Part shown: positions 1-64,000 of the stretch, piece after piece
Layout of the letters: every line of letters starts with the position of its first letter
Position numbering within the stretch: position 1 is the stretch's first letter
Assembly (NCBI GenBank): GCA_002162765.1
Contig: MAAR01000017.1
Coordinates: 62,001 to 126,000, forward strand
DNA length: 64,000 nucleotides
Direction of reading: 5' to 3'
Source of the DNA: Flavobacteriales bacterium 34_180_T64
GTDB taxonomy: Bacteria > Bacteroidota > Bacteroidia > Flavobacteriales > Flavobacteriaceae
The notes under the pieces: generated by a model
Seen by the model: the letters and a program-made list of their open reading frames with translations, nothing else
Database searches by the model: none
What the model was told of the DNA's origin: nothing
Made by a program: the position numbers and the translations under genes

Positions 1-165
1 AAACGACTGTTTCCAAAAGAATTATGGAATGATTTGCACTTGCAAATTATATGGTATGGAAGGCAATACTCACCAGCAAGAGGCTGGAATTTAGAAAAAG
101 ATGTTATTACAAAAACGATAGGAAGAGCTTCAGTAATTAATGCATTGAAAAACAAAAAGTCCTGA
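1..165 (+). CDS. nth: Endonuclease III (C-terminal fragment)
   Basis: The window opens inside this gene; 54 codons and the TGA stop at 163-165 are visible. The text LHLQIIWYGRQYSPARGW followed by EKDVITKTIGR matches what I remember of the C-terminus of flavobacterial endonuclease III, a base-excision glycosylase/AP lyase acting on oxidised pyrimidines. The four-cysteine iron-sulfur loop that closes E. coli Nth is absent here: the residues are Tyr-Ser-Pro-Ala-Arg where a Cys would be expected, which I believe is usual for this branch. The helix-hairpin-helix and catalytic Lys/Asp lie outside the window. The stop codon sits inside the terminator hairpin that follows. It is followed by an oppositely oriented sigma-factor unit and a second repair gene, uvrA. 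Confidence 0.8.
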   Translation, partial: KRLFPKELWNDLHLQIIWYGRQYSPARGWNLEKDVITKTIGRASVINALKNKKS

Positions 166-188
166 TGACTAACTCAATCAGGACTTTT
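155..188. terminator. Bidirectional intrinsic terminator
   Basis: A perfect 12-bp stem (155-166 with 177-188) and a 10-nt loop. The left arm starts with A-rich and the right arm ends in TTTT, so it can end nth on the plus strand and, with a longer T-rich run, the sigma-factor/small-protein unit on the minus strand. The nth stop codon lies in the left arm. Confidence 0.8.
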
Positions 189-194
189 CAAGGT

Positions 195-338
195 TTAGTT
201 TAGAAGTGCTTCAAACTTCAATTTATTACAATGTATAACACTTAAAGCCTTAGAATAATTCAAAAGAAAATCAATAGTTTCTTCTTTTGGAGTTAGGTTA
301 TTTTTCTTTTGGGGACACTCAGAGTATAGTTTTGCCAT
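195..338 (-). CDS. Small conserved protein downstream of the sigma factor (47 aa)
   Basis: A 47-codon frame from ATG at 338 to TAA at 195, too short for routine ORF calling. The product begins MAKLYSECPQKKNNL and continues with an amphipathic helical stretch ending KFEALLN. I remember close relatives as small hypothetical proteins of flavobacteria with the same SECPQKKN and KELKFENLLN-type blocks, so I believe it is real. It starts 56 bases after the sigma-factor stop on the same strand and ends just before a bidirectional terminator, so the two are probably co-transcribed. There is no signal peptide or membrane segment. It carries two Cys (residues 8 and 37). Function is unknown; a partner or anti-sigma-like role is only a guess from position. 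Confidence 0.65.
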   Translation of the reverse strand: MAKLYSECPQKKNNLTPKEETIDFLLNYSKALSVIHCNKLKFEALLN

Positions 339-394
339 TTCTACTATTTTATGTTTATATAACTTAGTAACGCTGTTAAACTCTCTTTATTGTA

Positions 395-979
395 TTAGTT
401 AGTTAAAATAATATTATTCTTATCAATTACTTTTCTTAGATTAATGAGTGCATAACGCATTCTTCCTAGAGCAGTATTGATACTAACACCAGTTCTTTCA
501 GATATTTCTTTAAAACTCATATCCTGATACATCCGCATTACTAAAACATCTTTCTGATCTTCTGGTAATTCCTCTATAAGTCGCCTTAAATCACATTCAA
601 CCTGATCTTTTATAAGCTGCTTTTCTGCATTTAGTGCCTGATCTCCTAAAACCGAAAAAATACTAAACTCACCAGAATTATCAAATTTTGGCATTCTGTT
701 GTTTTTTCTAAAATAATCAATCACCAAATTATGAGCTATACGCATAACCCATGGTAGAAATTTACCTTCTTCATTGTATTTGCCTAATTTTAAAGTTTTG
801 ATGACTTTAATAAAGGTGTCTTGAAAAACATCCTCGGTTACATCTCTATCAAAAACTTTTGAATAGATAAAACTATATATTTTTTGCTTGTGTCTGTGAA
901 TTAAAACCGAAAGCGAGCTTTCATCTCCGTCAATGTAGTTCTTGACTAAAACAGCGTCTGTGATAAGTTCGTGTCTCAT
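395..979 (-). CDS. RNA polymerase sigma factor, sigma-70 family (ECF-like)
   Basis: A 194-residue two-domain sigma factor. Region 2 is seen around residues 25-95 (HKQKIYSFIYSKV, then DVTEDVFQDTFIKVI and WVMRIAHNLVIDYFRKN), and region 4 near residues 135-185 (LPEDQKDVLVMRMYQDMSFKEISERTGVS is split by a typical helix-turn-helix). Length and lack of region 1/3 are those of ECF sigma factors. No recognisable anti-sigma factor is adjacent; the next gene on the strand is the 47-aa protein. It diverges from uvrA across about 220 bases. In flavobacteria this sigma factor next to nth and uvrA is, from memory, a recurring neighbourhood. The regulon cannot be read from this window. Confidence 0.9.
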   Translation of the reverse strand: MRHELITDAVLVKNYIDGDESSLSVLIHRHKQKIYSFIYSKVFDRDVTEDVFQDTFIKVIKTLKLGKYNEEGKFLPWVMRIAHNLVIDYFRKNNRMPKFDNSGEFSIFSVLGDQALNAEKQLIKDQVECDLRRLIEELPEDQKDVLVMRMYQDMSFKEISERTGVSINTALGRMRYALINLRKVIDKNNIILTN

Positions 980-1056
980 AATTATTACTTTAAGGGCCTA
1001 GAAGTTGCCTTCTTAGCTTGGGGTTAAATTTTAAAGTAATATTATGTTATAGGCAC

Positions 1057-1134
1057 TATTTTTTAACTGTTAGAATACCAAATATAACAACAATCATTCC
1101 TATAATGCAAAAAAAAGCACCAAACTTTAACATT
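1057..1134 (-). CDS. Possible 25-aa membrane micropeptide
   Basis: An ATG at 1132-1134 opens a 25-codon frame ending in TAG at 1057-1059. It encodes one hydrophobic helix (FGAFFCIIGMIVVIFGIL) followed by TVKK, a layout typical of single-span bacterial micropeptides with a positive C-terminus. It lies in the gap between the sigma factor and uvrA. There is no promoter or ribosome-binding evidence and chance is a serious alternative in AT-rich DNA. Confidence 0.3.
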
Positions 1135-1176
1135 TTATTCGTTAATATTCCATTTTTTATGCTGAAATAGTTATAG

Positions 1177-1184
1177 TATCTTTG
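1177..1184 (+). promoter_or_regulatory. Putative -7 element for uvrA
   Basis: TATCTTTG fits the Bacteroidota primary-sigma element TAnnTTTG and lies 23 bases before the ATG chosen for uvrA. No good -33 TTTG is seen at the usual spacing. Confidence 0.55.
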
Positions 1185-1207
1185 CAAATCTTATATGCTT
1201 GAACCCT

Positions 1208-3994
1208 ATGAATACCAACGTTTTAGATGCTAATCCTAAAAAAAATATAATAATTAAAGGTGCGAAACTTCACAATCTTAAAAATATTGATGTTGTTATT
1301 CCGAGAAACAAGCTTGTTGTAATTACTGGATTATCCGGTTCTGGGAAGTCTAGTCTGGCTTTTGATACCTTATATGCAGAAGGACAACGTCGTTATGTTG
1401 AAAGCTTGTCTAGCTATGCACGTCAATTTTTAGGTCGATTAAATAAACCAAAAGTAGATTTTATTAAAGGTATTGCTCCAGCCATAGCGATTGAACAAAA
1501 AGTGAATTCTACAAACCCAAGATCGACGGTAGGGACTTCAACGGAGATTTACGACTATCTTAAATTATTATTTGCTCGAATTGGCAAAACCTACTCTCCT
1601 ATTTCTGGTGAATTAGTAAAAAAGCATCGTACTGGAGATGTTTTAAACTTGGTAAAGCAATTCAAAGACAATGAAAAGCTACTTCTTCTATCACCAATTA
1701 CATTAGAAGAAGGAAGAACTATGTCTGATAAACTGAATGTGTTACAACAACAAGGATATGCGAGAATTAAACACAAAGAAGATGTTTTTCGTATTGATCA
1801 AGCAATTGAAAACAATATAAATACGGATGTATATCTAGTAGTTGATAGAATTATAGTTAAACATGAAGATGATTTTTATAATCGATTAGCTGACGCCATC
1901 GAAACGTCATTTTTTGAAGGAAAAGGTACTTGCATTGTTGAATCCTTATCTGATAAAAAGCAAATTAGTTTCAATAATAAATTTGAACTAGATGGCATCA
2001 CTTTTTTAGAACCTAATGTGCATTTATTCAGTTTTAACAATCCATATGGTGCCTGTCCAAAATGTGAAGGCTATGGTGACGTTATTGGAATTGACGAAGA
2101 ATTGGTGATTCCAAATACTGGATTATCAGTTTTTGAAAACGCCATTTTCCCTTGGCGAGGTGAAAGTATGAGTTGGTATAGAGACCAATTGGTTAACAAT
2201 TCACATAAATTCGAATTCCCTATTCATAAACCTTATTTCAAACTCAGTGAAGAACATAAACAACTGGTTTGGGAAGGCAATTCATATTTCGAAGGGTTAA
2301 ACTCATTTTTCTCCGAATTAGAGTCAAAAGCATATAAAATACAAAATCGAGTAATGTTATCACGTTATAGAGGCAAAACAAAATGCCACATCTGTAATGG
2401 AAAGAGACTTCGTCCTGAAGCGAACTATGTGAAGATTGGTAATGTAACGTTATCGGATTTAGTAGAAATGCCTCTTAATAAATTAAGTATCTTCTTTGAA
2501 CAACTAGAGTTGAATGAACACGATACAAAAATAGCGACGCGATTATTAAAAGAAATAAATAGTAGACTTTCATTTTTAAGTGATGTAGGTTTAGATTATT
2601 TAACTTTAAATAGGCGCTCTAACACTTTATCTGGAGGAGAAAGTCAACGGATTAATCTAGCGACTTCATTGGGAAGTAGTTTGGTTGGCTCAATGTATAT
2701 TTTAGATGAACCAAGTATCGGTTTACATCCAAAAGACACTCAGAAATTAATCAAAGTATTAATCGCGCTTCGAGATTTAGGGAATACCGTAATTGTGGTT
2801 GAGCACGATGAAGATATTATGCAAGCGGCAGACGCCATTATAGATATAGGTCCTGAAGCTGGCACATTTGGAGGTGAAGTGGTTGCAGTTGGGACTTATA
2901 AAGAAATCTTGGCATCAAATTCGTTAACCGCACAATATTTGAATGGTACGCAATCTATAGAAATACCTCAAACTAGACGAAGATCAAAATACCATATTGA
3001 CATTTTAGGTGCTCGCGAAAATAATCTTCAAAATATAGATGTCACTTTTCCTTTAGGTATGTTATCAATCATTACTGGAGTTTCTGGTAGTGGTAAAAGC
3101 ACTTTAGTTAAGAAAATCCTATTCCCCGCCTTGCAAAAAAAGCTCACTGATTTCAGCGATAAACCTGGTCAATTTACTGCTTTAGAAGGCAATTTTAGTA
3201 ATATTAAACATGTAGAATTTGTAGATCAAAACCCTATTGGACGTTCTTCAAGATCCAATCCAGTGACTTACATAAAAGCATATGATGATATCAGAGCGTT
3301 GTATGCGAATCAAAAACTTAGTAAAATTCGAAATTACCAAGCCAAGCATTTTAGTTTTAATGTAGATGGTGGTCGTTGTGAAACTTGTAAAGGCGAGGGT
3401 GAAGTAACTATAGAAATGCAATTTATGGCTGATGTGCATTTAACTTGTGAAACCTGTGATGGAAAACGATTTAAAAAGGAAATATTAGAAGTCAATTTCA
3501 ATGGTAAATCCATTGATGATATATTAAATCTAACTCTAGATGATGCCATTGCTTTTTTTACAGCACATGAGCAAATCAAAATTCAAGGCAAACTTCAACC
3601 GCTTCAAGATGTTGGGTTAGGTTATGTCACCCTAGGACAGAGCTCTTCTACGCTATCAGGAGGAGAAGCCCAACGAATAAAATTAGCCACGTTTTTAGGT
3701 AAAGGAAGTAAAAGTAACAATGCCTTATTCATTTTTGACGAACCAACAACTGGGCTCCATTTTCATGACATTAAAAAACTTTTAAAATCATTCCAAGCAT
3801 TAATCGCTAAAGGGCATTCTATCATTGTTATTGAGCACAACTTGGAACTAATAAAGTGCGCCGATTATATAATCGATTTAGGACCTGAAGGTGGTGAGCG
3901 CGGAGGACAATTAATCGCTCAAGGTACTCCTGAAGAACTAGTTAAAAACAAGAACTCTATAACAGGTACTTTCTTAAAAGATAAATTGCATTAA
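1208..3994 (+). CDS. uvrA: UvrA-family excinuclease ABC subunit A (paralogue)
   Basis: A 928-residue UvrA with both ATPase halves intact. Walker A motifs are GLSGSGKSS (near residue 41-50) and GVSGSGKST (near 640). ABC signatures LSGGESQR and LSGGEAQR are present, as are zinc modules [16 protein letters not shown] and the C-terminal [17 protein letters not shown] pair. It should bind damaged DNA and load UvrB in nucleotide excision repair. The text [15 protein letters not shown] differs from the RYVETFSAYARQFLGG that I recall for the principal flavobacterial UvrA, so this is probably the second UvrA paralogue carried by many members of the family. An upstream TTG at 1199 gives three more codons, but ATG at 1208 lies better relative to the promoter. 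It ends base-to-base against the convergent DUF3667 gene. Confidence 0.93.
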
Positions 3995-5065
3995 TTAGTA
4001 TAACATAAAAGCAAATAATACCAGTAAAATTGAGAATGGTACTAAGCAGATAAAAAAGGAGATCGTTGCGACGCTACTCTTGAAAAAGCTCAATATAAAA
4101 CCTTGACCATAAAATCGTTTTAAAGCAAAAAAGAGGTAAAAGAAAGTCGATAAAGCCAATAACCAATCAATCCAATCTGGTATATCCCAAATAAGGTTCG
4201 CTATATACATAATGCTAAATGCAGTGAACAAAAATGAGAAAAAGTAAAAACTAAATACCAAATGGTGTGCGTATCGCCCTTTATTAAAATATAAAATCTT
4301 TAATATGAAGGCAAAAATTGGTAGTAGAAAAAACAGAGCAATTGGTATCGTATCATACATAGCTTGTAAAATAGAACCTGCACCACGCTCTTTATAAAAC
4401 TTGAGCATTTGATTATAAAATTTGGTTGTTAAATAACCAGCATCATCATCCATACCCATAGCTTTAATAATCTCCTTATCCTCAGCCCCTAATGCAATCA
4501 ATGAATCTACTTTCTTTTCGTTAAAATCGAAATTCATTCCTTTATTTATTGATTTAGACCCTTCACTCTTCATAATAGAATCAGCCTTTCTAAGGTCTTC
4601 CTCTTTTAATCCCAACAACGCTTGATTAGCTTTTAAGGGCTTCAACATGTCTTCTATTTGCAAAGAATCTAAAACAGGTTTATCTACTACTATTGAGTCA
4701 TTAGATGTGGAATTTACGACACGCTCTTTTAATCGTTTGTCAAGATCTTGTGTTTCTTTTCTAACCGCAAATGAGGTAATAAAAAAGAAAACAACAGAAA
4801 TAAACAAATACATTTGAGCGGGATGTAAAAACAATAATCGCTTTCCTTCCAGGAATTTTGAAGCCAAATAACCAGGCTTAATCATTAAAGGAATAAAGCT
4901 CTTAAAAAAGCGAGCATCAAAAGAGAAATAATTACTAATGGTATTATAAAATAAAACGCCTAATGTGAGTTCATCCTTTGCTTTTTGACCACAATGTGGA
5001 CAAAATTGAAATCCTTCTTCAAATTCTTTTTCACAATTCTGACACTTAACTTGTTCTTTTTCCAT
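3995..5065 (-). CDS. DUF3667-type membrane protein with zinc ribbon
   Basis: A 356-residue protein. The N-terminus carries a zinc-ribbon-like Cys pattern (C8, C11, C22, C25; CQNC and CPHC), followed by SFDARFFKSFIPLMIKPGYLA and the LEGKRLLFLHPAQMYLF block that I recognise as the core of DUF3667. After that comes a membrane helix, a long charged and probably cytoplasmic or periplasmic stretch (residues about 105-235, rich in Asp, Lys and Ser), and four or so hydrophobic segments to the C-terminus. The family is common in Bacteroidota and has no established function. Its stop codon abuts the uvrA stop with no spacer. It diverges from the sigma-54-controlled gene at 5233. Confidence 0.85.
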   Translation of the reverse strand: MEKEQVKCQNCEKEFEEGFQFCPHCGQKAKDELTLGVLFYNTISNYFSFDARFFKSFIPLMIKPGYLASKFLEGKRLLFLHPAQMYLFISVVFFFITSFAVRKETQDLDKRLKERVVNSTSNDSIVVDKPVLDSLQIEDMLKPLKANQALLGLKEEDLRKADSIMKSEGSKSINKGMNFDFNEKKVDSLIALGAEDKEIIKAMGMDDDAGYLTTKFYNQMLKFYKERGAGSILQAMYDTIPIALFFLLPIFAFILKILYFNKGRYAHHLVFSFYFFSFLFTAFSIMYIANLIWDIPDWIDWLLALSTFFYLFFALKRFYGQGFILSFFKSSVATISFFICLVPFSILLVLFAFMLY

Positions 5066-5152
5066 TGTAGTTGATTGGTTTCATAAAAATATAAAAAAGA
5101 AACCAAAGCATGTAACTTCATAATCATCTGTAATATAGTTGTTTGTGTTTTT

Positions 5153-5168
5153 TGGCACGTAAATTGGA
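5153..5168 (+). promoter_or_regulatory. Sigma-54-type promoter
   Basis: TGGCAC, five bases, then TTGGA: the -24 half is perfect and the spacing to the -12 half is exact for RpoN promoters (TGGCAC-N5-TTGC). The final C of TTGC is G here. It lies 65 bases before the ATG of the 5233 gene and is matched by an almost identical element before the paralogue at 6085. Confidence 0.7.
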
Positions 5169-5232
5169 ATGAAAAAAACAATAGCGTAAGCCGAAAAGCT
5201 AATGAGTAGGCAAAATCTAAAATCCTAATACT

Positions 5233-5904
5233 ATGAAAAAAATAGTACAAATGTTTGCAGTTTTGTTAATTGGATTAGCAACTGTAGCTGCTGCAGGGCA
5301 AGTTTCTGCAACACGGGGAAATGATTTAAAAAATACAGCACGCTATCGTTTTGCAGAACCAATAGTGTTCATTGAGCGTGGTGTTGAATTTTTAATTTTT
5401 CCTGATGGAAGTTTTGATTTCAATACAGAAATTGAAGCTAATTTCTCAGACTCGTATTACCGAACTTCAAATTCAAGAAGAGGTACGGTTAATTCAACCT
5501 ATGGAACTCCGGGTACCCTAAGTAGAATTCACTATTCTAGACCAAGATCTAAAGGTGTAATTATTACTCACGATGGTCAGGGCCGTGTTAGAAGAATTGG
5601 TAATGTATTTATAAATTACAATAGACATGGACAAATAAAGCGTGCAGGATCTGTTTATATGAGTTATCAACGTGGTAATGACAGACTAAAACAGGTTGGT
5701 GGTTTACGAGTAAATTATAACCGCTGGGGCGAAATAGTACATATTGCTGGCGTGGTAAATCATTATAATTCACAATTTAACTGTGGCATTGGTTACAATC
5801 ACAGTAACTATGCCTTTAACGACACTCACTATGATGATGACTTTTACTACTATAGAAAAAAAGGTAAAGTTAAAAAGCATAAAAAGCGTAATGCTATCAA
5901 ATAG
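5233..5904 (+). CDS. Secreted repeat protein A, sigma-54-controlled
   Basis: A 223-residue protein with a clear signal peptide (MKKIVQMFAVLLIGLATVAAAG). After a VEFLIFPDGSFDFNTE block it has about four copies of a short strand-turn unit of roughly 18-20 residues, such as GRVRRIGNVFINYNRHGQI and KRAGSVYMSYQ, rich in Asn, Tyr, Arg and Gly. The C-terminus is His/Asp/Tyr-rich and ends in a lysine-rich tail. No enzyme motif is seen. The gene at 6085 is a paralogue over the same core. A sigma-54-type promoter precedes it and a terminator follows it. The location is presumably periplasm or cell surface; function is unknown, though such proteins are commonly annotated as hypothetical in flavobacteria. 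Confidence 0.8.
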   Translation: MKKIVQMFAVLLIGLATVAAAGQVSATRGNDLKNTARYRFAEPIVFIERGVEFLIFPDGSFDFNTEIEANFSDSYYRTSNSRRGTVNSTYGTPGTLSRIHYSRPRSKGVIITHDGQGRVRRIGNVFINYNRHGQIKRAGSVYMSYQRGNDRLKQVGGLRVNYNRWGEIVHIAGVVNHYNSQFNCGIGYNHSNYAFNDTHYDDDFYYYRKKGKVKKHKKRNAIK

Positions 5905-5941
5905 AAATTCAATGTTACCCCTAACTAGAAGGTGATACTAG

Positions 5942-5978
5942 AATCCCGAACGTCGTACCCAAAGGCTTCGGGATTTTT
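5942..5978 (+). terminator. Intrinsic terminator after secreted protein A
   Basis: A 9-bp perfect stem AATCCCGAA/TTCGGGATT (5942-5950 with 5967-5975), 16-nt loop, then a T run. It separates the two paralogues, so they are transcribed independently. Confidence 0.8.
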
Positions 5979-6031
5979 AATTCTCCTATAAGTTGTTAAT
6001 TTTTATAGACATACATGATTAAGTCTTTTTT

Positions 6032-6047
6032 TGGCACGTTGTTTGTT
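6032..6047 (+). promoter_or_regulatory. Sigma-54-type promoter
   Basis: TGGCAC, five bases, then TTGTT, preceded by a T run. As before the paralogue, the -24 half is perfect and the -12 half has TTG at the correct spacing but lacks the final C. It lies 38 bases before the ATG at 6085. Confidence 0.7.
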
Positions 6048-6084
6048 TTACATGATTAGAGTATAAATTTAAACCCATACAATT

Positions 6085-7263
6085 ATGAAAAAATTAGCTT
6101 TTCTTTTTACTGCCGCTCTTTTAATGAGTGTCACGGTAAATGCAAAAACCACCAACATCATCGTAAAAAAATCAATATCAAGCGCTTATGCTAGTGGTTA
6201 TGGAAATTCTTTCATATTTGAAGAAGGCGGTATTGAATTTTCTGTTTTTCCAGATGGACAATTTGATTTTTATATGTCTGATTTTGGCCCAGACCTTAAT
6301 GTTGGAGTGCATACTTCAAATGTTTCAATTAGTTTTAATACAGGATATGATTATAATCCTTATGTTCAATATGATGATTATGGTGCAATAATTCAAATTG
6401 AGAATGTGTCAATTTATTATGATCATTATGGTAGAATTTCTCAAGCTGGTAATGTGAATATTCATTACAACAGGTATGGTCGTGTGAATCGAATTGGAGG
6501 ATTATACGTTCATTATAACCGACACAGAACGTTTTCACATTGTACTGGTTTTATCAATATGTATAACAGAGTTTATGTATACAGACCTTGGCACACATAC
6601 TATGTAGTTCCTTCGTATAATTATTGCGTTGTTAATATCCGTCCTTATAGACAATATTACAATCCTGTTAGACATCATTATTACAGACCATATAGAGATA
6701 ACAATAGACAATCCATAAATGTTAATGGACGAAGAAATACGCTTGCCAACTCTGGAACTAGACGAAATAGTGATCGATATAGACAAGAGCAATCCGTAGC
6801 TAATACTGACAGAAACTCTTCAAGCACAACAACAAGACGAGGAACTGATAGAATCGCTTCGAATTCAACTATTAGAAGAGGTAATAACAACGCTAACACG
6901 GGAACTATTAGAACTACAAGTCCAAATGTAAGACCAATACGTAGTAATAGCACTCAACGTTCTAATACAAATACCGTTCGTAGTAGTAATGCGAATATTT
7001 CTAATCCAACTAGAACTAGGACTAATACTAAATCATCGTCTGTTAGAAATGTGACCAAATCGAATACTTCAGTGTCAAAACCTAAAAGGAGTTCGATTAG
7101 AAAACCAAATACCTCTAAGAAACGTACATATAATACAGGCAATAAAACAAGAAGTTCTAAAAAAACGTCGAAATCGAATATTAGAAAACAAAGTGTTTCT
7201 AAGAAATCCAGTTCAAGAAGTGCTAAAAGTGGTTCAAGAGCTGCAAGTAAAAAGAGACGATAA
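6085..7263 (+). CDS. Secreted repeat protein B with a basic low-complexity tail
   Basis: A 392-residue paralogue of the 5233 product. It has a signal peptide (MKKLAFLFTAALLMSVTVNA), the shared IEFSVFPDGQFDFY block, and repeats such as NVSIYYDHYGRISQAG and NVNIHYNRYGRVNRIG up to about residue 155. A Tyr/Pro/Arg/His-rich segment follows (residues 160-210). The last 180 residues are an Asn/Ser/Thr/Arg region that turns into a strongly basic Ser/Lys/Arg tail ending SKKRR. That tail is absent from the shorter paralogue. It is probably exported and could bind polyanions such as DNA or acidic polysaccharide, which is inference from charge alone. It is controlled by its own sigma-54-type promoter. 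Confidence 0.78.
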   Translation: MKKLAFLFTAALLMSVTVNAKTTNIIVKKSISSAYASGYGNSFIFEEGGIEFSVFPDGQFDFYMSDFGPDLNVGVHTSNVSISFNTGYDYNPYVQYDDYGAIIQIENVSIYYDHYGRISQAGNVNIHYNRYGRVNRIGGLYVHYNRHRTFSHCTGFINMYNRVYVYRPWHTYYVVPSYNYCVVNIRPYRQYYNPVRHHYYRPYRDNNRQSINVNGRRNTLANSGTRRNSDRYRQEQSVANTDRNSSSTTTRRGTDRIASNSTIRRGNNNANTGTIRTTSPNVRPIRSNSTQRSNTNTVRSSNANISNPTRTRTNTKSSSVRNVTKSNTSVSKPKRSSIRKPNTSKKRTYNTGNKTRSSKKTSKSNIRKQSVSKKSSSRSAKSGSRAASKKRR

Positions 7264-7280
7264 GTATAAAAATATAAAAA

Positions 7281-7344
7281 CTTTGGTTGGTTAGTTGGAA
7301 GTTCCTGCAAGTCGTATGCCTCAAAGCACTTTGTGGGAATTTCC
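7281..7344. repeat. Hairpin-forming intergenic element
   Basis: Bases 7297-7310 can pair with 7331-7344 over 14 positions, three of them G-T wobbles, with a 20-nt loop. It fills the gap between the convergent genes ending at 7263 and 7349. On the minus strand it is followed by a T-rich stretch and may terminate the glycan operon. Parts resemble text at 5942-5975 and 43301-43389. Confidence 0.45.
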
Positions 7345-7348
7345 TATT

Positions 7349-8806
7349 CTAGCGCAGTCTTAAATACTTCTTTATGGCTATTGAGATATCCTCTGAAAGG
7401 TTCAATTTATATATTACAAGCGTATAGGATAATGCAACTACAAACGATTTCAAAACAATATTTAGAATTGGATGAAATGCAAATTCCCAAAAATAAAAAA
7501 CACAAACTAGGAGCGTCAAAATAACACCAACAATAAGGGTTTGAAATAAAAACGGCTGAATGTTGAATTTTTGATTTACAAAAATTAGTTTAATAGTATT
7601 GTAAATAAAAATGGCTATAAACGTAGCTAAAGCAGATCCATTTATTCCATATAAAGGGATGAAAATCATATTTAGGATTATCGTTAAAACTGTCAAGACT
7701 ATTCCAAACAATAACACCATTCTATAATAATCACTATTAAATAGAATCGCATTATTATTTCCTAACATGTTGTCATAAAGTTTAGCAAAACTAATGAGAA
7801 ATACAACATAAATTCCTCCATTAAATTCTTCAGGAATTATAAGATACAACTGATTAATATTTAACACGATTAGCAGAAAAACAAGTCCGCTAATTATAAA
7901 TAAATTAAGAGAGGATCTTCGATATAAATCTTTCAAATCCGTACTATTTTTAGAATTTAAATATTGTGCTGTTAAGGGTGAAAGAATTTGGTGCATTGCA
8001 CGCTGTGGAACAGCAATAACAGTAGCAATAAATATAGCGACACTATAATAAGCAACTTCCTTTATCTCTAGATATTGACCTAGCATAAACTTATCTATAT
8101 CCAAAATTAAAGTCGCAATTGAACCTGCTATAATTATAAGCGATGAATATTTTAATACAGCGCTTAAATTATCAATTTTTTTAAATTTTAGAACTGGAAA
8201 TCTTATACTAAACGCATAAATTTTCATGATCAACATTCTCAGAACATATATTCCAATAATTCCTAAAATAAATTGATCTACGTTAATATATTCAAGATGC
8301 ACACAAAACAAAAGTAGCATCACTCCTATTCTATGAAAGACTTCCTTCATAAAATTGCCAAAAGCGGTCTGTAATTGGACTTTAGCCCATGCAAAAAACA
8401 CTTCAAAGTAAGCCATTGCAATGGCTGCAATAAAAATAAACCATACATAATCTTTAACGATACTATTCTTCTGTGATAACAGTTCGCTTATAGTTTCATA
8501 GGATATATAGCCAACTATACCAATCGGTATAGCAATTAATATTGGTAAAAACAGCATTAATGTTAAAAAGCTATTCAGTGCATTTTTCGTTTTAAACGTT
8601 GAATAGAATTTAATCAAGGTATTGTGCACACCAAATGCCATTAAAGGCATCATAATATTTGCCGAGGATAACACGAAAGCCACAAGTCCGTAATATTCAT
8701 CAGTAATAAAAGCAGTATAAAGGAACAAGGTGTTTATTGCACCTATTCCAAATCCTAAATAGGTTGTAATTGTGTTCTTGAAAGACTGACTAGTTACAAT
8801 GCCCAT
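7349..8806 (-). CDS. Polysaccharide flippase (Wzx/MOP superfamily)
   Basis: A 485-residue protein that is hydrophobic nearly throughout, with about 12-14 predicted membrane helices. The start (MGIVTSQSFKNTITTYLGFG) and the later ALATFIAIFIYNTIKLIFV segment are typical of oligosaccharide flippases of the MATE/MOP superfamily. It should move lipid-linked glycan units across the inner membrane. It is the last gene of a four-gene minus-strand operon; its ATG shares one base with the stop of the glycosyltransferase upstream (TAATG), a sign of translational coupling. The substrate cannot be read from the sequence. Confidence 0.85.
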   Translation of the reverse strand: MGIVTSQSFKNTITTYLGFGIGAINTLFLYTAFITDEYYGLVAFVLSSANIMMPLMAFGVHNTLIKFYSTFKTKNALNSFLTLMLFLPILIAIPIGIVGYISYETISELLSQKNSIVKDYVWFIFIAAIAMAYFEVFFAWAKVQLQTAFGNFMKEVFHRIGVMLLLFCVHLEYINVDQFILGIIGIYVLRMLIMKIYAFSIRFPVLKFKKIDNLSAVLKYSSLIIIAGSIATLILDIDKFMLGQYLEIKEVAYYSVAIFIATVIAVPQRAMHQILSPLTAQYLNSKNSTDLKDLYRRSSLNLFIISGLVFLLIVLNINQLYLIIPEEFNGGIYVVFLISFAKLYDNMLGNNNAILFNSDYYRMVLLFGIVLTVLTIILNMIFIPLYGINGSALATFIAIFIYNTIKLIFVNQKFNIQPFLFQTLIVGVILTLLVCVFYFWEFAFHPILNIVLKSFVVALSYTLVIYKLNLSEDISIAIKKYLRLR

Positions 8807-10083
8807 TATATGAGTTCTGCTAGTGTTTTAGTTAGCGCTTTTCTACTGTATTGCTGTAATCCAATTGGATGCGTAGTTAGCGTATTTGTTTTATACGCTT
8901 CAAAATACAATAAAATTTGAGACTTTAAACATGCTTTTTCTAGGTAAGAAAAATAGGTCCCCGTGTTTGTTGATTTTATTATGGTCTCAACATCTGAAGC
9001 TTCTGGTCCCATTGCAAGTATAGGTGTATTAGTAACCATATATTCAAACAATTTTCCAGGTATTATTGCTTTAGTTTCTTCTGAATCAATTTCTATGAGT
9101 AATAACACTTGTGTCTGTAATTGTGCCTTTAAGGCCTCATCATGATTAATATATCCAAAATCTTTTGAGTATTTTGTAAGTCCAAAGGAATCAATAGATT
9201 CCATGACTTCAGCACTAACAACTCCAATTAACTGTAATTGAACCTGCTTTTCAAAATCAGGGAATTCATCTATTAATTCTCGCAAAGACTCCCATAGTAG
9301 TTTAGGATTGCGATCAGATAACAGTGATCCTATATGCGATAGTGTAAATTTGGAATCTTTCTTAAAATCAAATAATGGGTTTTTGTCATAGCCATTGGTG
9401 ATAACTGATATTGGTTGTTCCGTTTTTATACTAAACTCTTTCTTTGTGTTCTGACTTGTCACAATTAACTGATCTGCATTAGTTAAAACCTCTAATTCTA
9501 ATTTTTCGTGTTTTCGTCTAGAACTTTTGGTGAGTTTCAACTTTTTATGATACCCAATAGTGGTCCATGGATCTCTAAAATCAGCTAACCAATTGACTCC
9601 TAGTTTTTGTTTTAATTGTAAGCCAATTAAATGCAAACTATGTGGTGGCCCCGTAGTAATGATTGTATCTATTTGCTCATTTTGAATGTACTCGGCTAAA
9701 AACCTAACCGAAGGTTTAATCCAATATTTACGTGCATCAGGAATGAAAAAATTACCTCTAATATAAAGCATTAGTTTTTCTAAAAGCGATTGCTTTTTTT
9801 GCTTTGGAATTATACCTGAACTTATACGTTGTGACCTTTTATTCGATACGTAATTAGCGAAGCGATAGGGTTCCTTTATTGGCTGTCTAACAATTGTAAG
9901 TGTTTCCGAAACCTCAGATACAAGACTAGAGTCAATAATTGGATAATTCGGATCCTTTGGACAATAAATAATAGGGTCTATATTATAATCTGGTAGATAT
10001 TTAGCAAACTTCAACCAACGTTGAACTCCTGGGCCTCCAGCTGGTGGCCAATAATACGTTATTATGAGTGCCTTTTTACGCAC
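8806..10083 (-). CDS. Glycosyltransferase, GT4-like
   Basis: A 425-residue GT-B-fold protein. The N-terminus LIITYYWPPAGGPGVQRW is the glycine-rich acceptor-side motif usual in flavobacterial GT4-like enzymes. TTGPPHSLHLIGL and WLADFRDPWT follow near residues 143-175, and the donor-side domain carries SHIGSLLSDRNP near residue 250 and EYMVTNTPILAMGP near residue 345. No membrane segment is seen. Its start overlaps the end of the YfhO-like gene by 8 bases and its stop overlaps the flippase start, so the three are coupled. It most likely adds a sugar to a cell-surface glycan; donor and acceptor are unknown. Confidence 0.87.
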   Translation of the reverse strand: MRKKALIITYYWPPAGGPGVQRWLKFAKYLPDYNIDPIIYCPKDPNYPIIDSSLVSEVSETLTIVRQPIKEPYRFANYVSNKRSQRISSGIIPKQKKQSLLEKLMLYIRGNFFIPDARKYWIKPSVRFLAEYIQNEQIDTIITTGPPHSLHLIGLQLKQKLGVNWLADFRDPWTTIGYHKKLKLTKSSRRKHEKLELEVLTNADQLIVTSQNTKKEFSIKTEQPISVITNGYDKNPLFDFKKDSKFTLSHIGSLLSDRNPKLLWESLRELIDEFPDFEKQVQLQLIGVVSAEVMESIDSFGLTKYSKDFGYINHDEALKAQLQTQVLLLIEIDSEETKAIIPGKLFEYMVTNTPILAMGPEASDVETIIKSTNTGTYFSYLEKACLKSQILLYFEAYKTNTLTTHPIGLQQYSRKALTKTLAELI

Positions 10084-12520
10084 TGTTTTTTGATTTATTT
10101 TTAAAATTGTAGACTAAACCTCCAATTAACAATAGCATAAATAAAACTGAACTTCCCAAAGCAATTAAACTTCCTCTTTGCACAACTTCAGGTTCAAACT
10201 TAAATTCAATTGTATGCTGACCAGCACCTACTTCAAGTGCTCTCAAGACATAATTCACCCTTAAGTGATCTATTTCATTTCCATCGATATACGCCTTCCA
10301 ACCATGTGCATAATACACTTCGGAAAAGACTGCTAATCCAGCATTAGTATTATTGGATTCATACTTTAGATAATTTGGTTTGAATTCATTAAGCTGAATA
10401 TATGCTGTTGAATCCACCACAAATTCCTTAGATTCATAATTAGACATCGTAGTCACAGCTTTATCTCTTGTGTTTAAACTGTCCAATGCCATTATTTCTT
10501 CATTTGCGTCAGTCATCTGTTCCAGTTCAGAAACAAACCATGCGTTACCATTAGGATTTGTGTAATCAGTGCTTGCTTCTGAATTTCCAGATTGATCATC
10601 AATAATTACATATTTTGTATTAAGCATATTCAATACTTCCATGTTGTTTTTCATAATATGAAAATCAAATAATTCCTCAAAACGCTTGAGCTTCGCCGCA
10701 TGATATCCATTAATTGAGTTATGGAAATATGCTGTTCTGGCTGGTGCTCTATTTCCTTCATTAGAAACATCAAATACTCTAAATTGAGACTTATCCTCTA
10801 AAATTGTTTTATCAGCAGCATTAGCTTGATATGGTTTTTTGACTTGAATCGCTGAAACAAAATTGTCATTATTTACATAACGTCTATCAACGCCAATTAA
10901 ATCAAATAGTATTAGTGCGCAGAACGCAATCATTACTAGCTTTTCAGAGAACTTACGCCTTAGAAACATAAATATCGTTCCGGCAGAAAGTAAAACAAGT
11001 ACTAAACTTCTAATGGTATCAGTAGTGAAAAACGATTTTCTATCTAATCTTAGAGCATCTATAAAGGCTTCACCGTATTGACCATACCCTTGTCGGTATC
11101 TGCCGTCATTAGCTCCTACAAAATCGAATAATGAAGATTGAAAGATTAAAAACACCAAAGCCAATCCTGCAGTAATACCAACTGAATATTTCAATGCCTT
11201 CAGTTTTTCCTCTTTAGTTTCAAAATCATTAAACAATCTTGTAAGTCCAAAAATCGCTAAAACAGGTACACATAGCTCTAATAGGACTTGAATTGAACTT
11301 ACCGCTCTGAACTTATCATATAATGGCACGAAATCAATAAAAAAGTCTGTCAAAACCCCAAAATGCTTTCCATAAGATAACAACAGAGATAATAGCGTCC
11401 CCCCAACTAACCACCATTTTAATCGTCCTCTTACAAGAAAAAGCGCAAATACAAACAAAAATATAACCACCGCTCCAATATAAGCTGGTGCTTCTACAAT
11501 GGGCTGCGCTCCCCAATAAGTTGGCGTATGCTTGGCCTCATCAATTGCTTGTAATGGTGAAGCACCTATATCAAGAAAAAACGTATAGGTTTCCGAATCC
11601 TTACCAACATCTTCATTGCTTCCTCCTCCATAAAGACGTGGAATAAACAAATTGAAAGATTCCATTTTCCCATAACTATATTCAGTGATATAATCTTTAC
11701 TTAATCCCGTTGTACTTTCTTTCGGTGTTCCATCAGAAAGAATCGTCAACTCACTTTGGCCACGCGTACTTTCCTTAACGTATTCTTGGGTAGCCATTAT
11801 ACTAGTAGCATTTAAACCAATTCCTAGTATAACTGCGACGACTAATAATCCTACTGATTTGAAGTAATGTGGAAGCAATTTCTTTTTATATGCTTCTATT
11901 AAATAAACAATACCAAGAACGATAACTAGCAACAACAAATAGTAAGTCATTTGATAATGATTCGCAACTAATTCTAAAGCCATTGCTACGGCAGTCAACA
12001 AGAAACCAATAACGTATTTTCTTCTAAATGTGAGTACAATACCACTTAAAACAAGAGGCATATATGCTATGGCATGTGCTTTACTATTATGTCCAACACC
12101 AAGTATAATAATAAGATAGGTAGAAAATCCAAAAGCCATGGCACCAAGAGCGGCTAATTTATATTCAATTTTCAGTGTAAGTAACAATATATAAAACCCT
12201 AAAAAATAGATAAATAGATAATCTGCAGGCCTTGGAAGAAACCTTAAAAATAAGTCTAGTTTTTTAATATAATTATGAGGATATTTTGCACCTAATTGAT
12301 AGGTTGGCATTCCACCAAATGCAGCATTCGTCCAATAGGTTTCCTGTTTATTTTCGATTCTAAAGTCGGTCTGCTGTTTAGACATTCCAATATAGTGCAT
12401 GATATCGCTTTGAAAAATCTGTTTGCCTTTTAAAACCGGATTAAAATATGCCAATGAAATAATGACAAACCCAACTAATACAATTAGATGAGGTATTACT
12501 TTTTTGAAAGAAAATTGCAT
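10076..12520 (-). CDS. YfhO-family membrane protein
   Basis: An 814-residue protein with many hydrophobic helices over residues 10-570 and again at the C-terminus, separated by a soluble region of about 200 residues (570-785). The sequence NPVLKGKQIFQSDIMHYIGM, the repeated LGVGHNSKAHAIAYMPL and the C-terminal YAHGWKAYIDG are characteristic of YfhO-like proteins. Those belong with polyprenyl-phosphate-dependent GT-C-type glycosyltransferases in Gram-positives; in Bacteroidota the target is not established. It lies between DUF4834 and the GT4-like gene in the operon, supporting a role in envelope glycan modification. Confidence 0.85.
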   Translation of the reverse strand: MQFSFKKVIPHLIVLVGFVIISLAYFNPVLKGKQIFQSDIMHYIGMSKQQTDFRIENKQETYWTNAAFGGMPTYQLGAKYPHNYIKKLDLFLRFLPRPADYLFIYFLGFYILLLTLKIEYKLAALGAMAFGFSTYLIIILGVGHNSKAHAIAYMPLVLSGIVLTFRRKYVIGFLLTAVAMALELVANHYQMTYYLLLLVIVLGIVYLIEAYKKKLLPHYFKSVGLLVVAVILGIGLNATSIMATQEYVKESTRGQSELTILSDGTPKESTTGLSKDYITEYSYGKMESFNLFIPRLYGGGSNEDVGKDSETYTFFLDIGASPLQAIDEAKHTPTYWGAQPIVEAPAYIGAVVIFLFVFALFLVRGRLKWWLVGGTLLSLLLSYGKHFGVLTDFFIDFVPLYDKFRAVSSIQVLLELCVPVLAIFGLTRLFNDFETKEEKLKALKYSVGITAGLALVFLIFQSSLFDFVGANDGRYRQGYGQYGEAFIDALRLDRKSFFTTDTIRSLVLVLLSAGTIFMFLRRKFSEKLVMIAFCALILFDLIGVDRRYVNNDNFVSAIQVKKPYQANAADKTILEDKSQFRVFDVSNEGNRAPARTAYFHNSINGYHAAKLKRFEELFDFHIMKNNMEVLNMLNTKYVIIDDQSGNSEASTDYTNPNGNAWFVSELEQMTDANEEIMALDSLNTRDKAVTTMSNYESKEFVVDSTAYIQLNEFKPNYLKYESNNTNAGLAVFSEVYYAHGWKAYIDGNEIDHLRVNYVLRALEVGAGQHTIEFKFEPEVVQRGSLIALGSSVLFMLLLIGGLVYNFKNKSKNSA

Positions 12521-12550
12521 GAATCTATTTTAAAAGAATGATTGTGAAAA

Positions 12551-12835
12551 TTAATCAATTTCTTCGTAATCTATATATTCTCCTACATTTTTATTTGAAG
12601 AGGTATCAGATTGTGGCACTTTATCAATAACGGTTTCTCCTTCTTTATGCGATGCACCTTTAGTCTTTTGTTCTTGTTGATTAAATTGTTGTCCAAAACG
12701 CTCTTGCATTTTTTTAGACATATATCTTAACAAATACGGTGCAAAAATTCTTGATAAAATTTTTACCCCATAATAAATCAATAGTATAATTAAAATCGTT
12801 CTTAAAAAACCCATAAACGATGCTGTTTGTAACAT
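12551..12835 (-). CDS. DUF4834-type small membrane protein
   Basis: A 94-residue protein with one membrane helix (FLRTILIILLIYYGVKIL), then FAPYLLRYMSKKMQERFG and a hydrophilic tail ending YEEID. The arrangement matches DUF4834, a small Bacteroidota family that I remember next to YfhO. It is the first gene of the glycan operon, 30 bases before the YfhO-like gene, and follows a TAnnTTTG element on the minus strand. Function is unknown. Confidence 0.8.
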   Translation of the reverse strand: MLQTASFMGFLRTILIILLIYYGVKILSRIFAPYLLRYMSKKMQERFGQQFNQQEQKTKGASHKEGETVIDKVPQSDTSSNKNVGEYIDYEEID

Positions 12836-12851
12836 TAATGAAATATTTTTT

Positions 12852-12859
12852 CAAAAATA
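12852..12859 (-). promoter_or_regulatory. Putative -7 element of the glycan operon
   Basis: Reads TATTTTTG on the minus strand, fitting TAnnTTTG, 17 bases upstream of the DUF4834 start. The divergent gene has its own element 55 bases away. Confidence 0.5.
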
Positions 12860-12913
12860 CAATTATCAGCGTTTAAAATCAGTTATAAATACTTAAAAAA
12901 AATATAAAATCTC

Positions 12914-12921
12914 TATATTTG
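12914..12921 (+). promoter_or_regulatory. Putative -7 element for the barrel protein gene
   Basis: TATATTTG, 17 bases before the ATG at 12939. No convincing -33 element. Confidence 0.5.
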
Positions 12922-12938
12922 AATCAAACTAATAACCA

Positions 12939-13919
12939 ATGAAATCAATCAAATTCTATCTACTACTTATTAGTCTTGGGTTATCTTTTAATGGATTCTC
13001 TCAATATACTGACGTCATTAATTCTAACAGACCAGGTGTGTCTAGAAGCGCCTTTTCTGTGGGTACTAATGTAGCACAGTTAGAAGTTGGTCCATTCCTT
13101 ATTAAAGAGGAACACACGCCTTTAAAGTATGAAGTGTCTGGATTTGGGGTTGATTTTGCAGCTAGATATGGGTTATTGTTAGAAGAATTAGAACTTAATA
13201 TTGAAGGAACATACCAGAATGATACATTTACAGATAGTCGATCAATAATATCAACTGAAAATAAACGTTCTAACTTCAAGAATTTTGCAATTGGGGCAAA
13301 GTATCTCGTATACGACCCTTATAAAAACGCTGGAGAAGACAAACCAAATTTATACAGTTATCATGACAACAGAACGTTTAAATGGAACTCTTTAATTCCA
13401 GCTGTTGGTGTTTATCTCGGCGCAAATTTTGACAGTAAAAACAACTCTTATTTACCACCTGGAGTTGAGGGATTTAGTCCAAAAGTAATGGTAGCTACCC
13501 AAAACAATTTTTCTGGAGGCTGGGTTTTCGTAATGAATTTGATTAAAGATAGAATTGGAACAGATTATTCAGAATTTCAATACATTCTCACATTAACACA
13601 TTCGTTTAATCCAAAATGGGTCATATTTGCAGAAACACAAGGGATTAAAAGCGATTATTATGCGGATAATTTATTTAGTTTCGGAGGTGCTTATTTATTA
13701 AGTAAAGATTTTCAATTGGATACTGCTATTAAACTAAATACAAAAGACACGCCATCGGTATTCGGAATAAATTTTGGTGCATCTTACCGTTTTGATTTCC
13801 ATAAAGACAAAGAAGATAATGGTACATCAGCTGATGAAGAAGGCAAGCGCAAAAAAAGACGAGGCAAGAATAAGAAGAAGAAAAAAGAAATTGATTTTAC
13901 AGATGACGGCAGACTTTAA
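12939..13919 (+). CDS. Outer-membrane beta-barrel protein (MetA-pathway transporter-like)
   Basis: A 326-residue protein with a signal peptide cut near FNGFSQ, then INSNRPGVSRSAFSVG, alternating amphipathic strands through residue 290, and a polar, strongly basic tail (KRKKRRGKNKKKKKE). The early NRPG..S..VG motif and strand pattern resemble the Phenol_MetA_deg family of putative outer-membrane transporters (PF13557, from memory). Substrate is unknown. The Lys/Arg tail after the last strand is unusual for an outer-membrane barrel, whose C-terminus normally ends in an aromatic residue. Twelve bases separate it from the next gene, so the two form an operon closed by the terminator at 15054. Confidence 0.72.
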   Translation: MKSIKFYLLLISLGLSFNGFSQYTDVINSNRPGVSRSAFSVGTNVAQLEVGPFLIKEEHTPLKYEVSGFGVDFAARYGLLLEELELNIEGTYQNDTFTDSRSIISTENKRSNFKNFAIGAKYLVYDPYKNAGEDKPNLYSYHDNRTFKWNSLIPAVGVYLGANFDSKNNSYLPPGVEGFSPKVMVATQNNFSGGWVFVMNLIKDRIGTDYSEFQYILTLTHSFNPKWVIFAETQGIKSDYYADNLFSFGGAYLLSKDFQLDTAIKLNTKDTPSVFGINFGASYRFDFHKDKEDNGTSADEEGKRKKRRGKNKKKKKEIDFTDDGRL

Positions 13920-13931
13920 GCCTTTTACTTT

Positions 13932-15053
13932 ATGATTATAATAAAAGAAATTCATTCCAAAAAAGATTTAAAGGCATTCGTTAAGTTTCCTTTTAAACTT
14001 TATGAAAACTCAAAATATTGGGTTCCTCCTATTATTAAAGAAGAATTAAAAACTTTCGATAAAAAAGTTAATCCTGTTTTTAAGGATGCTGAAGCGCGGT
14101 TTTTATTGGCCTATGATGGGAATGAAATTGTGGGTCGTGTTGCTTCCATTATAAATTGGATAGAAGTAAAAGGACAAAATCAAAAAAAAATGCGTTTTGG
14201 CTGGTTTGATGCCATTGATGATCTTAACGTCACTAAAGCACTTCTAGAAAAAGTGCATGAAATTGGCAAACAAAACAACTTAGAATATGTTGAAGGCCCA
14301 GTTGGGTTTTCAAATTTAGATAAGGTAGGTGTTTTAACACATGGATTCGATGAGATTGGAAGTATGATTACCTGGCATAATCACCCCTATTATGCTGAAC
14401 ATTTCAAAAGTTTAAATTATGAAGTGGCAAAAACGTATTCAGAAAACAAAATGGAATTCAAAAATATATTGCCCGAATTCTTTTCTAGAATACAAACTTT
14501 GATTAAAAAAAGATATCAGCTAAGAGCTTTAAATTTTACTAGTAATAAGGACATTTTACCTTATACTGATGAAATGTTTGAGGTCTTTTCAAAATCTCAT
14601 GCTGTATTATCATCATTTGTTGAAATCAACCAAGAACAACGTGATTATTTTAAGAAAAAATTTATAGGTTTTCTTAATCCTGAATATGTAAAGTTTGTAG
14701 TGGATAAAGATGATAAACTTGTTGGATTTGGAATTGTAACACCATCATTCGCTGAGGCCTTGCAAAAAATGAATGGTAAACTATTTCCTTTTGGATTAGG
14801 CCATTTATTACATGCTAAGAAGCATGCAAAAACGGTAACCTTTTATTTGATTGGCGTACTCCCAGAATATCAAAACAAAGGCGTTACTGCCATAATCTTT
14901 CATGAATTTCACAAGACTTTTTCTGAAAAAGGTATCACAATGTGTATAAGAGGTCCCGAATTAGACGACAATGTGGCGATTCAAAAGTTATGGAAGAATT
15001 TCAAGCCAGTTACACATAAAAGACGGTGTACGTTTAAGAAAAATATAGCCTAA
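13932..15053 (+). CDS. GNAT-like acyltransferase (YghO-type)
   Basis: A 373-residue cytosolic protein. The start VKFPFKLYENSKYWVPPI, then LLAYDGNEIVGRVASIIN near residue 60, and GVLPEYQNKGVTAIIFHEF near residue 310, which resembles the acyl-CoA binding loop of GNAT folds, place it in a family I know as YghO-like hypothetical proteins. The central EGPVGFSNLDKVGVL block is well conserved in that family. The substrate is unknown. It is co-transcribed with the barrel protein upstream. Confidence 0.65.
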   Translation: MIIIKEIHSKKDLKAFVKFPFKLYENSKYWVPPIIKEELKTFDKKVNPVFKDAEARFLLAYDGNEIVGRVASIINWIEVKGQNQKKMRFGWFDAIDDLNVTKALLEKVHEIGKQNNLEYVEGPVGFSNLDKVGVLTHGFDEIGSMITWHNHPYYAEHFKSLNYEVAKTYSENKMEFKNILPEFFSRIQTLIKKRYQLRALNFTSNKDILPYTDEMFEVFSKSHAVLSSFVEINQEQRDYFKKKFIGFLNPEYVKFVVDKDDKLVGFGIVTPSFAEALQKMNGKLFPFGLGHLLHAKKHAKTVTFYLIGVLPEYQNKGVTAIIFHEFHKTFSEKGITMCIRGPELDDNVAIQKLWKNFKPVTHKRRCTFKKNIA

Positions 15054-15085
15054 AAAAAACCACTATGAGAATAGTGGTTTTTTTT
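15054..15085. terminator. Bidirectional intrinsic terminator
   Basis: A-rich stretch, ACCACTAT/ATAGTGGT stem with 4-nt loop GAGA, then a T run; symmetrical, so it serves both the 13932 gene and the convergent 15105 gene. Confidence 0.85.
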
Positions 15086-15104
15086 ATGAATATTTATTAT
15101 AATT

Positions 15105-16364
15105 TTACTCACCCATAGCTGCAATCACTGCTGCAGATAAACGTCTATAAGTTCCATTTTCCAATCGTTCTCTAATTGCTTCAAAAGCATCCAAAGTTTC
15201 AGTTACATCTTGTATCGTATGCGTAGCCGTAGGTATTAAACGTAATAAAATTAATCCTTTAGGTATCACAGGATAAACAACTATCGAACAAAATATACCA
15301 TAGTTTTCTCTTAAATCACGAACTAAAGCCATCGCTTCAGGAATACTTCCTTTTAAATACACAGGAGTAACGCAACTTTGTGTAGTACCAATATCAAATC
15401 CACGCTTTTTCAAACCAGATTGCAAAGCATCTGTATTTTCCCACAATTTGGCCTTTAATTCAGGCATTGTTTTCAGCATATCTAAACGCTTTAACGCACC
15501 TACAACCAATTGCATTTGCAATGATTTTGCGAACATTTGAGAACGCAAGTTATACTTTAAATAATCAATAATCTCTTTGTCAGCAGCGATAAACGCTCCT
15601 GTACTAGCCAATGATTTTGCAAATGTAGCAAAGTACACGTCTATGTCATCTTGAACACCTTGCTCTTCTCCTGCTCCAGCACCAGATGCACCTAATGTTC
15701 CGAAACCATGAGCGTCGTCGACAAAGAATCGGAAATTAAATTTCTTTTTGAGCTCAACAATTTCTTTAAGACGACCTTGTTCACCTCTCATACCGAACAC
15801 ACCTTCAGAAATCACTAAAATTCCGCCTCCAGTTTGCTCAGCCATTTTTGTAGCGCGCTCAAGATTCTTTTCTAAACTTACAATATCATTGTGTTTATAC
15901 GTAAAACGTTTTCCCATGTGTAAGCGTACACCATCTATTATACATGCATGTGCATCAACATCATAAACTATAATATCATCTTTAGCAACTAAGGCATCAA
16001 TTGTTGAAACCATACCTTGATATCCAAAATTCAAAAGGTAAGCCGATTCTTTATTTACAAATTGAGCTAACTCATTTTGCAGTTTTTCATGTAAATCTGT
16101 ATGGCCCGACATCATTCTAGCGCCCATAGGATACGCAGATCCATATTGAGCAGCCGCTTCAGCATCAGCTTTTCTAACTTCAGGATGATTAGCTAAACCA
16201 AGATAATCATTGATACTCCAAGTGATAACGTCTTTACCTTGGAATTTCATTCTATTCGATATTTGACCTTCTAATTTAGGAAACACAAAATACCCTTCAG
16301 CTTGTGCTGCCCATTTTCCTAGAGGTCCCTTATCTTTATAAATTTTTTCAAATAAATCTTTCAT
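15105..16364 (-). CDS. Alpha-oxoamine synthase, probable cysteate-fatty acyltransferase (capnine synthesis)
   Basis: A 419-residue PLP enzyme of the alpha-oxoamine synthase group (BioF, Kbl, serine palmitoyltransferase). The PLP lysine is K250 in TFAKS, DDAHG at 216-220 binds the cofactor, and SINDYLGLANHPEV at about 50-63 is the family N-terminal motif. BioF is about 385 residues and Kbl about 398, so this longer form fits the Bacteroidota serine-palmitoyltransferase-like enzymes. In Flavobacterium and relatives such an enzyme condenses L-cysteate with a branched acyl-CoA to 3-ketocapnine, the sulfonolipid precursor needed for efficient gliding. The neighbouring cysteate-synthase-like gene, same strand and 154 bases upstream, supports that role over plain sphingolipid synthesis. 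Substrate choice is inference. Confidence 0.75.
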   Translation of the reverse strand: MKDLFEKIYKDKGPLGKWAAQAEGYFVFPKLEGQISNRMKFQGKDVITWSINDYLGLANHPEVRKADAEAAAQYGSAYPMGARMMSGHTDLHEKLQNELAQFVNKESAYLLNFGYQGMVSTIDALVAKDDIIVYDVDAHACIIDGVRLHMGKRFTYKHNDIVSLEKNLERATKMAEQTGGGILVISEGVFGMRGEQGRLKEIVELKKKFNFRFFVDDAHGFGTLGASGAGAGEEQGVQDDIDVYFATFAKSLASTGAFIAADKEIIDYLKYNLRSQMFAKSLQMQLVVGALKRLDMLKTMPELKAKLWENTDALQSGLKKRGFDIGTTQSCVTPVYLKGSIPEAMALVRDLRENYGIFCSIVVYPVIPKGLILLRLIPTATHTIQDVTETLDAFEAIRERLENGTYRRLSAAVIAAMGE

Positions 16365-16394
16365 TCAAGCTATATTAGTCTTAATTAGTATGGG

Positions 16395-16402
16395 CAAAAT
16401 TA
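16395..16402 (-). promoter_or_regulatory. Putative -7 element for the acyltransferase gene
   Basis: Reads TAATTTTG on the minus strand, 31 bases upstream of the start at 16364. Together with the terminator at 16463-16499 it suggests the acyltransferase has its own transcript. Confidence 0.5.
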
Positions 16403-16462
16403 ATTAATTATATCATGATTGCATAATTAATTTATAAACTTGTGTTCATAACCCATTAAACA

Positions 16463-16499
16463 CAAAAATCCTATCATATCTTTTCAATATAATAGGATT
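16463..16499 (-). terminator. Intrinsic terminator after the cysteate-synthase-like gene
   Basis: An 8-bp perfect stem AATCCTAT/ATAGGATT (16467-16474 with 16492-16499), 17-nt loop; on the minus strand it is followed by a T run. Confidence 0.65.
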
Positions 16500-16518
16500 C
16501 AATATTATTATATCTCTT

Positions 16519-17559
16519 CTATTTTATGTACTGAATAGTTTCAACGGCAGAGGTGCTTTTACTATCAAAAAAACCTTGATCTTCCATCCATTTATCACTA
16601 TATATTTTACTCATATATCTAGATCCATGATCAGGAAAAATAACAACTACCTTATCCCCTTTCTTAAATTCACCAGAATCACTTAATTGCTTCAAGGCTT
16701 GCATTGCTGCGCCACTAGTATAACCAACAAATAATCCTTCAGTTCTTGAGATTTCTCTTGCTGTATGTGCACTTTCTTCATCAGTAACCTTTACAAATTT
16801 ATCAATCAAATCAAAATTGGTAGCAGTTGGAATTAAGTTTTTACCCAATCCTTCTATTCTATAAGGATAAATCTCTTTATCATCAAACTCACGTGTTTCA
16901 TGATATTTCTTTAATACTGAACCAAAAGCATCAACGCCTATGATTTTAATATTAGGATTTTTTTCTTTTAAAAATTTAGCCGTTCCAGAAATTGTTCCTC
17001 CAGTTCCACTACAGGCAACTAAATGCGTGATTTCACCTTCAGTTTGAGACCATATTTCCGGTCCTGTAGAATTATAATGTGCATTAATATTCAGTTTATT
17101 GAAATATTGGTTAATATAAATTGAACCTTTTATTTCGGTATGTAAACGTTTTGCAACTTCATAATAAGAACGTGGATCATCCGCACTAACATGAGCTGGA
17201 CACACATATACTTGTGCTCCCATTGATTTCAACATGTCAATTTTATCAGCAGACGATTTAGAACTTACGGCTAAAACACAGTCATAACCTTTAATAATAC
17301 TTACCATGGCTATACTAAATCCAGTATTTCCAGATGTAGTTTCTATAATGGTATCACCAGGCTTTAAAATACCTAGTCTTTCAGCTTCTTCAATGATATG
17401 TAATGCAATTCTATCTTTTGTAGAATGCCCAGGATTGAAAGCTTCAACCTTAGCATAAAAATCGCCATCAAAACTAGAGGCTATCTTATTTAATTTAATT
17501 AGAGGTGTCTTGCCAATTAGCTGCAACACATTATCAAATACGTGTATGTCTTGTTTCAT
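16519..17559 (-). CDS. Cysteate synthase-like / cystathionine beta-synthase-like PLP lyase
   Basis: A 346-residue fold-type II PLP enzyme. [11 protein letters not shown] opens the domain, the PLP lysine is K48 in GHSTKDR, TSGNTG at 75-80 is the substrate loop, and [10 protein letters not shown] at 183-192 binds phosphate. The core is cysteine synthase-like without a CBS regulatory domain. Proximity to the alpha-oxoamine synthase points to the first step of capnine synthesis: L-cysteate from phosphoserine and sulfite. The alternative is cystathionine beta-synthase or O-acetylserine lyase in ordinary sulfur metabolism, which share all the motifs named here. Sequence alone does not decide. Confidence 0.7.
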
Positions 17560-17608
17560 AAATGCTATTTATCAGATACAAATTATAAAAATGTAACCTA
17601 AAACCTCG

Positions 17609-17616
17609 CAAAAATA
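17609..17616 (-). promoter_or_regulatory. Putative -7 element for the cysteate-synthase-like gene
   Basis: Reads TATTTTTG on the minus strand, 50 bases upstream of the start at 17559, in the gap after the oligopeptidase stop. Confidence 0.45.
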
Positions 17617-17631
17617 AGTGTTTTTTTTGAA

Positions 17632-19695
17632 TTAGGCATTAATATTCTCTAAGTCTAGTAAAAAAGCAAATTCTTCCGCATCTTCTTTTAAAGACTCAAA
17701 TCGTCCCGAAGCTCCACCGTGACCTGCTTTCATATTAGTTTTAAAGACTAACTTATTAGAATCCGTTTTTAAATTTCTCAATTTTGCCACCCATTTTGCT
17801 GGTTCCCAATATTGCACTTGTGAATCATGTAATCCTGCAGTTACCAGTAAATTAGGGTAATTTTGAGGTTTTATATTGTCATATGGTGAATACGACTTCA
17901 TATAATCGTAATATTTTTTATCATTTGGGTTGCCCCATTCGTCATATTCTCCTGTAGTTAGTGGAATGCTATCATCTAACATTGTTGTTACTACATCAAC
18001 AAATGGAACTGCGGAAACAATTCCATTATAAATCTCAGGTGCATCATTTAAAATGACCCCCATTAATAATCCTCCAGCACTTCCACCCATGGCATACATA
18101 TGCTCCGAAGCTGTGTAATTTTCTGAAATTAAATGCTTTGAACAATCTATAAAATCAGAAAATGAATTTTTCTTCTTGAGAAGCTTACCATCTTCATACC
18201 ATTGCCTCCCCAAATACTCTCCTCCTCTAACGTGCGCAATTGCGTATATAAATCCTCTATCTAAAAGACTTAATCGTATGGTTGAGAAATATGGATCTAT
18301 GGTAGAACCATATGAGCCATATGAATATTGCAATAATGGATTTGTCCCATCTTTTTTAATCCCTTTTCGATACACTAAAGAAATTGGAATTTTGGTTCCA
18401 TCTTCAGAAACAGCCCAAATTCTCTCAGATTCATAATTGTTTTTATCAAATTGCCCTCCTAATACCTGCTGCTCTTTTTTAATAGTCTTGGATTTGGTTT
18501 CCATATTAAAATCGATGGTAGATGCCGGATTTGTTAATGAGTTATAACCATATCTTAAAATATTGGTATCAAATTCGACATTAGTTCCCGTATAGGCAGT
18601 ATAAGTTTCATTATCGAAGGGTAAATAATAATCCGATTTTCCATCCCATCTTCGTATTCTAATTTTGTTTAAACCATTCGAGCGTTCACTAATTACAAGG
18701 TATTCCTTAAAAATATCAATATCTTCCAGTAGTACATCTTCTCTATGAGCCATAACTTCTACCCAATTTGAACGTCCAGTAGCCGTTTCTACTGTCTTCA
18801 TCAGTTTAAAGTTGGTAGAATTATCAGCATTAGTTACAATATAAAATCGATCCTCAAAATGTGAAATACTATATTCGAGTCCTCTAATTCGCTCCTGAAA
18901 GACTTTGAATTCTGCGTTAGGTGATTCAGCATTTAAAATATGATACTCATTGGTCAACGTACTGTAACAAGCAATTACTAGATATTTTCTCGATTTAGTT
19001 TTATATACAGTAACTCCAAAAGTTTCATCAGTCTCATGAAATTTTAATTGATCATGTGCTTGTGAGTTACCTAGTTGATGTTTAAATATTTTATTTGCAC
19101 GTAAGGTTTGTTCATCCTTTTTTGTATAGAACAACGTTTTGTTATCATTTGCCCAAGTTGCAGATCCTGTAGTGTTTTCTATAACATCACTTAGCAATTC
19201 ATTGGTTCTCAAATCCTTGATTTGAATCGTGTAGTTTCGTCTTCCTGATGTATCCACTCCAAACGAAATCATCGTATTATCTGGACTTACACTTAAGCCT
19301 ACCAATCTGAAATAATCCTTCCCTTTAGCTAAATCATTGCAATCGAATAACAACTCTTCTTCCGCTTCTAATGTTTCTTTTTTTCGTGTATAAATCGGGT
19401 AATCTTTACCTTTCTCGTATTTAAAAATGTACCAATACCCATTATATTTATAAGGGACAGATTGATCGTCTTCCTTTATTCGAGCTTTCATTTCTTCAAA
19501 AAGTTGAACTTCAAGAGTTTTGGTATGCGCTGTCATTTCTTCGAAATAATCATTCTCAGCGTTCAAATATTCCAAAACCTCACCATCTTCTCTTTGATTT
19601 AACCAGAAATAATCATCAATTCTAAGATCATCATGAATTCGTAATTCTTTAGGTCTCTTGGTTGCTATAGGAGGTTGTAAACTTAATTTCGTCAT
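17632..19695 (-). CDS. ptrB: Oligopeptidase B, S9 family serine peptidase
   Basis: A 687-residue S9A peptidase. The N-terminal beta-propeller starts after RIDDYFWLNQRED; the C-terminal alpha/beta hydrolase has the nucleophile in MGGSAGGLLMG near residue 545, the acid in TAGLHDSQVQYWEP near residue 630, and the base in KAGHGGASGR near residue 665. Size and motif order are those of oligopeptidase B, which cuts short peptides after basic residues in the cytoplasm. No signal peptide is visible. It diverges from ybaB. Confidence 0.92.
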   Translation of the reverse strand: MTKLSLQPPIATKRPKELRIHDDLRIDDYFWLNQREDGEVLEYLNAENDYFEEMTAHTKTLEVQLFEEMKARIKEDDQSVPYKYNGYWYIFKYEKGKDYPIYTRKKETLEAEEELLFDCNDLAKGKDYFRLVGLSVSPDNTMISFGVDTSGRRNYTIQIKDLRTNELLSDVIENTTGSATWANDNKTLFYTKKDEQTLRANKIFKHQLGNSQAHDQLKFHETDETFGVTVYKTKSRKYLVIACYSTLTNEYHILNAESPNAEFKVFQERIRGLEYSISHFEDRFYIVTNADNSTNFKLMKTVETATGRSNWVEVMAHREDVLLEDIDIFKEYLVISERSNGLNKIRIRRWDGKSDYYLPFDNETYTAYTGTNVEFDTNILRYGYNSLTNPASTIDFNMETKSKTIKKEQQVLGGQFDKNNYESERIWAVSEDGTKIPISLVYRKGIKKDGTNPLLQYSYGSYGSTIDPYFSTIRLSLLDRGFIYAIAHVRGGEYLGRQWYEDGKLLKKKNSFSDFIDCSKHLISENYTASEHMYAMGGSAGGLLMGVILNDAPEIYNGIVSAVPFVDVVTTMLDDSIPLTTGEYDEWGNPNDKKYYDYMKSYSPYDNIKPQNYPNLLVTAGLHDSQVQYWEPAKWVAKLRNLKTDSNKLVFKTNMKAGHGGASGRFESLKEDAEEFAFLLDLENINA

Positions 19696-19774
19696 TAATT
19701 CGTGTTCATATTGAAGACTGTAAAAATAGAATTAAAATTATAATATAACTGTTAATGTATTGTTTATGATTTCG

Positions 19775-19782
19775 TAAATTTG
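19775..19782 (+). promoter_or_regulatory. Putative -7 element for ybaB
   Basis: TAAATTTG, 26 bases before the ATG at 19809. Confidence 0.5.
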
Positions 19783-19808
19783 CTGCACTAATTTTAAAAT
19801 GAAGTATT

Positions 19809-20132
19809 ATGTTTGGAGATATGATGGGAATGATGGGAAAACTCAAGGACACCCAAAAGAAAGTTGAAGAAACTAAAGCCCGATTAAATCATGTATTGAT
19901 TGATGAAACGAGTAACGACAACAAATTAAAAATAACATTGACTGCGAATAGAACAATTAAATCTATTGCTATAGATGATGATTTATTATCTGACAAAGAT
20001 ATGCTAGAAGATTACCTCATATTAACACTTAACAAAGCTATTGAAAAGGCATCAAGTGTAAATGAGGCTGAACTTGCCGCAGTTGCAAAAGAAGGCATGC
20101 CTAATATTCCTGGTATGGACATGTTTAAATAA
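19809..20132 (+). CDS. YbaB/EbfC-family nucleoid-associated protein
   Basis: A 107-residue protein beginning [21 protein letters not shown], the Met-rich start and long first helix typical of YbaB/EbfC. Two strands ([19 protein letters not shown]) and a C-terminal helix ending [11 protein letters not shown] complete the tweezer-shaped dimer fold. Members bind DNA and compact it. In many bacteria ybaB lies by dnaX and recR; here it stands alone between oligopeptidase B and threonine aldolase. Confidence 0.92.
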
Positions 20133-20149
20133 AAAGGAATCTTTTGATA

Positions 20150-21166
20150 TTATAAAGTTTTCAAAGTTTTCAATAAAAAATCATGCATCTCATTGGTATA
20201 ATCTAAGTGCGTAACCATACGTAACTTTCCGCCGCCCATTCCAATAATGTGTATACTATTTTCGCTGAGTTTATTTACAAAAGTGGTCTCATCAACTCCT
20301 GCGTTCAATTCAAAAATTACAATATTAGTTTCTACGGGTTCAACCAATTTCACCATTGATAATGTTACAAGTACATCTTTAATTTCCTTTGCTTTTTTAT
20401 GATCTTCAGCCAAACGCTCTACATTATTATCTAAGGCATAAAGACCAGCAGCAGCCAAATATCCAACTTGTCTCATATTACCGCCAAAAACTTTTCTAAT
20501 TCGAATAGATTTTTGCATAATAGCTTCATCACCAATCAAGACTGAGCCTATAGGGCAACCAAGTCCCTTACTTAAACAAACAGAAATAGTATCAAATAAT
20601 CCACCATATTGTGAAGCTGTTTCATTTTTAGCAACTAAGGCATTCCATAATCGAGCACCATCTAAATGATAGCCAAAATCATTTTCATTGCACACTTCTC
20701 GAATTCGTTCGAGCTCTTTAAAATCCCAGCAAGCTCCACCGCCTTTGTTTGTGGTGTTTTCAACTTCTACGAGACTACTTTGGCTATAATAAAAATCTTG
20801 AGGATTAATAGCTTCTTTAACTTGTTCTGCTGTAAACATTCCTCTATGTCCATCAATAAGTTTGCAAGATACACCGCTATTAAATGACACACCTCCAGCC
20901 TCATAGTTATATATATGTGCATATTTATCACATATAACCTGTTCACCATAATTTGTATGCAATTTTACTGCCGTTTGATTTGCCATACTTCCAGATGGAA
21001 AGAACAAGGCTTTCGGTTTTCCAAATAACTTTGCTAAGCGTTCTTCTAAGGCATTAACCGTCGGATCTTCTTTAAACACATCATCACCTACTTCTGCAGA
21101 AAACATGGCATCCAACATACCCTGAGTTGGCTTGGTTACTGTATCACTTCTTAAATCTATAATCAT
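20150..21166 (-). CDS. ltaE: L-threonine aldolase (low specificity)
   Basis: A 338-residue PLP enzyme. DLRSDTVTKPT at the start, FFPSGSMANQ near residue 56, YHLDGARLWNA near residue 170 and SVCLSKGLGCPIGS near residue 200 (PLP lysine in the SKGLG motif) define low-specificity threonine aldolase, which splits threonine to glycine and acetaldehyde. Stereospecificity is not readable from sequence. Only 5 bases follow the upstream metalloprotease, so the two are co-transcribed from the promoter near 23600. Confidence 0.9.
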   Translation of the reverse strand: MIIDLRSDTVTKPTQGMLDAMFSAEVGDDVFKEDPTVNALEERLAKLFGKPKALFFPSGSMANQTAVKLHTNYGEQVICDKYAHIYNYEAGGVSFNSGVSCKLIDGHRGMFTAEQVKEAINPQDFYYSQSSLVEVENTTNKGGGACWDFKELERIREVCNENDFGYHLDGARLWNALVAKNETASQYGGLFDTISVCLSKGLGCPIGSVLIGDEAIMQKSIRIRKVFGGNMRQVGYLAAAGLYALDNNVERLAEDHKKAKEIKDVLVTLSMVKLVEPVETNIVIFELNAGVDETTFVNKLSENSIHIIGMGGGKLRMVTHLDYTNEMHDFLLKTLKTL

Positions 21167-21171
21167 AAAAA

Positions 21172-23571
21172 CTAGTTTTGAGAATAATTACACAAATCAC
21201 TACCTATTGGAGAACCATCAGGTATTTTTGGTGATTTTTCTAGCTTAAATTCTTCCGGGTTTTTGTTGAATTGTTTTATCAATCGTTTATACTGCATGTC
21301 ATACGAGGACTCACCTAATATTTTTTCTATTGAAAGAATTGAATTATATGCTGATGCATTTACTTGAAAAAACGCATTTTCAGTAACCGCTAAATTCATG
21401 ATGTATTTAAGTACATTCATATTAACCATTTGATGTACTTCATTTAAATATGCATCTTCGTATTTTACTCCAAAAGAATTAACCACCAATTTCTGTAACA
21501 CCTCCTCTAATCCTAATTGGTTTGAATCCAAACTTTTTTGCTGAATTAGTCTATTAGCGCGTTGGGGATGCAATATCAAATTTAAGGTCATGTCGCTTGC
21601 GGTTGAAGCAGCACTTAATGGATCAAATGCAACGCCTGTTTTACTAGAAAATGATTCACGTCCTCTCCAATAGCCAAAAGATCTGGGTGGAAACAGCTCT
21701 AATTTATCAATAGGGATAGCCAAATTTACAGCTGTCAGTGTTTTTAATAAACTGTTCAATGCGTCTTTCTGATCACTTACACCAATCACTTTAGTAATTA
21801 GTTGTCCATCACCCTTTACGGCATAATTATAATCTAATCCTCCAATTAATTTTGAAGCTGCTTCAGTTTGAAATCTGTGAAAGAAATAAAGCGGTACAAA
21901 AACATCTTCTAAAACGGTATAAGGCTCACCGGTTTTAATATTTTCTTTTGAAAAGTTTTTAATCGCTTGTGCTCTCACTTTCAAAATGTTATTCAATTCT
22001 GCAGCAGCACTATTTCCGTTATCCCAAAGGTGAGCCAAACCATGAGCTCCTCCTTGAGGTCTAGCATCAGAATCTGAAATAAAACGCAATCCATCATTTT
22101 GAGCTTTTACTAAAATGGCATTTAATGCATCTCTTTCACCTACATTTTCACCAAACTCAGAATAACTATAAGCAACGGTTACTTTATCCCAATTTCCAAT
22201 TCCAGTAGCATATGCATTGCTCAAGTCAATTTCTCCATTATTTAAAGTTACAGTGGGATGCGGATAATCCATAACTGAAGCTCTTCCATTAGCACTAGCT
22301 GCAAAATTATGAGCAAATCCAATGGTGTGTCCAACTTCATGTGCACTCAACTGACGAATTCTGGCAAGTGCCATCTCTAACATCGGTTGATAATTATCAT
22401 CGCGCTCAGCGAATGGTTTATTTATTAAAGCTTGGGCTATCATAAAATCCTGACGAATTCTTAAACTTCCAAGACTTACATGACCTTTAATAATTTCACC
22501 TGTTCGTGGATCTATAACACTGCCTCCATAACTCCATCCTCTTGTAGAACGATGCACCCATTGTATGACATTATATCTGCAATCCATAGGATCCACATCA
22601 GCAGGTAGCATTTTTACTTGAAATGCATCTTTAAATCCAATGGCTTCATATGCTTGATTCCACCATCGTGCACCATCTAATAATGCAGAACGCACAGGTT
22701 CTGGAGTACCTGGATCTAAATAATAAACGATAGGCTCTATTGCTTCGCTTATAGATGCATCAGGATTCTTTTTTTCTAAACGATGACGTGTTATGAAACG
22801 CTTTCGTATTTGTTCTTGTACAGGAGTTGCATAGTCTAAATACGAAATTGAAATCGCCCCACTTCTAACATTAAATTCACGTTTTTCGTAATTACTATCT
22901 GGTAATTCTATAAATGAATGATGCTGAACTACACTTACTAAAGATGCCGTTGGTGTTACACTCCTAATATTTCGACCTGTCGGGTTCCCTTTAAAGGTTA
23001 ATAAAGCTTCAAATTCAACATTTGTAGGAAATGCTTTAGTTCTATTTAAGGATAATGCGCTTTTTGAAAGATCTAATTTATAAACCCCTTCATTTGAGTG
23101 CTTCAACGTTTGAGCTACACCATGAGTGTCTTGCATTAAAAAAGGTGTAAAATCAATAGTATACGTACCTTCCTTTTGTTCTTCGATTTTGAATCCAAAT
23201 AAAACAGATTTGGCGAAGGCTTGCTCAATGCTGTTTCGCTCCAATTCATTTTCGGTAATTGCTCTATAATCCAGATTGGGCTGAATTAATAATAATTTGT
23301 TTCCAGCCTTGATAAACTTCACAACGCGTTGATCTCCCAACTGTCCTCTATCCAATCCAATATCATTTGATCCAACACCAGTTGCTAAGGAACTCACATA
23401 TAGAAATTCCTCATCTAATCTTTCAACTTCCAAATATATTTTATCTTGGGCTTCTTCATAATGAAAATTAAAATACCCTTTATAACTCTCAAGTGATTTG
23501 TCCTTTAATTCTTGAGAAAAAACAGTATTTGATAACAGAGAACATACGAATAGAAATGTAATTTTTTTCAT
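21172..23571 (-). CDS. Secreted zinc metalloprotease (met-zincin, DUF5117/DUF4953 type)
   Basis: A 799-residue protein with a signal peptide (MKKITFLFVCSLLSNTVFSQ). The catalytic motif HEVGHTIGFAHN at about residue 415 is the extended HExxHxxGxxH zinc site, and a met-turn-like SVMDYPHP follows about 23 residues later, as in metzincins. The N-terminal part (residues 25-260) matches my memory of DUF5118/DUF5117 and the C-terminal part DUF4953, the usual order in this Bacteroidota family. It has no T9SS tail, so it is probably periplasmic or a membrane-bound form. Substrate unknown. It leads a two-gene operon with threonine aldolase, with no evident functional link. Confidence 0.85.
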   Translation of the reverse strand: MKKITFLFVCSLLSNTVFSQELKDKSLESYKGYFNFHYEEAQDKIYLEVERLDEEFLYVSSLATGVGSNDIGLDRGQLGDQRVVKFIKAGNKLLLIQPNLDYRAITENELERNSIEQAFAKSVLFGFKIEEQKEGTYTIDFTPFLMQDTHGVAQTLKHSNEGVYKLDLSKSALSLNRTKAFPTNVEFEALLTFKGNPTGRNIRSVTPTASLVSVVQHHSFIELPDSNYEKREFNVRSGAISISYLDYATPVQEQIRKRFITRHRLEKKNPDASISEAIEPIVYYLDPGTPEPVRSALLDGARWWNQAYEAIGFKDAFQVKMLPADVDPMDCRYNVIQWVHRSTRGWSYGGSVIDPRTGEIIKGHVSLGSLRIRQDFMIAQALINKPFAERDDNYQPMLEMALARIRQLSAHEVGHTIGFAHNFAASANGRASVMDYPHPTVTLNNGEIDLSNAYATGIGNWDKVTVAYSYSEFGENVGERDALNAILVKAQNDGLRFISDSDARPQGGAHGLAHLWDNGNSAAAELNNILKVRAQAIKNFSKENIKTGEPYTVLEDVFVPLYFFHRFQTEAASKLIGGLDYNYAVKGDGQLITKVIGVSDQKDALNSLLKTLTAVNLAIPIDKLELFPPRSFGYWRGRESFSSKTGVAFDPLSAASTASDMTLNLILHPQRANRLIQQKSLDSNQLGLEEVLQKLVVNSFGVKYEDAYLNEVHQMVNMNVLKYIMNLAVTENAFFQVNASAYNSILSIEKILGESSYDMQYKRLIKQFNKNPEEFKLEKSPKIPDGSPIGSDLCNYSQN

Positions 23572-23596
23572 AATATTTTATTAGCCTATAAAACTA

Positions 23597-23604
23597 CAAA
23601 TTTA
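23597..23604 (-). promoter_or_regulatory. Putative -7 element of the protease operon
   Basis: Reads TAAATTTG on the minus strand, 26 bases upstream of the start at 23571. Confidence 0.5.
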
Positions 23605-23678
23605 CTTTATATAACGAATAATTAAATATGTTTCGCATTCAATAAATAAAATATTATTTTCGTGGAAATTTATTTCCT

Positions 23679-24789
23679 ATGACTACATCAGATCAAATTA
23701 AAGATCTAAATTCTCGCTTAAGTACGCTTAAGCAATATCTTTGACATTGATGCCAAACTAATAGAAATTTCTAACGAAGAAGAACAAACCTTTGATCCAA
23801 ATTTTTGGAATGATTCCAAACAGGCGGAATTGATTATGAAATCACTTCGTGAAAAGAAAAAATGGGTTCAAGATTATCAGTCTGCCTCTACATTTATTGA
23901 GGACTTAGAAGTTATATACGAATTTTATAAAGAAGACGAGGCGACATCTGAAGACGTTGATTCCCGATTTGAAAAAGCTACTGATTTAATTGAAAAATTA
24001 GAGTTTAAAAATATGCTTTCGGATGAAGGTGATAGTCTTAGTGCTGTGCTTCAAATTACTGCTGGTGCTGGTGGTACCGAATCTTGTGATTGGGCTAGTA
24101 TGCTTATGAGAATGTACCTTATGTTTGCTGACAAAAGTGGCTTTAAGGTGAAAGAACTCAACTTCCAAGAAGGTGATGTCGCAGGAATTAAAACGGTTAC
24201 TTTAGAAATTGAAGGTGACTTTGCTTTTGGTTGGCTGAAAGGTGAGAATGGCGTACATCGTCTTGTTAGAATTTCACCCTTTGATAGCAATGCAAAACGA
24301 CATACTAGCTTTGCATCTGTCTATGTATATCCTTTGGTAGATGATACTATTGAAATAGACATTAATCCAGCAGATATTGAAATAACTACAGCACGTTCTA
24401 GTGGTGCTGGTGGACAAAATGTAAACAAAGTTGAGACTAAAGTACAATTAACACATAAACCCACAGGAATTCAAATCTCATGTTCTGAAACGCGATCGCA
24501 GCATGATAATAGATCACGAGCCATGCAGATGTTAAAATCACAACTCTATGAAATTGAATTGAGCAAACAATTAGAACAACGTGAAGATATTGAAGCTGGA
24601 AAAATGAAAATTGAATGGGGAAGTCAAATAAGAAATTATGTAATGCATCCATATAAACTTGTTAAGGATGTCCGTAGTAGTCATGAAACTGGAAATGTAG
24701 ATGCAGTTATGGATGGAGATATCGAGCCCTTTTTGAAAGCGTATTTAATGATGATGGGACAACATAAAGAAGATAATCAGAATTTGTAA
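23679..24789 (+). CDS. prfB: Peptide chain release factor 2 (programmed +1 frameshift)
   Basis: The gene is split across two frames: 23679-23741 (21 codons ending in CTT) and 23743-24789, joined by skipping base 23742. The product is 369 residues, normal for RF2. Frame 0 ends at TGA (23742-23744) inside CTTTGAC, the classic RF2 autoregulatory site: low RF2 lets the ribosome slip at CTT and read on as GAC. The +1 frame continues [10 protein letters not shown]. Domain evidence: GGQ in [14 protein letters not shown], and the RF2-specific tripeptide SPF in [11 protein letters not shown], which recognises UGA. Starting at the internal ATG 23830 would remove the N-terminal domain. No Shine-Dalgarno-like stimulator is seen just before the slip site. 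Confidence 0.95.
23739..23745 (+). promoter_or_regulatory. RF2 programmed frameshift site
   Basis: CTTTGAC: P-site CTT, in-frame TGA, then C, which makes a weak termination context. The slip enters the frame that encodes the rest of RF2. The preceding bases (AAGCAATAT) lack the AGGGGG spacer element known in E. coli. Confidence 0.93.
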
Positions 24790-24885
24790 CAATATAACTA
24801 GCATTCTATTACATAACTAAAAAGCATAACTTGTTTTGCCTTTAATATTGAATCATATATCCTTCATAAAAAAATAATATTAAAA

Positions 24886-25227
24886 ATGATAGTTATTTAC
24901 CACAACCCAAGATGCAGTAAATCGAGAGAAACTGTAGATATTCTAAATAAACAAAACGCAAAATTTGAGATAATTAAATATCTTGAAGAGCCTTTGAGCG
25001 TTGAAAATCTGACAGAAATCATTAAACTTCTAAACATAAAGCCGATAGAATTAGTTCGACAAAATGAATCCATTTGGAAAGAAAATTTTCGCCATTTAGA
25101 TTCCACCGATCAGGAACTCATTAAAATCATGTCTGAACATCCAAAATTAATAGAACGACCTATCGTAATTAATGGTGATAAAGCCGTTATTGGTAGACCT
25201 CCTAATAGAATCTTGGATATTATTTAG
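24886..25227 (+). CDS. ArsC-family arsenate reductase-like protein
   Basis: A 113-residue thioredoxin-fold protein. IYHNPRCSKSRETVDIL carries the single active-site Cys and Arg of the glutaredoxin-linked ArsC/YffB group, and the C-terminal ERPIVINGDKAVIGRPPNRIL is the family signature near the cis-proline and product-binding arginine. It probably acts as a glutathione- or thiol-coupled reductase; true arsenate reduction is uncertain because many housekeeping relatives exist and no ars genes are nearby. It stands alone between prfB and a TonB receptor. Confidence 0.85.
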   Translation: MIVIYHNPRCSKSRETVDILNKQNAKFEIIKYLEEPLSVENLTEIIKLLNIKPIELVRQNESIWKENFRHLDSTDQELIKIMSEHPKLIERPIVINGDKAVIGRPPNRILDII

Positions 25228-25331
25228 CACTCCTACGACATGTTTCTTTTAACACAACTTTAACCAAAGAGGATTAAACTATGGGCTAAATTCGCTGTCC
25301 TAAAGACAATATTAAAATCGCTAACCACTTT

Positions 25332-27785
25332 ATGAAAAATTCGTTATGTCTATTACTATTGATACTATCATTTCAATTCAGTTATGCGCAAGACCAAAAA
25401 GAAGTAGTAATTTCTGGAACCGTTATAGATTCGGATGTTAATGCACCATTAGAATATGCAACAATTGCTTTTTTTAGTAAAAAACTAAATAAAATTGTAA
25501 CCGGTGGAATGACAGATGCAAAAGGTGATTTTAAAATACCCGTTCCAATTGGCACCTATGATATATCAGTTGAATATCTTTCTTATAAAACGAAGACATA
25601 CTATGATAAATCCATATTAAAGAAGGCAAATTTAGGAACTGTAGGTTTAACTTTGGATGTAGAATCTCTCGCTGAAGTTGAAATAATCGCTGAACGTACA
25701 ACAGTTGAAATAAAACTCGACAAAAAAATATATAACGTTGGTAAAGACTTAACCGTAAGTGGTGGGACTGTTAGTGATGTACTTGATAATGTGCCTTCTG
25801 TTGCTGTAGATGTTGAGGGCAATGTATCGTTAAGAGGAAATGATAATGTTCGAATTTTAATTAATGGTAAACCCTCCGGATTAGTAGGATTAAATTCTAC
25901 GGATGCACTGCGACAATTACCGGCAGAATCTATTGAACGTGTAGAAGTTATTACATCTCCTTCAGCACGCTATGATGCTGAAGGCTCAGCAGGTATATTG
26001 AATATAATACTACGTCGAAGTAAGTTGCAAGGGCTTAATGGCGCTATCACAACAAACGTTGGTCATCCTACTGCGGCAGGTATCTCTGGAAACATCAACT
26101 ATCGAACAGGTGATTTTAATTTCTTTAATACTACAGGTTATGGCTATAGAAGTGGTCCTGGACATTCCTATGTAAACACCAGATATTTTAATAATGATTT
26201 CGATGAAAATGGTGTTTTAATAAACGACGATCCAGATACATTTTCAGAAGAAACAAATGATTTTGATCGATCAAGAAAAGGAATTAATACAAATTTAGGT
26301 GTAGAATGGTATATTAATGATTCCGCTTCTCTTACTACATCTGCATTTTATAGAGAAGGTGAACATGAGCACAATACGTCAAATCGGTTATTGCAATTGG
26401 ATGAAAATGAAGTCTTAATAAACACAAGCACACGTTTTGATCCTGAATTAGAAGAATTTAAAACGGTTCAATTTTCATCCAATTTCACTAAAGATTTTAA
26501 AACCCATGGACACAAATTATCTTTAGACTTTCAGTATGAAGATAGTAATGAGGATGAAACTTCTACTGTATTAGCAAACAATACAGTTTCGGAACAAGTA
26601 GAATCATTAGAAGATGAAACACGAATATTATTGCAAACAGATTATGTATTACCAATAGGTGAAAACAGTCAATTTGAACTTGGGTATAGAGGAAACTTTA
26701 GGGATAAATCGACGGATTATAATGTCGAAATACTGAATGAATCGACGAATAGTTTTGAAGTTAATACAGATTTATCAAATGTTTTTAACTATCGAGAATA
26801 TTTAAACGCTGCATACTCTCAATATGGAAGTAAAATTAATAAATTATCGTTCTTACTTGGATTAAGATTGGAAAACACACAACTCACTTTAGATCAACCA
26901 ACGAGTGGCGATTTTAAAAAGAAGAATTATTCTGGACTTTTCCCTACTGTTAATTTGAATTATGAATTAAGTGAAAAGGAAAACATGACTTTGGGATATA
27001 GCAGACGAATCCGTAGACCGCGTTCTTGGTTTATAAACCCATTTCCTTCAAGATCAAGTTTGACCAATATATTCCAAGGAAACCCTGATTTAGATCCTAG
27101 TTATTCTGGTATTTTCGATTTGGGTTACCTTAACCGTTTTGGTAAAGTTACTCTTAGTACATCAATTTATTTTCAACATGCCACAGACGTGTTTAACTTT
27201 ATAAGCTTTGATACAGGGGATACTGTAAATATCAATGGTCAAGATGTTGCTGTAATTCAAAGAACGCCTATAAATTTAGCTACTAATGACAGATATGGTT
27301 ACGAATTAAATCTAACCTATAGTCCTTCTAAAAAATGGCGTGTAAATGGCGATTTTAACTTTTTTAAATCTATTACAAAAGGCGATTATAACGGTATAAA
27401 TTTTGATGCAGATAATATTAGTTGGTCGGCAAGATTAAGTAATAAATATACGCTCCCTGCAAAAATTGATTGGCAAACAACACTATCTTATAGAGGACCG
27501 AGTGAAAATGCTCAAAATAAATATAAAGGTGTGTTTTCTGCTAATATGGCATTCAGCAAGGATTTATTTAAAGAAAAAGCCTCAATAGCGTTTAATGTTA
27601 GAGATGTATTCAATTCTAGAAAACGAGAATCAGAAACACTGACAAATACCTATTCAAATAATGGTGAATTTCAATGGAGAGAACGTAGTTTTAATTTATC
27701 ATTCACTTATAGATTCAATCAAAAGAAAAAACGTGAACGTGGCAACAGAGGTCAAGGCGGTGGTGACTTTGATTTTCAAGGCTAA
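25332..27785 (+). CDS. TonB-dependent outer-membrane receptor
   Basis: An 817-residue outer-membrane receptor. It has a signal peptide (MKNSLCLLLLILSFQFSYAQ), a carboxypeptidase-regulatory-like N-terminal domain (VVISGTVIDSDVNAPLEYAT to YLSYKTKTYYDK), a plug (SDVLDNVPSVAVDVEGNVSLRG, then VRILINGKPSG and IERVEVITSPSARYDAEG), and a barrel containing NLNYELSEKENMTLGYSRRIRRPR. It falls in the outer-membrane beta-barrel group that lacks a SusD partner. The C-terminus ends in an odd basic and Gly-rich tail (KKKRERGNRGQGGGDFDFQG) instead of the usual aromatic end, after the last strand FNLSFTYRF. The ligand is unknown. Confidence 0.9.
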   Translation: MKNSLCLLLLILSFQFSYAQDQKEVVISGTVIDSDVNAPLEYATIAFFSKKLNKIVTGGMTDAKGDFKIPVPIGTYDISVEYLSYKTKTYYDKSILKKANLGTVGLTLDVESLAEVEIIAERTTVEIKLDKKIYNVGKDLTVSGGTVSDVLDNVPSVAVDVEGNVSLRGNDNVRILINGKPSGLVGLNSTDALRQLPAESIERVEVITSPSARYDAEGSAGILNIILRRSKLQGLNGAITTNVGHPTAAGISGNINYRTGDFNFFNTTGYGYRSGPGHSYVNTRYFNNDFDENGVLINDDPDTFSEETNDFDRSRKGINTNLGVEWYINDSASLTTSAFYREGEHEHNTSNRLLQLDENEVLINTSTRFDPELEEFKTVQFSSNFTKDFKTHGHKLSLDFQYEDSNEDETSTVLANNTVSEQVESLEDETRILLQTDYVLPIGENSQFELGYRGNFRDKSTDYNVEILNESTNSFEVNTDLSNVFNYREYLNAAYSQYGSKINKLSFLLGLRLENTQLTLDQPTSGDFKKKNYSGLFPTVNLNYELSEKENMTLGYSRRIRRPRSWFINPFPSRSSLTNIFQGNPDLDPSYSGIFDLGYLNRFGKVTLSTSIYFQHATDVFNFISFDTGDTVNINGQDVAVIQRTPINLATNDRYGYELNLTYSPSKKWRVNGDFNFFKSITKGDYNGINFDADNISWSARLSNKYTLPAKIDWQTTLSYRGPSENAQNKYKGVFSANMAFSKDLFKEKASIAFNVRDVFNSRKRESETLTNTYSNNGEFQWRERSFNLSFTYRFNQKKKRERGNRGQGGGDFDFQG

Positions 27786-27806
27786 AACAATAAATAAGAT
27801 TAAACG

Positions 27807-27837
27807 AAAAAAGGAAGCCAAATGGCTTCCTTTTTTT
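27807..27837. terminator. Bidirectional intrinsic terminator
   Basis: AAAGGAAGCCA/TGGCTTCCTTT stem, 2-4-nt loop, with A run left and T run right; placed between the convergent receptor and small-protein genes. Confidence 0.85.
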
Positions 27838-27853
27838 ATATAATGGTACTCAA

Positions 27854-28036
27854 TTAATGAGTAGCTGCTTCTCGCTTCGCTTTTTTCTCTTCTTTAATCT
27901 CTTTCATACGCTCAATTAATGAACCTCCAATCCAATAAGGAATAACAAAAGTTATTAAAAATATCATTAACCAAAAACCAATGGTTAAAATGGTTAAAAA
28001 CGCTAAAAATCCTAAATATTGATCAAATTCAAACAT
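27854..28036 (-). CDS. Small membrane protein (60 aa)
   Basis: A 60-residue protein with one long or two tightly packed hydrophobic helices (residues 8-37, GFLAFLTILTIGFWLMIFLI), then a charged helix ending KEEKKAKREAATH. It has its own minus-strand promoter with both elements visible and a terminator downstream, so it is very probably expressed. I do not recognise a function. Confidence 0.7.
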   Translation of the reverse strand: MFEFDQYLGFLAFLTILTIGFWLMIFLITFVIPYWIGGSLIERMKEIKEEKKAKREAATH

Positions 28037-28064
28037 AATGTGAGTTCATTTTTTATAACTAAGG

Positions 28065-28095
28065 CAAAGATATGGTAAAGAGTTTTCTTATACAA
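28065..28095 (-). promoter_or_regulatory. Promoter of the 60-aa membrane protein
   Basis: On the minus strand TTG (28093-28095), 20 bases, then TATCTTTG (28065-28072): both Bacteroidota elements at good spacing, about 29 bases before the ATG. Confidence 0.6.
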
Positions 28096-28196
28096 TAGAA
28101 AAACTGAGATTTATTAACAGGGTTTTCAGCATTTAAAACCTGTAAGAATTCTTCTAAATAAAGCGATAAGTCATCATCAAATAAATTTTAAAATAT

Positions 28197-28204
28197 TAAC
28201 TTTG
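28197..28204 (+). promoter_or_regulatory. Putative -7 element for fumC
   Basis: TAACTTTG, 27 bases before the ATG at 28232. A TTG that could be misread as an upstream fumC start lies within this element. Confidence 0.6.
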
Positions 28205-28231
28205 CACTCGCATTTAAAGAATAGAATTCTT

Positions 28232-29629
28232 ATGGATTATAGAATAGAGAAAGACACAATGGGAAATGTAAATGTTCCTGCAGATAAACTTTGGGGAGCA
28301 CAAACTGAGCGTTCAAGGAATAACTTTAAAATTGGAGCGCCAGGGTCAATGCCACTAGAAATAGTTTACGGTTTCGCCTATCTTAAAAAAGCTGCTGCTT
28401 ATACGAATCATGAATTAAATGTTCTTGCTGAAGAAAAAAGAGATCTGATAGCTAAGGTATGTGATGAAATTCTCGATGGGAAACATGATGATCAATTCCC
28501 ATTAGTAATTTGGCAAACAGGTTCTGGGACTCAAAGTAATATGAATGTAAATGAAGTAATTGCAAATAGAGCACATCAAATTGCTGGAAAAGTTATTGGC
28601 GAAGGTGACAAAACCATTCAACCTAATGATGATGTCAATAAATCGCAATCATCAAATGATACTTTTCCAACAGGAATGCATATTGCGGCTTACAAAAAAA
28701 TTGCTGAAACTGCCATTCCAGGTATTATTCAATTACGAAATACTTTACACAAAAAAGCACAGGATTTTAAGGAGGTCGTGAAAATTGGTCGTACCCATTT
28801 AATGGATGCAACACCTTTGACTTTAGGTCAAGAATTTTCTGGTTATGTATCTCAATTAGATCACGGATTAAAAGCATTAGAAAACACATTGGCACATCTT
28901 TCTGAATTGGCTTTAGGAGGAACCGCTGTTGGTACTGGTCTAAATACGCCTCATGGTTATGATGTTCTAGTTGCTAAATATATTTCAGATTTTACAGGGC
29001 TGCCATTTATTACTGCTGAAAACAAATTTGAGGCTTTGGCTGCACATGATGCTCTAGTTGAAACACATGGTGCGCTTAAACAAATTGCTGTGTCTCTTAA
29101 TAAAATTGCAAACGACATACGTATGATGGCGTCGGGCCCTAGAAGTGGGATAGGTGAAATTATAATCCCGGCAAATGAACCTGGAAGTTCAATTATGCCA
29201 GGAAAAGTTAATCCAACTCAATGTGAAGCATTAACTATGGTTTGTGCACAAGTTATGGGTAATGATGTTGCTGTAACTGTTGGTGGAACCCAAGGACATT
29301 ACGAACTTAATGTGTTTAAACCTATGATGGCAGCAAACGTACTACAATCGGCACAATTACTTGGAGATGCATGCATCAGTTTTGATGAACATTGCGCTTC
29401 AGGAATTGAACCAAATCATGACGTGATAAAACAGTTACTCAATAACTCTTTAATGCTTGTTACTGCATTAAACACGAAGATTGGATACTACAAAGCTGCT
29501 GAAATTGCAAATACGGCTCATAAAAATGGTACAACCCTAAAAGAAGAAGCTATAAACTTAGGATATGTATCCGCTGAAGACTATGATTCTTGGGTAAAAC
29601 CAGAGAATATGGTAGGAAGCTTAAAATAA
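28232..29629 (+). CDS. fumC: Class II fumarate hydratase
   Basis: A 465-residue member of the fumarase/aspartase superfamily. The start [28 protein letters not shown] is cut here to its family order: a DTMG motif followed by the WGAQTERS block at about residue 23. The signature [11 protein letters not shown] at about residue 310 and [17 protein letters not shown]-like text near residue 180 fix the catalytic site. Class II fumarases are oxygen-stable and iron-free and act in the TCA cycle. A TTG 30 bases upstream in frame is rejected because it falls in the -7 promoter element. Confidence 0.95.
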
Positions 29630-29677
29630 CCGTAACTTAAAATAAATCAATATATTAGCACTTACAAATCTACAATT

Positions 29678-31138
29678 ATGAAAAAAACGCTACTTAACCT
29701 TTTAGTTATTACTTGTATTGGAAATATAAGTAATGCCCAACCTTGGTCTCAAACTAATGTTGATCCTAATACTGGACAAGAACCTTATGAAATTGCATCT
29801 GGAGATATTGATAACGATGGAGATATCGATCTTGTCATGGCTACCTATGATTACAATGGCGGAACTCCTACACAAGACTATATAAAATGGTATAGTAATG
29901 ATGGAAGTGGAGGATACACGGTTGAAACTCCAGAAGTCTCAACGACAATGCAATGGATAGATGGTTTAATTGTAGTAGATCTTAATAACGATGGTTATGA
30001 CGATATTGTTGCTACATCAGTAAATCAGAATAAAATAGTCTATTTTTTAAGTCAACATGACGGCATGGGTACTTTTACCGGCATTGGACCAGAAACACCT
30101 GTTGGAGTTGGAACCGTTGTAGGACCTGGTAATGTAGTTGCTGGAGATATTAACAAAGACAATCATGTAGATTTAGTGACAATTTCTTATGACAACAATA
30201 GAGTAATATGGTACAGAGGAGATGGAGCTGGAGGATTTGTTTTACAAACTTATATAGATGATAATGATTGTCTAACTTGCCTAGGAGCTTATTATGTAGA
30301 TGTTGGTGATTTTGATAATGATGATGATTTAGATGTAGTAGTAGGGTATGTTGATTCACAATCCATAGAAATTTTTTATAATGAGTATGATGATATGGAT
30401 GTTGATCCACCTTCTTCTGTTACTTGGTTACGAGACACAGTTCCTGTTGATACTGGAGGGACCTTCTTATTTGTGGTAACTGCTGGTGATGTAAACAACG
30501 ACAACATTGATGAAGTTGTCAGTGTTGATTTCTCTGCAGGAGAGGTGAATTATTTTGATAAAATTAAAAATGGAGCTTCAACTAAAAACACAATTTGTGA
30601 TGGCACCATCATTACGAATCCAGCATCCGTTTTTGTGGCTGACCTAGATAACGACACATTAAATGACGTGATCGTCACAGATGGTGGTTCAGCGGATGAA
30701 GCTATGATTTGGTTTAAAGGCAATTCTATGACCAGTCCTGATGCCGTACAGACTTTAATTTTTGACAATGGTTCTGTAATGTATGACATCACAGTTGGAG
30801 ATTTCGATAACGATGCATTGAATGATTTGGACATAGCAACTATTGGAAATACTACTGATACCGTAGATTGGTATGAAAACGTTCTGAACGTTCTAAGTAT
30901 TAACGATCCAACTATCCAAAACATAAGTATTTATCCAAATCCTGCGAAGGACCAATTAAACTTTAAAGGACTTTCTAATCAAGATTATAATGTTTCAGTC
31001 ACAGATTTACTTGGAAAAAACATTTTAAACGAAACTGTTAATTCTATTAGAGGGTTAGATATTTCTAATTTAAATTCTGGTATGTATATCATTAATTTTG
31101 TTGATACCAACTCAAGTTTTAAATTCGTAAAAGAATAA
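29678..31138 (+). CDS. Secreted FG-GAP/VCBS beta-propeller with T9SS sorting domain
   Basis: A 486-residue secreted protein. A signal peptide ends near NISNAQ. About seven calcium-loop repeats follow, for example DIDNDGDIDLVMA, DLNNDGYDDIVAT, DFDNDDDLDVVVG, DVNNDNIDEVVSV and DLDNDTLNDVIVT, spaced 45-65 residues apart; seven copies suggest a full seven-bladed propeller. The last 75 residues (ISIYPNPAKDQLNF to SGMYIINF) form a type A T9SS C-terminal domain, which directs outer-membrane transport and surface attachment. It has a terminator at its end and lies alone. The binding partner is unknown; adhesion or glycan binding is plausible. Confidence 0.9.
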   Translation: MKKTLLNLLVITCIGNISNAQPWSQTNVDPNTGQEPYEIASGDIDNDGDIDLVMATYDYNGGTPTQDYIKWYSNDGSGGYTVETPEVSTTMQWIDGLIVVDLNNDGYDDIVATSVNQNKIVYFLSQHDGMGTFTGIGPETPVGVGTVVGPGNVVAGDINKDNHVDLVTISYDNNRVIWYRGDGAGGFVLQTYIDDNDCLTCLGAYYVDVGDFDNDDDLDVVVGYVDSQSIEIFYNEYDDMDVDPPSSVTWLRDTVPVDTGGTFLFVVTAGDVNNDNIDEVVSVDFSAGEVNYFDKIKNGASTKNTICDGTIITNPASVFVADLDNDTLNDVIVTDGGSADEAMIWFKGNSMTSPDAVQTLIFDNGSVMYDITVGDFDNDALNDLDIATIGNTTDTVDWYENVLNVLSINDPTIQNISIYPNPAKDQLNFKGLSNQDYNVSVTDLLGKNILNETVNSIRGLDISNLNSGMYIINFVDTNSSFKFVKE

Positions 31139-31156
31139 AATCAACCTTTATAAATT

Positions 31157-31188
31157 AAAAAAAGCAGATCTCACGACCTGCTTTTTTT
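31157..31188 (+). terminator. Intrinsic terminator
   Basis: AAAAAAGCAG pairs with CTGCTTTTTT around a short partly paired centre, followed by T residues; ends the propeller gene. Confidence 0.8.
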
Positions 31189-31274
31189 GTTTAGTTAGTT
31201 AATCTATTAATCATTAAGAAAATTTTACTTTACTATAAATGCATTCAAATATAATTTCAAATATCTGGAAAGAC

Positions 31275-31290
31275 ATTAACATATGTTAAT
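31275..31290. promoter_or_regulatory. 16-bp perfect palindrome (Crp/Fnr-like half-sites)
   Basis: ATTAACATATGTTAAT: TTAAC-N4-GTTAA resembles Crp/Fnr-type operators. It lies 4 bases beyond the broken Crp/Fnr gene, with no plus-strand gene directly downstream, so its role is unclear. Confidence 0.3.
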
Positions 31291-31294
31291 ACAA

Positions 31295-31829
31295 CTATTT
31301 ATTTTCCATATTTTTTCTTATTCTACTCAATTGAACTGGAGTAATATTTAAATAGGATGCGATCGCGTAGTTTAAAATAGCGTTGTGTCGCATTAAGTGT
31401 TAGAAACTCTAATTGTCGTTTTTCATATAAGGCAAAAACATATTCCAAAATGCTGTTATAAAAATTTGAAACCTCCAAATTTGAACGACACAGCTTCTGA
31501 ATTTTACGAAAATCTATTTCGATAACTTTACAATCTGTCAAAGTCTCATAGGTTAGTATCGATGGTGTGTTTCTAACAATAGAAGTTAAGGATCCAACAA
31601 ATGACATTGGTGAAAAAATATTTTTATTATACTCTTTACCATTTTCAGAATTTAAATAGACACGCATAATCCCCGAAGTTAATAAGTATACTTTGCTCGG
31701 TATTTCTCCAACCTTTGCAACAGCAGTATTCTTATCTATTTTTTTAAATTTTGAAATTTTTTGCAAGACTAAAAACGTTTCGTCTGAAACATTAAAAAGG
31801 GTTTTTAAAAACTCGTAACTTGGATACAT
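31295..31829 (-). pseudogene. Crp/Fnr-family regulator disrupted before its DNA-binding helix
   Basis: The open frame (31323-31829, 168 aa) has the full cyclic-nucleotide-type sensor fold (KVGEIPSKVYLLTSGIMRVYL near residue 40, MSFVGSLTSIV near 75) and the linker helix EKRQLEFLTLNATQRYFK to residue 153. It then leaves the family pattern and stops at 168. Another frame beginning at base 31369 reads YAIASYLNITPVQLSRIRKN, an intact recognition helix of this family, and ends at TAG 31295. Relatives normally have 15 or so residues between QRY and IASYL; here only four separate them, so a deletion of roughly 40 bases that also shifts frame is the simplest explanation. DNA binding should be lost. 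Confidence 0.8.
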
Positions 31830-31867
31830 TATTACAACATTCTATTTTATCATTTAAAGGAATTGGG

Positions 31868-32161
31868 TTACTCCGATACTGATCTAATAACTTTTAAAAG
31901 TATTTTAAAAATAATCCAAAGTGCAACTCCACCACCTATTAAAGATCCAATTCCCTTTTTCTTCTTATTCTCAGAAATAAATTTAGGTACGATTGTAGGA
32001 ACATTTTCAATAATAGTAGTTCGTTCTTTTTTGGAATAATCTTTACAGTTTGAATCGAAGTGTGCAAAATTATTAGTCAAACCACATAAAACACCATAAC
32101 GATCATCATTAATATGTTTGGTGCATGACCTGCAAATTTTATTGCGCTCTTCTCTAGTCAT
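31868..32161 (-). CDS. Small Cys-containing membrane protein
   Basis: A 97-residue protein from ATG at 32161 (an in-frame GTG lies one codon earlier). The N-terminal half has a CRSC motif at about 10-13 and two further Cys near 26 and 39, a zinc-ribbon-like spacing. A lysine-rich linker precedes one hydrophobic C-terminal helix (IGSLIGGGVALWIIFKILLKVI). I do not recognise the family. It diverges from hutI and lies just upstream of the broken Crp/Fnr gene on the same strand. Confidence 0.6.
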   Translation of the reverse strand: MTREERNKICRSCTKHINDDRYGVLCGLTNNFAHFDSNCKDYSKKERTTIIENVPTIVPKFISENKKKKGIGSLIGGGVALWIIFKILLKVIRSVSE

Positions 32162-32168
32162 CACTATT

Positions 32169-32176
32169 TAATTTTG
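32169..32176 (+). promoter_or_regulatory. Putative -7 element for hutI
   Basis: TAATTTTG, 27 bases before the ATG at 32204. A TTG within it could be misread as an upstream start. Confidence 0.5.
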
Positions 32177-32203
32177 TTAAATTTAGACTTTTATTTTTAT
32201 ACT

Positions 32204-33442
32204 ATGTCAATATTAATTATCAATATAAAAGAACTCCTTCAAGTTCGAGAAGAGAACGTCGCCATTCTAAAAGGTGCAGAAATGAAAATTTTACCCATTC
32301 TCAAAAACGCCTATGTATTCATCGATCATGATACTATCGTGGATTATGGTAGTATGGACGATTTAATTGGGATTGATGCAGATGAAATAATTGATGCCAC
32401 TGGTAAAATTGTTCTTCCAACATGGTGTGATTCACATACTCATTTGGTGTATGCCGGAAACCGCGTACAAGAATTTGTTGATCGAATTAATGGATTAAGC
32501 TATGAGGATATTGCTAATCGTGGTGGAGGTATTTTAAATTCAGCTGCAAAACTTCAGAATATGGACGAGGAAACGCTTTATCAGCAATCCGTAGAACGTT
32601 TGAAGGAAGTTATGAAACAAGGGACTGGTGCCATAGAAATAAAATCTGGGTATGGTTTAACAGTTGACGCAGAATTAAAAATGTTACGCGTTATTAAACG
32701 TATTAAAAAAAAATTCCCATTAAAAGTAAGAGCAACACTTTTGGCGGCTCATGCGATTCCGAAAGAATATAAAAACGATAAAAATGGCTTTTTAAAAGTC
32801 GTTATTGATGAAATGATTCCAGCTGTAGCTAAAGAAAGGCTGGCAAAGTATATCGATGTATTTTGTGAGAAAGGTTATTTTTCACTCGAAGACACAGATA
32901 AAGTTCTTACTGCTGGAAAAGCTCATGGACTTATTCCTAAAATTCATGTTAACCAATTTAATGCTTTCGGAGGTGTAGCTTTAGGTGTAATTCATAATGC
33001 GCTGTCGGTAGATCATCTTGAAGTGTTAACTCAAGAAGATATTAGTGCCTTACAGGATAGTGATACGATCGCTGTAGCATTACCATCTTGTTCCTATTTT
33101 TTAGGTATTCCTTATACACCTGCAAGACAACTTATAGAGGCCAATATACCAGTTGCAATTGCCACAGATTACAATCCAGGGTCAACACCTAGTGGTAATA
33201 TGAATTTTGTAGTTAGTGCAGCTTGTATTAAAATGAAAATGACACCAGAAGAAGCTATCAACGCTGCTACAATTAATGGGGCTTATGCCATGGGGATTTC
33301 CAAACAATATGGAAGTATTACAAAAGGCAATAAAGCCAACCTTATCATCACAAAGGCAATCCCAAGTTATACTCATTTGACCTATGCATTTGGCGAAAAC
33401 CATATAGACAAGGTGATTATCAATGGTATAGAAGTTGAATAA
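32204..33442 (+). CDS. hutI: Imidazolonepropionase
   Basis: A 412-residue amidohydrolase. WCDSHTHLVYAGNR at about 75-90 carries the metal-binding HxH, IKSGYGLT and RATLLAAHAIP follow near 140-190, the Lys/His region LIPKIHVNQF near 245, SVDHLE near 272 and the late Asp in ATDYNPGS near 325 complete the site. It opens imidazolonepropionate to formiminoglutamate in histidine degradation. hutH and hutU are not in the window; the next plus-strand gene is formimidoylglutamase-like. ATG at 32204 was chosen because the upstream TTG lies in the promoter. Confidence 0.93.
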   Translation: MSILIINIKELLQVREENVAILKGAEMKILPILKNAYVFIDHDTIVDYGSMDDLIGIDADEIIDATGKIVLPTWCDSHTHLVYAGNRVQEFVDRINGLSYEDIANRGGGILNSAAKLQNMDEETLYQQSVERLKEVMKQGTGAIEIKSGYGLTVDAELKMLRVIKRIKKKFPLKVRATLLAAHAIPKEYKNDKNGFLKVVIDEMIPAVAKERLAKYIDVFCEKGYFSLEDTDKVLTAGKAHGLIPKIHVNQFNAFGGVALGVIHNALSVDHLEVLTQEDISALQDSDTIAVALPSCSYFLGIPYTPARQLIEANIPVAIATDYNPGSTPSGNMNFVVSAACIKMKMTPEEAINAATINGAYAMGISKQYGSITKGNKANLIITKAIPSYTHLTYAFGENHIDKVIINGIEVE

Positions 33443-33472
33443 AAAAACCCATAGGCATTGCTTATGGGTTTA
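33443..33472. terminator. Bidirectional intrinsic terminator
   Basis: Stem AAACCCATA/TATGGGTTT (33445-33453 with 33463-33471) with a 9-nt loop. The T run is stronger on the minus strand, where it ends the 33498 gene; it may also stop hutI. Confidence 0.7.
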
Positions 33473-33497
33473 CTATCAATCAAATCAATTCATTACT

Positions 33498-34379
33498 CTA
33501 TCTTAGAGTAAACTCGGTAGTAGAAATTAATTCTTTTTCATTAAAAACATTCACTATATAACGACCCGTTAAAAAATCATCGTTCGGTGCAACAAACTCA
33601 CATATATTTAAGCTTCTGTTTTCATAATTAAACTTACTCACTAAACTGTAGTTTAATACTTTATCTTCAAATTGTATTTGTTCATTGGCTCCAAGAACAT
33701 TATCACTAGGATCTAATACTTGAACATAAAGTTCTTTGTCTCCAGAACCAACTAATGTATTTCTTGCAATCGTATAGCACACTCTAATTTTATCACTTCT
33801 TTTAGCGCGTTCAGTTGGTATTAACTTCCCTGAACTTCTCTCAATAACCCCGAATCCTTTTAAACTAACAGCCTGTAATGCTGCCGCATTCTCAACAACT
33901 TCAGCCAATTCAGTATTTTGAACTAATAACGAATCTGTAAACATTGCACGTTCAGCCAATTGAACATTAGTACTATCTAATGTAGTAGCTAGCAATTCAT
34001 TTTCGATTTTTAGTTTATCATTTTCGGTCAATAATACATCCATTTCTTCTTGTAAGGATAAAAACTTCTTTTTGTATCTCCACAAACTATTTACGCTGTT
34101 TTGAGAAATTTTTAATGAATCCATTAATCCTTCAATGCGATCTCTAGCATCAACCAAATGTTGATTTGCAACATCGTTTTCTCCAATAGCGATATCATAC
34201 TGCTTTGCCATATTACTTAAATCGGCCATTACTTGTTGCTTCTCTTTTGTTAGCGTTGCTTCATTTTCCTTTTTATCTTTGTAAAGTTTTGAAGTGTAAA
34301 ATCCAGTTCCTAAAAACAGGACAACTAATATCCCAATTGCAACTTTTAACCCTGTACTTTTGCTGTTTGTGTTCTCCAT
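33498..34379 (-). CDS. Membrane-anchored coiled-coil protein
   Basis: A 293-residue protein. One N-terminal hydrophobic helix (VAIGILVVLFLGTGFYT, residues 14-30) is followed by coiled coil to about residue 165, with many heptads rich in Leu, Glu, Lys and Asn. A C-terminal globular domain of about 115 residues (VSLKGFGVIERSSGKL to STTEFTLR) looks all-beta, possibly immunoglobulin-like. The topology suggests a cytoplasmic tip and a periplasmic rod and head. I recall similar proteins beside flavobacterial hut genes, but no function. It sits on the opposite strand between hutI and the hutG-like gene. Confidence 0.65.
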   Translation of the reverse strand: MENTNSKSTGLKVAIGILVVLFLGTGFYTSKLYKDKKENEATLTKEKQQVMADLSNMAKQYDIAIGENDVANQHLVDARDRIEGLMDSLKISQNSVNSLWRYKKKFLSLQEEMDVLLTENDKLKIENELLATTLDSTNVQLAERAMFTDSLLVQNTELAEVVENAAALQAVSLKGFGVIERSSGKLIPTERAKRSDKIRVCYTIARNTLVGSGDKELYVQVLDPSDNVLGANEQIQFEDKVLNYSLVSKFNYENRSLNICEFVAPNDDFLTGRYIVNVFNEKELISTTEFTLR

Positions 34380-34508
34380 AATCCAATTTTGTTTTTAATT
34401 ATTGAAACGTTAATTCTTGTTTTTACTTTTTAAAAATAATTATTTTTTTGAGGCTGAAGTGTAAATAAAATGTACATTTAATTATCGTAATTCTAATCAA
34501 AATCCTCA

Positions 34509-35519
34509 ATGGATAAACTTGTTCTATTTAATAATAAGGATTTAAAAAACTTATTAAAACGTCGATCTGGTGAATCCAAGTTCGGAAAACATATTCAATT
34601 ACTTCCTAGCTTCACAAATATATACGAAGACTTAGTAGATTTGGATGTTGACTATGTCATATTTGGAATAAAAGAAGATATTGGCGTTTTCGCAAATTAC
34701 GGAAAACCAGGCACATCCATGGCTTGGGATGCAACATTAAAAGTTTTGTTAAATATTGAAAGTAGCAATTTCACAACTCCAAAACGAGTCTTAATCTTAG
34801 GGCATTTAGATTTTACGAAGTCTTTAGAAAAATTAAAGTCTTTAGATCAAAGGCTCCGAAAAGATATCGTTAAGGCAAGAAAAAAAGTTGCCAAAATTGA
34901 CCCCCATGTAAGTCATTTAGTTCATCAAATTGTAAGAGCTGGTAAAATTCCTATTATTGTTGGCGGAGGTCAGAACAATGCTTATGGTAATATAAAAGGA
35001 GCGTCGTTAGCTCTAAAAAAACCAATTAATGCGATCAATTTTGACGTGCAATCTGATTTTAGATCTGAAGAAGGAAGACATAGTGGTAACGGATTTAGCT
35101 ATGCATATGCTGAAGGGTTTTTAAAAAATTATTTTATTTTCGGCCTACATGAAAGTTATACTTCTGAGACAATCTTTAAGACCATTAAAAAATTAAAATC
35201 AATCAAGTACAACACTTTTGAAGCTTTAACTATTCGTCATGAGTTGAATTATGATGACGAATTAGTTCGTGCTTTAAATCATGTTAAGAATGCGCCTTTC
35301 GGAATTGAAATTGATTGCGGAGCTATTGAAAATATTCCCGGTACTTCCATAACTCCAAATGGCTTTAGCCTCTCAACAACGAGTGCGTTTGTGAATTATA
35401 TGTCAAAACATGATAACCACATATATCTACATATATGCGAGGCTGTCCCTACTCTAGAAACGGAAACACAAGTAGGTAAATTGATCAGTCATCTTATAAT
35501 AGATTTTATGAAACCTTAA
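34509..35519 (+). CDS. Arginase-fold formimidoylglutamase-like protein with degenerate metal site
   Basis: A 336-residue ureohydrolase-fold protein, close to Bacteroidota formimidoylglutamases (YGKPGTSMAWDATLKVLLNI split by family spacing, EGRHSGNGFSYAY, YFIFGLHESYTS, YLHICEA). The manganese-binding positions are changed: GGxH is GGGQ (Q155), DAHxD is DVQSD (D179-D183, with Q181), and DxD is DCG (D269-G271). Half of the six expected ligands are missing, so hydrolysis of formiminoglutamate is doubtful. It lies near hutI, in the usual place for hutG. It may be a non-catalytic paralogue with a retained fold, or an enzyme of altered chemistry. Reading frame and length look intact, so this is not a simple pseudogene. 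Confidence 0.78.
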   Translation: MDKLVLFNNKDLKNLLKRRSGESKFGKHIQLLPSFTNIYEDLVDLDVDYVIFGIKEDIGVFANYGKPGTSMAWDATLKVLLNIESSNFTTPKRVLILGHLDFTKSLEKLKSLDQRLRKDIVKARKKVAKIDPHVSHLVHQIVRAGKIPIIVGGGQNNAYGNIKGASLALKKPINAINFDVQSDFRSEEGRHSGNGFSYAYAEGFLKNYFIFGLHESYTSETIFKTIKKLKSIKYNTFEALTIRHELNYDDELVRALNHVKNAPFGIEIDCGAIENIPGTSITPNGFSLSTTSAFVNYMSKHDNHIYLHICEAVPTLETETQVGKLISHLIIDFMKP

Positions 35520-35526
35520 GTCCAAC

Positions 35527-35570
35527 TTTGAAATTAAATTAGAAATATTTATATTTGCATAAGTACTTAT
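35527..35570 (+). promoter_or_regulatory. Promoter and probable MarR operator
   Basis: TTTG (35527-35530), 19 bases, TATATTTG (35550-35557): a textbook Bacteroidota promoter. ATAAGTACTTAT (35559-35570), a 12-bp perfect palindrome, covers the expected transcription start, 13 bases before the ATG. Its position suits autorepression by the MarR domain of the gene it precedes. Confidence 0.72.
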
Positions 35571-35583
35571 ATAAATATATATT

Positions 35584-36534
35584 ATGGATGCATTAAGAGG
35601 TTTGAGTGAACTCGGTTTGGGGTCTCGATTAAAACGTACCAGTGAACAAATCATGAAAGAGGTTCAGCTTGTCTATGACTATTTCAATATTGATTTTGAC
35701 CCTTACCTATTCCCTATTATTAAAATTATTGAGCACAAAAAAGGTGTTACGAATGCTGAGATCAAAACATCTTTACAACTGTCTCAACCAGCAATTACGC
35801 AGTCCATCAATAAATTAACCAACAAAGGATTAATTGAATTTAAGTATGATGCACTGGATAAACGTAAAAAAATTATTAGTCTTTCTGAAAAAGGAACACA
35901 ACTTATTTTAAAAATGAAACCTTTATGGAAGGTGATAGATACTATCGTAAAAGACTATACTACACATCCTTCGAATTCATTAGTAGAACATCTCAACAGA
36001 TTAGAAGATAAATTAAATAAAAACGATTTGAGCAAGGTTATAATTAAGAAGGCCGAAATACACATTCCAAATACCGTAGAAATCATCAATTACGATAACG
36101 AATATGCTAATGATTTCTATGAACTAAATGTAGAATGGCTTAAAACATTTTTTTATGTAGAGCCCTATGATGAGGAAATCCTTAGTAATCCTGAAGACCA
36201 TATTATAAATAAAGGAGGATATATTTTCTTCGCTAAAGAAAACGACACAATTTTGGGTACAGTTGCACTAATGCCAATGAAAGAAACTAATGTTTTTGAA
36301 CTCACGAAAATGGCAGTATCTCCAAGTCAAAGGGGAAAAAAAATTGGTCAGCAACTTATGCAACATTGCATTGATTTCGCAAAATCTCAAGGATTCCCTA
36401 AACTCATTCTCTATTCGAATACCAAATTAGAGAATGCCATTTATATTTATAGAAAGTATGGTTTCATTGAAATACCTGTAGAACCAAATTGCCCATATGT
36501 GCGTAGTGATATAAAAATGAAATTAATGATTTGA
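35584..36534 (+). CDS. MarR regulator fused to a GNAT acetyltransferase
   Basis: A 316-residue two-domain protein. Residues 1-150 form a MarR-type winged helix (GVTNAEIKTSLQLSQPAITQ, then KGLIEFKYDALDKRKKIISL as wing and wing turn). Residues 160-316 are a GNAT domain with KMAVSPSQRGKKIGQQLM (acetyl-CoA loop) and an AIYIYRKYGF block. Such HTH-GNAT fusions are common in bacteria and are thought to couple gene control with modification of a small molecule. The target and acetyl acceptor are unknown. A palindrome at the promoter suggests autoregulation. It converges base-to-base with the 36535 gene. Confidence 0.88.
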   Translation: MDALRGLSELGLGSRLKRTSEQIMKEVQLVYDYFNIDFDPYLFPIIKIIEHKKGVTNAEIKTSLQLSQPAITQSINKLTNKGLIEFKYDALDKRKKIISLSEKGTQLILKMKPLWKVIDTIVKDYTTHPSNSLVEHLNRLEDKLNKNDLSKVIIKKAEIHIPNTVEIINYDNEYANDFYELNVEWLKTFFYVEPYDEEILSNPEDHIINKGGYIFFAKENDTILGTVALMPMKETNVFELTKMAVSPSQRGKKIGQQLMQHCIDFAKSQGFPKLILYSNTKLENAIYIYRKYGFIEIPVEPNCPYVRSDIKMKLMI

Positions 36535-38226
36535 TTAATTACCAGAACTTTTAAGAGAGTCTATTTGACGTTGTAATTTTTCGATTTCGGCATCATTTAC
36601 ATTGCCCTTTGGAATGGCCATTACAGAATCTATTTGTTGTTCAATGATATCGATATCCTTTGTGTCTTCAACAAAATAATAACCGATGCCTTCGCTAGAT
36701 CTCCAGGCTTCTCCCAACTGATCATAGACCATTTTATCCCACTGACTAGGATGCTTTACATCAATCCATACAACATCACGATATTCACTGTCTATCAAGG
36801 CTAAATCTGGTGTTGCTGATCCATCAAAATTATCTGAACCTTCTCTAATTGCAGAAATAGTTCCTAAAAAAAACATACGCTTACGTCCGGCGATATCCTT
36901 TATATAAGGTCTAAATTCGACAGGTTTATTAACACTCCAATCAAATTCTTTTCGAGATTCAATGACTTTTGAAGGCATTGCTGTTACACCAGCATAACCT
37001 TGTTTTCTAGACGCATGATCATAATAATACAATTTGTCTGTACCATCAGAAGGAATAAATACGCTATACGTTAAACTTGTACGTTCATCTCCTATTGGTT
37101 CTAATCCAAACCAGTGGTATAGTCCATTATAGGCATTGTGTTCATTTCCTGTAAAATCAAAATCCGTTACAAAAGGTTGTTGGTTTTGATCATCTGGCAT
37201 TTCTGGAATTTTAACAGCAGTTTTCATATTCCATGGTAAAGGATCTGAAAACCCTCCTAAAAACTTTAAAGATTCAGCTTGTAATCGAGATACTTCTTCA
37301 GCTAAGGTATTCTGCTTTGTCAGATACGGATAATTGCGCATATCTTCAGGACTGATAAACGTTCCTTTACCAATAGTTATACGCTCCATGTAATCATTAA
37401 AATCATGTTCACCATTTGCGATCACCATAACACCTCCAAAAGTTGGATACGGAAAGAAAAAGCCCTTCCATTTTATCAAACTGACCACTTCCACCCATTG
37501 TCCTGTATCATTTTTCATATAAAACGTATCGCTTGGTTCGTAATTAAACAGCATCCAAGGATTAAAACGCTGAACTACTGAATTATAAGTGTTCCTGCTG
37601 AATTTCAAGGATTCTCCAATCGAAAAGGTTACAGGAATGCGATTTTCACCAGAAAAACGTGGAAATGGTGTTGTACTCGAAACAGAAAACACTTCTTCAG
37701 TATTATCACTCATTTGTTGAATCACATATTTCTCTGAAGGCTGAATAGCCATGGTCCATTTATTTTCATTATCAACTCGTACCAAATGAGGAAGCGACAC
37801 ATCCTTTGTTTCACCTACACTTTCATTAGCCATTGAAAATATATTACGTAAGGGTTGAATTCGTTCGTTTTGTGTTAAGGGTAATTCGTTAATCTCAACA
37901 CGGTTTAAATCGTTAAACACATTATATGTTTTCATATAATCGTACAATTTAAAATGCCATCCAAAAACATATAACAAGCCAAAAAACACGATTAATAATG
38001 CCAATACTCCTATTCGCTTTCCAGTACTCGCACTACTTCTAAATTTTCGTAGACCAAAGACTAAAGCGATAACAACAAGAAGAATAATAAATAAATATTT
38101 CCTAAAGAATAACAAGGCAGGTTGGTAATCGTCTCTTAATACAAATAATCCAATTAGCACAGCTAGTCCAACGATTATAGTAATGATCTTTTGCTTCTTT
38201 CCTCTACTCCAATATTGTTTTATCAT
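36535..38226 (-). CDS. Membrane protein of unknown family (AAA+ cluster gene 6)
   Basis: A 563-residue protein with three N-terminal membrane helices (about residues 13-30, 38-58, 71-92) and a large soluble C-terminal part of about 450 residues, which ends in a short coiled coil (NDAEIEKLQRQIDSLKSS). Within the soluble part are several aromatic, beta-rich segments such as WVEVVSLIKWKGFFFPYPTFG and the tract YHWFGLEPIGDERTSLTYSV. No catalytic motif is recognised. It is the last of six minus-strand genes and follows the 38229 gene by 2 bases. I do not recognise the family. Confidence 0.7.
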   Translation of the reverse strand: MIKQYWSRGKKQKIITIIVGLAVLIGLFVLRDDYQPALLFFRKYLFIILLVVIALVFGLRKFRSSASTGKRIGVLALLIVFFGLLYVFGWHFKLYDYMKTYNVFNDLNRVEINELPLTQNERIQPLRNIFSMANESVGETKDVSLPHLVRVDNENKWTMAIQPSEKYVIQQMSDNTEEVFSVSSTTPFPRFSGENRIPVTFSIGESLKFSRNTYNSVVQRFNPWMLFNYEPSDTFYMKNDTGQWVEVVSLIKWKGFFFPYPTFGGVMVIANGEHDFNDYMERITIGKGTFISPEDMRNYPYLTKQNTLAEEVSRLQAESLKFLGGFSDPLPWNMKTAVKIPEMPDDQNQQPFVTDFDFTGNEHNAYNGLYHWFGLEPIGDERTSLTYSVFIPSDGTDKLYYYDHASRKQGYAGVTAMPSKVIESRKEFDWSVNKPVEFRPYIKDIAGRKRMFFLGTISAIREGSDNFDGSATPDLALIDSEYRDVVWIDVKHPSQWDKMVYDQLGEAWRSSEGIGYYFVEDTKDIDIIEQQIDSVMAIPKGNVNDAEIEKLQRQIDSLKSSGN

Positions 38227-38228
38227 AT

Positions 38229-38765
38229 CTATAACAAGCCTTTATCTTTTAAACGTTCGCGTGCACTTTTCTCTTCTACTTCATTAGCTTCTTTAACCTC
38301 TTCTTTCACCTCTTTAACTACATCAGCATCTTTAGTTTTCAAATCGTCAATAAAATCTTTACCCTTTTCAACAGCTCCTTCAACTATATCTCCAATAGTG
38401 TCACTTTTTTCTTCAATTACCTTGGTAGATTTCAAAACAAAATTCGCCAAATACGTACCAAGCAACGTCCCAACAATAACTGATGAGAATGCAGACACAC
38501 CATTATAACTACCAAATATTTCAAATGGCGTCAAAAATTGTAGTATCAATGCCGCTAATAAAAAAGAGGTCGCAACAAATACCAAACGTGGTAAAAATGC
38601 TTGCTTATAAACAAATCCTTTTTTGCTTGAAGCTTCCATTTGTAATTCTTTACTATTGACTATCTTATTGATAAAACGGTAAAACCCATTTCCATTTGAC
38701 TCTCTCCAATACAAGAAAATTCCAAATAATATGGCTCCGATAAATATGACTAATTCTAATCCCAT
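38229..38765 (-). CDS. Small membrane protein with charged tail (AAA+ cluster gene 5)
   Basis: A 178-residue protein. A hydrophobic N-terminal helix (LELVIFIGAILFGIFLYW) and two helices in the middle (residues about 58-78 and 85-110, PRLVFVATSFLLAALIL) are followed by a highly charged, probably helical cytoplasmic tail rich in Lys, Glu and Asp. Only two bases separate it from the 563-aa membrane protein, so the two may form one membrane unit. No family recognised. Confidence 0.65.
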   Translation of the reverse strand: MGLELVIFIGAILFGIFLYWRESNGNGFYRFINKIVNSKELQMEASSKKGFVYKQAFLPRLVFVATSFLLAALILQFLTPFEIFGSYNGVSAFSSVIVGTLLGTYLANFVLKSTKVIEEKSDTIGDIVEGAVEKGKDFIDDLKTKDADVVKEVKEEVKEANEVEEKSARERLKDKGLL

Positions 38766-38787
38766 TATTGTTGTTTTTAAGGTTCTA

Positions 38788-38816
38788 TGGATTCTGCATC
38801 GCAGTGCAAAATGACA
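38788..38816. repeat. Short palindromic repeat-like element
   Basis: ATTCTGCATCGCAGTGCAAAAT can fold with 7 of 8 pairs around a 6-nt loop. The text GGATTCTGCATCGCAGTGCAAAATGAC (shown split: GGATTCTGCATC, GCAGTGCAAAATGAC) is of the kind I know as a dispersed intergenic repeat in flavobacteria. It fills the 80-base gap between cluster genes 4 and 5. Confidence 0.45.
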
Positions 38817-38845
38817 ATACGTTCTATAAAATTAGTCTATTAAAT

Positions 38846-40081
38846 TTATATATTGTTACTAATCGTTTCAATAGCCCAGTCTTTTAACGAATCATCCCAA
38901 GTTTTGAAACTATTATAAAATGCTTCTTTATCATACCAATACAAGAAAAGCACATCTTTTGGTGCCACATTAACTAAAAGCATCCAAATTAAATCTTGAT
39001 GTTTTGGATCTAAGGATGAATGTGGTTCATGCAAAGATTCGAAAAGTTTAATATCTACTATATCTGCGATTTTATATTGATTACTTACTTCTAGCTTTTC
39101 CAGATATAATTCAACACCCATTATTTTTTTACGGGTTTTAATATCAACTTTATTCAAGTAGCTTTTAAATAACACAGTATCATTTAAAATATCTTTAATG
39201 GCATGTGTTGGGTTTTGTAAATGCTGTGATAACTCAAATTTCTTAATACGCTCATAGCGTTTCGTTTTTACAACATCTTCCAAATCATATTCAATGATCA
39301 CATGATCCCGTAATTTTTCCATGAGTTCTGGTTGTGAAATATGATAAATTAGCACGTCATGAGTTGTGTCTTTGATTGCCTCTTTATACCATTCTTTATC
39401 TTCCAAAACTACAATAGGTGAAATAAAATCTCTAAGAACGAAAACACCTCCAAAAGCTCTAGTATAAAAAGAATCTGACCTGAAGCTTAAAGGTGGTAAA
39501 TGAAGATCTCTAGATCTTAAATCCCCATATGTTTTAGCCGAATTTAAAAGTGTCTCATGTAAATTTTCATCAATAAAATTATGCCCTTCCTTAAACTTTT
39601 CGATAAGTTCAAATTGCGTTTTTTGAGCTTTATATAGGTTATTGATCAAATGAAAATTAATAGAGATGGTATCATACTTTAAAACATCTAATGGTTCATA
39701 AAACGCATCAATGTTTTGATCAAAATCCAAGCAAATCGCACAATCACGTGTGATATCGTTAATCTTGGATTCGTAGGTTTTAAATACCAATTGCATCATA
39801 TCGCGATCGAATGTATGAAAAGGCACATATACGGGTTTTCCCTTTTGTAAAGGTGAAATTATAATAGCATGTGGATTGGCTTCACCATTATTTAAATACT
39901 GCGAATTTTCTTTTTCTTCAGCAATTTCAGGACTCCAACCCTTTCCATCAATAGAAAATGTTTTGAGCTTGGTTTCTGTAAAACCCAATTTTACTAAGCA
40001 CAGATTATAACGCTCTACCAGTTTCCCACTTATAGGAATGAGTTCACTTCGATATAAATTGGCAAGTTTAAGTTTTTGCAT
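38846..40081 (-). CDS. Unrecognised soluble protein (AAA+ cluster gene 4)
   Basis: A 411-residue protein with no signal peptide or membrane helix. The sequence is mixed alpha/beta with a helical C-terminal third. Recognisable stretches include HAIIISPLQKGKPVYVPFHT (residues 72-91) and RAFGGVFVLRDFISPIVVL near residue 210. I think it belongs to one of the Bacteroidota-restricted unknown families (possibly the one called DUF6638), but this is memory and not verified. It lies 93 bases after the AAA+ ATPase, across a repeat-like element. Confidence 0.65.
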   Translation of the reverse strand: MQKLKLANLYRSELIPISGKLVERYNLCLVKLGFTETKLKTFSIDGKGWSPEIAEEKENSQYLNNGEANPHAIIISPLQKGKPVYVPFHTFDRDMMQLVFKTYESKINDITRDCAICLDFDQNIDAFYEPLDVLKYDTISINFHLINNLYKAQKTQFELIEKFKEGHNFIDENLHETLLNSAKTYGDLRSRDLHLPPLSFRSDSFYTRAFGGVFVLRDFISPIVVLEDKEWYKEAIKDTTHDVLIYHISQPELMEKLRDHVIIEYDLEDVVKTKRYERIKKFELSQHLQNPTHAIKDILNDTVLFKSYLNKVDIKTRKKIMGVELYLEKLEVSNQYKIADIVDIKLFESLHEPHSSLDPKHQDLIWMLLVNVAPKDVLFLYWYDKEAFYNSFKTWDDSLKDWAIETISNNI

Positions 40082-40092
40082 ATTTCAATTTT

Positions 40093-40165
40093 CGTCAGTA
40101 CGAACAAAGTGAAGCCCTCTTTTTAATCCAAAAGATTACCACGTCGCTTTGCTCCTCGTAATAAC
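40093..40165. repeat. Palindromic dispersed repeat, degenerate copy
   Basis: CGTCAGTACGAACAAAGTGAAGC at the left (40093 on) is roughly inverted in GCTTTGCTCCTCGTAATAACA at the right, around a centre with AAAAGATTACCACGTCGC. The pattern matches the well-known intergenic repeat of the type CGTCATTGCGAGGA..AAGCAATC..TCCTCGCAATGACG seen in many Bacteroidota genomes, with several substitutions. It fills the gap between cluster genes 3 and 4. Confidence 0.65.
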
Positions 40166-40174
40166 AGTATTTTT

Positions 40175-42133
40175 TTATTTTCCAAATTGTTCTCGAGCTT
40201 CGAGATCAATATTTAGTTGATTCACTCTAGCATCTACTTTTCGCTTAAAATCGGTATCTGCAATCGTTGCTACATTATCCAAATAACGTACAACTTCCTG
40301 TCTTCTAATTTCTGAAAAATCCAAACCTTTCATATTTGCTCGCATTAACTCCTGCAACATATTGAATTTGGTATCATAATCTTGATGAAAATAAATTTCC
40401 GGATTTCCGAACCAATCTTTCTCCAAGTCAAAATCTGTTAAACGTAAGGATACAGCACTCTGTATGTTTCTTACATCTCTAGATGAAAAGAATGGAAATA
40501 TCTTTTGAATTTCTCTATACAAATTCGCATAAAACAGATGTTCATTTGTCTTAAATCGATTCTCAATCTTATCATAAGCTTTCAAAACGCGCTCCTCAGA
40601 AGGTTTGTCTGTAAGATTAAGGATTTCTCCCATATTTTTTGCTAATCCTTGGTCTTGAAGATATGTATAATCATTTGATCCTTTCATATTTACAAAATCG
40701 GGCATCGTAGAATCTAGTTTTCTCCACCATAAATGATCTTGATCAAGAAAATCGTGTTCAGTTCGAGCACCATCAATTTTGAAGCGTCCTTGTACACGAG
40801 AAATCACTGCTTTATCTAACATTTCGGGTAAATTGGTAAATAAACCAATAGAACTGTTTCCGTAATTTACTGCATAAGCACCCTCTGTATATCTTAAAAA
40901 CACGCCAATTACTTCCTTTACACCTGCAGAAACACCTTGAGCTGTCCGCTCTTGCAAGTTGTTTTCAGCATCATCAATAGGTGCAAAAATCAATTTAGAA
41001 GGATCTTGTAATGGTTTCATCCATTCTACCATTTTTTCTGCAGAACCTCCTTGAAATGTACTTATCAATGTATCAGGCATTGGGTGAAATAGAAATGGAA
41101 TATCCAGAGTATCACAATGTTCTTTCAGGCGGGTTGCAATAGCCGCGATAAGCATACTTTTCCCTGTACCAGGAATACCATATCCCATAAACACTGGCAT
41201 AAATCCACCCAATTCTTGAAACGGATTTTTTTTAACGGTAAAATCATAGCTTAACATACGTTCTGTTAAACGACGCGCAAAATGCTTTGCATCTCTATTT
41301 CCAACAATTTGTTCAAACTGAATTTTATTGAATTCGATACTTTTTGCAGCACCAGCGAATACATTATTCCAACCTGAAACCGCAAATTCAGAGTTTTCTA
41401 ATTTATAGGTTCTATCTACTATCGTCTCTGTATATTCCAAAGCGCTTTTACGCATTTGTATTTCATCAATAAGTGCTTCAAAGTAAACTACCGTAAAATC
41501 GATAACATCTTTATCACTTTTAATAATATCTGGATGTGCTAAATATTTATCATAGTAAAACAAACTACAGGCAACACCTTTTAAAGGTGACATCAATGAT
41601 ACTTCAGGAATGCCAGCGAATTTTTGTTGCATCACGCTTAAATCATCTGAAGCATGAGGTTTAAGATCATTTAAAATTTTATATGAAATTGAGAACAACA
41701 TAAACGCAGTAGCCGTATGCATTTTACTTTCAAATTCGCGCTTCCCATTGGTGTCTAAAGCAGACTTCCGTTCATTTAAACTTGACAAGCCAGACGCATC
41801 ATAATAACTATCCTTAATCCATATTCCAAGTGTTAACCCTTCTTGAACAGCAAATAAGGTTTGATTTAAATACAAAGGAATTGCCACCGATTCTGGTAAC
41901 AGCCGTTTTTTTAAAGCTAAAATTGTCTTAGAAACTGAAGTGACATTTGTAACATTACTCCCATTATTAGCTCTAGATAAATACAATAAAATGGATTCTT
42001 CTTTGGCATCTTTATCTTTGTTTTTAGCACGTTGCCCTTGTTCCCATTGGATACTCTTTAAATATGAAGTTGCTTCATCACGAAGCATATCAAGTTCAGT
42101 TTGTTTAATGGGAAAAGTTGAGTTGTGTTCCAT
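40175..42133 (-). CDS. AAA+ ATPase (AAA+ cluster gene 3)
   Basis: A 652-residue protein. The first 270 residues form a mostly helical domain unlike anything I recognise. The AAA+ module then has Walker A GIPGTGKSM (319-327), Walker B LIFAPIDDAEN (381-391), a sensor-1-like Asn in LFTNLPE (about 434), and an Arg pair in ISRVQGRF (446, 450) that could be an arginine finger. A C-terminal helical lid follows to the end. It may be a hexameric remodelling ATPase. It follows the 353-aa gene by 2 bases. No protease, zinc or nucleic acid motif is attached, so the target must come from partners. Confidence 0.85.
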   Translation of the reverse strand: MEHNSTFPIKQTELDMLRDEATSYLKSIQWEQGQRAKNKDKDAKEESILLYLSRANNGSNVTNVTSVSKTILALKKRLLPESVAIPLYLNQTLFAVQEGLTLGIWIKDSYYDASGLSSLNERKSALDTNGKREFESKMHTATAFMLFSISYKILNDLKPHASDDLSVMQQKFAGIPEVSLMSPLKGVACSLFYYDKYLAHPDIIKSDKDVIDFTVVYFEALIDEIQMRKSALEYTETIVDRTYKLENSEFAVSGWNNVFAGAAKSIEFNKIQFEQIVGNRDAKHFARRLTERMLSYDFTVKKNPFQELGGFMPVFMGYGIPGTGKSMLIAAIATRLKEHCDTLDIPFLFHPMPDTLISTFQGGSAEKMVEWMKPLQDPSKLIFAPIDDAENNLQERTAQGVSAGVKEVIGVFLRYTEGAYAVNYGNSSIGLFTNLPEMLDKAVISRVQGRFKIDGARTEHDFLDQDHLWWRKLDSTMPDFVNMKGSNDYTYLQDQGLAKNMGEILNLTDKPSEERVLKAYDKIENRFKTNEHLFYANLYREIQKIFPFFSSRDVRNIQSAVSLRLTDFDLEKDWFGNPEIYFHQDYDTKFNMLQELMRANMKGLDFSEIRRQEVVRYLDNVATIADTDFKRKVDARVNQLNIDLEAREQFGK

Positions 42134-42135
42134 AT

Positions 42136-43197
42136 TTATAGATTATCTATGTTTAAATTTGACATTTGAATTGGTGGTTTTGCCAATTGATTCATCATGT
42201 CTGGAGTTTTATTATATAATAATTGAATAATTCTATGTGGAGCGAAAACGTATTTTTGCTTAACGATATCACTCCATTTTTGAAGGACTTGTTTTGAAAA
42301 ATAACCACCTTCATTAAACGTACTTCCTGAAAACACTTCATCTATTTTTAGAGATAGAACATAAGACTCCAATGGAATTTCTTTTTTTGTAATACTCTCT
42401 AAAAGTGCATGGGTAATTTGATTTTGGTCTTTAGCAAAAACATTGTGTAAAGGTCCCAAATCAATACGCTTAATATGCTTTGGCATAACATCAGGTAATT
42501 TTCTATCTATACCATAAGCCATAGTATCCAAATCCATATCACGATCGGCTGTGTTTTTTAATACTTCATAAATCTCGTCTTTATAACTCAATACATTTCT
42601 GCCATCATAATCAAAATACATAAAGCAAATAAATGGTCTGTTTTGCGCAACATCAAAAAAGCTCCAACTTGTCATAAACTCTGCAGCATTTTCGGCTGGC
42701 GCCTTCATTATCTTCCCTTGTACAAAACGGTTGAAAATGTATTTTTGTTCAACTGAAGTATAATAGACAATCGATGCGGCTTGAAACAATTTATCCTTTT
42801 TAATCGCTACTTTTTTTCGTAGTAATTGATCCAAGAATTCGTTTTGCAACTCACCTACATCTTTTAGTTTATTGATATAATTACCTTTTAAAGACAGGTC
42901 ATTGAAAAGGTATCTAAACTCTAAATAATTAGGAAAGCCAGATTCTGTTACATCAACTTTCATATTATCTTCTACGTCATACATGTATTTTACACGCATA
43001 GCTTCAATAGAATATAAAAGCAAATCTGAATACTGTTTAAAGAAAATCAGTTCTTGCTTTGTACAAAGATTGTTTTGTTGTACTCCAACAATGAGTTCTT
43101 TCAGCACAAAATCGACCATTTTATGATAAAACACGTACTGTTCCTTGGAATCAAGAACTGCAGAATCTAATGGAGTTACAATGTGATTAATGGACAT
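42136..43197 (-). CDS. Unrecognised soluble protein (AAA+ cluster gene 2)
   Basis: A 353-residue soluble protein. The first half is helical (YHKMVDFVLKELIVG, then YLEFRYLFNDL), the middle has AQNRPFICFMYFDYDGRNVLSYKDE, and the C-terminal region DEVFSGSTFNEGGYFSKQVL is well ordered in hydrophobicity. No motif recognised. It sits 2 bases upstream of the AAA+ ATPase and is most likely translated with it, so it may be an adaptor. Confidence 0.65.
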   Translation of the reverse strand: MSINHIVTPLDSAVLDSKEQYVFYHKMVDFVLKELIVGVQQNNLCTKQELIFFKQYSDLLLYSIEAMRVKYMYDVEDNMKVDVTESGFPNYLEFRYLFNDLSLKGNYINKLKDVGELQNEFLDQLLRKKVAIKKDKLFQAASIVYYTSVEQKYIFNRFVQGKIMKAPAENAAEFMTSWSFFDVAQNRPFICFMYFDYDGRNVLSYKDEIYEVLKNTADRDMDLDTMAYGIDRKLPDVMPKHIKRIDLGPLHNVFAKDQNQITHALLESITKKEIPLESYVLSLKIDEVFSGSTFNEGGYFSKQVLQKWSDIVKQKYVFAPHRIIQLLYNKTPDMMNQLAKPPIQMSNLNIDNL

Positions 43198-43300
43198 GTT
43201 TCAACTGATAAATTATCATTGACAATTGCAAATATTAGCGTTAAGGATTACTCATTTATTCTAATTGTTAATACGAAATCGTGAATCCTATATATTTAAG

Positions 43301-43389
43301 GCTTTGTTGGAGTTCCTCGATAGAGAGCGACTACCGAAAGCCAGGACCTTTGAAGCCCAAAGCGCTTAAAAGGGAAACGTCATAGGTGT
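43301..43389. repeat. Repeat-like intergenic element
   Basis: The stretch has a base content and wording unlike the surrounding AT-rich gap (for example AGAGAGCGACTACCGAAAGCC and TTTGAAGCCCAAAGCGCTT). It shares the ends GAGGAACTCCAAC and GCGCTTTGGG, read on the minus strand, with the hairpin element at 7281-7344. It fills the gap between cluster genes 1 and 2. No open frame is evident. Confidence 0.4.
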
Positions 43390-43391
43390 TT

Positions 43392-44735
43392 TTAAGAGAG
43401 CAAGTCGTCATTATTTTCTGGCTCAGAATTTCCTTCTGGTTCAGCACCATCATTTCCTGAAGGCGCATTGGCATCGGCATTATAATAGTCTTCGAATATC
43501 TCTTTCATATCGATACCATAGCGCTCTGCAAAATTCTTTTGAATCTCAGAATCTTTAGCTCTAATCTCTTGTAAAGCCTCAGCATAACTACTATAAACGC
43601 CTTGCATCACTTTTTCGTGGACTGGAATATTATCCATCATTTCTTGTCTAGCTTTTGCACTTGCTGTATGCATAGATGCTAAAGTTTCTCCGATATGCTC
43701 ATCTGTTTTAACACCTAAATGCTCTAAAATTGCAGCAAATTCTTGATCGGTTCTAGCCTTTAACGCAACTACATATCCATCATAATATTTTAAACGCTCT
43801 TCTGTATCTGATTTTAATTTTGCGCGATGTGTTTGTAAGTTACTGCGCAAGGAAGTCAATACTTTAATAGTCAAATTATGCTTGTGAACAAAACTATCTT
43901 TACTGGCAGCAAGGGTTGTATACGCATTTTTAAGACCTTCTAGCTCTTCTACTTTTTGCTCTAAAGTTGTAACTTTTCCAACGGCTTGCGCATATTCAGC
44001 AGATTGCTTATCGGCAATATCTTCTAGTTCTTGACGCGATTGCTTTAACAACGCATAATTCTCTTCAAGTTTAGCCTCAACTTCCTTCTTTTTCTCTAGT
44101 GCTTTGGTATGATTTTTAGTGGCTTCAACCATAGCATCTTTTAATTTTTCTTCAACTTCTTTGATTTCAACTTCACGATTTTTCAAACGTGTTACTGCGG
44201 CTTGACTTTTATATGACAATTCGCTTAAAAGTGTTTGTATATCAGCACTTTCAATACGTTGCTGAAACATGGCTTTCGCTTTATTGTCTGCAGCATCACG
44301 TATCTTTTGAGCTTCTTTAAACTCGGCCTGTTCCTTTTTTATTTTACTTTTACGGCCCCATAGGTTATTCCACCAAGTGTCTGGCTTTTTCTCGGCATCT
44401 TCAAGTTCAATTCTTGCACGTTCAAGTCCCTTTTGGGCATCATCGATTACTTTTTGCTCATTTGCATTTAATGATGAGAATTTTTCAAATATAATACCAA
44501 CTTCATCTTGATAATCCGTTAAATCTTTAATCGCATCAAGTAACGTACTCCTGTCCTTCTCTGCCATATGCACAACATCATCCAGAGTAGCATTTAGAAT
44601 CTTTTGGCGTGTTTGCGGATCATCTTCTTGAGCTAACTTAGATTTCATAGTATCAATGGCCTTTCCCCAATTGACATCTACTTTTTCAGTTTTCTCGTTA
44701 GAATTAGTTTCTAATAAATCAAAATCATCAGACAT
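43392..44735 (-). CDS. Long coiled-coil protein (AAA+ cluster gene 1)
   Basis: A 447-residue protein, acidic at both ends and coiled-coil through most of residues 75-400 (KGLERARIELEDAEKK, KEVEEKLKDAMVEATKNH, RQELEDIADKQSAEYAQAV). The C-terminus is an Asn/Glu/Pro-rich disordered tail ending NNDDLLS. No signal peptide or membrane helix. I recall similar Bacteroidota proteins labelled microtubule-binding from coiled-coil similarity, a label without meaning here. Some resemblance in shape to TelA/PspA-like helical proteins exists but no motif supports it. It is the first gene of the cluster and may be a scaffold or the ATPase substrate. Confidence 0.7.
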   Translation of the reverse strand: MSDDFDLLETNSNEKTEKVDVNWGKAIDTMKSKLAQEDDPQTRQKILNATLDDVVHMAEKDRSTLLDAIKDLTDYQDEVGIIFEKFSSLNANEQKVIDDAQKGLERARIELEDAEKKPDTWWNNLWGRKSKIKKEQAEFKEAQKIRDAADNKAKAMFQQRIESADIQTLLSELSYKSQAAVTRLKNREVEIKEVEEKLKDAMVEATKNHTKALEKKKEVEAKLEENYALLKQSRQELEDIADKQSAEYAQAVGKVTTLEQKVEELEGLKNAYTTLAASKDSFVHKHNLTIKVLTSLRSNLQTHRAKLKSDTEERLKYYDGYVVALKARTDQEFAAILEHLGVKTDEHIGETLASMHTASAKARQEMMDNIPVHEKVMQGVYSSYAEALQEIRAKDSEIQKNFAERYGIDMKEIFEDYYNADANAPSGNDGAEPEGNSEPENNDDLLS

Positions 44736-45032
44736 ATTGTATCGAATATTTAAGGTTGAACAATTTTTGGTTAAGCAATTTCGTTAAAATTTATCATTTT
44801 TTGAAATTAATACTGCTTAATTATTGGTAGCAAAATTCAATAAATTGTTACAAATGAGCCATACGATTTAAAAATGGTCTAAATACATGAGAATCTATAG
44901 CGAAACCTTGAAGTCACAAATATTAATAGTCAACCAATGCTTTTTTTTTGTAACAATTTTATTATGAAATAGTTACCGTTTCAATTAAAATTGTATATTT
45001 GATTACCAAACCAAATCTAAATAACTAGTATT
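44736..45032. other. Intergenic region upstream of the AAA+ cluster
   Basis: A 297-base AT-rich gap between divergent genes. It contains a T9 tract near 44941-44949 and a plus-strand TATATTTG near 44994. I find no convincing TAnnTTTG element for the minus-strand cluster, no RNA gene and no open frame worth reporting. The cluster promoter presumably lies here. Confidence 0.5.
44994..45001 (+). promoter_or_regulatory. Putative -7 element for the 45033 gene
   Basis: TATATTTG, 31 bases before the ATG. No convincing -33 element. Confidence 0.5.
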
Positions 45033-45260
45033 ATGTTATATAGTCTCTCAAACAAAACCCTACTAGTAAGCACAACTGAGCTTACATTCATCCTCATTAT
45101 TACGGCTGTTATATTTCTACTTTTTATAATCGTTGCGGTAATTAAAATGTATAAGTTAAAAGCAGAAAACAAGCGCCTTTTAGAGATGGACTCGTCTAAA
45201 ACTGATGCTAATAATAGCTATCAAGATTTTACTGAAGGTCACTTGTATGACAATAAATAA
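45033..45260 (+). CDS. Small single-span membrane protein (75 aa)
   Basis: A 75-residue protein with one strong hydrophobic helix (LTFILIITAVIFLLFIIVAVI, residues 17-37, quoted here in short as LTFILIITAVIFLLFIIV), then KMYKLKAENKRLLEMD, a helical stretch, and an acidic polar tail. It has its own promoter and a terminator at the end. Function unknown. It diverges from the AAA+ cluster, which could make it a partner, but this is position only. Confidence 0.65.
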   Translation: MLYSLSNKTLLVSTTELTFILIITAVIFLLFIIVAVIKMYKLKAENKRLLEMDSSKTDANNSYQDFTEGHLYDNK

Positions 45261-45261
45261 T

Positions 45262-45289
45262 AATAAAGCCTACAAATGCAGGCTTTATT
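45262..45289. terminator. Bidirectional intrinsic terminator
   Basis: Perfect 10-bp stem AATAAAGCCT/AGGCTTTATT (45262-45271 with 45280-45289), 8-nt loop, placed between the convergent small gene and ettA. Confidence 0.8.
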
Positions 45290-46981
45290 TTATCTCACAA
45301 GTTTTTTATACTTAATACGTTTCGGCATCAAATCGCCACCTAAACGTTTCTTCTTATTTTCTTCATAATCAGAAAAGCTACCTTCAAAGAAATACACTTG
45401 AGAATCGCCTTCAAAAGCTAATATGTGTGTACAAATTCGATCTAAGAACCATCTGTCGTGCGAAATAACTACCGCACATCCAGCGAAATTTTCAAGACCT
45501 TCTTCTAAAGCTCTTAATGTGTTGACATCTAAATCATTAGTAGGCTCATCAAGAAGTAATACATTACCCTCTTCTTTGAGTGTCATAGCCAAATGTAAGC
45601 GATTTCGTTCACCACCAGAAAGCAATTTTACTTTTTTATTTTGTTCGCTACCACTAAAGTTAAAACGACTTAAATATGCACGAGAATTCACTTGTCTTCC
45701 ACCCATCATAACCAGTTCTTGCTCATCACTAAAATTTTGCCATATGGATTTCTCAGGATCTATATTAGAGTGTTTTTGATCAACATAAGCCAATTTAGCA
45801 GTTTCACCAACTTTAAACTCTCCTTTGTCTGCATTTTCCTCACCCATAATCATCCTGAAAATGGTTGTTTTACCAGCACCATTAGGACCAATAATCCCAA
45901 CAATTCCAGCCTGAGGAAGACTAAAATTCAAATCGTCATATAATAATTTATCTTCATATCCTTTAGCGACTCCTATAGCCTCAATCACATTTGTTCCTAA
46001 GCGTGGTCCACTTGGAATATAAATCTCAAGTTTATCATCAAGTTGCTTTTGATCTTGATTCATTAACTTATCATAATTTTTCAAACGTGCTTTTTGCTTA
46101 GTTTGTCGACCTTTAGCTCCTTGACGTACCCATTCTAGCTCACGTTCTAAAGTTTTTTGACGCTTTGAAGCTACCTTACTTTCTTGAGCCATACGCTTAG
46201 ATTTTTGATCTAACCAAGAGGAATAATTTCCTTTCCAAGGAATGCCTTCTCCTCTATCGAGTTCTAAAATCCACCCAGCAACATTGTCCAGAAAGTATCT
46301 ATCATGCGTAACAGCGATAACAGTACCTTTGTATTGAGCCAAATGATGTTCTAACCAATGTACTGATTCAGCATCTAAATGATTGGTAGGCTCATCTAAT
46401 AATAATACATCAGGTTCTTGTAATAATAAACGACATAAAGCCACTCGACGACGTTCACCACCAGATAACACTCCAATTTTTTTGTCCCCATCTGGCGTAC
46501 GCAACGCATCCATAGCAATTTCTAATTTGGTATCTAATTCCCACGCATTAGCAGCATCAATTTCATCTTGGAGAACAGCCTGTCTGTTCATAAGCTTTTC
46601 CATTTTGTCAGGGTCTGAATAGACTTCTTCCATACCGAATTGCTCGTTAATCTTATTGTATTCATCAAGAATGGCTACAGTTTCGGCAGCGCCTTCTTTT
46701 ACAACATCCATTACTGTTTTCTCATCATCCAAAATAGGTTCTTGTTCAAGAAAACCAACAGAATAATCTTGTAAAAATGTTACATCTCCTTGATAATTTT
46801 TATCAACACCTGCAATAATTTTCAGAAGCGTTGATTTACCTGAACCATTCAGTCCTAAGATTCCAATTTTAGCACCATAAAAAAAGCTTAGGTAAATATT
46901 CTTTAGCACAGGCGTATTTGCACCTTGAAATGTCTTAGTAAGTCCAGACATTGAAAAAATCACTTTTTTATCATCACTCAT
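45290..46981 (-). CDS. ettA: Energy-dependent translational throttle protein EttA (ABC-F ATPase)
   Basis: A 563-residue ABC-F protein with two nucleotide-binding domains. Walker A GLNGSGKST and GPNGAGKTT, signatures LSGGERRR and LSGGERNR, and Walker B LLLDEPTNHLD and LLLDEPTNDLD are all present. The inter-domain linker (KSKRMAQESKVASKRQKTL) and arm region are of EttA length, and the C-terminus ends KRIKYKKLV as in EttA. EttA binds the ribosomal E site and gates the first elongation cycle by ATP/ADP ratio. Its start overlaps the stop of the small membrane-protein gene by one base. Confidence 0.93.
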   Translation of the reverse strand: MSDDKKVIFSMSGLTKTFQGANTPVLKNIYLSFFYGAKIGILGLNGSGKSTLLKIIAGVDKNYQGDVTFLQDYSVGFLEQEPILDDEKTVMDVVKEGAAETVAILDEYNKINEQFGMEEVYSDPDKMEKLMNRQAVLQDEIDAANAWELDTKLEIAMDALRTPDGDKKIGVLSGGERRRVALCRLLLQEPDVLLLDEPTNHLDAESVHWLEHHLAQYKGTVIAVTHDRYFLDNVAGWILELDRGEGIPWKGNYSSWLDQKSKRMAQESKVASKRQKTLERELEWVRQGAKGRQTKQKARLKNYDKLMNQDQKQLDDKLEIYIPSGPRLGTNVIEAIGVAKGYEDKLLYDDLNFSLPQAGIVGIIGPNGAGKTTIFRMIMGEENADKGEFKVGETAKLAYVDQKHSNIDPEKSIWQNFSDEQELVMMGGRQVNSRAYLSRFNFSGSEQNKKVKLLSGGERNRLHLAMTLKEEGNVLLLDEPTNDLDVNTLRALEEGLENFAGCAVVISHDRWFLDRICTHILAFEGDSQVYFFEGSFSDYEENKKKRLGGDLMPKRIKYKKLVR

Positions 46982-47163
46982 TATACACGTCCTTTTAATG
47001 CATTAAACACCCACGCAATAGCAAAAAAGCCAATTCCAACTGCTGCAAATCCCCAGCCAGCTACATCATCATATCTAAATGCACCTAAAGCAATTAAACC
47101 CAAGCCCACAATTATCATTATTGTGGTAGCCCATGCCAGCACCGTATTTTTATTCATTGCCAT
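46981..47163 (-). CDS. CAL67264-type small membrane protein
   Basis: A 60-residue protein with two membrane helices (WATTIMIIVGLGLIALGAF and GWGFAAVGIGFFAIAWVF) separated by RYDDVA. I recognise it as the CAL67264 family, small membrane proteins found in flavobacteria next to ettA. Function unknown. Stop and ettA start overlap (TAATG), so they are translationally coupled. Confidence 0.8.
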   Translation of the reverse strand: MAMNKNTVLAWATTIMIIVGLGLIALGAFRYDDVAGWGFAAVGIGFFAIAWVFNALKGRV

Positions 47164-47213
47164 TATAATCTCATTTTATAGTTAGTCAAACTACAAATAT
47201 CGTTCTTTTACAT

Positions 47214-47243
47214 AAAAAAAGCATCCATAATGGATGCTTTTTT
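47214..47243 (-). terminator. Terminator after the pirin operon
   Basis: A7-GCATCCA, short loop, TGGATGC-T7: near-perfect hairpin with long A and T runs directly after the pirin stop, upstream of the CAL67264 gene. Confidence 0.85.
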
Positions 47244-47246
47244 TAA

Positions 47247-48119
47247 TTAACTCACTGGGAGAAATCCCATTTTACCTTGTTGGTAATCTCTCATGGCTTC
47301 CATTATTTCAGTTTGAGTATTCATCACATATGGTCCCCAACTTTTGACTTTCTCATTAAATGGTTCGCCAGAAAGAAAAAGCAACTTACTTTTTTCATTT
47401 CCCTTTATTGTAAACCCTTCACCATCTCGGTTAAATTCAATGAATTGATTTTCATTTTGCTTCAAACCAATTGTATCATTAACAGTAACATTTCCATTCA
47501 ATAAATATATCATACTCTGATGTTTCGGATTTAATGTAATCGTTTCAAACCCATCAGGATCAATATCAATCATGAATGCATTCACGGATGTTTGAGTACT
47601 TATTTTGCCAGACTTTCCATTGTATGCACCAGCAATAATTTGAATTGCTACTTTTTCATCTTGAGATTTAACTATTGAAAAACCATCACTCTTTACATGT
47701 TGATAATTAGCGGCTATCATTTTCTTTTCAGCTGGTAAATTCAACCATAGTTGAATACCTTCTAACGTTCCACCTTTCTCAACAAAAGATTTTGTTGGTC
47801 CTTCGGCATGAACAATTCCTCGACCAGCGGTGGTCCATTGTACATCACCTGCTTTCACTATACTTTCATTACCAAGTGAATCTCGATGTAATTGTTCGCC
47901 TTGAATCAAAAATGTAATGGGCTCAAATCCTCTATGCGGATGGGGTCCTAAATCAAATGGATTATTTAACTCATCTATTTGATATGGTCCGTAATGATGT
48001 AATAATATAAATGGATCTACCATTTCTATATCTTGAGTTGGTAATGGCTGACGCAGTTTAATAGGTCCCATATTTACGAAGTCGCTTCGTCCAACATTCT
48101 TTATTGTAGTTTGTTTCAC
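47247..48119 (-). CDS. Pirin-family protein
   Basis: A 290-residue bicupin. The metal ligands of pirins are visible as PHPHRGFEPITF (two His near 58 and 60) and RGIVHAEGPTK (His and Glu near 100-103). Related bacterial proteins have quercetin 2,3-dioxygenase activity or act as redox sensors. It is the last gene of an operon with MarR, GNAT, FMN reductase and DoxX genes, a grouping that fits response to quinones or other electrophiles. Confidence 0.92.
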   Translation of the reverse strand: MKQTTIKNVGRSDFVNMGPIKLRQPLPTQDIEMVDPFILLHHYGPYQIDELNNPFDLGPHPHRGFEPITFLIQGEQLHRDSLGNESIVKAGDVQWTTAGRGIVHAEGPTKSFVEKGGTLEGIQLWLNLPAEKKMIAANYQHVKSDGFSIVKSQDEKVAIQIIAGAYNGKSGKISTQTSVNAFMIDIDPDGFETITLNPKHQSMIYLLNGNVTVNDTIGLKQNENQFIEFNRDGEGFTIKGNEKSKLLFLSGEPFNEKVKSWGPYVMNTQTEIMEAMRDYQQGKMGFLPVS

Positions 48120-48132
48120 TTTAATTTCCTTT

Positions 48133-48570
48133 CTATCTAATTTTATCTAACAGATCACTCAATTGCAAAGCTTCAGCCTCACTTAAATTATCTATTAAAT
48201 CGTTTTTTAAATTCTTTGAGATGTCGTCTAATAATAACAATCCCTTTTTAGTAATATTTATATGTACAACACGTCGATCATCAGGACAGGCGATACGTTC
48301 AATTAAATCTTTCGCGCATAATTTATCTGTTAATCGTGTTGCATTTGGCGCCCTTTCAATCATGCGCTCTTTAATAGTTTGTACCTTTATTGGGTCTCCT
48401 GCTCCTTTTAAAATTCTAAGAATATTAAATTGCTGCGGTGATATTCCATAAGGTTTAAAAAAATCATTTTGATGACTTTTGATCCAATTTGCCGTATAGA
48501 CAATATTTAATAAGGCCTTGACCTTATAGTTTGGAAACTTCGAATTTATATCTCTAGATAAATCTCCCAT
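48133..48570 (-). CDS. MarR-family transcriptional regulator
   Basis: A 145-residue winged-helix protein: GISPQQFNILRILKGAG, ERAPNATRLTDKLCAKDLI (recognition helix) and ACPDDRRVVHINITKKG (wing) are typical. A single Cys sits at the end of the recognition helix (LCAKD) and another in the wing (IACPDD), both suited to redox sensing, though this is inference. It lies inside the operon it probably represses; a 20-bp palindrome overlaps the operon promoter. Confidence 0.9.
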   Translation of the reverse strand: MGDLSRDINSKFPNYKVKALLNIVYTANWIKSHQNDFFKPYGISPQQFNILRILKGAGDPIKVQTIKERMIERAPNATRLTDKLCAKDLIERIACPDDRRVVHINITKKGLLLLDDISKNLKNDLIDNLSEAEALQLSDLLDKIR

Positions 48571-48580
48571 AGTTTATAAA

Positions 48581-48862
48581 TTATGCAATACGATCAATAT
48601 AGTCTCGGTTTTTCTTAAAAACAGCAGCAGCAAAAGGACATAAAGGAATTACTTTAATCCTATTAGCACGCATAAAGTCTACTGATGCTTGTATCAATTT
48701 ATAACCTACACCTTGACCCTTAAAATGTTCACTTACTTCTGTATGATCAATAATTATTTTATCTAAACCAGCATAAGTATAGGTCATTTCGGCTTCTTGA
48801 GTGCCTTCAATTTCTATATAGAACTTTCCTTTTTTACCATCATCAAAATGCTTAATATCCAT
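48581..48862 (-). CDS. Small GNAT-like N-acetyltransferase (YjdJ type)
   Basis: A 93-residue minimal GNAT domain. EMTYTYAGLDKIIIDHTEVSE is interrupted here by its strand turn, then FKGQGVGYKLIQASVDFMR binds acetyl-CoA and VIPLCPFAAAVFKKN ends the fold with the conserved Cys-Pro-Phe. The family is called Gcn5-related YjdJ-like; substrate unknown. It is the middle gene of the MarR operon, 2 bases after the reductase. Confidence 0.85.
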   Translation of the reverse strand: MDIKHFDDGKKGKFYIEIEGTQEAEMTYTYAGLDKIIIDHTEVSEHFKGQGVGYKLIQASVDFMRANRIKVIPLCPFAAAVFKKNRDYIDRIA

Positions 48863-48864
48863 AG

Positions 48865-49395
48865 TTATAAGTTGTCTTGGAATAATTTCACTCTAGACAC
48901 TAAACTTGTATTAAGCTCATCATTAATGATCTTTCCTTCAGAATAATTCTCATTAAATGATGGTAAAGAATAATCTGTAATAATATTTCCTCCCATATAA
49001 GGAAAACGTCCTTTTGCAATTTCCAAAACAGAGGCTCCTCCTCGTCCTCCTGGAGACGTTGCCATAAGAAGCATTGGAACATCGCTCCACAATTTACCAT
49101 CAACTCTAGACAACCAATCAAACAGGTTTTTAAAAACACTAGCATAAGCACCATTGTGTTCAGCAAGGGATATTATAATCCCATCAGAAGACTTGATCTT
49201 ATCTAAAAACTTATTTGCAATATCCGGGATACCATGATCAATTTCATAGTTCATACTATATAATGGAAGTACAAAATCATTCAAATCTAATACTTCGCTT
49301 TGAACATTAGTTAATAAACTAGCAGCATATTCCACTAATTGTTTATTGATAGATGTTCTACTATCACTTCCAGCAAAGGCTATAATGTTTTTCAT
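48865..49395 (-). CDS. NAD(P)H-dependent FMN reductase-like flavoprotein
   Basis: A 176-residue flavodoxin-like protein. IIAFAGSDSRTSINKQLVEY binds the FMN phosphate, LPLYSMNYE-like text is near residue 45, and LLMATSPGGRGGASVLEIA near residue 107 is the family second loop. It belongs to the NADPH-dependent FMN reductase/azoreductase group. In the operon it probably reduces quinones or similar electrophiles. It starts 1 base after the DoxX gene ends. Confidence 0.88.
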   Translation of the reverse strand: MKNIIAFAGSDSRTSINKQLVEYAASLLTNVQSEVLDLNDFVLPLYSMNYEIDHGIPDIANKFLDKIKSSDGIIISLAEHNGAYASVFKNLFDWLSRVDGKLWSDVPMLLMATSPGGRGGASVLEIAKGRFPYMGGNIITDYSLPSFNENYSEGKIINDELNTSLVSRVKLFQDNL

Positions 49396-49396
49396 T

Positions 49397-49756
49397 CTAA
49401 TTTTTTGATTTACGTTTATTAAATATATACGAGATTACGAGTAATACTAACGCAATACCTGCGGTCCATTGACCTCCGTCGCTTACCATATAATGTGCAA
49501 AAAAGGCTAGAGTAAAAGCATAAAAGAATCCAGCATAAGCCCACTCTTTTAAAGCTTTAAAATTTGACTGCCATAAAGCATACACACCAAGTAATTTGGC
49601 AACGGCATATGGGTAAATGATATAGGTTGGATACCCAAAATTAGTAAATACCGCTTCTATATCATCATGTTTAAAAAAATACATACTTGCAGAAAACAAC
49701 ATTAATAAAGTTAGTAATATAGTTGCGATGTAATAAATAGTTTTATCTCTTTTCAT
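49397..49756 (-). CDS. DoxX-like membrane protein
   Basis: A 119-residue protein with four membrane helices (IYYIATILLTLLMLFSASMYF, cut here, then PYAVAKLLGVYAL, WAYAGFFYAFTLAFFAHY and GIALVLLVISYIFN). The Asp-containing FKHDD loop and AKLLG match the DoxX-like superfamily. First gene of the MarR operon. Function in redox stress is plausible from context only. Confidence 0.82.
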   Translation of the reverse strand: MKRDKTIYYIATILLTLLMLFSASMYFFKHDDIEAVFTNFGYPTYIIYPYAVAKLLGVYALWQSNFKALKEWAYAGFFYAFTLAFFAHYMVSDGGQWTAGIALVLLVISYIFNKRKSKN

Positions 49757-49779
49757 TTCTTGAAGTTTTAATTATAGCA

Positions 49780-49819
49780 CAAATATATACAAAATATATT
49801 TATATTCCTAGGAATATAA
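49780..49819 (-). promoter_or_regulatory. Promoter and palindromic operator of the MarR operon
   Basis: On the minus strand TATATTTG (49780-49787) lies 23 bases before the DoxX start. Just upstream is TTATATTCCTAGGAATATAA (49800-49819), a perfect 20-bp palindrome that would cover the -33 region. Size and position suit a MarR dimer site. Confidence 0.72.
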
Positions 49820-49900
49820 TTCCATGTAATATTATTTAACAAAACATTCACTTTTTAAACATCATCTACTTTCGTAAATTCGTAGCAAATAAATGCATGT

Positions 49901-51529
49901 ATGGATATCAACTTCAATAAAAACGAAGATCACAATAAACTACTCCTCTCAGACCTCAAACGACGTTTTGCAAAAGTAAAACTTGGTGGTGGTCAAAACC
50001 GTATAGAGAAACATCACAGTAAAGGCAAGATGACCGCAAGAGAGCGGATTGACTATTTACTAGATTCAAAGTCCAAACAAATAGAAATTGGAGCTTTTGC
50101 TGGTGAGGATATGTATATGGAACATGGCGGATGTCCTTCGGGAGGTGTTGTTGTTAAAATTGGGTACATCAAGGGTAAACAATGTGTTGTTGTCGCCAAT
50201 GACGCTACTGTTAAAGCTGGTGCTTGGTTTCCTATAACAGGTAAAAAGAATTTAAGAGCTCAAGAAATAGCAATAGAAAATAGATTACCAATTATTTATT
50301 TGGTGGATTCGGCTGGTGTTTATTTACCAATGCAGGATAAAATATTTCCTGACAAAGAGCATTTTGGAAGAATATTTAGAAACAACGCAGTAATGAGTAG
50401 CATGGGAATTACTCAAATAGCTGCTGTAATGGGCAGCTGTGTTGCCGGAGGTGCTTATTTACCTATTATGAGTGATGAAGCGATAATTGTAGATAAAACT
50501 GGTAGTATTTTCTTAGCTGGAAGTTATTTAGTTAAAGCAGCAATTGGCGAAAGTATTGATAATGAAACTTTAGGTGGTGCAACAACACATTGTGAGATTT
50601 CTGGTGTAACAGATTATAAGGCTAAAGATGATAAGGACGCTTTAGACACTATAAAAAATTTAGTAGATAAACTTGGAGATTATAACAAAGCTGGTTTTAA
50701 TAGAGCAAAACCAGGTAAACCTAAAGAAAATCCTGAAGAAATATATGGCATTCTCCCAAAGAGTAGAGCCGATCAGTATGACATGAAAGAAATTATCAAA
50801 CGTATTGTTGATAATTCTGAATTTGATGAATATAAAGAAGGATATGGTAAAACTATTATAACAGCTTATGCGAGAATTGATGGTTGGGCAGTTGGTATTG
50901 TTGCCAATCAACGTAAATTAGTTAAAACTAAAAGCGGTGAAATGCAATTTGGTGGTGTTATTTATAACGACAGTGCCGATAAAGCCACGCGCTTTATTGC
51001 CAATTGTAATCAAAAGAAAATTCCTTTAGTATTTTTACAAGATGTCACCGGATTTATGGTTGGTAGCAAAAGTGAACATGGTGGCATTATTAAAGATGGC
51101 GCTAAAATGGTAAATGCGGTCAGTAATTCAGTAGTTCCAAAATTCACAATTGTTATTGGCAATAGTTACGGCGCTGGAAATTATGCCATGTGTGGAAAAG
51201 CGTATGATCCAAGATTAATTGTAGCTTGGCCTAGTGCTGAACTTGCTGTAATGAGCGGAAATAGTGCTGCTAAGGTATTGTTGCAAATTGAAACGGCATC
51301 TTTAAAAAAGAAAGGTGAAAAAATCACCCCTGAAAAGGAAGCTGAACTCTTCAATAAGATTAAAGACAGATATGACAGTCAAGTATCACCATATTATGCC
51401 GCAGCAAGAATTTGGACTGATGCAATTATTGATCCATTAGATACTCGAACTTGGATTAGCTTGGGCATTGAAGCTGCAGACCACGCTCCTATTGAGAAAG
51501 CATTTAATTTGGGTGTTTTACAGGTCTAA
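49901..51529 (+). CDS. Acyl-CoA carboxylase beta subunit (methylcrotonyl-CoA carboxylase-like)
   Basis: A 542-residue carboxyltransferase. The ARERIDYLLD start region, MEHGGCPSGGVV, SCVAGGAYLPIMSDEAI and LAGSYLVKAAIGE in the N-domain and GFMVGSKSEHGGIIKDGAKM and GAGNYAMCGKAYDPR in the C-domain show it complete. HGGIIKDGAKMV and the insertion pattern fit methylcrotonyl-CoA carboxylase beta more than propionyl-CoA carboxylase, so leucine breakdown is likely. No biotin-carrying alpha subunit is in the window. It is coupled to the MFS gene by a one-base overlap (TAATG). Confidence 0.85.
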   Translation: MDINFNKNEDHNKLLLSDLKRRFAKVKLGGGQNRIEKHHSKGKMTARERIDYLLDSKSKQIEIGAFAGEDMYMEHGGCPSGGVVVKIGYIKGKQCVVVANDATVKAGAWFPITGKKNLRAQEIAIENRLPIIYLVDSAGVYLPMQDKIFPDKEHFGRIFRNNAVMSSMGITQIAAVMGSCVAGGAYLPIMSDEAIIVDKTGSIFLAGSYLVKAAIGESIDNETLGGATTHCEISGVTDYKAKDDKDALDTIKNLVDKLGDYNKAGFNRAKPGKPKENPEEIYGILPKSRADQYDMKEIIKRIVDNSEFDEYKEGYGKTIITAYARIDGWAVGIVANQRKLVKTKSGEMQFGGVIYNDSADKATRFIANCNQKKIPLVFLQDVTGFMVGSKSEHGGIIKDGAKMVNAVSNSVVPKFTIVIGNSYGAGNYAMCGKAYDPRLIVAWPSAELAVMSGNSAAKVLLQIETASLKKKGEKITPEKEAELFNKIKDRYDSQVSPYYAAARIWTDAIIDPLDTRTWISLGIEAADHAPIEKAFNLGVLQV

Positions 51530-52803
51530 TGGCACATAATAAAACAAAATCTCGAGTTTTTAAAATCATTTTACTTATTCTGGCTGGTGAGGCTGTTTTT
51601 ATTTTGCCTTTTGTTTTAGCACGAATTTTCAGGCCTACGTTTCTTGAAGTATTCAATATTACAAATTTACAATTAGGAAGTTGCTTTTCTGTATATGGCA
51701 TAGTGGCGTTCTTCTCTTATCTTTTTGGCGGACCATTGGCCGACAAATTTAATCTCAGGAAATTAATGTCTTTTGCGCTTTTATTAACCGCATTAGGCGG
51801 TTTTTACCTAGCCTCATATCCTTCCCTTTATAACCTCCATATACTCTATGGGTTTTGGGGTTTTACGACAATATTTCTCTTTTGGGCTGCTATGATTAAG
51901 GCTACTAGAATATGGGGAGGGAAAGACAAACAAGGTATTGCATTTGGTTTTTTGGATGGTGGTCGCGGTTTAACAGCGGCTCTTTTTGGATCTGTTGGTG
52001 TCTTAATATTTTCTTTTTTCATCTCTACAGATATTTCTCTGACTACTTTAGCCGAACGCAAAGATGCATTTAAACAGGTCATTCTATTTACATCTGGAGC
52101 TGTTGCATTTGTAGCCCTTTTAGTGTTCTTTTTTTTTAAAACATTAGAGCCTGAAACTACTTCATTAGAGCAAAAGAGTAATAATAAGCATTTAACAATT
52201 AGTGAGTTCAAGAAAGTCATGAAGTACCCAGCTACTTGGTTATTAATGATTATCATTCTTTGTGCTTATTTTGGGTATAAAATGACAGATGTATTTAGTC
52301 TTTATGCTAAAGATGTCATGTTATACAATGAAATTGAATCGGCTAAAGTTGGTACTTATCTCCTCTATATGAGACCCATAATTGGTGTTGTAATCGGACT
52401 GTTGGCAGATCGAACAAGAGCAACACTTTGGATAGTTATTGGCTTTTTATTAATGCTAATAACAAGCTTAATTTTTGCTACTGGAATTATCGATAGCAAA
52501 TCAACTTTGTTATTTATTCTAACCATAGGAACTATGGCATTAGGTGTATATTCAGCAAGGGTATTATATTTTGCTACATTAGAAGAGTCTAATATTCCTT
52601 TGGCTCTTACCGGAACGGTCGTTGGTTTTATATCAATAGTAGGATATACTCCCGATATTTTTGCAGGACCATTAATTGGTTATTTATTAGATAACTCACC
52701 AGGTGAATTAGGCCATCAACATGTTTTCTTCACAATGGCTATATTTTCTTGCCTTGGTTTATTAACTTCAATGTATCTCTATAAATTGTCCATTAAAAAG
52801 TAA
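51529..52803 (+). CDS. MFS transporter
   Basis: A 424-residue protein with about 12 membrane helices. The loop after helix 2 (GGPLADKFNLRKLMS) is the major facilitator signature and KATRIWGGKDKQGIAFG the loop 4-5 motif. The central loop carries an extended FKTLEPETTS stretch. Substrate unknown; coupling to the carboxylase gene suggests an organic acid. It is translationally coupled to the gene before it. Confidence 0.85.
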   Translation: MAHNKTKSRVFKIILLILAGEAVFILPFVLARIFRPTFLEVFNITNLQLGSCFSVYGIVAFFSYLFGGPLADKFNLRKLMSFALLLTALGGFYLASYPSLYNLHILYGFWGFTTIFLFWAAMIKATRIWGGKDKQGIAFGFLDGGRGLTAALFGSVGVLIFSFFISTDISLTTLAERKDAFKQVILFTSGAVAFVALLVFFFFKTLEPETTSLEQKSNNKHLTISEFKKVMKYPATWLLMIIILCAYFGYKMTDVFSLYAKDVMLYNEIESAKVGTYLLYMRPIIGVVIGLLADRTRATLWIVIGFLLMLITSLIFATGIIDSKSTLLFILTIGTMALGVYSARVLYFATLEESNIPLALTGTVVGFISIVGYTPDIFAGPLIGYLLDNSPGELGHQHVFFTMAIFSCLGLLTSMYLYKLSIKK

Positions 52804-52911
52804 GAATCTACACTCTCAAACTAAGACGTTTATTTACGAATGGTATTCCTAAAGATTGAATTGCATTACTTTTTTTCGTATCTTAATAACTGAATATCAA
52901 CACATTTAATT

Positions 52912-53334
52912 ATGGCTACAATCAAATCATTAAATAAGTGGGCGAACGCACATACCTATTTTCCAATTGACCTTTTACGAATTGCATTAGGAGTTTTTCT
53001 ATTTTGGAAAGGCGTCTATTTTATGCAAAATCAAGATATTTTAGCTGAGCTTATTAAATCAGTTGAGCAAATAACTGGTGGCATGCTGTTTTTACATTTA
53101 GTTATACCAGCTCATTTTGTTGGAGGTATTATGATTGCATTCGGACTTTTAACACGATGGGTAATGATTGTCCAAATTCCAATATTAATTGGAGCATTGA
53201 TTATTAATTTTACTGGTGACATGAACTCGACAAACTTGCTATTAGCATCTATAGCTTTAGTTGTTTGTATTTTTTTCTTGTTCTATGGTTCTGGAAAACG
53301 CTCGGCCGATTATTTCTTTAAAATGCAGAAATAG
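52912..53334 (+). CDS. DoxX-family membrane protein
   Basis: A 140-residue protein with four membrane helices (LLRIALGVFLFWKGVYFM, HFVGGIMIAFGLL, IVQIPILIGALIINF and SIALVVCIFFLFYG). FPIDLLRIALG and GGIMIAFGLLTRW match the DoxX/SURF4-like family. It is distinct from the 49397 protein. Standalone gene ended by the terminator at 53335. Confidence 0.85.
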   Translation: MATIKSLNKWANAHTYFPIDLLRIALGVFLFWKGVYFMQNQDILAELIKSVEQITGGMLFLHLVIPAHFVGGIMIAFGLLTRWVMIVQIPILIGALIINFTGDMNSTNLLLASIALVVCIFFLFYGSGKRSADYFFKMQK

Positions 53335-53366
53335 AAAAAAGCGACAATTAAGTCGCTCTTTTTTCT
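53335..53366. terminator. Bidirectional intrinsic terminator
   Basis: A-rich run with GCGAC/GTCGC stem (53341-53345 with 53352-53356) and T-rich run, shared by the convergent genes ending at 53334 and 53365. Confidence 0.8.
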
Positions 53367-53976
53367 ATTTATTCAATAGTAGGAGAAGCTCAGGTAACAA
53401 TCCTATAGCTGTATTTACAATTGCCTTATTTCGTTTTTTACGTTTCAGTTTTTTTATTTCTTTTTTACTCAATTTGCTCTTATCAGGTTTTGACGCATTT
53501 GAATTTCTTATGATGACAATGGTGTTTTTAGAAGCGTCATCAAATCGTTCTTCAGCGTATTCATAGGCGAGTTCAATGCCATCGCTTTTAAATTCTTCAA
53601 TATTTGATTTTAAATTTGATAAGGTGCTATTAATGGTCTTTATTTCTTTTGGACTTACTTGTTCCAATGCAATTCCGCTAAAACCATAATAGGTAATAAT
53701 GGAAATCGTATTCTCAGCGTTGAGACGCTCAGATAACAACTTAAATGCCTGTTTCAGTATCACCAAATTTTCAACTGAAATATCCGCTCCTGCCACTTGT
53801 AATACAAAAGTAATATTGTTACTATCATTTTCTTCTTCACTTTGGTATTCGTAGGTTTCAGCAACAAAATTAATCATGTCATTAATTGCTACAGATTTGG
53901 TATTAATGTCTAGCTGTTGTGCGTAACTTACCGTTAATAAAAACGAAGCAAGTATTAGTGTAATTAGTGCTTTCAT
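53365..53976 (-). CDS. Secreted vWA-like protein with a degenerate metal site
   Basis: A 203-residue protein with a signal peptide (to SYAQ). Residues 55-160 follow a von Willebrand A domain: FVLQVAGADISVENLVILKQ aligns with FVLDVSGSM-type text, then SIITYYGFSGIALEQVSP, ELAYEYAEERFDD and NTIVIIRNSN in place of the usual VILxTDG. The MIDAS DxSxS is Q60-V-A-G-A and the late Asp is lost, so metal-dependent ligand binding is unlikely. The C-terminal tail is Lys-rich with a final hydrophobic helix. The similarity to YfbK-type vWA is by eye. Confidence 0.65.
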   Translation of the reverse strand: MKALITLILASFLLTVSYAQQLDINTKSVAINDMINFVAETYEYQSEEENDSNNITFVLQVAGADISVENLVILKQAFKLLSERLNAENTISIITYYGFSGIALEQVSPKEIKTINSTLSNLKSNIEEFKSDGIELAYEYAEERFDDASKNTIVIIRNSNASKPDKSKLSKKEIKKLKRKKRNKAIVNTAIGLLPELLLLLNK

Positions 53977-54073
53977 AATGCTGTAGTTTTAAAGTTTGAT
54001 ATAAACCTAAAACTAAATCCGTCTCAATAAAACTCGTAATGAGTGAAATACACTTTTGGATGAGTAAAACATG

Positions 54074-55132
54074 TTACTGTAACATTTTCAACGTGTTACG
54101 ACGATTTATTTTCCCAGAAGACGTTTCTGAAAACTCAGAAATAGCATAAATTTGTTTGGGGACTTCAAATTTATGAAGCGTATTAAAAATGGAAACATCA
54201 AGACTAATGGAGTCTGATTCAACTATTAATATGAGTTGTTCACCAAGTATTGAATCTGCTTCGGAAGCAATAAAAAAGCGTGACGCAATTTTGTTATAAA
54301 GTTTAGCCTCAATCTGCTCAGGGAATAACTTTATCCCTCCTGAATTGATTATATTATCATAGCGACCAAGCAATTCAAATTCAGTGTCAGAATGCAATTT
54401 TACGATGTCGTTCGTTATTATGTTATCTGAAGTTAATTTTGGAGCGTTTATAACTAGACAATCTCGTGAATCAGTACTTATTTGAATATCATTTAATATT
54501 TTAAAATATGAACTTTCATTGTGTTCATTTAGCAGTTTTAAAGCAATATGACTTACGGTTTCAGTCATCCCATAAGTTGCAAACACCTTTGTGTTAAGTG
54601 TTTTAATATCATTCAATAAATCCGGTGAAACTGATGCACCACCAATAATTAAAATTTTGATATTGTTTAGTCTATGAAGTGATTTTCTCAATTGCATAGG
54701 TATCATTGCACAAAAGCTATAGGATTTCAAATCGTCATAATCTGGTGATGATGTTGGTTCAACTAAGTCAAGCTCTAATCCTAATATCAATGCTCTAACC
54801 AGCATCATTTTTCCGGCAATATAATGCGCTGGAAGACAAAGCAAAGCATTATCTCCAGGTTGTAATTTAAAAAAATCTCCTGTTATGATCGAAGAATTTA
54901 CCATGGCTTGTTTACCTGCTCTTATAACCTTAGGGATTCCGGTGGAACCCGAAGTCTTGACACTTACATAATCTTTAGAATCCAACCAATCCAGTAGAAA
55001 ATCGCCGATAGCCTTCTCATACATTTCACCCTCTTTTATTAAACTATATGCCACTACTTTTAGGCTTTCATGCGTATAGTTAATCCCATTAAGTTTAAAT
55101 TTTAAATGCACTTTATCAAAAGTTGGCGTCAT
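54074..55132 (-). CDS. menE: o-Succinylbenzoate-CoA ligase, short form
   Basis: A 352-residue AMP-forming ligase. VKTSGSTGIPKVI near residue 58 is the adenylation P-loop, LPAHYIAGKMM and ATYGMTETVSHIAL mark the family, ELLGRYDNIINSGGIKLFPEQIE is the hinge, and the late Lys in SSGKINRR binds the adenylate. It lacks the usual length of AMP ligases (about 500), as is normal for Bacteroidota MenE. It makes OSB-CoA in menaquinone synthesis. Downstream pathway genes menC, menA and menB lie further on the same strand. Confidence 0.88.
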   Translation of the reverse strand: MTPTFDKVHLKFKLNGINYTHESLKVVAYSLIKEGEMYEKAIGDFLLDWLDSKDYVSVKTSGSTGIPKVIRAGKQAMVNSSIITGDFFKLQPGDNALLCLPAHYIAGKMMLVRALILGLELDLVEPTSSPDYDDLKSYSFCAMIPMQLRKSLHRLNNIKILIIGGASVSPDLLNDIKTLNTKVFATYGMTETVSHIALKLLNEHNESSYFKILNDIQISTDSRDCLVINAPKLTSDNIITNDIVKLHSDTEFELLGRYDNIINSGGIKLFPEQIEAKLYNKIASRFFIASEADSILGEQLILIVESDSISLDVSIFNTLHKFEVPKQIYAISEFSETSSGKINRRNTLKMLQ

Positions 55133-55209
55133 TTTTGGTATGATATTAGATACTTAAATTTATACTATTTTTAACGATTCGAAGTTAAAAATTAATATTA
55201 AAATATAAC

Positions 55210-55217
55210 TATATTTG
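55210..55217 (+). promoter_or_regulatory. Putative -7 element of the DUF3857 pair
   Basis: TATATTTG, 17 bases before the ATG at 55235. No convincing -33 element. Confidence 0.5.
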
Positions 55218-55234
55218 ACAACAAAGCGTGAATT

Positions 55235-57118
55235 ATGAAGAAAGCCATTATCCTCTTATTGCTATTACCATATCTTGTTTTCTCTCAAGATTTTTCAAAA
55301 GAAGATTATATTTTTTTAAAACGAAATGAACATATTAAAATCGATGTTCAAAAGGGAAAGTTCAATATCTCAAAAAGCATTTCTGAGCAAGCTGAATATT
55401 TAACCTCCAAAAAATTATATTTCGCAAATCAATCTATGGGATTTGACAGCTTTACAGCTATTGAAGATATTGATGCATTCACCTATTTACCAAGTTCTGA
55501 TGAAAAAATTCAAGTCGATTATATAGAGACTAAACGTGAATTTGATAACGGCATTTTTTATAGCGATCAAGAATCGAAAAATTTTATTTTTCCTGCCGTA
55601 ACAAAAGGCGCCATTACAAACTTGAGTTATAAGGAGATTATTAAGGATCCACATTTTTTAGGACTTTTTAGATTTGGCTCATATGTGCCAACAAAAAATG
55701 CACAGCTTTCAATTGAGTTTCCTAAAAATGTTACTATTGGATATATCGATTTTAATACAGAAGAAATTCAGGTTGATTTTAAAAAGGAAGACTCCAAACA
55801 TGGCTACACTTATACTTGGAGCGTTAAAAATATTGATGGCTTTCAAGGAGAAGAGGATAGTGAAGGTGCACTTCATTATTTGCCACACATTATTGTGTAT
55901 ATAAAAAGTTATGAAGAACGTGGTAAAACTTATAATGTTTTAAGTGATGTTAATGATTTATACAAATGGTATACATCTTTGGTAAAGCAAATTGATGATC
56001 AGTCGTTAGAAAAAGTATATGTTATAGCTGAAGAAATAACTGAGTCGATAACTGGAGAAAAAAATAAGGCCGAAGCCATATTTAATTGGGTTCAAAATAA
56101 CATTACCTATGTGGCTTTTGAAGACGGTTTAGGCGGATTTATACCTAGGAGTGCTTCGAGTGTTTGTGATAAGCGTTATGGAGATTGCAAGGACATGGCC
56201 AATCTTCTATATGTTATGCTCAATCATGTAGGCATAGAAGCACATAGAACATGGATTGGCACAAGAGATAGAACGTACTCGTATTTTGAAGTTCCAACAC
56301 CAATGGTCGATAATCATATGATTACTGCGGCTATTATTGACGATGAAACCATTTTTCTTGATGCTACAGACAGCTATGTCCCTTTTGGAATGCCTAGTGC
56401 TTTTACTCAAACTAAAGAGGCTTTATTAGGAATTGATACTGATACATTTAAAGTGATAAAAGTACCGGTTCAAAATGCTGAAAAAAGCACTTCTAATGTT
56501 ACTAGTCAATTTACTTTAGAAGATGGTACAATGAAAGTTAATGAAAAAAGAGAATTAACCGGATATGAAAAAGTAGAATTCGTTTCTAATTATATCTATA
56601 AAAAAGCTGATAAGACGGACGAAGAATTCTTAAACACAACGTTAGCATTAGGTAATAATAAAACGAATTATAGCAATTTTACTAAGGAAAATTTGGACAA
56701 TAAAACGGATGCTTTAAAATTAGAATATGACTTGATCATAGACAATTATGCAAAAACAATTGCCGATAAGGTTTATATTAATTTAAACATAGATCGTACG
56801 CTTTCCAAAAGCAAGGTTGATTTAGAAAAACGAAAGTATAGCAAAAAAATAGATTATAAATTCAATAAGAATTTCATTTCAAAATTTGAAATACCTCAAG
56901 GCTATAAATCGAATTACATCCCAAAAGATCTATCTTTTGAACATCACAATTATGGCTTTACAATTAATTATTCTCAAGAAGGAAATACTATTATTCAAAA
57001 CAAATCGATATATATAAAAACATTAAGCATTCAACCAGATGAATTTGAAAGCTGGAATACGTTCATTAAGAGTCTCATTAAGGCTTACAAAAAGAGTATA
57101 ATATTAGAAACAATATAA
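55235..57118 (+). CDS. DUF3857 protein with an intact transglutaminase-like domain
   Basis: A 627-residue exported protein with a signal peptide (to VFSQ). An N-terminal DUF3857-like beta region spans residues 25-240. The transglutaminase core follows with the triad C318 (RYGDCKDMANLL), H361 (VDNHMI) and D376 (FLDATD). The C-terminal third is beta-rich. DUF3857-transglutaminase proteins are common in Bacteroidota and of unestablished substrate. Its stop overlaps the start of the paralogue at 57118 by one base (TAATG). Confidence 0.85.
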   Translation: MKKAIILLLLLPYLVFSQDFSKEDYIFLKRNEHIKIDVQKGKFNISKSISEQAEYLTSKKLYFANQSMGFDSFTAIEDIDAFTYLPSSDEKIQVDYIETKREFDNGIFYSDQESKNFIFPAVTKGAITNLSYKEIIKDPHFLGLFRFGSYVPTKNAQLSIEFPKNVTIGYIDFNTEEIQVDFKKEDSKHGYTYTWSVKNIDGFQGEEDSEGALHYLPHIIVYIKSYEERGKTYNVLSDVNDLYKWYTSLVKQIDDQSLEKVYVIAEEITESITGEKNKAEAIFNWVQNNITYVAFEDGLGGFIPRSASSVCDKRYGDCKDMANLLYVMLNHVGIEAHRTWIGTRDRTYSYFEVPTPMVDNHMITAAIIDDETIFLDATDSYVPFGMPSAFTQTKEALLGIDTDTFKVIKVPVQNAEKSTSNVTSQFTLEDGTMKVNEKRELTGYEKVEFVSNYIYKKADKTDEEFLNTTLALGNNKTNYSNFTKENLDNKTDALKLEYDLIIDNYAKTIADKVYINLNIDRTLSKSKVDLEKRKYSKKIDYKFNKNFISKFEIPQGYKSNYIPKDLSFEHHNYGFTINYSQEGNTIIQNKSIYIKTLSIQPDEFESWNTFIKSLIKAYKKSIILETI

Positions 57119-59052
57119 TGATAAAAAAAGCACTAATCATATTATTAATAGCAACCGGAAGTAGTTTTGCACAACAGTATAAAACATACAACTGGGAGGC
57201 ATCTCCTAAACTTCATGAGTTGACTTCAGAAGAAACTAAAGCGTCTTCAATAGGTATCCTAAAAAATCATATTGTAGAATATTCGTCGAGTCTACTTTTA
57301 CCAGATTTAAAACGTTACGAAACTGAGCATACAATTGTTCGCGTTAATGACGACAAAGGTATCGCTAGGCATAATACAGTATACATTCCAATGTATGAAG
57401 TAACGCAAGTTATCGATATAAAAGCGAGAACTATAAATTCGAAAGGAGATGTTGTCTTGTTAAATCAGGAAAACATAAAAGAGGTTAAAAATGTTGATGA
57501 ATACGGAGATTTTAAAATATTCGCGATTGAAGGTGTTGAGAAAAACTCAGAAATTGAAGTTCTATATACAGTAGAAAAAGAATTTGACATGTATGGTTCT
57601 GAATTCTTACAAAGTAATTATAAAATAAAAGAAGCCAAATTTACATTTATAACTGGAACGTTAAATTCTAATATAAAAGCCTATAGAACTAGCGAGAAAT
57701 TCGAATCAAAAACCATTGATGGTATTGAAGCTATGACCATTGTTTTAAATGATATTCCTGCCATGATTGACGAGGAATACGCGACACCAGATGCAAATAA
57801 GATTGCAGTGGTTTATCAATGCTTACCGAGAGGTCAAGATATTACACAAGAGATGTTCTGGGGGAATGTTTCAAATAATATTGGACGAAAATTTTTTCCA
57901 GAAAAAGCATCAATATTAATTGACACTGATTTAACTAACATCTTTGAAGGCAAAGAAGGTCTGAGTGTTTTTGAAAAAGCAGCGCGTATTGACAACTTCA
58001 TTAAAAGTAATTTTAATGTTGTAAAAAATAATAATGAAGAACTCACAGATCTCAATTATATTTTAAAAAATAGATCTGCTAGTGATTTTGGTATTCTTAA
58101 AGTGTATGCCAATTTTTTAAAGTCTCAAAATATCGAATTTGAAATTGTAGTTTCAGCGAGTCGATTTGAGTATAAATTTGATCCCGATTTTTTTAATCCT
58201 AACATGCTAAGAGCCTTCTTAATTTATTTGCCTACAGAAAAGAAATATATTGCGGCAGATCGAATTGAATATCGCGTTGGAGAAGCACCAGCGAATATTT
58301 TAGGTAATTATGGTTTATTTATCAAATCGGACTTAGATTATTATTTTACAAAAATCACACAAGAGGATCCCGATTATAGCAAAATAAGTAGAAATTTAGA
58401 TATTAGTTTCGACGAAGCTATTGAAAGCGCAATTATTAAGGAGTATCAGGAATACTCAGGCCACTGGTCTGCAACCAATAGAGGTGTATTAAGCCTGTCG
58501 AACGATGAAGGTATTCTTCAATTTAAAGATTATTTGACTGGTACGGGTATTGAAGATAAAATTGAAGTCGCTTATGAAGCTGAAAACACAGACATCAATC
58601 AAACGGAATATAACCTTCCATTTATTGTAAAATCTACGATTTCTTCTGAATCATTGATTGAAGATGCTGGAGACAGTTATTTATTTCAAGTTGGAAAAAT
58701 TATTGGTACACAAAGTGAATTGTATCAAGAAACAGAGCGTGTAAATCCAATTGAAATGACCTATCCTAATCAATATGATTATACCATTACAATAACAATA
58801 CCAGATGGCTATACAGCTGATGGATTAAGTAGTTTAAATATAGATAAGAGTTACAAATCAAAATCTACTGGAGAAAAACTATGTAAGTTCGAATCCAATT
58901 ATATACAAGAAGGCAATACCATTACAATTACGATTCAGGAGTTTTATAAAACACATGAATATGATTTATTTCGATATGATGAATTTAGAGAGGTCATAAA
59001 TGCAGCCTCCGATTTTAATAAGGCGTACATATTACTCAAAGCAACAGAATAA
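57118..59052 (+). CDS. DUF3857 paralogue without the transglutaminase catalytic residues
   Basis: A 644-residue exported protein, signal peptide to SSFAQQ, with the same DUF3857 N-terminal layout as the preceding gene. Where the Cys/His/Asp triad of the partner sits, this protein reads RSASDFGILKVYANFL, LRAFLIYLPTEK and YIAADRIEYRV: the nucleophilic Cys and the His are absent. The fold appears retained. It is translationally coupled to the intact paralogue, so the two may act as a pair, with this one as a structural or regulatory partner. Confidence 0.78.
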   Translation: MIKKALIILLIATGSSFAQQYKTYNWEASPKLHELTSEETKASSIGILKNHIVEYSSSLLLPDLKRYETEHTIVRVNDDKGIARHNTVYIPMYEVTQVIDIKARTINSKGDVVLLNQENIKEVKNVDEYGDFKIFAIEGVEKNSEIEVLYTVEKEFDMYGSEFLQSNYKIKEAKFTFITGTLNSNIKAYRTSEKFESKTIDGIEAMTIVLNDIPAMIDEEYATPDANKIAVVYQCLPRGQDITQEMFWGNVSNNIGRKFFPEKASILIDTDLTNIFEGKEGLSVFEKAARIDNFIKSNFNVVKNNNEELTDLNYILKNRSASDFGILKVYANFLKSQNIEFEIVVSASRFEYKFDPDFFNPNMLRAFLIYLPTEKKYIAADRIEYRVGEAPANILGNYGLFIKSDLDYYFTKITQEDPDYSKISRNLDISFDEAIESAIIKEYQEYSGHWSATNRGVLSLSNDEGILQFKDYLTGTGIEDKIEVAYEAENTDINQTEYNLPFIVKSTISSESLIEDAGDSYLFQVGKIIGTQSELYQETERVNPIEMTYPNQYDYTITITIPDGYTADGLSSLNIDKSYKSKSTGEKLCKFESNYIQEGNTITITIQEFYKTHEYDLFRYDEFREVINAASDFNKAYILLKATE

Positions 59053-59083
59053 AAAAAGCGACCAAATTGGTCGCTTTTTTTTT
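59051..59083. terminator. Bidirectional intrinsic terminator
   Basis: A7-GCGACC, AAATT loop, GGTCGC-T9: strong hairpin shared by the DUF3857 operon and the convergent CPBP gene. Confidence 0.85.
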
Positions 59084-60044
59084 ATGATTCTCCTATAATT
59101 TTATAATCTTCAGTTGGCGGTTCTTCAACACGACCAAACAATTTTCCTTTCCAATCTGTCCATTTATATTTTTTAGCGAAAATAAAAAGTAAGATCGGGA
59201 ACATTACAAAAACAGGTATGAATACATCTATAACTCCTGCCGCTTCAGGGTTTGACATATCTTTAAATATGGAATGTGTTTGAAAAGCTGTCCAATCTGC
59301 AGTAACCAATAAAGCCGTAAATAAATTATTGGCTGCATGGAACCCCAATGCCAATTCTAAGCCATCATCCATAAGTGTCATTATACCAAGAAATAACCCT
59401 GTGCCTATATAATACACCATAATAATAGGTCCCAATTTTTCAACTTCGGGATTTGCAATATGAAGCATTCCAAAAATGAAAGATGTTGTAATTAATGGTA
59501 ACCATTTTGTTTTAGAAATCACGCCAAGACCTTGCATTAGATAGCCTCTAAATAAATATTCTTCAAAACTGGTTTGTAGCGGAATCATGACGATAGCAAT
59601 GACACATAAAATCAAAAATGGCACCAATTTAAAATTGATTACATAATCGTCAGGTGACATAAAATAATCCAATAGTACTAAACCAGATGATACTATTCCC
59701 CAAAAAATAAATGCAAACCAGAAACGCTTCCAATCTATCTTAGGTCTTGAAGTTGTTAAGTGTCTCAATGTTTGTTTATGCAAATATTTAGCTACTAAAA
59801 TAACACCAAACAAGCCTGCTGCAAATGATAGCAACATCAAAAAGAGGTTTAAGTTAGGCTCCAATATGGTGAGCATTGTTTGTTCATTCAATGTTTGAAA
59901 CGATTCTCCGTCTGCTAATGCCTTAACCATCACTACAACTGTAAATGGTAATTGACCAATAATTACTGCTATAAAAACTAAAAGAAATCCAATGGCATAC
60001 CGCCACCATTCATGCAAAACATTAAACGTTTGTGCTATATACAT
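59082..60044 (-). CDS. CPBP-family intramembrane metalloprotease
   Basis: A 320-residue membrane protein with eight or so helices. The CPBP/Abi signature is EEYLFRG (E161, E162, R166), with SFIFGMLH about 30 residues later and a HAANNLF motif near residue 233. Eukaryotic relatives cleave prenylated proteins; bacterial substrates are mostly unknown. It lies 3 bases downstream of menC and is probably co-transcribed with it, a pairing I recall in other flavobacteria. Confidence 0.88.
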   Translation of the reverse strand: MYIAQTFNVLHEWWRYAIGFLLVFIAVIIGQLPFTVVVMVKALADGESFQTLNEQTMLTILEPNLNLFLMLLSFAAGLFGVILVAKYLHKQTLRHLTTSRPKIDWKRFWFAFIFWGIVSSGLVLLDYFMSPDDYVINFKLVPFLILCVIAIVMIPLQTSFEEYLFRGYLMQGLGVISKTKWLPLITTSFIFGMLHIANPEVEKLGPIIMVYYIGTGLFLGIMTLMDDGLELALGFHAANNLFTALLVTADWTAFQTHSIFKDMSNPEAAGVIDVFIPVFVMFPILLFIFAKKYKWTDWKGKLFGRVEEPPTEDYKIIGES

Positions 60045-60047
60045 ATA

Positions 60048-61082
60048 CTAAATATTAAAATTCCAACTTAAATTATTATCGTGCCGCAATGTACCATTTT
60101 TTACAATTAATTGTGAATCAAAATTATTACTAAACAAGCTTCCTGTTCCAAGTCCTTGTGGTAATTTACTTCCTAAACCATAGGTCCATTGTGCGATTGC
60201 ATTTAATCCTACATTGCTTTCTAAAGCACTTGTAATCCACCAATCGATTCCCTTGGAGTCGGCCAAATCTATCCATTGCTGACTACCAGAAAAACCACCA
60301 ATAAAACTCGGTTTTAAAATGATAAACTGTGGCTTAATGGTTTGTAGTAATTTTTCCTTATTTGTTACTGTAAAGACACCAATTAATTCTTCATCTAAAG
60401 CAATTGGTAGTGGTGTTTGCTCACACAAAGCAGCCATAGTCTCATATTGACCAGCTTGTATTGGTTGCTCAATAGAATGTAAATCAAATTCTGATAAACG
60501 TTTTAGCTTTTCCAATGCATCATCTGGATTAAAAGCACCATTAGCATCAACACGTAATTCAATATCATCAGAAGAAAACTCACTGCGAATTGATTTTATC
60601 AAGTTGAGCTCAGTTTGAAAATCAATTGCTCCAATTTTTAGTTTGATACAGGTAAAACCAGATTCTAATTTTTCCTTTATTTGTTGCCTCATAAACGACT
60701 CACTCCCCATCCAAATCAAACCATTAATTGGTATTACATCTTCACTTTGTGTGAATTTTGAAGGGAATAGTTCAAATGGTGAATTACTAATTAATGACTT
60801 AAATGCCATTTCTAAACCAAATTGAATACTCGGAAATGAAATTAACTCTCTATATAGAATCTCCAGTCCCAAATGAATATGTTCACATGTCCAACGAAGT
60901 TTCGATTCATATTCAGGTAGATCATCAATACTCAAGCCTCTCAAAATACCACATTCACCAACGCCTTGTTTCCCATTCAAATTCAAAACAATAAACCAAG
61001 TTTCTTTGGTTTTTAATATGCCTCGAGATGTGCCACTGGCTTGTTTAAAATTTAAAATATACTTGTGGTAATTTGCTTTCAT
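60048..61082 (-). CDS. menC: o-Succinylbenzoate synthase
   Basis: A 344-residue enolase-superfamily enzyme. The KLKIG motif (K147, K149), RVDANGAF (D179), HSIEQP (E205), ALDEEL (D230) and ILKPSFIGG (K257) give the full catalytic set of OSB synthase. It makes o-succinylbenzoate for menaquinone from SHCHC. A TAnnTTTG element precedes it on the minus strand. Confidence 0.92.
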   Translation of the reverse strand: MKANYHKYILNFKQASGTSRGILKTKETWFIVLNLNGKQGVGECGILRGLSIDDLPEYESKLRWTCEHIHLGLEILYRELISFPSIQFGLEMAFKSLISNSPFELFPSKFTQSEDVIPINGLIWMGSESFMRQQIKEKLESGFTCIKLKIGAIDFQTELNLIKSIRSEFSSDDIELRVDANGAFNPDDALEKLKRLSEFDLHSIEQPIQAGQYETMAALCEQTPLPIALDEELIGVFTVTNKEKLLQTIKPQFIILKPSFIGGFSGSQQWIDLADSKGIDWWITSALESNVGLNAIAQWTYGLGSKLPQGLGTGSLFSNNFDSQLIVKNGTLRHDNNLSWNFNI

Positions 61083-61090
61083 AATTTGTC

Positions 61091-61098
61091 CAAAAATA
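61091..61098 (-). promoter_or_regulatory. Putative -7 element for menC
   Basis: Reads TATTTTTG on the minus strand, about 9 bases upstream of the start, which is close; a short leader or a start further in is possible. Confidence 0.4.
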
Positions 61099-61134
61099 CT
61101 TAAATAAAATTGTAATTTTAATGATTATAATCAG

Positions 61135-62028
61135 ATGTCTATGCCTGAATTTCCAAATATCATTCATTTTGCTATTCCGTTTTTTGTGTTTTCTATTATT
61201 TTTGAGCTGTACATCACAAAAAGAAGACAAATCAAATCCTATGAAACAAAAGATGCTCTCACATCAATATTTATGGGTATAGGAAATGTAGTTTTAGGAT
61301 TCCTAAGTAAGGCCTTGGTCCTACTAGCGCTTTTATATGTTTATAATAACTTCAGAATAGTTACAATTCCTATCGTATGGTGGAGTTTTGTACTTCTGTT
61401 TTTCGCAGATGATTTATCTTATTATTGGTTTCATCGTATTTCTCATTCTTGTCGCTTGTTTTGGGCGTCTCATGTTGTACACCATTCTTCTCAGCATTAT
61501 AATTTGAGCACAGCACTGCGTCAAACCTGGTCGGGAGGATTTTATAGTTTTGTGTTTTGGTTATGGTTGCCTTTATTGGGGTTTCATCCAGGTATGATTC
61601 TGTTACAAATGTCAATTAGTTTATTGTATCAATTTTGGATTCACACGGAAACTATTCATAAACTACCTAAATGGTTTGAATACGTTATGAACACACCTTC
61701 ACATCATCGTGTTCATCATGGAAGTAATCCAATATATCTAGATAGAAATCATGCTGGTATTTTAATTATTTGGGATAAATTATTTGGTTCATTCCAACCC
61801 GAGCTAAAAGAAGAAAAAGTAATTTATGGATTAGTAAAAAACATTCACACCTATAATCCTCTAAAAGTTGCATTTATAGAGTGGTTTTATATGATAAAGG
61901 ATGCTTTCTTAAATAAAACAACTATTTACAATCGATTTAAATATTTTTTAAAACCTCCTGGTTGGCGTCATGATGGTACTGGAAAAATTAGCGAAGACTT
62001 GCGGAATGATTGGCTGGACAATCAATAG
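61135..62028 (+). CDS. Sterol desaturase/fatty acid hydroxylase-family membrane protein
   Basis: A 297-residue membrane di-iron protein. The His clusters HRISH (100-104), HVVHH (113-117) and HHRVHH (near 195) form the diiron site, with helices on either side. The family includes sterol desaturases, carotenoid hydroxylases and alkylglycerol monooxygenase; the substrate cannot be read here, but a lipid or carotenoid is likely. It stands alone on the plus strand within the minus-strand men genes and ends 3 bases from the convergent hydrolase gene. An in-frame ATG also occurs two codons later. Confidence 0.85.
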   Translation: MSMPEFPNIIHFAIPFFVFSIIFELYITKRRQIKSYETKDALTSIFMGIGNVVLGFLSKALVLLALLYVYNNFRIVTIPIVWWSFVLLFFADDLSYYWFHRISHSCRLFWASHVVHHSSQHYNLSTALRQTWSGGFYSFVFWLWLPLLGFHPGMILLQMSISLLYQFWIHTETIHKLPKWFEYVMNTPSHHRVHHGSNPIYLDRNHAGILIIWDKLFGSFQPELKEEKVIYGLVKNIHTYNPLKVAFIEWFYMIKDAFLNKTTIYNRFKYFLKPPGWRHDGTGKISEDLRNDWLDNQ

Positions 62029-62031
62029 CTG

Positions 62032-62709
62032 CTATAACTCTAAACTTTCACCTATTTCTAAAAGCATCAAATCTTTATTCTTATCAAAAAATTTACGTTT
62101 AGCTTTCTCATGGTCAATTTCAATATATCCAAACGTGTCAAAATGATAGCCCAGTACTTTATCACAATCTACAAAATCACTTGCCAAAATAGCATCATCT
62201 ATACCCATAGTAAAATTATCGCCAATTGGTAAAATCGCTAAATCCAATTTCGTTCGCATAGGAATTAATTTCATATCTAAAGTTAAAGCTGTATCACCAG
62301 CAATATAGATGTTTTTATGTTCGCCTTCAATAACAAATCCACCAGGTTGACCACCATAACTACCATCAGGGAAAGAAGAGGTATGAATGGCATTAACATA
62401 TTTTACGGTTCCAAATTCAAATTCCCAATGTCCTCCATGATTCAAAGGATGACTTTCAAATCCCAATTTATCATAATGCGTTGCGATTTCAAAATTTGAA
62501 ATAATAACTGCATTGGTTCGTTTTGCAATCGTTTCTACATCCAAAATATGATCCTGATGAGCATGTGTAAGAAGAATATAATCTACAGGAAGCGTTTCAA
62601 TGTTGATATGGGAGGCTTTAGGGTTTCCAGAAATAAAAGGATCTACCAGTACATGTATATCGTTAACTTCAATACTCAAACTAGCATGACCATAAAATGT
62701 TATTTTCAT
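62032..62709 (-). CDS. Metallo-beta-lactamase-fold hydrolase (UPF0173 type)
   Basis: A 225-residue MBL-fold hydrolase starting MKITFYGHASLSIE (ATG at 62709; an in-frame TTG three codons earlier is less likely). The zinc motif is THAHQDH near residue 50, with NHGGHWEF near residue 92, IAGDTALT near residue 140 and GYHFDTF near residue 190. It matches the UPF0173 metal-dependent hydrolases, for which no physiological substrate is settled. It lies among the men genes. Confidence 0.88.
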   Translation of the reverse strand: MKITFYGHASLSIEVNDIHVLVDPFISGNPKASHINIETLPVDYILLTHAHQDHILDVETIAKRTNAVIISNFEIATHYDKLGFESHPLNHGGHWEFEFGTVKYVNAIHTSSFPDGSYGGQPGGFVIEGEHKNIYIAGDTALTLDMKLIPMRTKLDLAILPIGDNFTMGIDDAILASDFVDCDKVLGYHFDTFGYIEIDHEKAKRKFFDKNKDLMLLEIGESLEL

Positions 62710-62747
62710 CGTATTCAATTTTTAAAATCGAAATGAAAAATACGAAA

Positions 62748-62783
62748 AAACTCAGACAAATTTAGCAATCTGCCTGAGTTTTA
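62748..62783 (-). terminator. Intrinsic terminator after menA
   Basis: AAAACTCAG/CTGAGTTTT (62748-62756 with 62775-62783) with an 18-nt loop that can pair further; placed between menA and the hydrolase gene and usable from either strand. Confidence 0.65.
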
Positions 62784-62890
62784 AAGCCCCAAATTTTATT
62801 GCCAACATAATAGCAAATAATGCCGACCTACAAAATTTTCGCCTATAATATACGAATTAAATATATGATTTGCAAGTGTTTATGCGAATA

Positions 62891-63793
62891 TTATGAAATA
62901 TAACCGACCCCCAACAACACTGAGAATAAAAAGGTAGTTAATGCCAAAACCTTTAGTTGAGAATCATATTCATTTGGTGCATTTGCAACATGAATTTTTC
63001 TAATATGAATCACCAAGGGTATATAAGAAATGTAAAATAAGAAATTCCATAAGGATGTATAATAAAGAATAGAAAATACCAATGACAAAACTATGGCACT
63101 AAATATTAAAACCATATGATAAACTTTAGCCTTTTTTTTGCCAAGTTTTACCGCAAGTGTAATTTTATTAGACAATTTGTCTGAATCAATATCTCTCATA
63201 TTATTGAGATTTAGAACACCTACACTTAAAAAACCGAGAGAGATTGCCGGTAACATGAGAACATGATCAATTTGTTTTCCAAACAAAATATAGCTCCCAA
63301 TGCAACTTACCAATCCAAAAAATAAAAAAACAAATACATCTCCTAAACCGCGATAGCCATAAGCAGAATCTCCCATAGTGTATGTCAGAGCAGAATATAT
63401 TGCGAAACCGCCCAATAAAAAAAATAGCATTGCATATAGAAAATTCCCAGTACCAAAAGATGTGTATATCAATGATACTGATAGAATTATTGTAATAAAA
63501 ATATTAATTTTTATGCCATCAAACATTTGCTCTGGCGTAATGCTACCACTTTGAATGGCACGCTCAGGGCCTACTCTATTCTCATTATCTGTGCCTTTCA
63601 TACCGTCGCCATAATCATTAGCTAAATTGGATAAAATTTGAAGGCTTATGGTTGTTAGTAATGCTAATATTAGAATGTAAATATTAAAAAAGCCATTATA
63701 TTCGGCAAAACACGCTCCCATAATGATTCCTGAAACCGATAATGGTAATGTTCTTAGTCGAATAGCAGACAACCAAGGTTTTAGTTTACTCAT
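62891..63793 (-). CDS. menA: 1,4-Dihydroxy-2-naphthoate prenyltransferase
   Basis: A 300-residue UbiA-superfamily membrane enzyme with eight or nine helices. The Asp-rich motifs are NDYGDGMKGTDNENRVGPE near residue 58, quoted in part, and NNMRDIDSDKLSNKITL near residue 197. It attaches the polyprenyl chain to dihydroxynaphthoate, giving demethylmenaquinone. It follows menB by 17 bases and is probably in the same transcript. Confidence 0.92.
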   Translation of the reverse strand: MSKLKPWLSAIRLRTLPLSVSGIIMGACFAEYNGFFNIYILILALLTTISLQILSNLANDYGDGMKGTDNENRVGPERAIQSGSITPEQMFDGIKINIFITIILSVSLIYTSFGTGNFLYAMLFFLLGGFAIYSALTYTMGDSAYGYRGLGDVFVFLFFGLVSCIGSYILFGKQIDHVLMLPAISLGFLSVGVLNLNNMRDIDSDKLSNKITLAVKLGKKKAKVYHMVLIFSAIVLSLVFSILYYTSLWNFLFYISYIPLVIHIRKIHVANAPNEYDSQLKVLALTTFLFSVLLGVGYIS

Positions 63794-63810
63794 TTATAAC
63801 TTGTTTTCAA

Positions 63811-64000
63811 TTATGGAATCCATTTTTTATCAAAATTCGGTTTTCTTTTTTCAAGAAATGCGTCTCGTCCTTCTTTGGCTTCATCTGTCATATAGGCTAA
63901 CCTAGTGGCTTCACCGGCAAATACCTGCTGACCAACCATTCCGTCATCTGTTAAGTTCATTGCAAACTTGAGCATTTTTATAGAAGTTGGTGATTTAGCT
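63811..64000 (-). CDS. menB: 1,4-Dihydroxy-2-naphthoyl-CoA synthase (C-terminal fragment)
   Basis: The window ends inside this gene; the last 62 codons and the TAA at 63811-63813 are visible. The translation contains [20 protein letters not shown] and [16 protein letters not shown], matching the C-terminus of MenB, a crotonase that closes the second ring of menaquinone. It lies just upstream of menA. Confidence 0.88.

Follow-up and report, generated by a model that had tools for sequence, protein, structure and literature searches.

Genes A and B, two neighbouring paralogues of a flavobacterial genome, are each preceded by a conserved -24/-12 site and are very likely controlled by sigma-54 (RpoN). 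They lie in a stretch of 64,000 nucleotides (the window; C3:62001-126000) of a host genome of 3.16 Mb in 19 contigs. In our best explanation, to which we give a probability of about 0.7, A and B would be separate sigma-54 units served by an activator without a helix-turn-helix (HTH) domain, would encode exported repeat proteins and would carry controls at the RNA level. Sigma-54 regulons of such a kind are already known from F. psychrophilum; the unusual features here are a uniform conservation across the family, a changed base in the -12 element, a candidate activator that would need no enhancer, and RNA ends that are themselves conserved.

The gene pair and its promoter sites

The proteins encoded by A and B have 26% identity in an alignment of 208 columns (E 3e-13), which bears out the earlier note in calling them paralogues, and they have in common an FPDG.FDF block and Y/N/G repeats. 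Their signal peptides were assigned by eye. The last 178 residues of the gene B product, rich in S, R, T, N and K, contain 46 K+R against 4 D+E and have a calculated pI of 12.0. The terminator that had been proposed between the two genes is real: its arms lie at 5942 and 5967, and the segment 5905-5985 has a minimum free energy of -21.6 kcal/mol (z -3.08). A simple terminator scan of 5000-7500, which permits loops of 3-8 only, reported none.

Table 1. Features of the A and B region in the window, and the four strong sigma-54 activators encoded in the host genome
Feature	Position	Strand	Description
Sigma-54-type promoter of gene A	5152..5167	+	TTGGCACGTAAATTGG; predicted start near 5179
DUF805b RNA (RF02914) in gene A leader	5181..5212	+	38.9 bits against a gathering score of 35.6
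Gene A	5233..5904	+	223 aa; signal peptide, beta-hairpin repeats, short basic C-terminus
Terminator hairpin between A and B	5942..5975	+	AATCCCGAA ... TTCGGGATT, then T run
Sigma-54-type promoter of gene B	6031..6046	+	TTGGCACGTTGTTTGT; predicted start near 6058
Gene B	6085..7263	+	392 aa; signal peptide, about 190 aa with beta-hairpin repeats, 178-residue tail
3' RNA element of gene B	7282..7353	+	TTTGGTTGGTTAGT tag, then covarying hairpin with apical GC-CUCAAA-GC
L033			PAS-PAS-AAA+; no Pfam HTH; about 70 residues after the lid without a Pfam name
L034			Receiver-AAA+, 387 aa; Response_reg, Sigma54_activat, AAA lid; no Pfam HTH
L035			AAA+-Fis, without receiver; Pfam-detected Fis-type HTH
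L036			Receiver-AAA+-Fis; second response regulator; Pfam-detected Fis-type HTH

The exact motif TGGCAC-N5-TTG, which the earlier note had placed before both genes, occurs at 5153 and 6032 on the + strand and at no other position of the window on either strand. Both sites have GG (-24) and TTG (-12) exactly spaced, and the base after TTG is G in the one and T in the other. Allowing one mismatch raises the number of matches in the window to 10, where 9.94 are expected; the information therefore lies in the exact motif alone. Counted from the T of TGGCAC, gene A starts 80 bases downstream (5233) and gene B 53 bases downstream (6085); the transcript starts given in Table 1 are predictions made from the -24 position.

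Relatives of gene B were matched in 49 of 60 family genomes, taken as one genome per genus (the match in G002 is weak). From these 49 we fetched the 30 best loci, one per genus, and all 30 carry a site with a consensus score of 10 or 11 out of 12; in 19 the site lies 48-54 bases upstream of the start of the gene B match. Scores of at least 10 were reached in 2 of 120 control windows, and the reverse strand never rose above 8. At one locus (L066) the top-scoring site belongs to a tag-bearing unit immediately upstream, and gene B's own site also scores 10. A second set comprised 80 named loci, the best 80 of 536 relatives, many of which share genera; the closest belong to Ichthyenterobacterium, Psychroserpens and Meridianimaribacter, to which the host genome is therefore probably related. 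Here a site of at least 9 was present in 80/80, compared with 40 of 458 control windows (some of them perhaps gene A promoters) and 1/80 on the reverse strand. TGGCA and TTG are invariant in the 64 parsed loci, and the flanking columns are mostly low in information (background 0.1 bit). Gene A is present at most 4 kb upstream of gene B in 33 of the 80 named loci, and has a site of at least 9 in 30 of these 33.

The textbook strict consensus is TGGCAC-N5-TTGC, in which the final C is a preference and not a defining base. Most gene B sites lack this C: of the 80 sites, 57 have T after TTG, 11 have G, 8 have A and 4 have C.

A class-wide search recovered gene B relatives in 9 of 198 genomes: the host, 3 others of the family, 4 from one other family and one borderline case (G083, E 7e-4). 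Five more distant relatives (L345-L349), including one that belongs to a different genus within the family, have site scores of only 8 or 9, which slightly lowers our confidence in the whole explanation. Read by eye, the site of L345 is TGGCAT-N5-TTG, and in the other family three loci have TTG one base nearer (TTGGCAC-TGTC-TTGG and the like); at the fourth, L348, the upstream sequence viewed was too short to reach the site.

A wider pattern, TTGGCACGNNNNTTG, gave 149 matches over the 60 genomes against 33 for the reversed pattern, an excess that is partly coding sequence. The sequence TTGGCACGAAAGTTG and its variants recur in many genomes, but the sites examined were rejected as promoters, being coding sequence. 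All the examined sites of this type (L014 in the host; L078, L081, L090, L093, L096 and L102) lie within one type of gene, presumably cobalamin adenosyltransferase-like.

RpoN, its activators and the regulon

The host genome encodes RpoN with three Pfam domains (activator-interacting, core-binding and DNA-binding), and Sigma54_DBD (PF04552) has a match in 59/59 relatives; rpoN is thus present in all 60 genomes. Sigma-54 control is supported by this presence, by the conservation of the A and B sites and by published precedent in the family. RpoN holoenzyme would bind the -24/-12 sites, which would then be opened by an ATP-driven activator. The four strong activator matches of the host genome (PF00158; Table 1) all lie on contigs other than that of the window.

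L034 is the most conserved activator among those examined. It is full length in 58 of the 60 genomes including the host, with 65-91% identity in the other 57, and is also found in 10 of the 11 genomes without a gene B match. It is absent from G034 and G057, the latter of which carries gene B in an assembly that is 80% complete. We take L035 to be flanked by miaB-like and lptE-like genes. Two points set L034 apart from FlgR and CtcC: its targets are only putative, and its gene, in flavobacteria, follows what we believe to be an MscS-like gene. The likeness is an activator domain without a DNA-binding domain. Such activators are described in an earlier survey, with CtcC of Chlamydia and FlgR of Helicobacter as examples (PMC3162934), and L034, with Sigma54_activat and no DNA-binding domain detected by Pfam, has the features of type Ic as given there. 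According to another source, FlgR acts without an enhancer (PMC9696931). The likeliest activator of A and B would be L034, a widely kept receiver-AAA+ protein without a detected DNA-binding domain, and it would act without an enhancer, like FlgR.

Column information upstream of 80 anchored sites revealed no enhancer, and gapped 4+4 words in the 350 bases upstream of 79 loci were A/T-rich words only; a weak or variable-distance site could go undetected in such searches. The lack of an enhancer motif is consistent with L034 and is not proof of it. The same result counts against sigma-54 promoters driven by another activator (L035, L033 or L036) from sites at variable distance, which we regard as unlikely but worth keeping in mind: L035 and L036 have a Fis-type HTH, L033 has an extra stretch after its lid, and the F. 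psychrophilum map lists an SM5 promoter for the activator gene ahead of lptE (PMC9723704), while a weak enhancer could have escaped. Far less probable is a motif that belongs to another regulator or to a variant of the promoter used by the primary sigma factor. Two observations would fit such an origin: most sites lack the last C of the -12 element, and TTTG looks like the final part of TAnnTTTG, the -7 box of flavobacteria (the box as given in PMC9723704). No TAnnTTTG occurs on the + strand between 5001 and 6100, however, and this origin is also opposed by the exact -24/-12 spacing with invariant GG and TTG in the 64 parsed loci, by rpoN in 60/60 genomes and by the sigma-54 sites published in the family.

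The earlier note had also suggested a small RpoN regulon for surface repeat proteins and a genome search for TGGCAC-N5-TTGC. Exact TGGCAC-N5-TTG sites number 27 in the host genome, of which 5 lie outside ORFs of at least 100 aa: those before genes A and B, two before lipoprotein-like genes (318 aa; 319 aa with an Arg/Ser-rich tail) and one in a stretch of contig C5 without an ORF behind the site. Relatives of the 318-aa gene have TTGGCACG-N4-TTG upstream (L075-L077). Sigma-54 control is strongly supported, but the regulon is not restricted to repeat proteins, given the further sites before the lipoprotein-like genes and on C5.

The literature on sigma-54 targets in Flavobacteriaceae includes a start-site map of F. 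psychrophilum (PMC9723704) and a computational survey (PMC12316311). In the map, sigma-54 promoters precede exported proteins of unknown function, the SM4 sigma-54 motif also stands before chaperone, gliding and lipoprotein genes and the regulatory RNA Rfp36, and one SM4 promoter was checked by mutation (PMC9723704). Our regulon is alike in having -24/-12 promoters before exported proteins and a lipoprotein, with Rfp36 as the putative regulatory RNA on the F. psychrophilum side; in the passages considered, the map speaks of neither the repeat proteins nor the 3' element or its shared tag. The computational survey names other predicted targets in Flavobacteriia, such as chaperones, TonB and ribosomal proteins (PMC12316311), and an earlier survey describes sigma-54 as a controller of the bacterial exterior (PMC3162934).

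RNA elements of the gene A leader and the gene B 3' end

Both transcripts carry RNA elements that the earlier note had missed. The gene A leader contains a DUF805b RNA (RF02914) that exceeds the gathering threshold of its family. It begins two bases past the predicted transcript start and ends 20 nt before the ATG. Across the 60 genomes there are 73 listed matches in 34 genomes, and 40 of the 71 examined are above the gathering score. A sigma-54 site of at least 9 lies within 60 bases upstream of 13 of the 71, each time starting 27-31 before the motif; downstream of these 13 are 11 members of the gene A/B family and, in 2 cases, a 148-aa exported protein. Since DUF805b ends 15-27 bases ahead of the longest local ORF start in 65/71, it belongs to the translation start region and is here combined with sigma-54. 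The idea of a general sigma-54 leader was rejected, as 58/71 are without a site of at least 9 in the 60 bases upstream; unlike most DUF805b RNAs, that of gene A follows a sigma-54 promoter at a set distance. Only 6/71 had a flavobacterial -7 box nearby, and it held no fixed place.

A second stem can form between the base triplet that precedes GAAAA and the one that follows AGTA, both of which the Rfam consensus line leaves unpaired. The two triplets are complementary in 48 of the 67 distinct hits, where shuffling predicts 14.4 (maximum 26), and in 33 of 38 hits above the gathering score, where it predicts 12.3 (maximum 21). This complementarity identifies DUF805b as an H-type pseudoknot. When only nested pairs were allowed, the gene A leader showed no structure (z 0.50), which is expected for a pseudoknot but is not support by itself. 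The pseudoknot would open the gene A message near its start codon and probably exerts control at the level of translation. A literature search by name did not find DUF805b, and DUF805 appeared only in papers titled on other matters. In the 3' region of gene A, a conserved CCCAAAG-like loop was unsupported (5/33).

After gene B, TTTGGTTGGTTAGTT plus a hairpin is conserved. Among the 80 named loci and within 200 bases past the stop, GGTTGGTTAGT or a near form is present in 64 and CCTCAAAG in 53. All 62 elements collected fold with at least 11 pairs. In the 57 that were aligned, 95.9% of cells are paired and 11 of 15 long-stem pairs have changed on both sides, and 0 of 500 shuffles scored as high on any of five covariation measures. 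Folded alone, the window sequence 7264-7400 has only a moderate advantage over shuffled sequences (z -1.64), of which 11 in 200 did as well. A covariance model run on the 60 genomes, some of which belong to species used in building it, gave 18 matches of at least 60 bits, one per genome, all starting 13-412 bases past the gene B match; weaker matches were the tag with other hairpins, in the cases compared. A pseudoknot UUUGG:UCAAA within the element is 97.9% paired with no compensatory change and was set aside as unproven. No Rfam family matched at gathering score, the weak matches being two miRNA families and one lncRNA region, far under their gathering scores. We found no description of the element or its tag in the literature, where a nameless element is hard to search for, and the element and its RNA parts appear undescribed. 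The gene B message would thus end in a conserved structured element.

The tag itself is more widespread. In the 60 genomes TTTGGTTGGTTAGT occurs at 80 places in 34 genomes, 23 of them behind gene B. A sigma-54 site of at least 9 lies 100 to 24 bases upstream of 21 of the other 57, compared with 11 of 341 control windows. At these 21 places no ORF of at least 100 aa runs over the tag, with short ORFs possible, and hairpins follow it as judged by eye. Four further tag places trail genes that have a sigma-54 site (3 lipoprotein genes and 1 gene A relative). The remaining 32 of 80 fit no class, 5 of them inside ORFs, and the tag was accordingly rejected as an exclusive mark of sigma-54 transcripts. 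Six other tag-bearing genes, read to their starts, gave best upstream scores of 7 to 10, none convincing. Eight tag loci (L253, L264, L272, L304, L307, L310, L318 and L327) lie near one gene that we take to be SPFH-like. In L254, L265 and L280 the tag stands between gene B and a gene that is presumably uvrA, and the site of L265 scores only 8.

In the host genome the exact tag occurs only twice, after gene B and at the C5 locus behind a sigma-54 site. This second copy points to a candidate stand-alone small RNA, which recurs in relatives. Its terminator has 8 of 13 pairs covarying in 13 aligned copies, and the host copy folds better than shuffles (z -3.33). The 3' tag of gene B would then also be carried by a stand-alone RNA behind a sigma-54 site, and a tag common to both RNAs suggests that one RNA-binding partner serves both, or that the gene B 3' end is set free as a small RNA.

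What these RNA ends do can be read in two ways. The hairpin and tag of gene B may be just a strong terminator of a common flavobacterial type with no regulatory part, which is a serious possibility, though one we would not bet on: T-rich sequence follows the hairpin in many loci and the tag precedes hairpins behind several unrelated genes, both by eye. Termination, however, needs neither a nearly invariant 13-base tag nor a conserved apical loop, and 18/18 strong matches to the full element in the 60 genomes lie after gene B. More tentatively still, the sigma-54 regulon of Flavobacteriaceae may include an RNA layer, in which the gene B 3' end and the small RNA, through the tag UUUGGUUGGUUAGU, would both be regulatory. 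The tag would be single-stranded beside the terminator hairpin, and the two RNAs might share an RNA-binding protein or compete with each other.

Putative exported repeat proteins and the use of the pair

Pfam searches with the A and B proteins at E up to 1 returned no family and no match to the RHS repeat model; with no Pfam domain, there is therefore no type 9 secretion C-terminal sorting domain detected either. NCBIfam gave a single match, for gene B and far under its cut-off. Across 51 family members Pfam matches were weak, confined to 1 to 3 members each (best E 0.014), and PDB sequence searches gave nothing below E 0.3. The AlphaFold2 models have mean pLDDT values of 58 (gene B) and 55 (gene A); local values reach about 77-87 in the hairpin repeats, and the rest is modelled with low confidence. 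The best matches in both structural lists are the YD shells of Rhs proteins and teneurins, and these matches are weak (Foldseek E 0.022; Z 6.6 and below), and the short YD-like hairpin repeats look alike by eye; unlike RHS/YD-repeat proteins, A and B are without a Pfam RHS repeat. We propose that the products are exported proteins made of 16-residue YD-like beta-hairpin repeats, and that the basic, probably disordered tail of gene B may anchor its protein to a polyanionic envelope layer. The gene B protein would accordingly be envelope-bound, with a surface location as a candidate only. The family appears undescribed.

The gene pair offers marker promoters that are conserved in all 30 genera fetched. 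It also yields a candidate enhancer-free activator and candidate RNA regulators and, if the gene B 3' end does act in an RNA layer of the regulon, the message of an envelope protein would also be a regulator.

Activator and sigma-54-type sites

The source genome encodes a receiver-AAA+ sigma-54 activator (L034), in which a DNA-binding domain was not detected. Its counterparts in 57 of the 59 relatives are 65-91% identical, and the gene immediately upstream of L034 is presumably MscS-like. In the window, one minus-strand ORF resembles, by eye, an ECF-type sigma factor.

The sigma-54-like matches in L014 and its relatives were rejected as a coding artefact: they recur within one gene, which we take to encode a cobalamin adenosyltransferase-like enzyme, and inflate motif counts. 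At L016, the gene downstream of a sigma-54 site specifies a lipoprotein-like product whose Arg/Ser-rich tail resembles that of gene B. In three gene B relatives from another family of the class (L346, L347 and L349), inspection by eye shows TTGGCAY followed by a TTG that is closer by one base, possibly a shifted -12 element.

Coordinates of the features in the source genome
Feature	Location
ORF, minus strand	window 395-979
DUF805b (RF02914)	window 5181-5212
L014	C5:3752
L003/L310, candidate RNA	C5:82685
L016	C5:88598
L034	C6:69369-70529

RNA elements

The second stem of DUF805b, the RNA motif in the gene A leader, covaries and is absent from the Rfam consensus line. The motif ends 15-27 bases upstream of the start codon in 65 of the 71 copies examined, and the proteins encoded downstream are varied and often exported.

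Downstream of a sigma-54 site on contig C5, a candidate non-coding transcript of ~110 nt (L003/L310) bears the tag TTTGGTTGGTTAGT as well as a terminator hairpin. Its neighbour gene also adjoins its counterparts in seven other genera.
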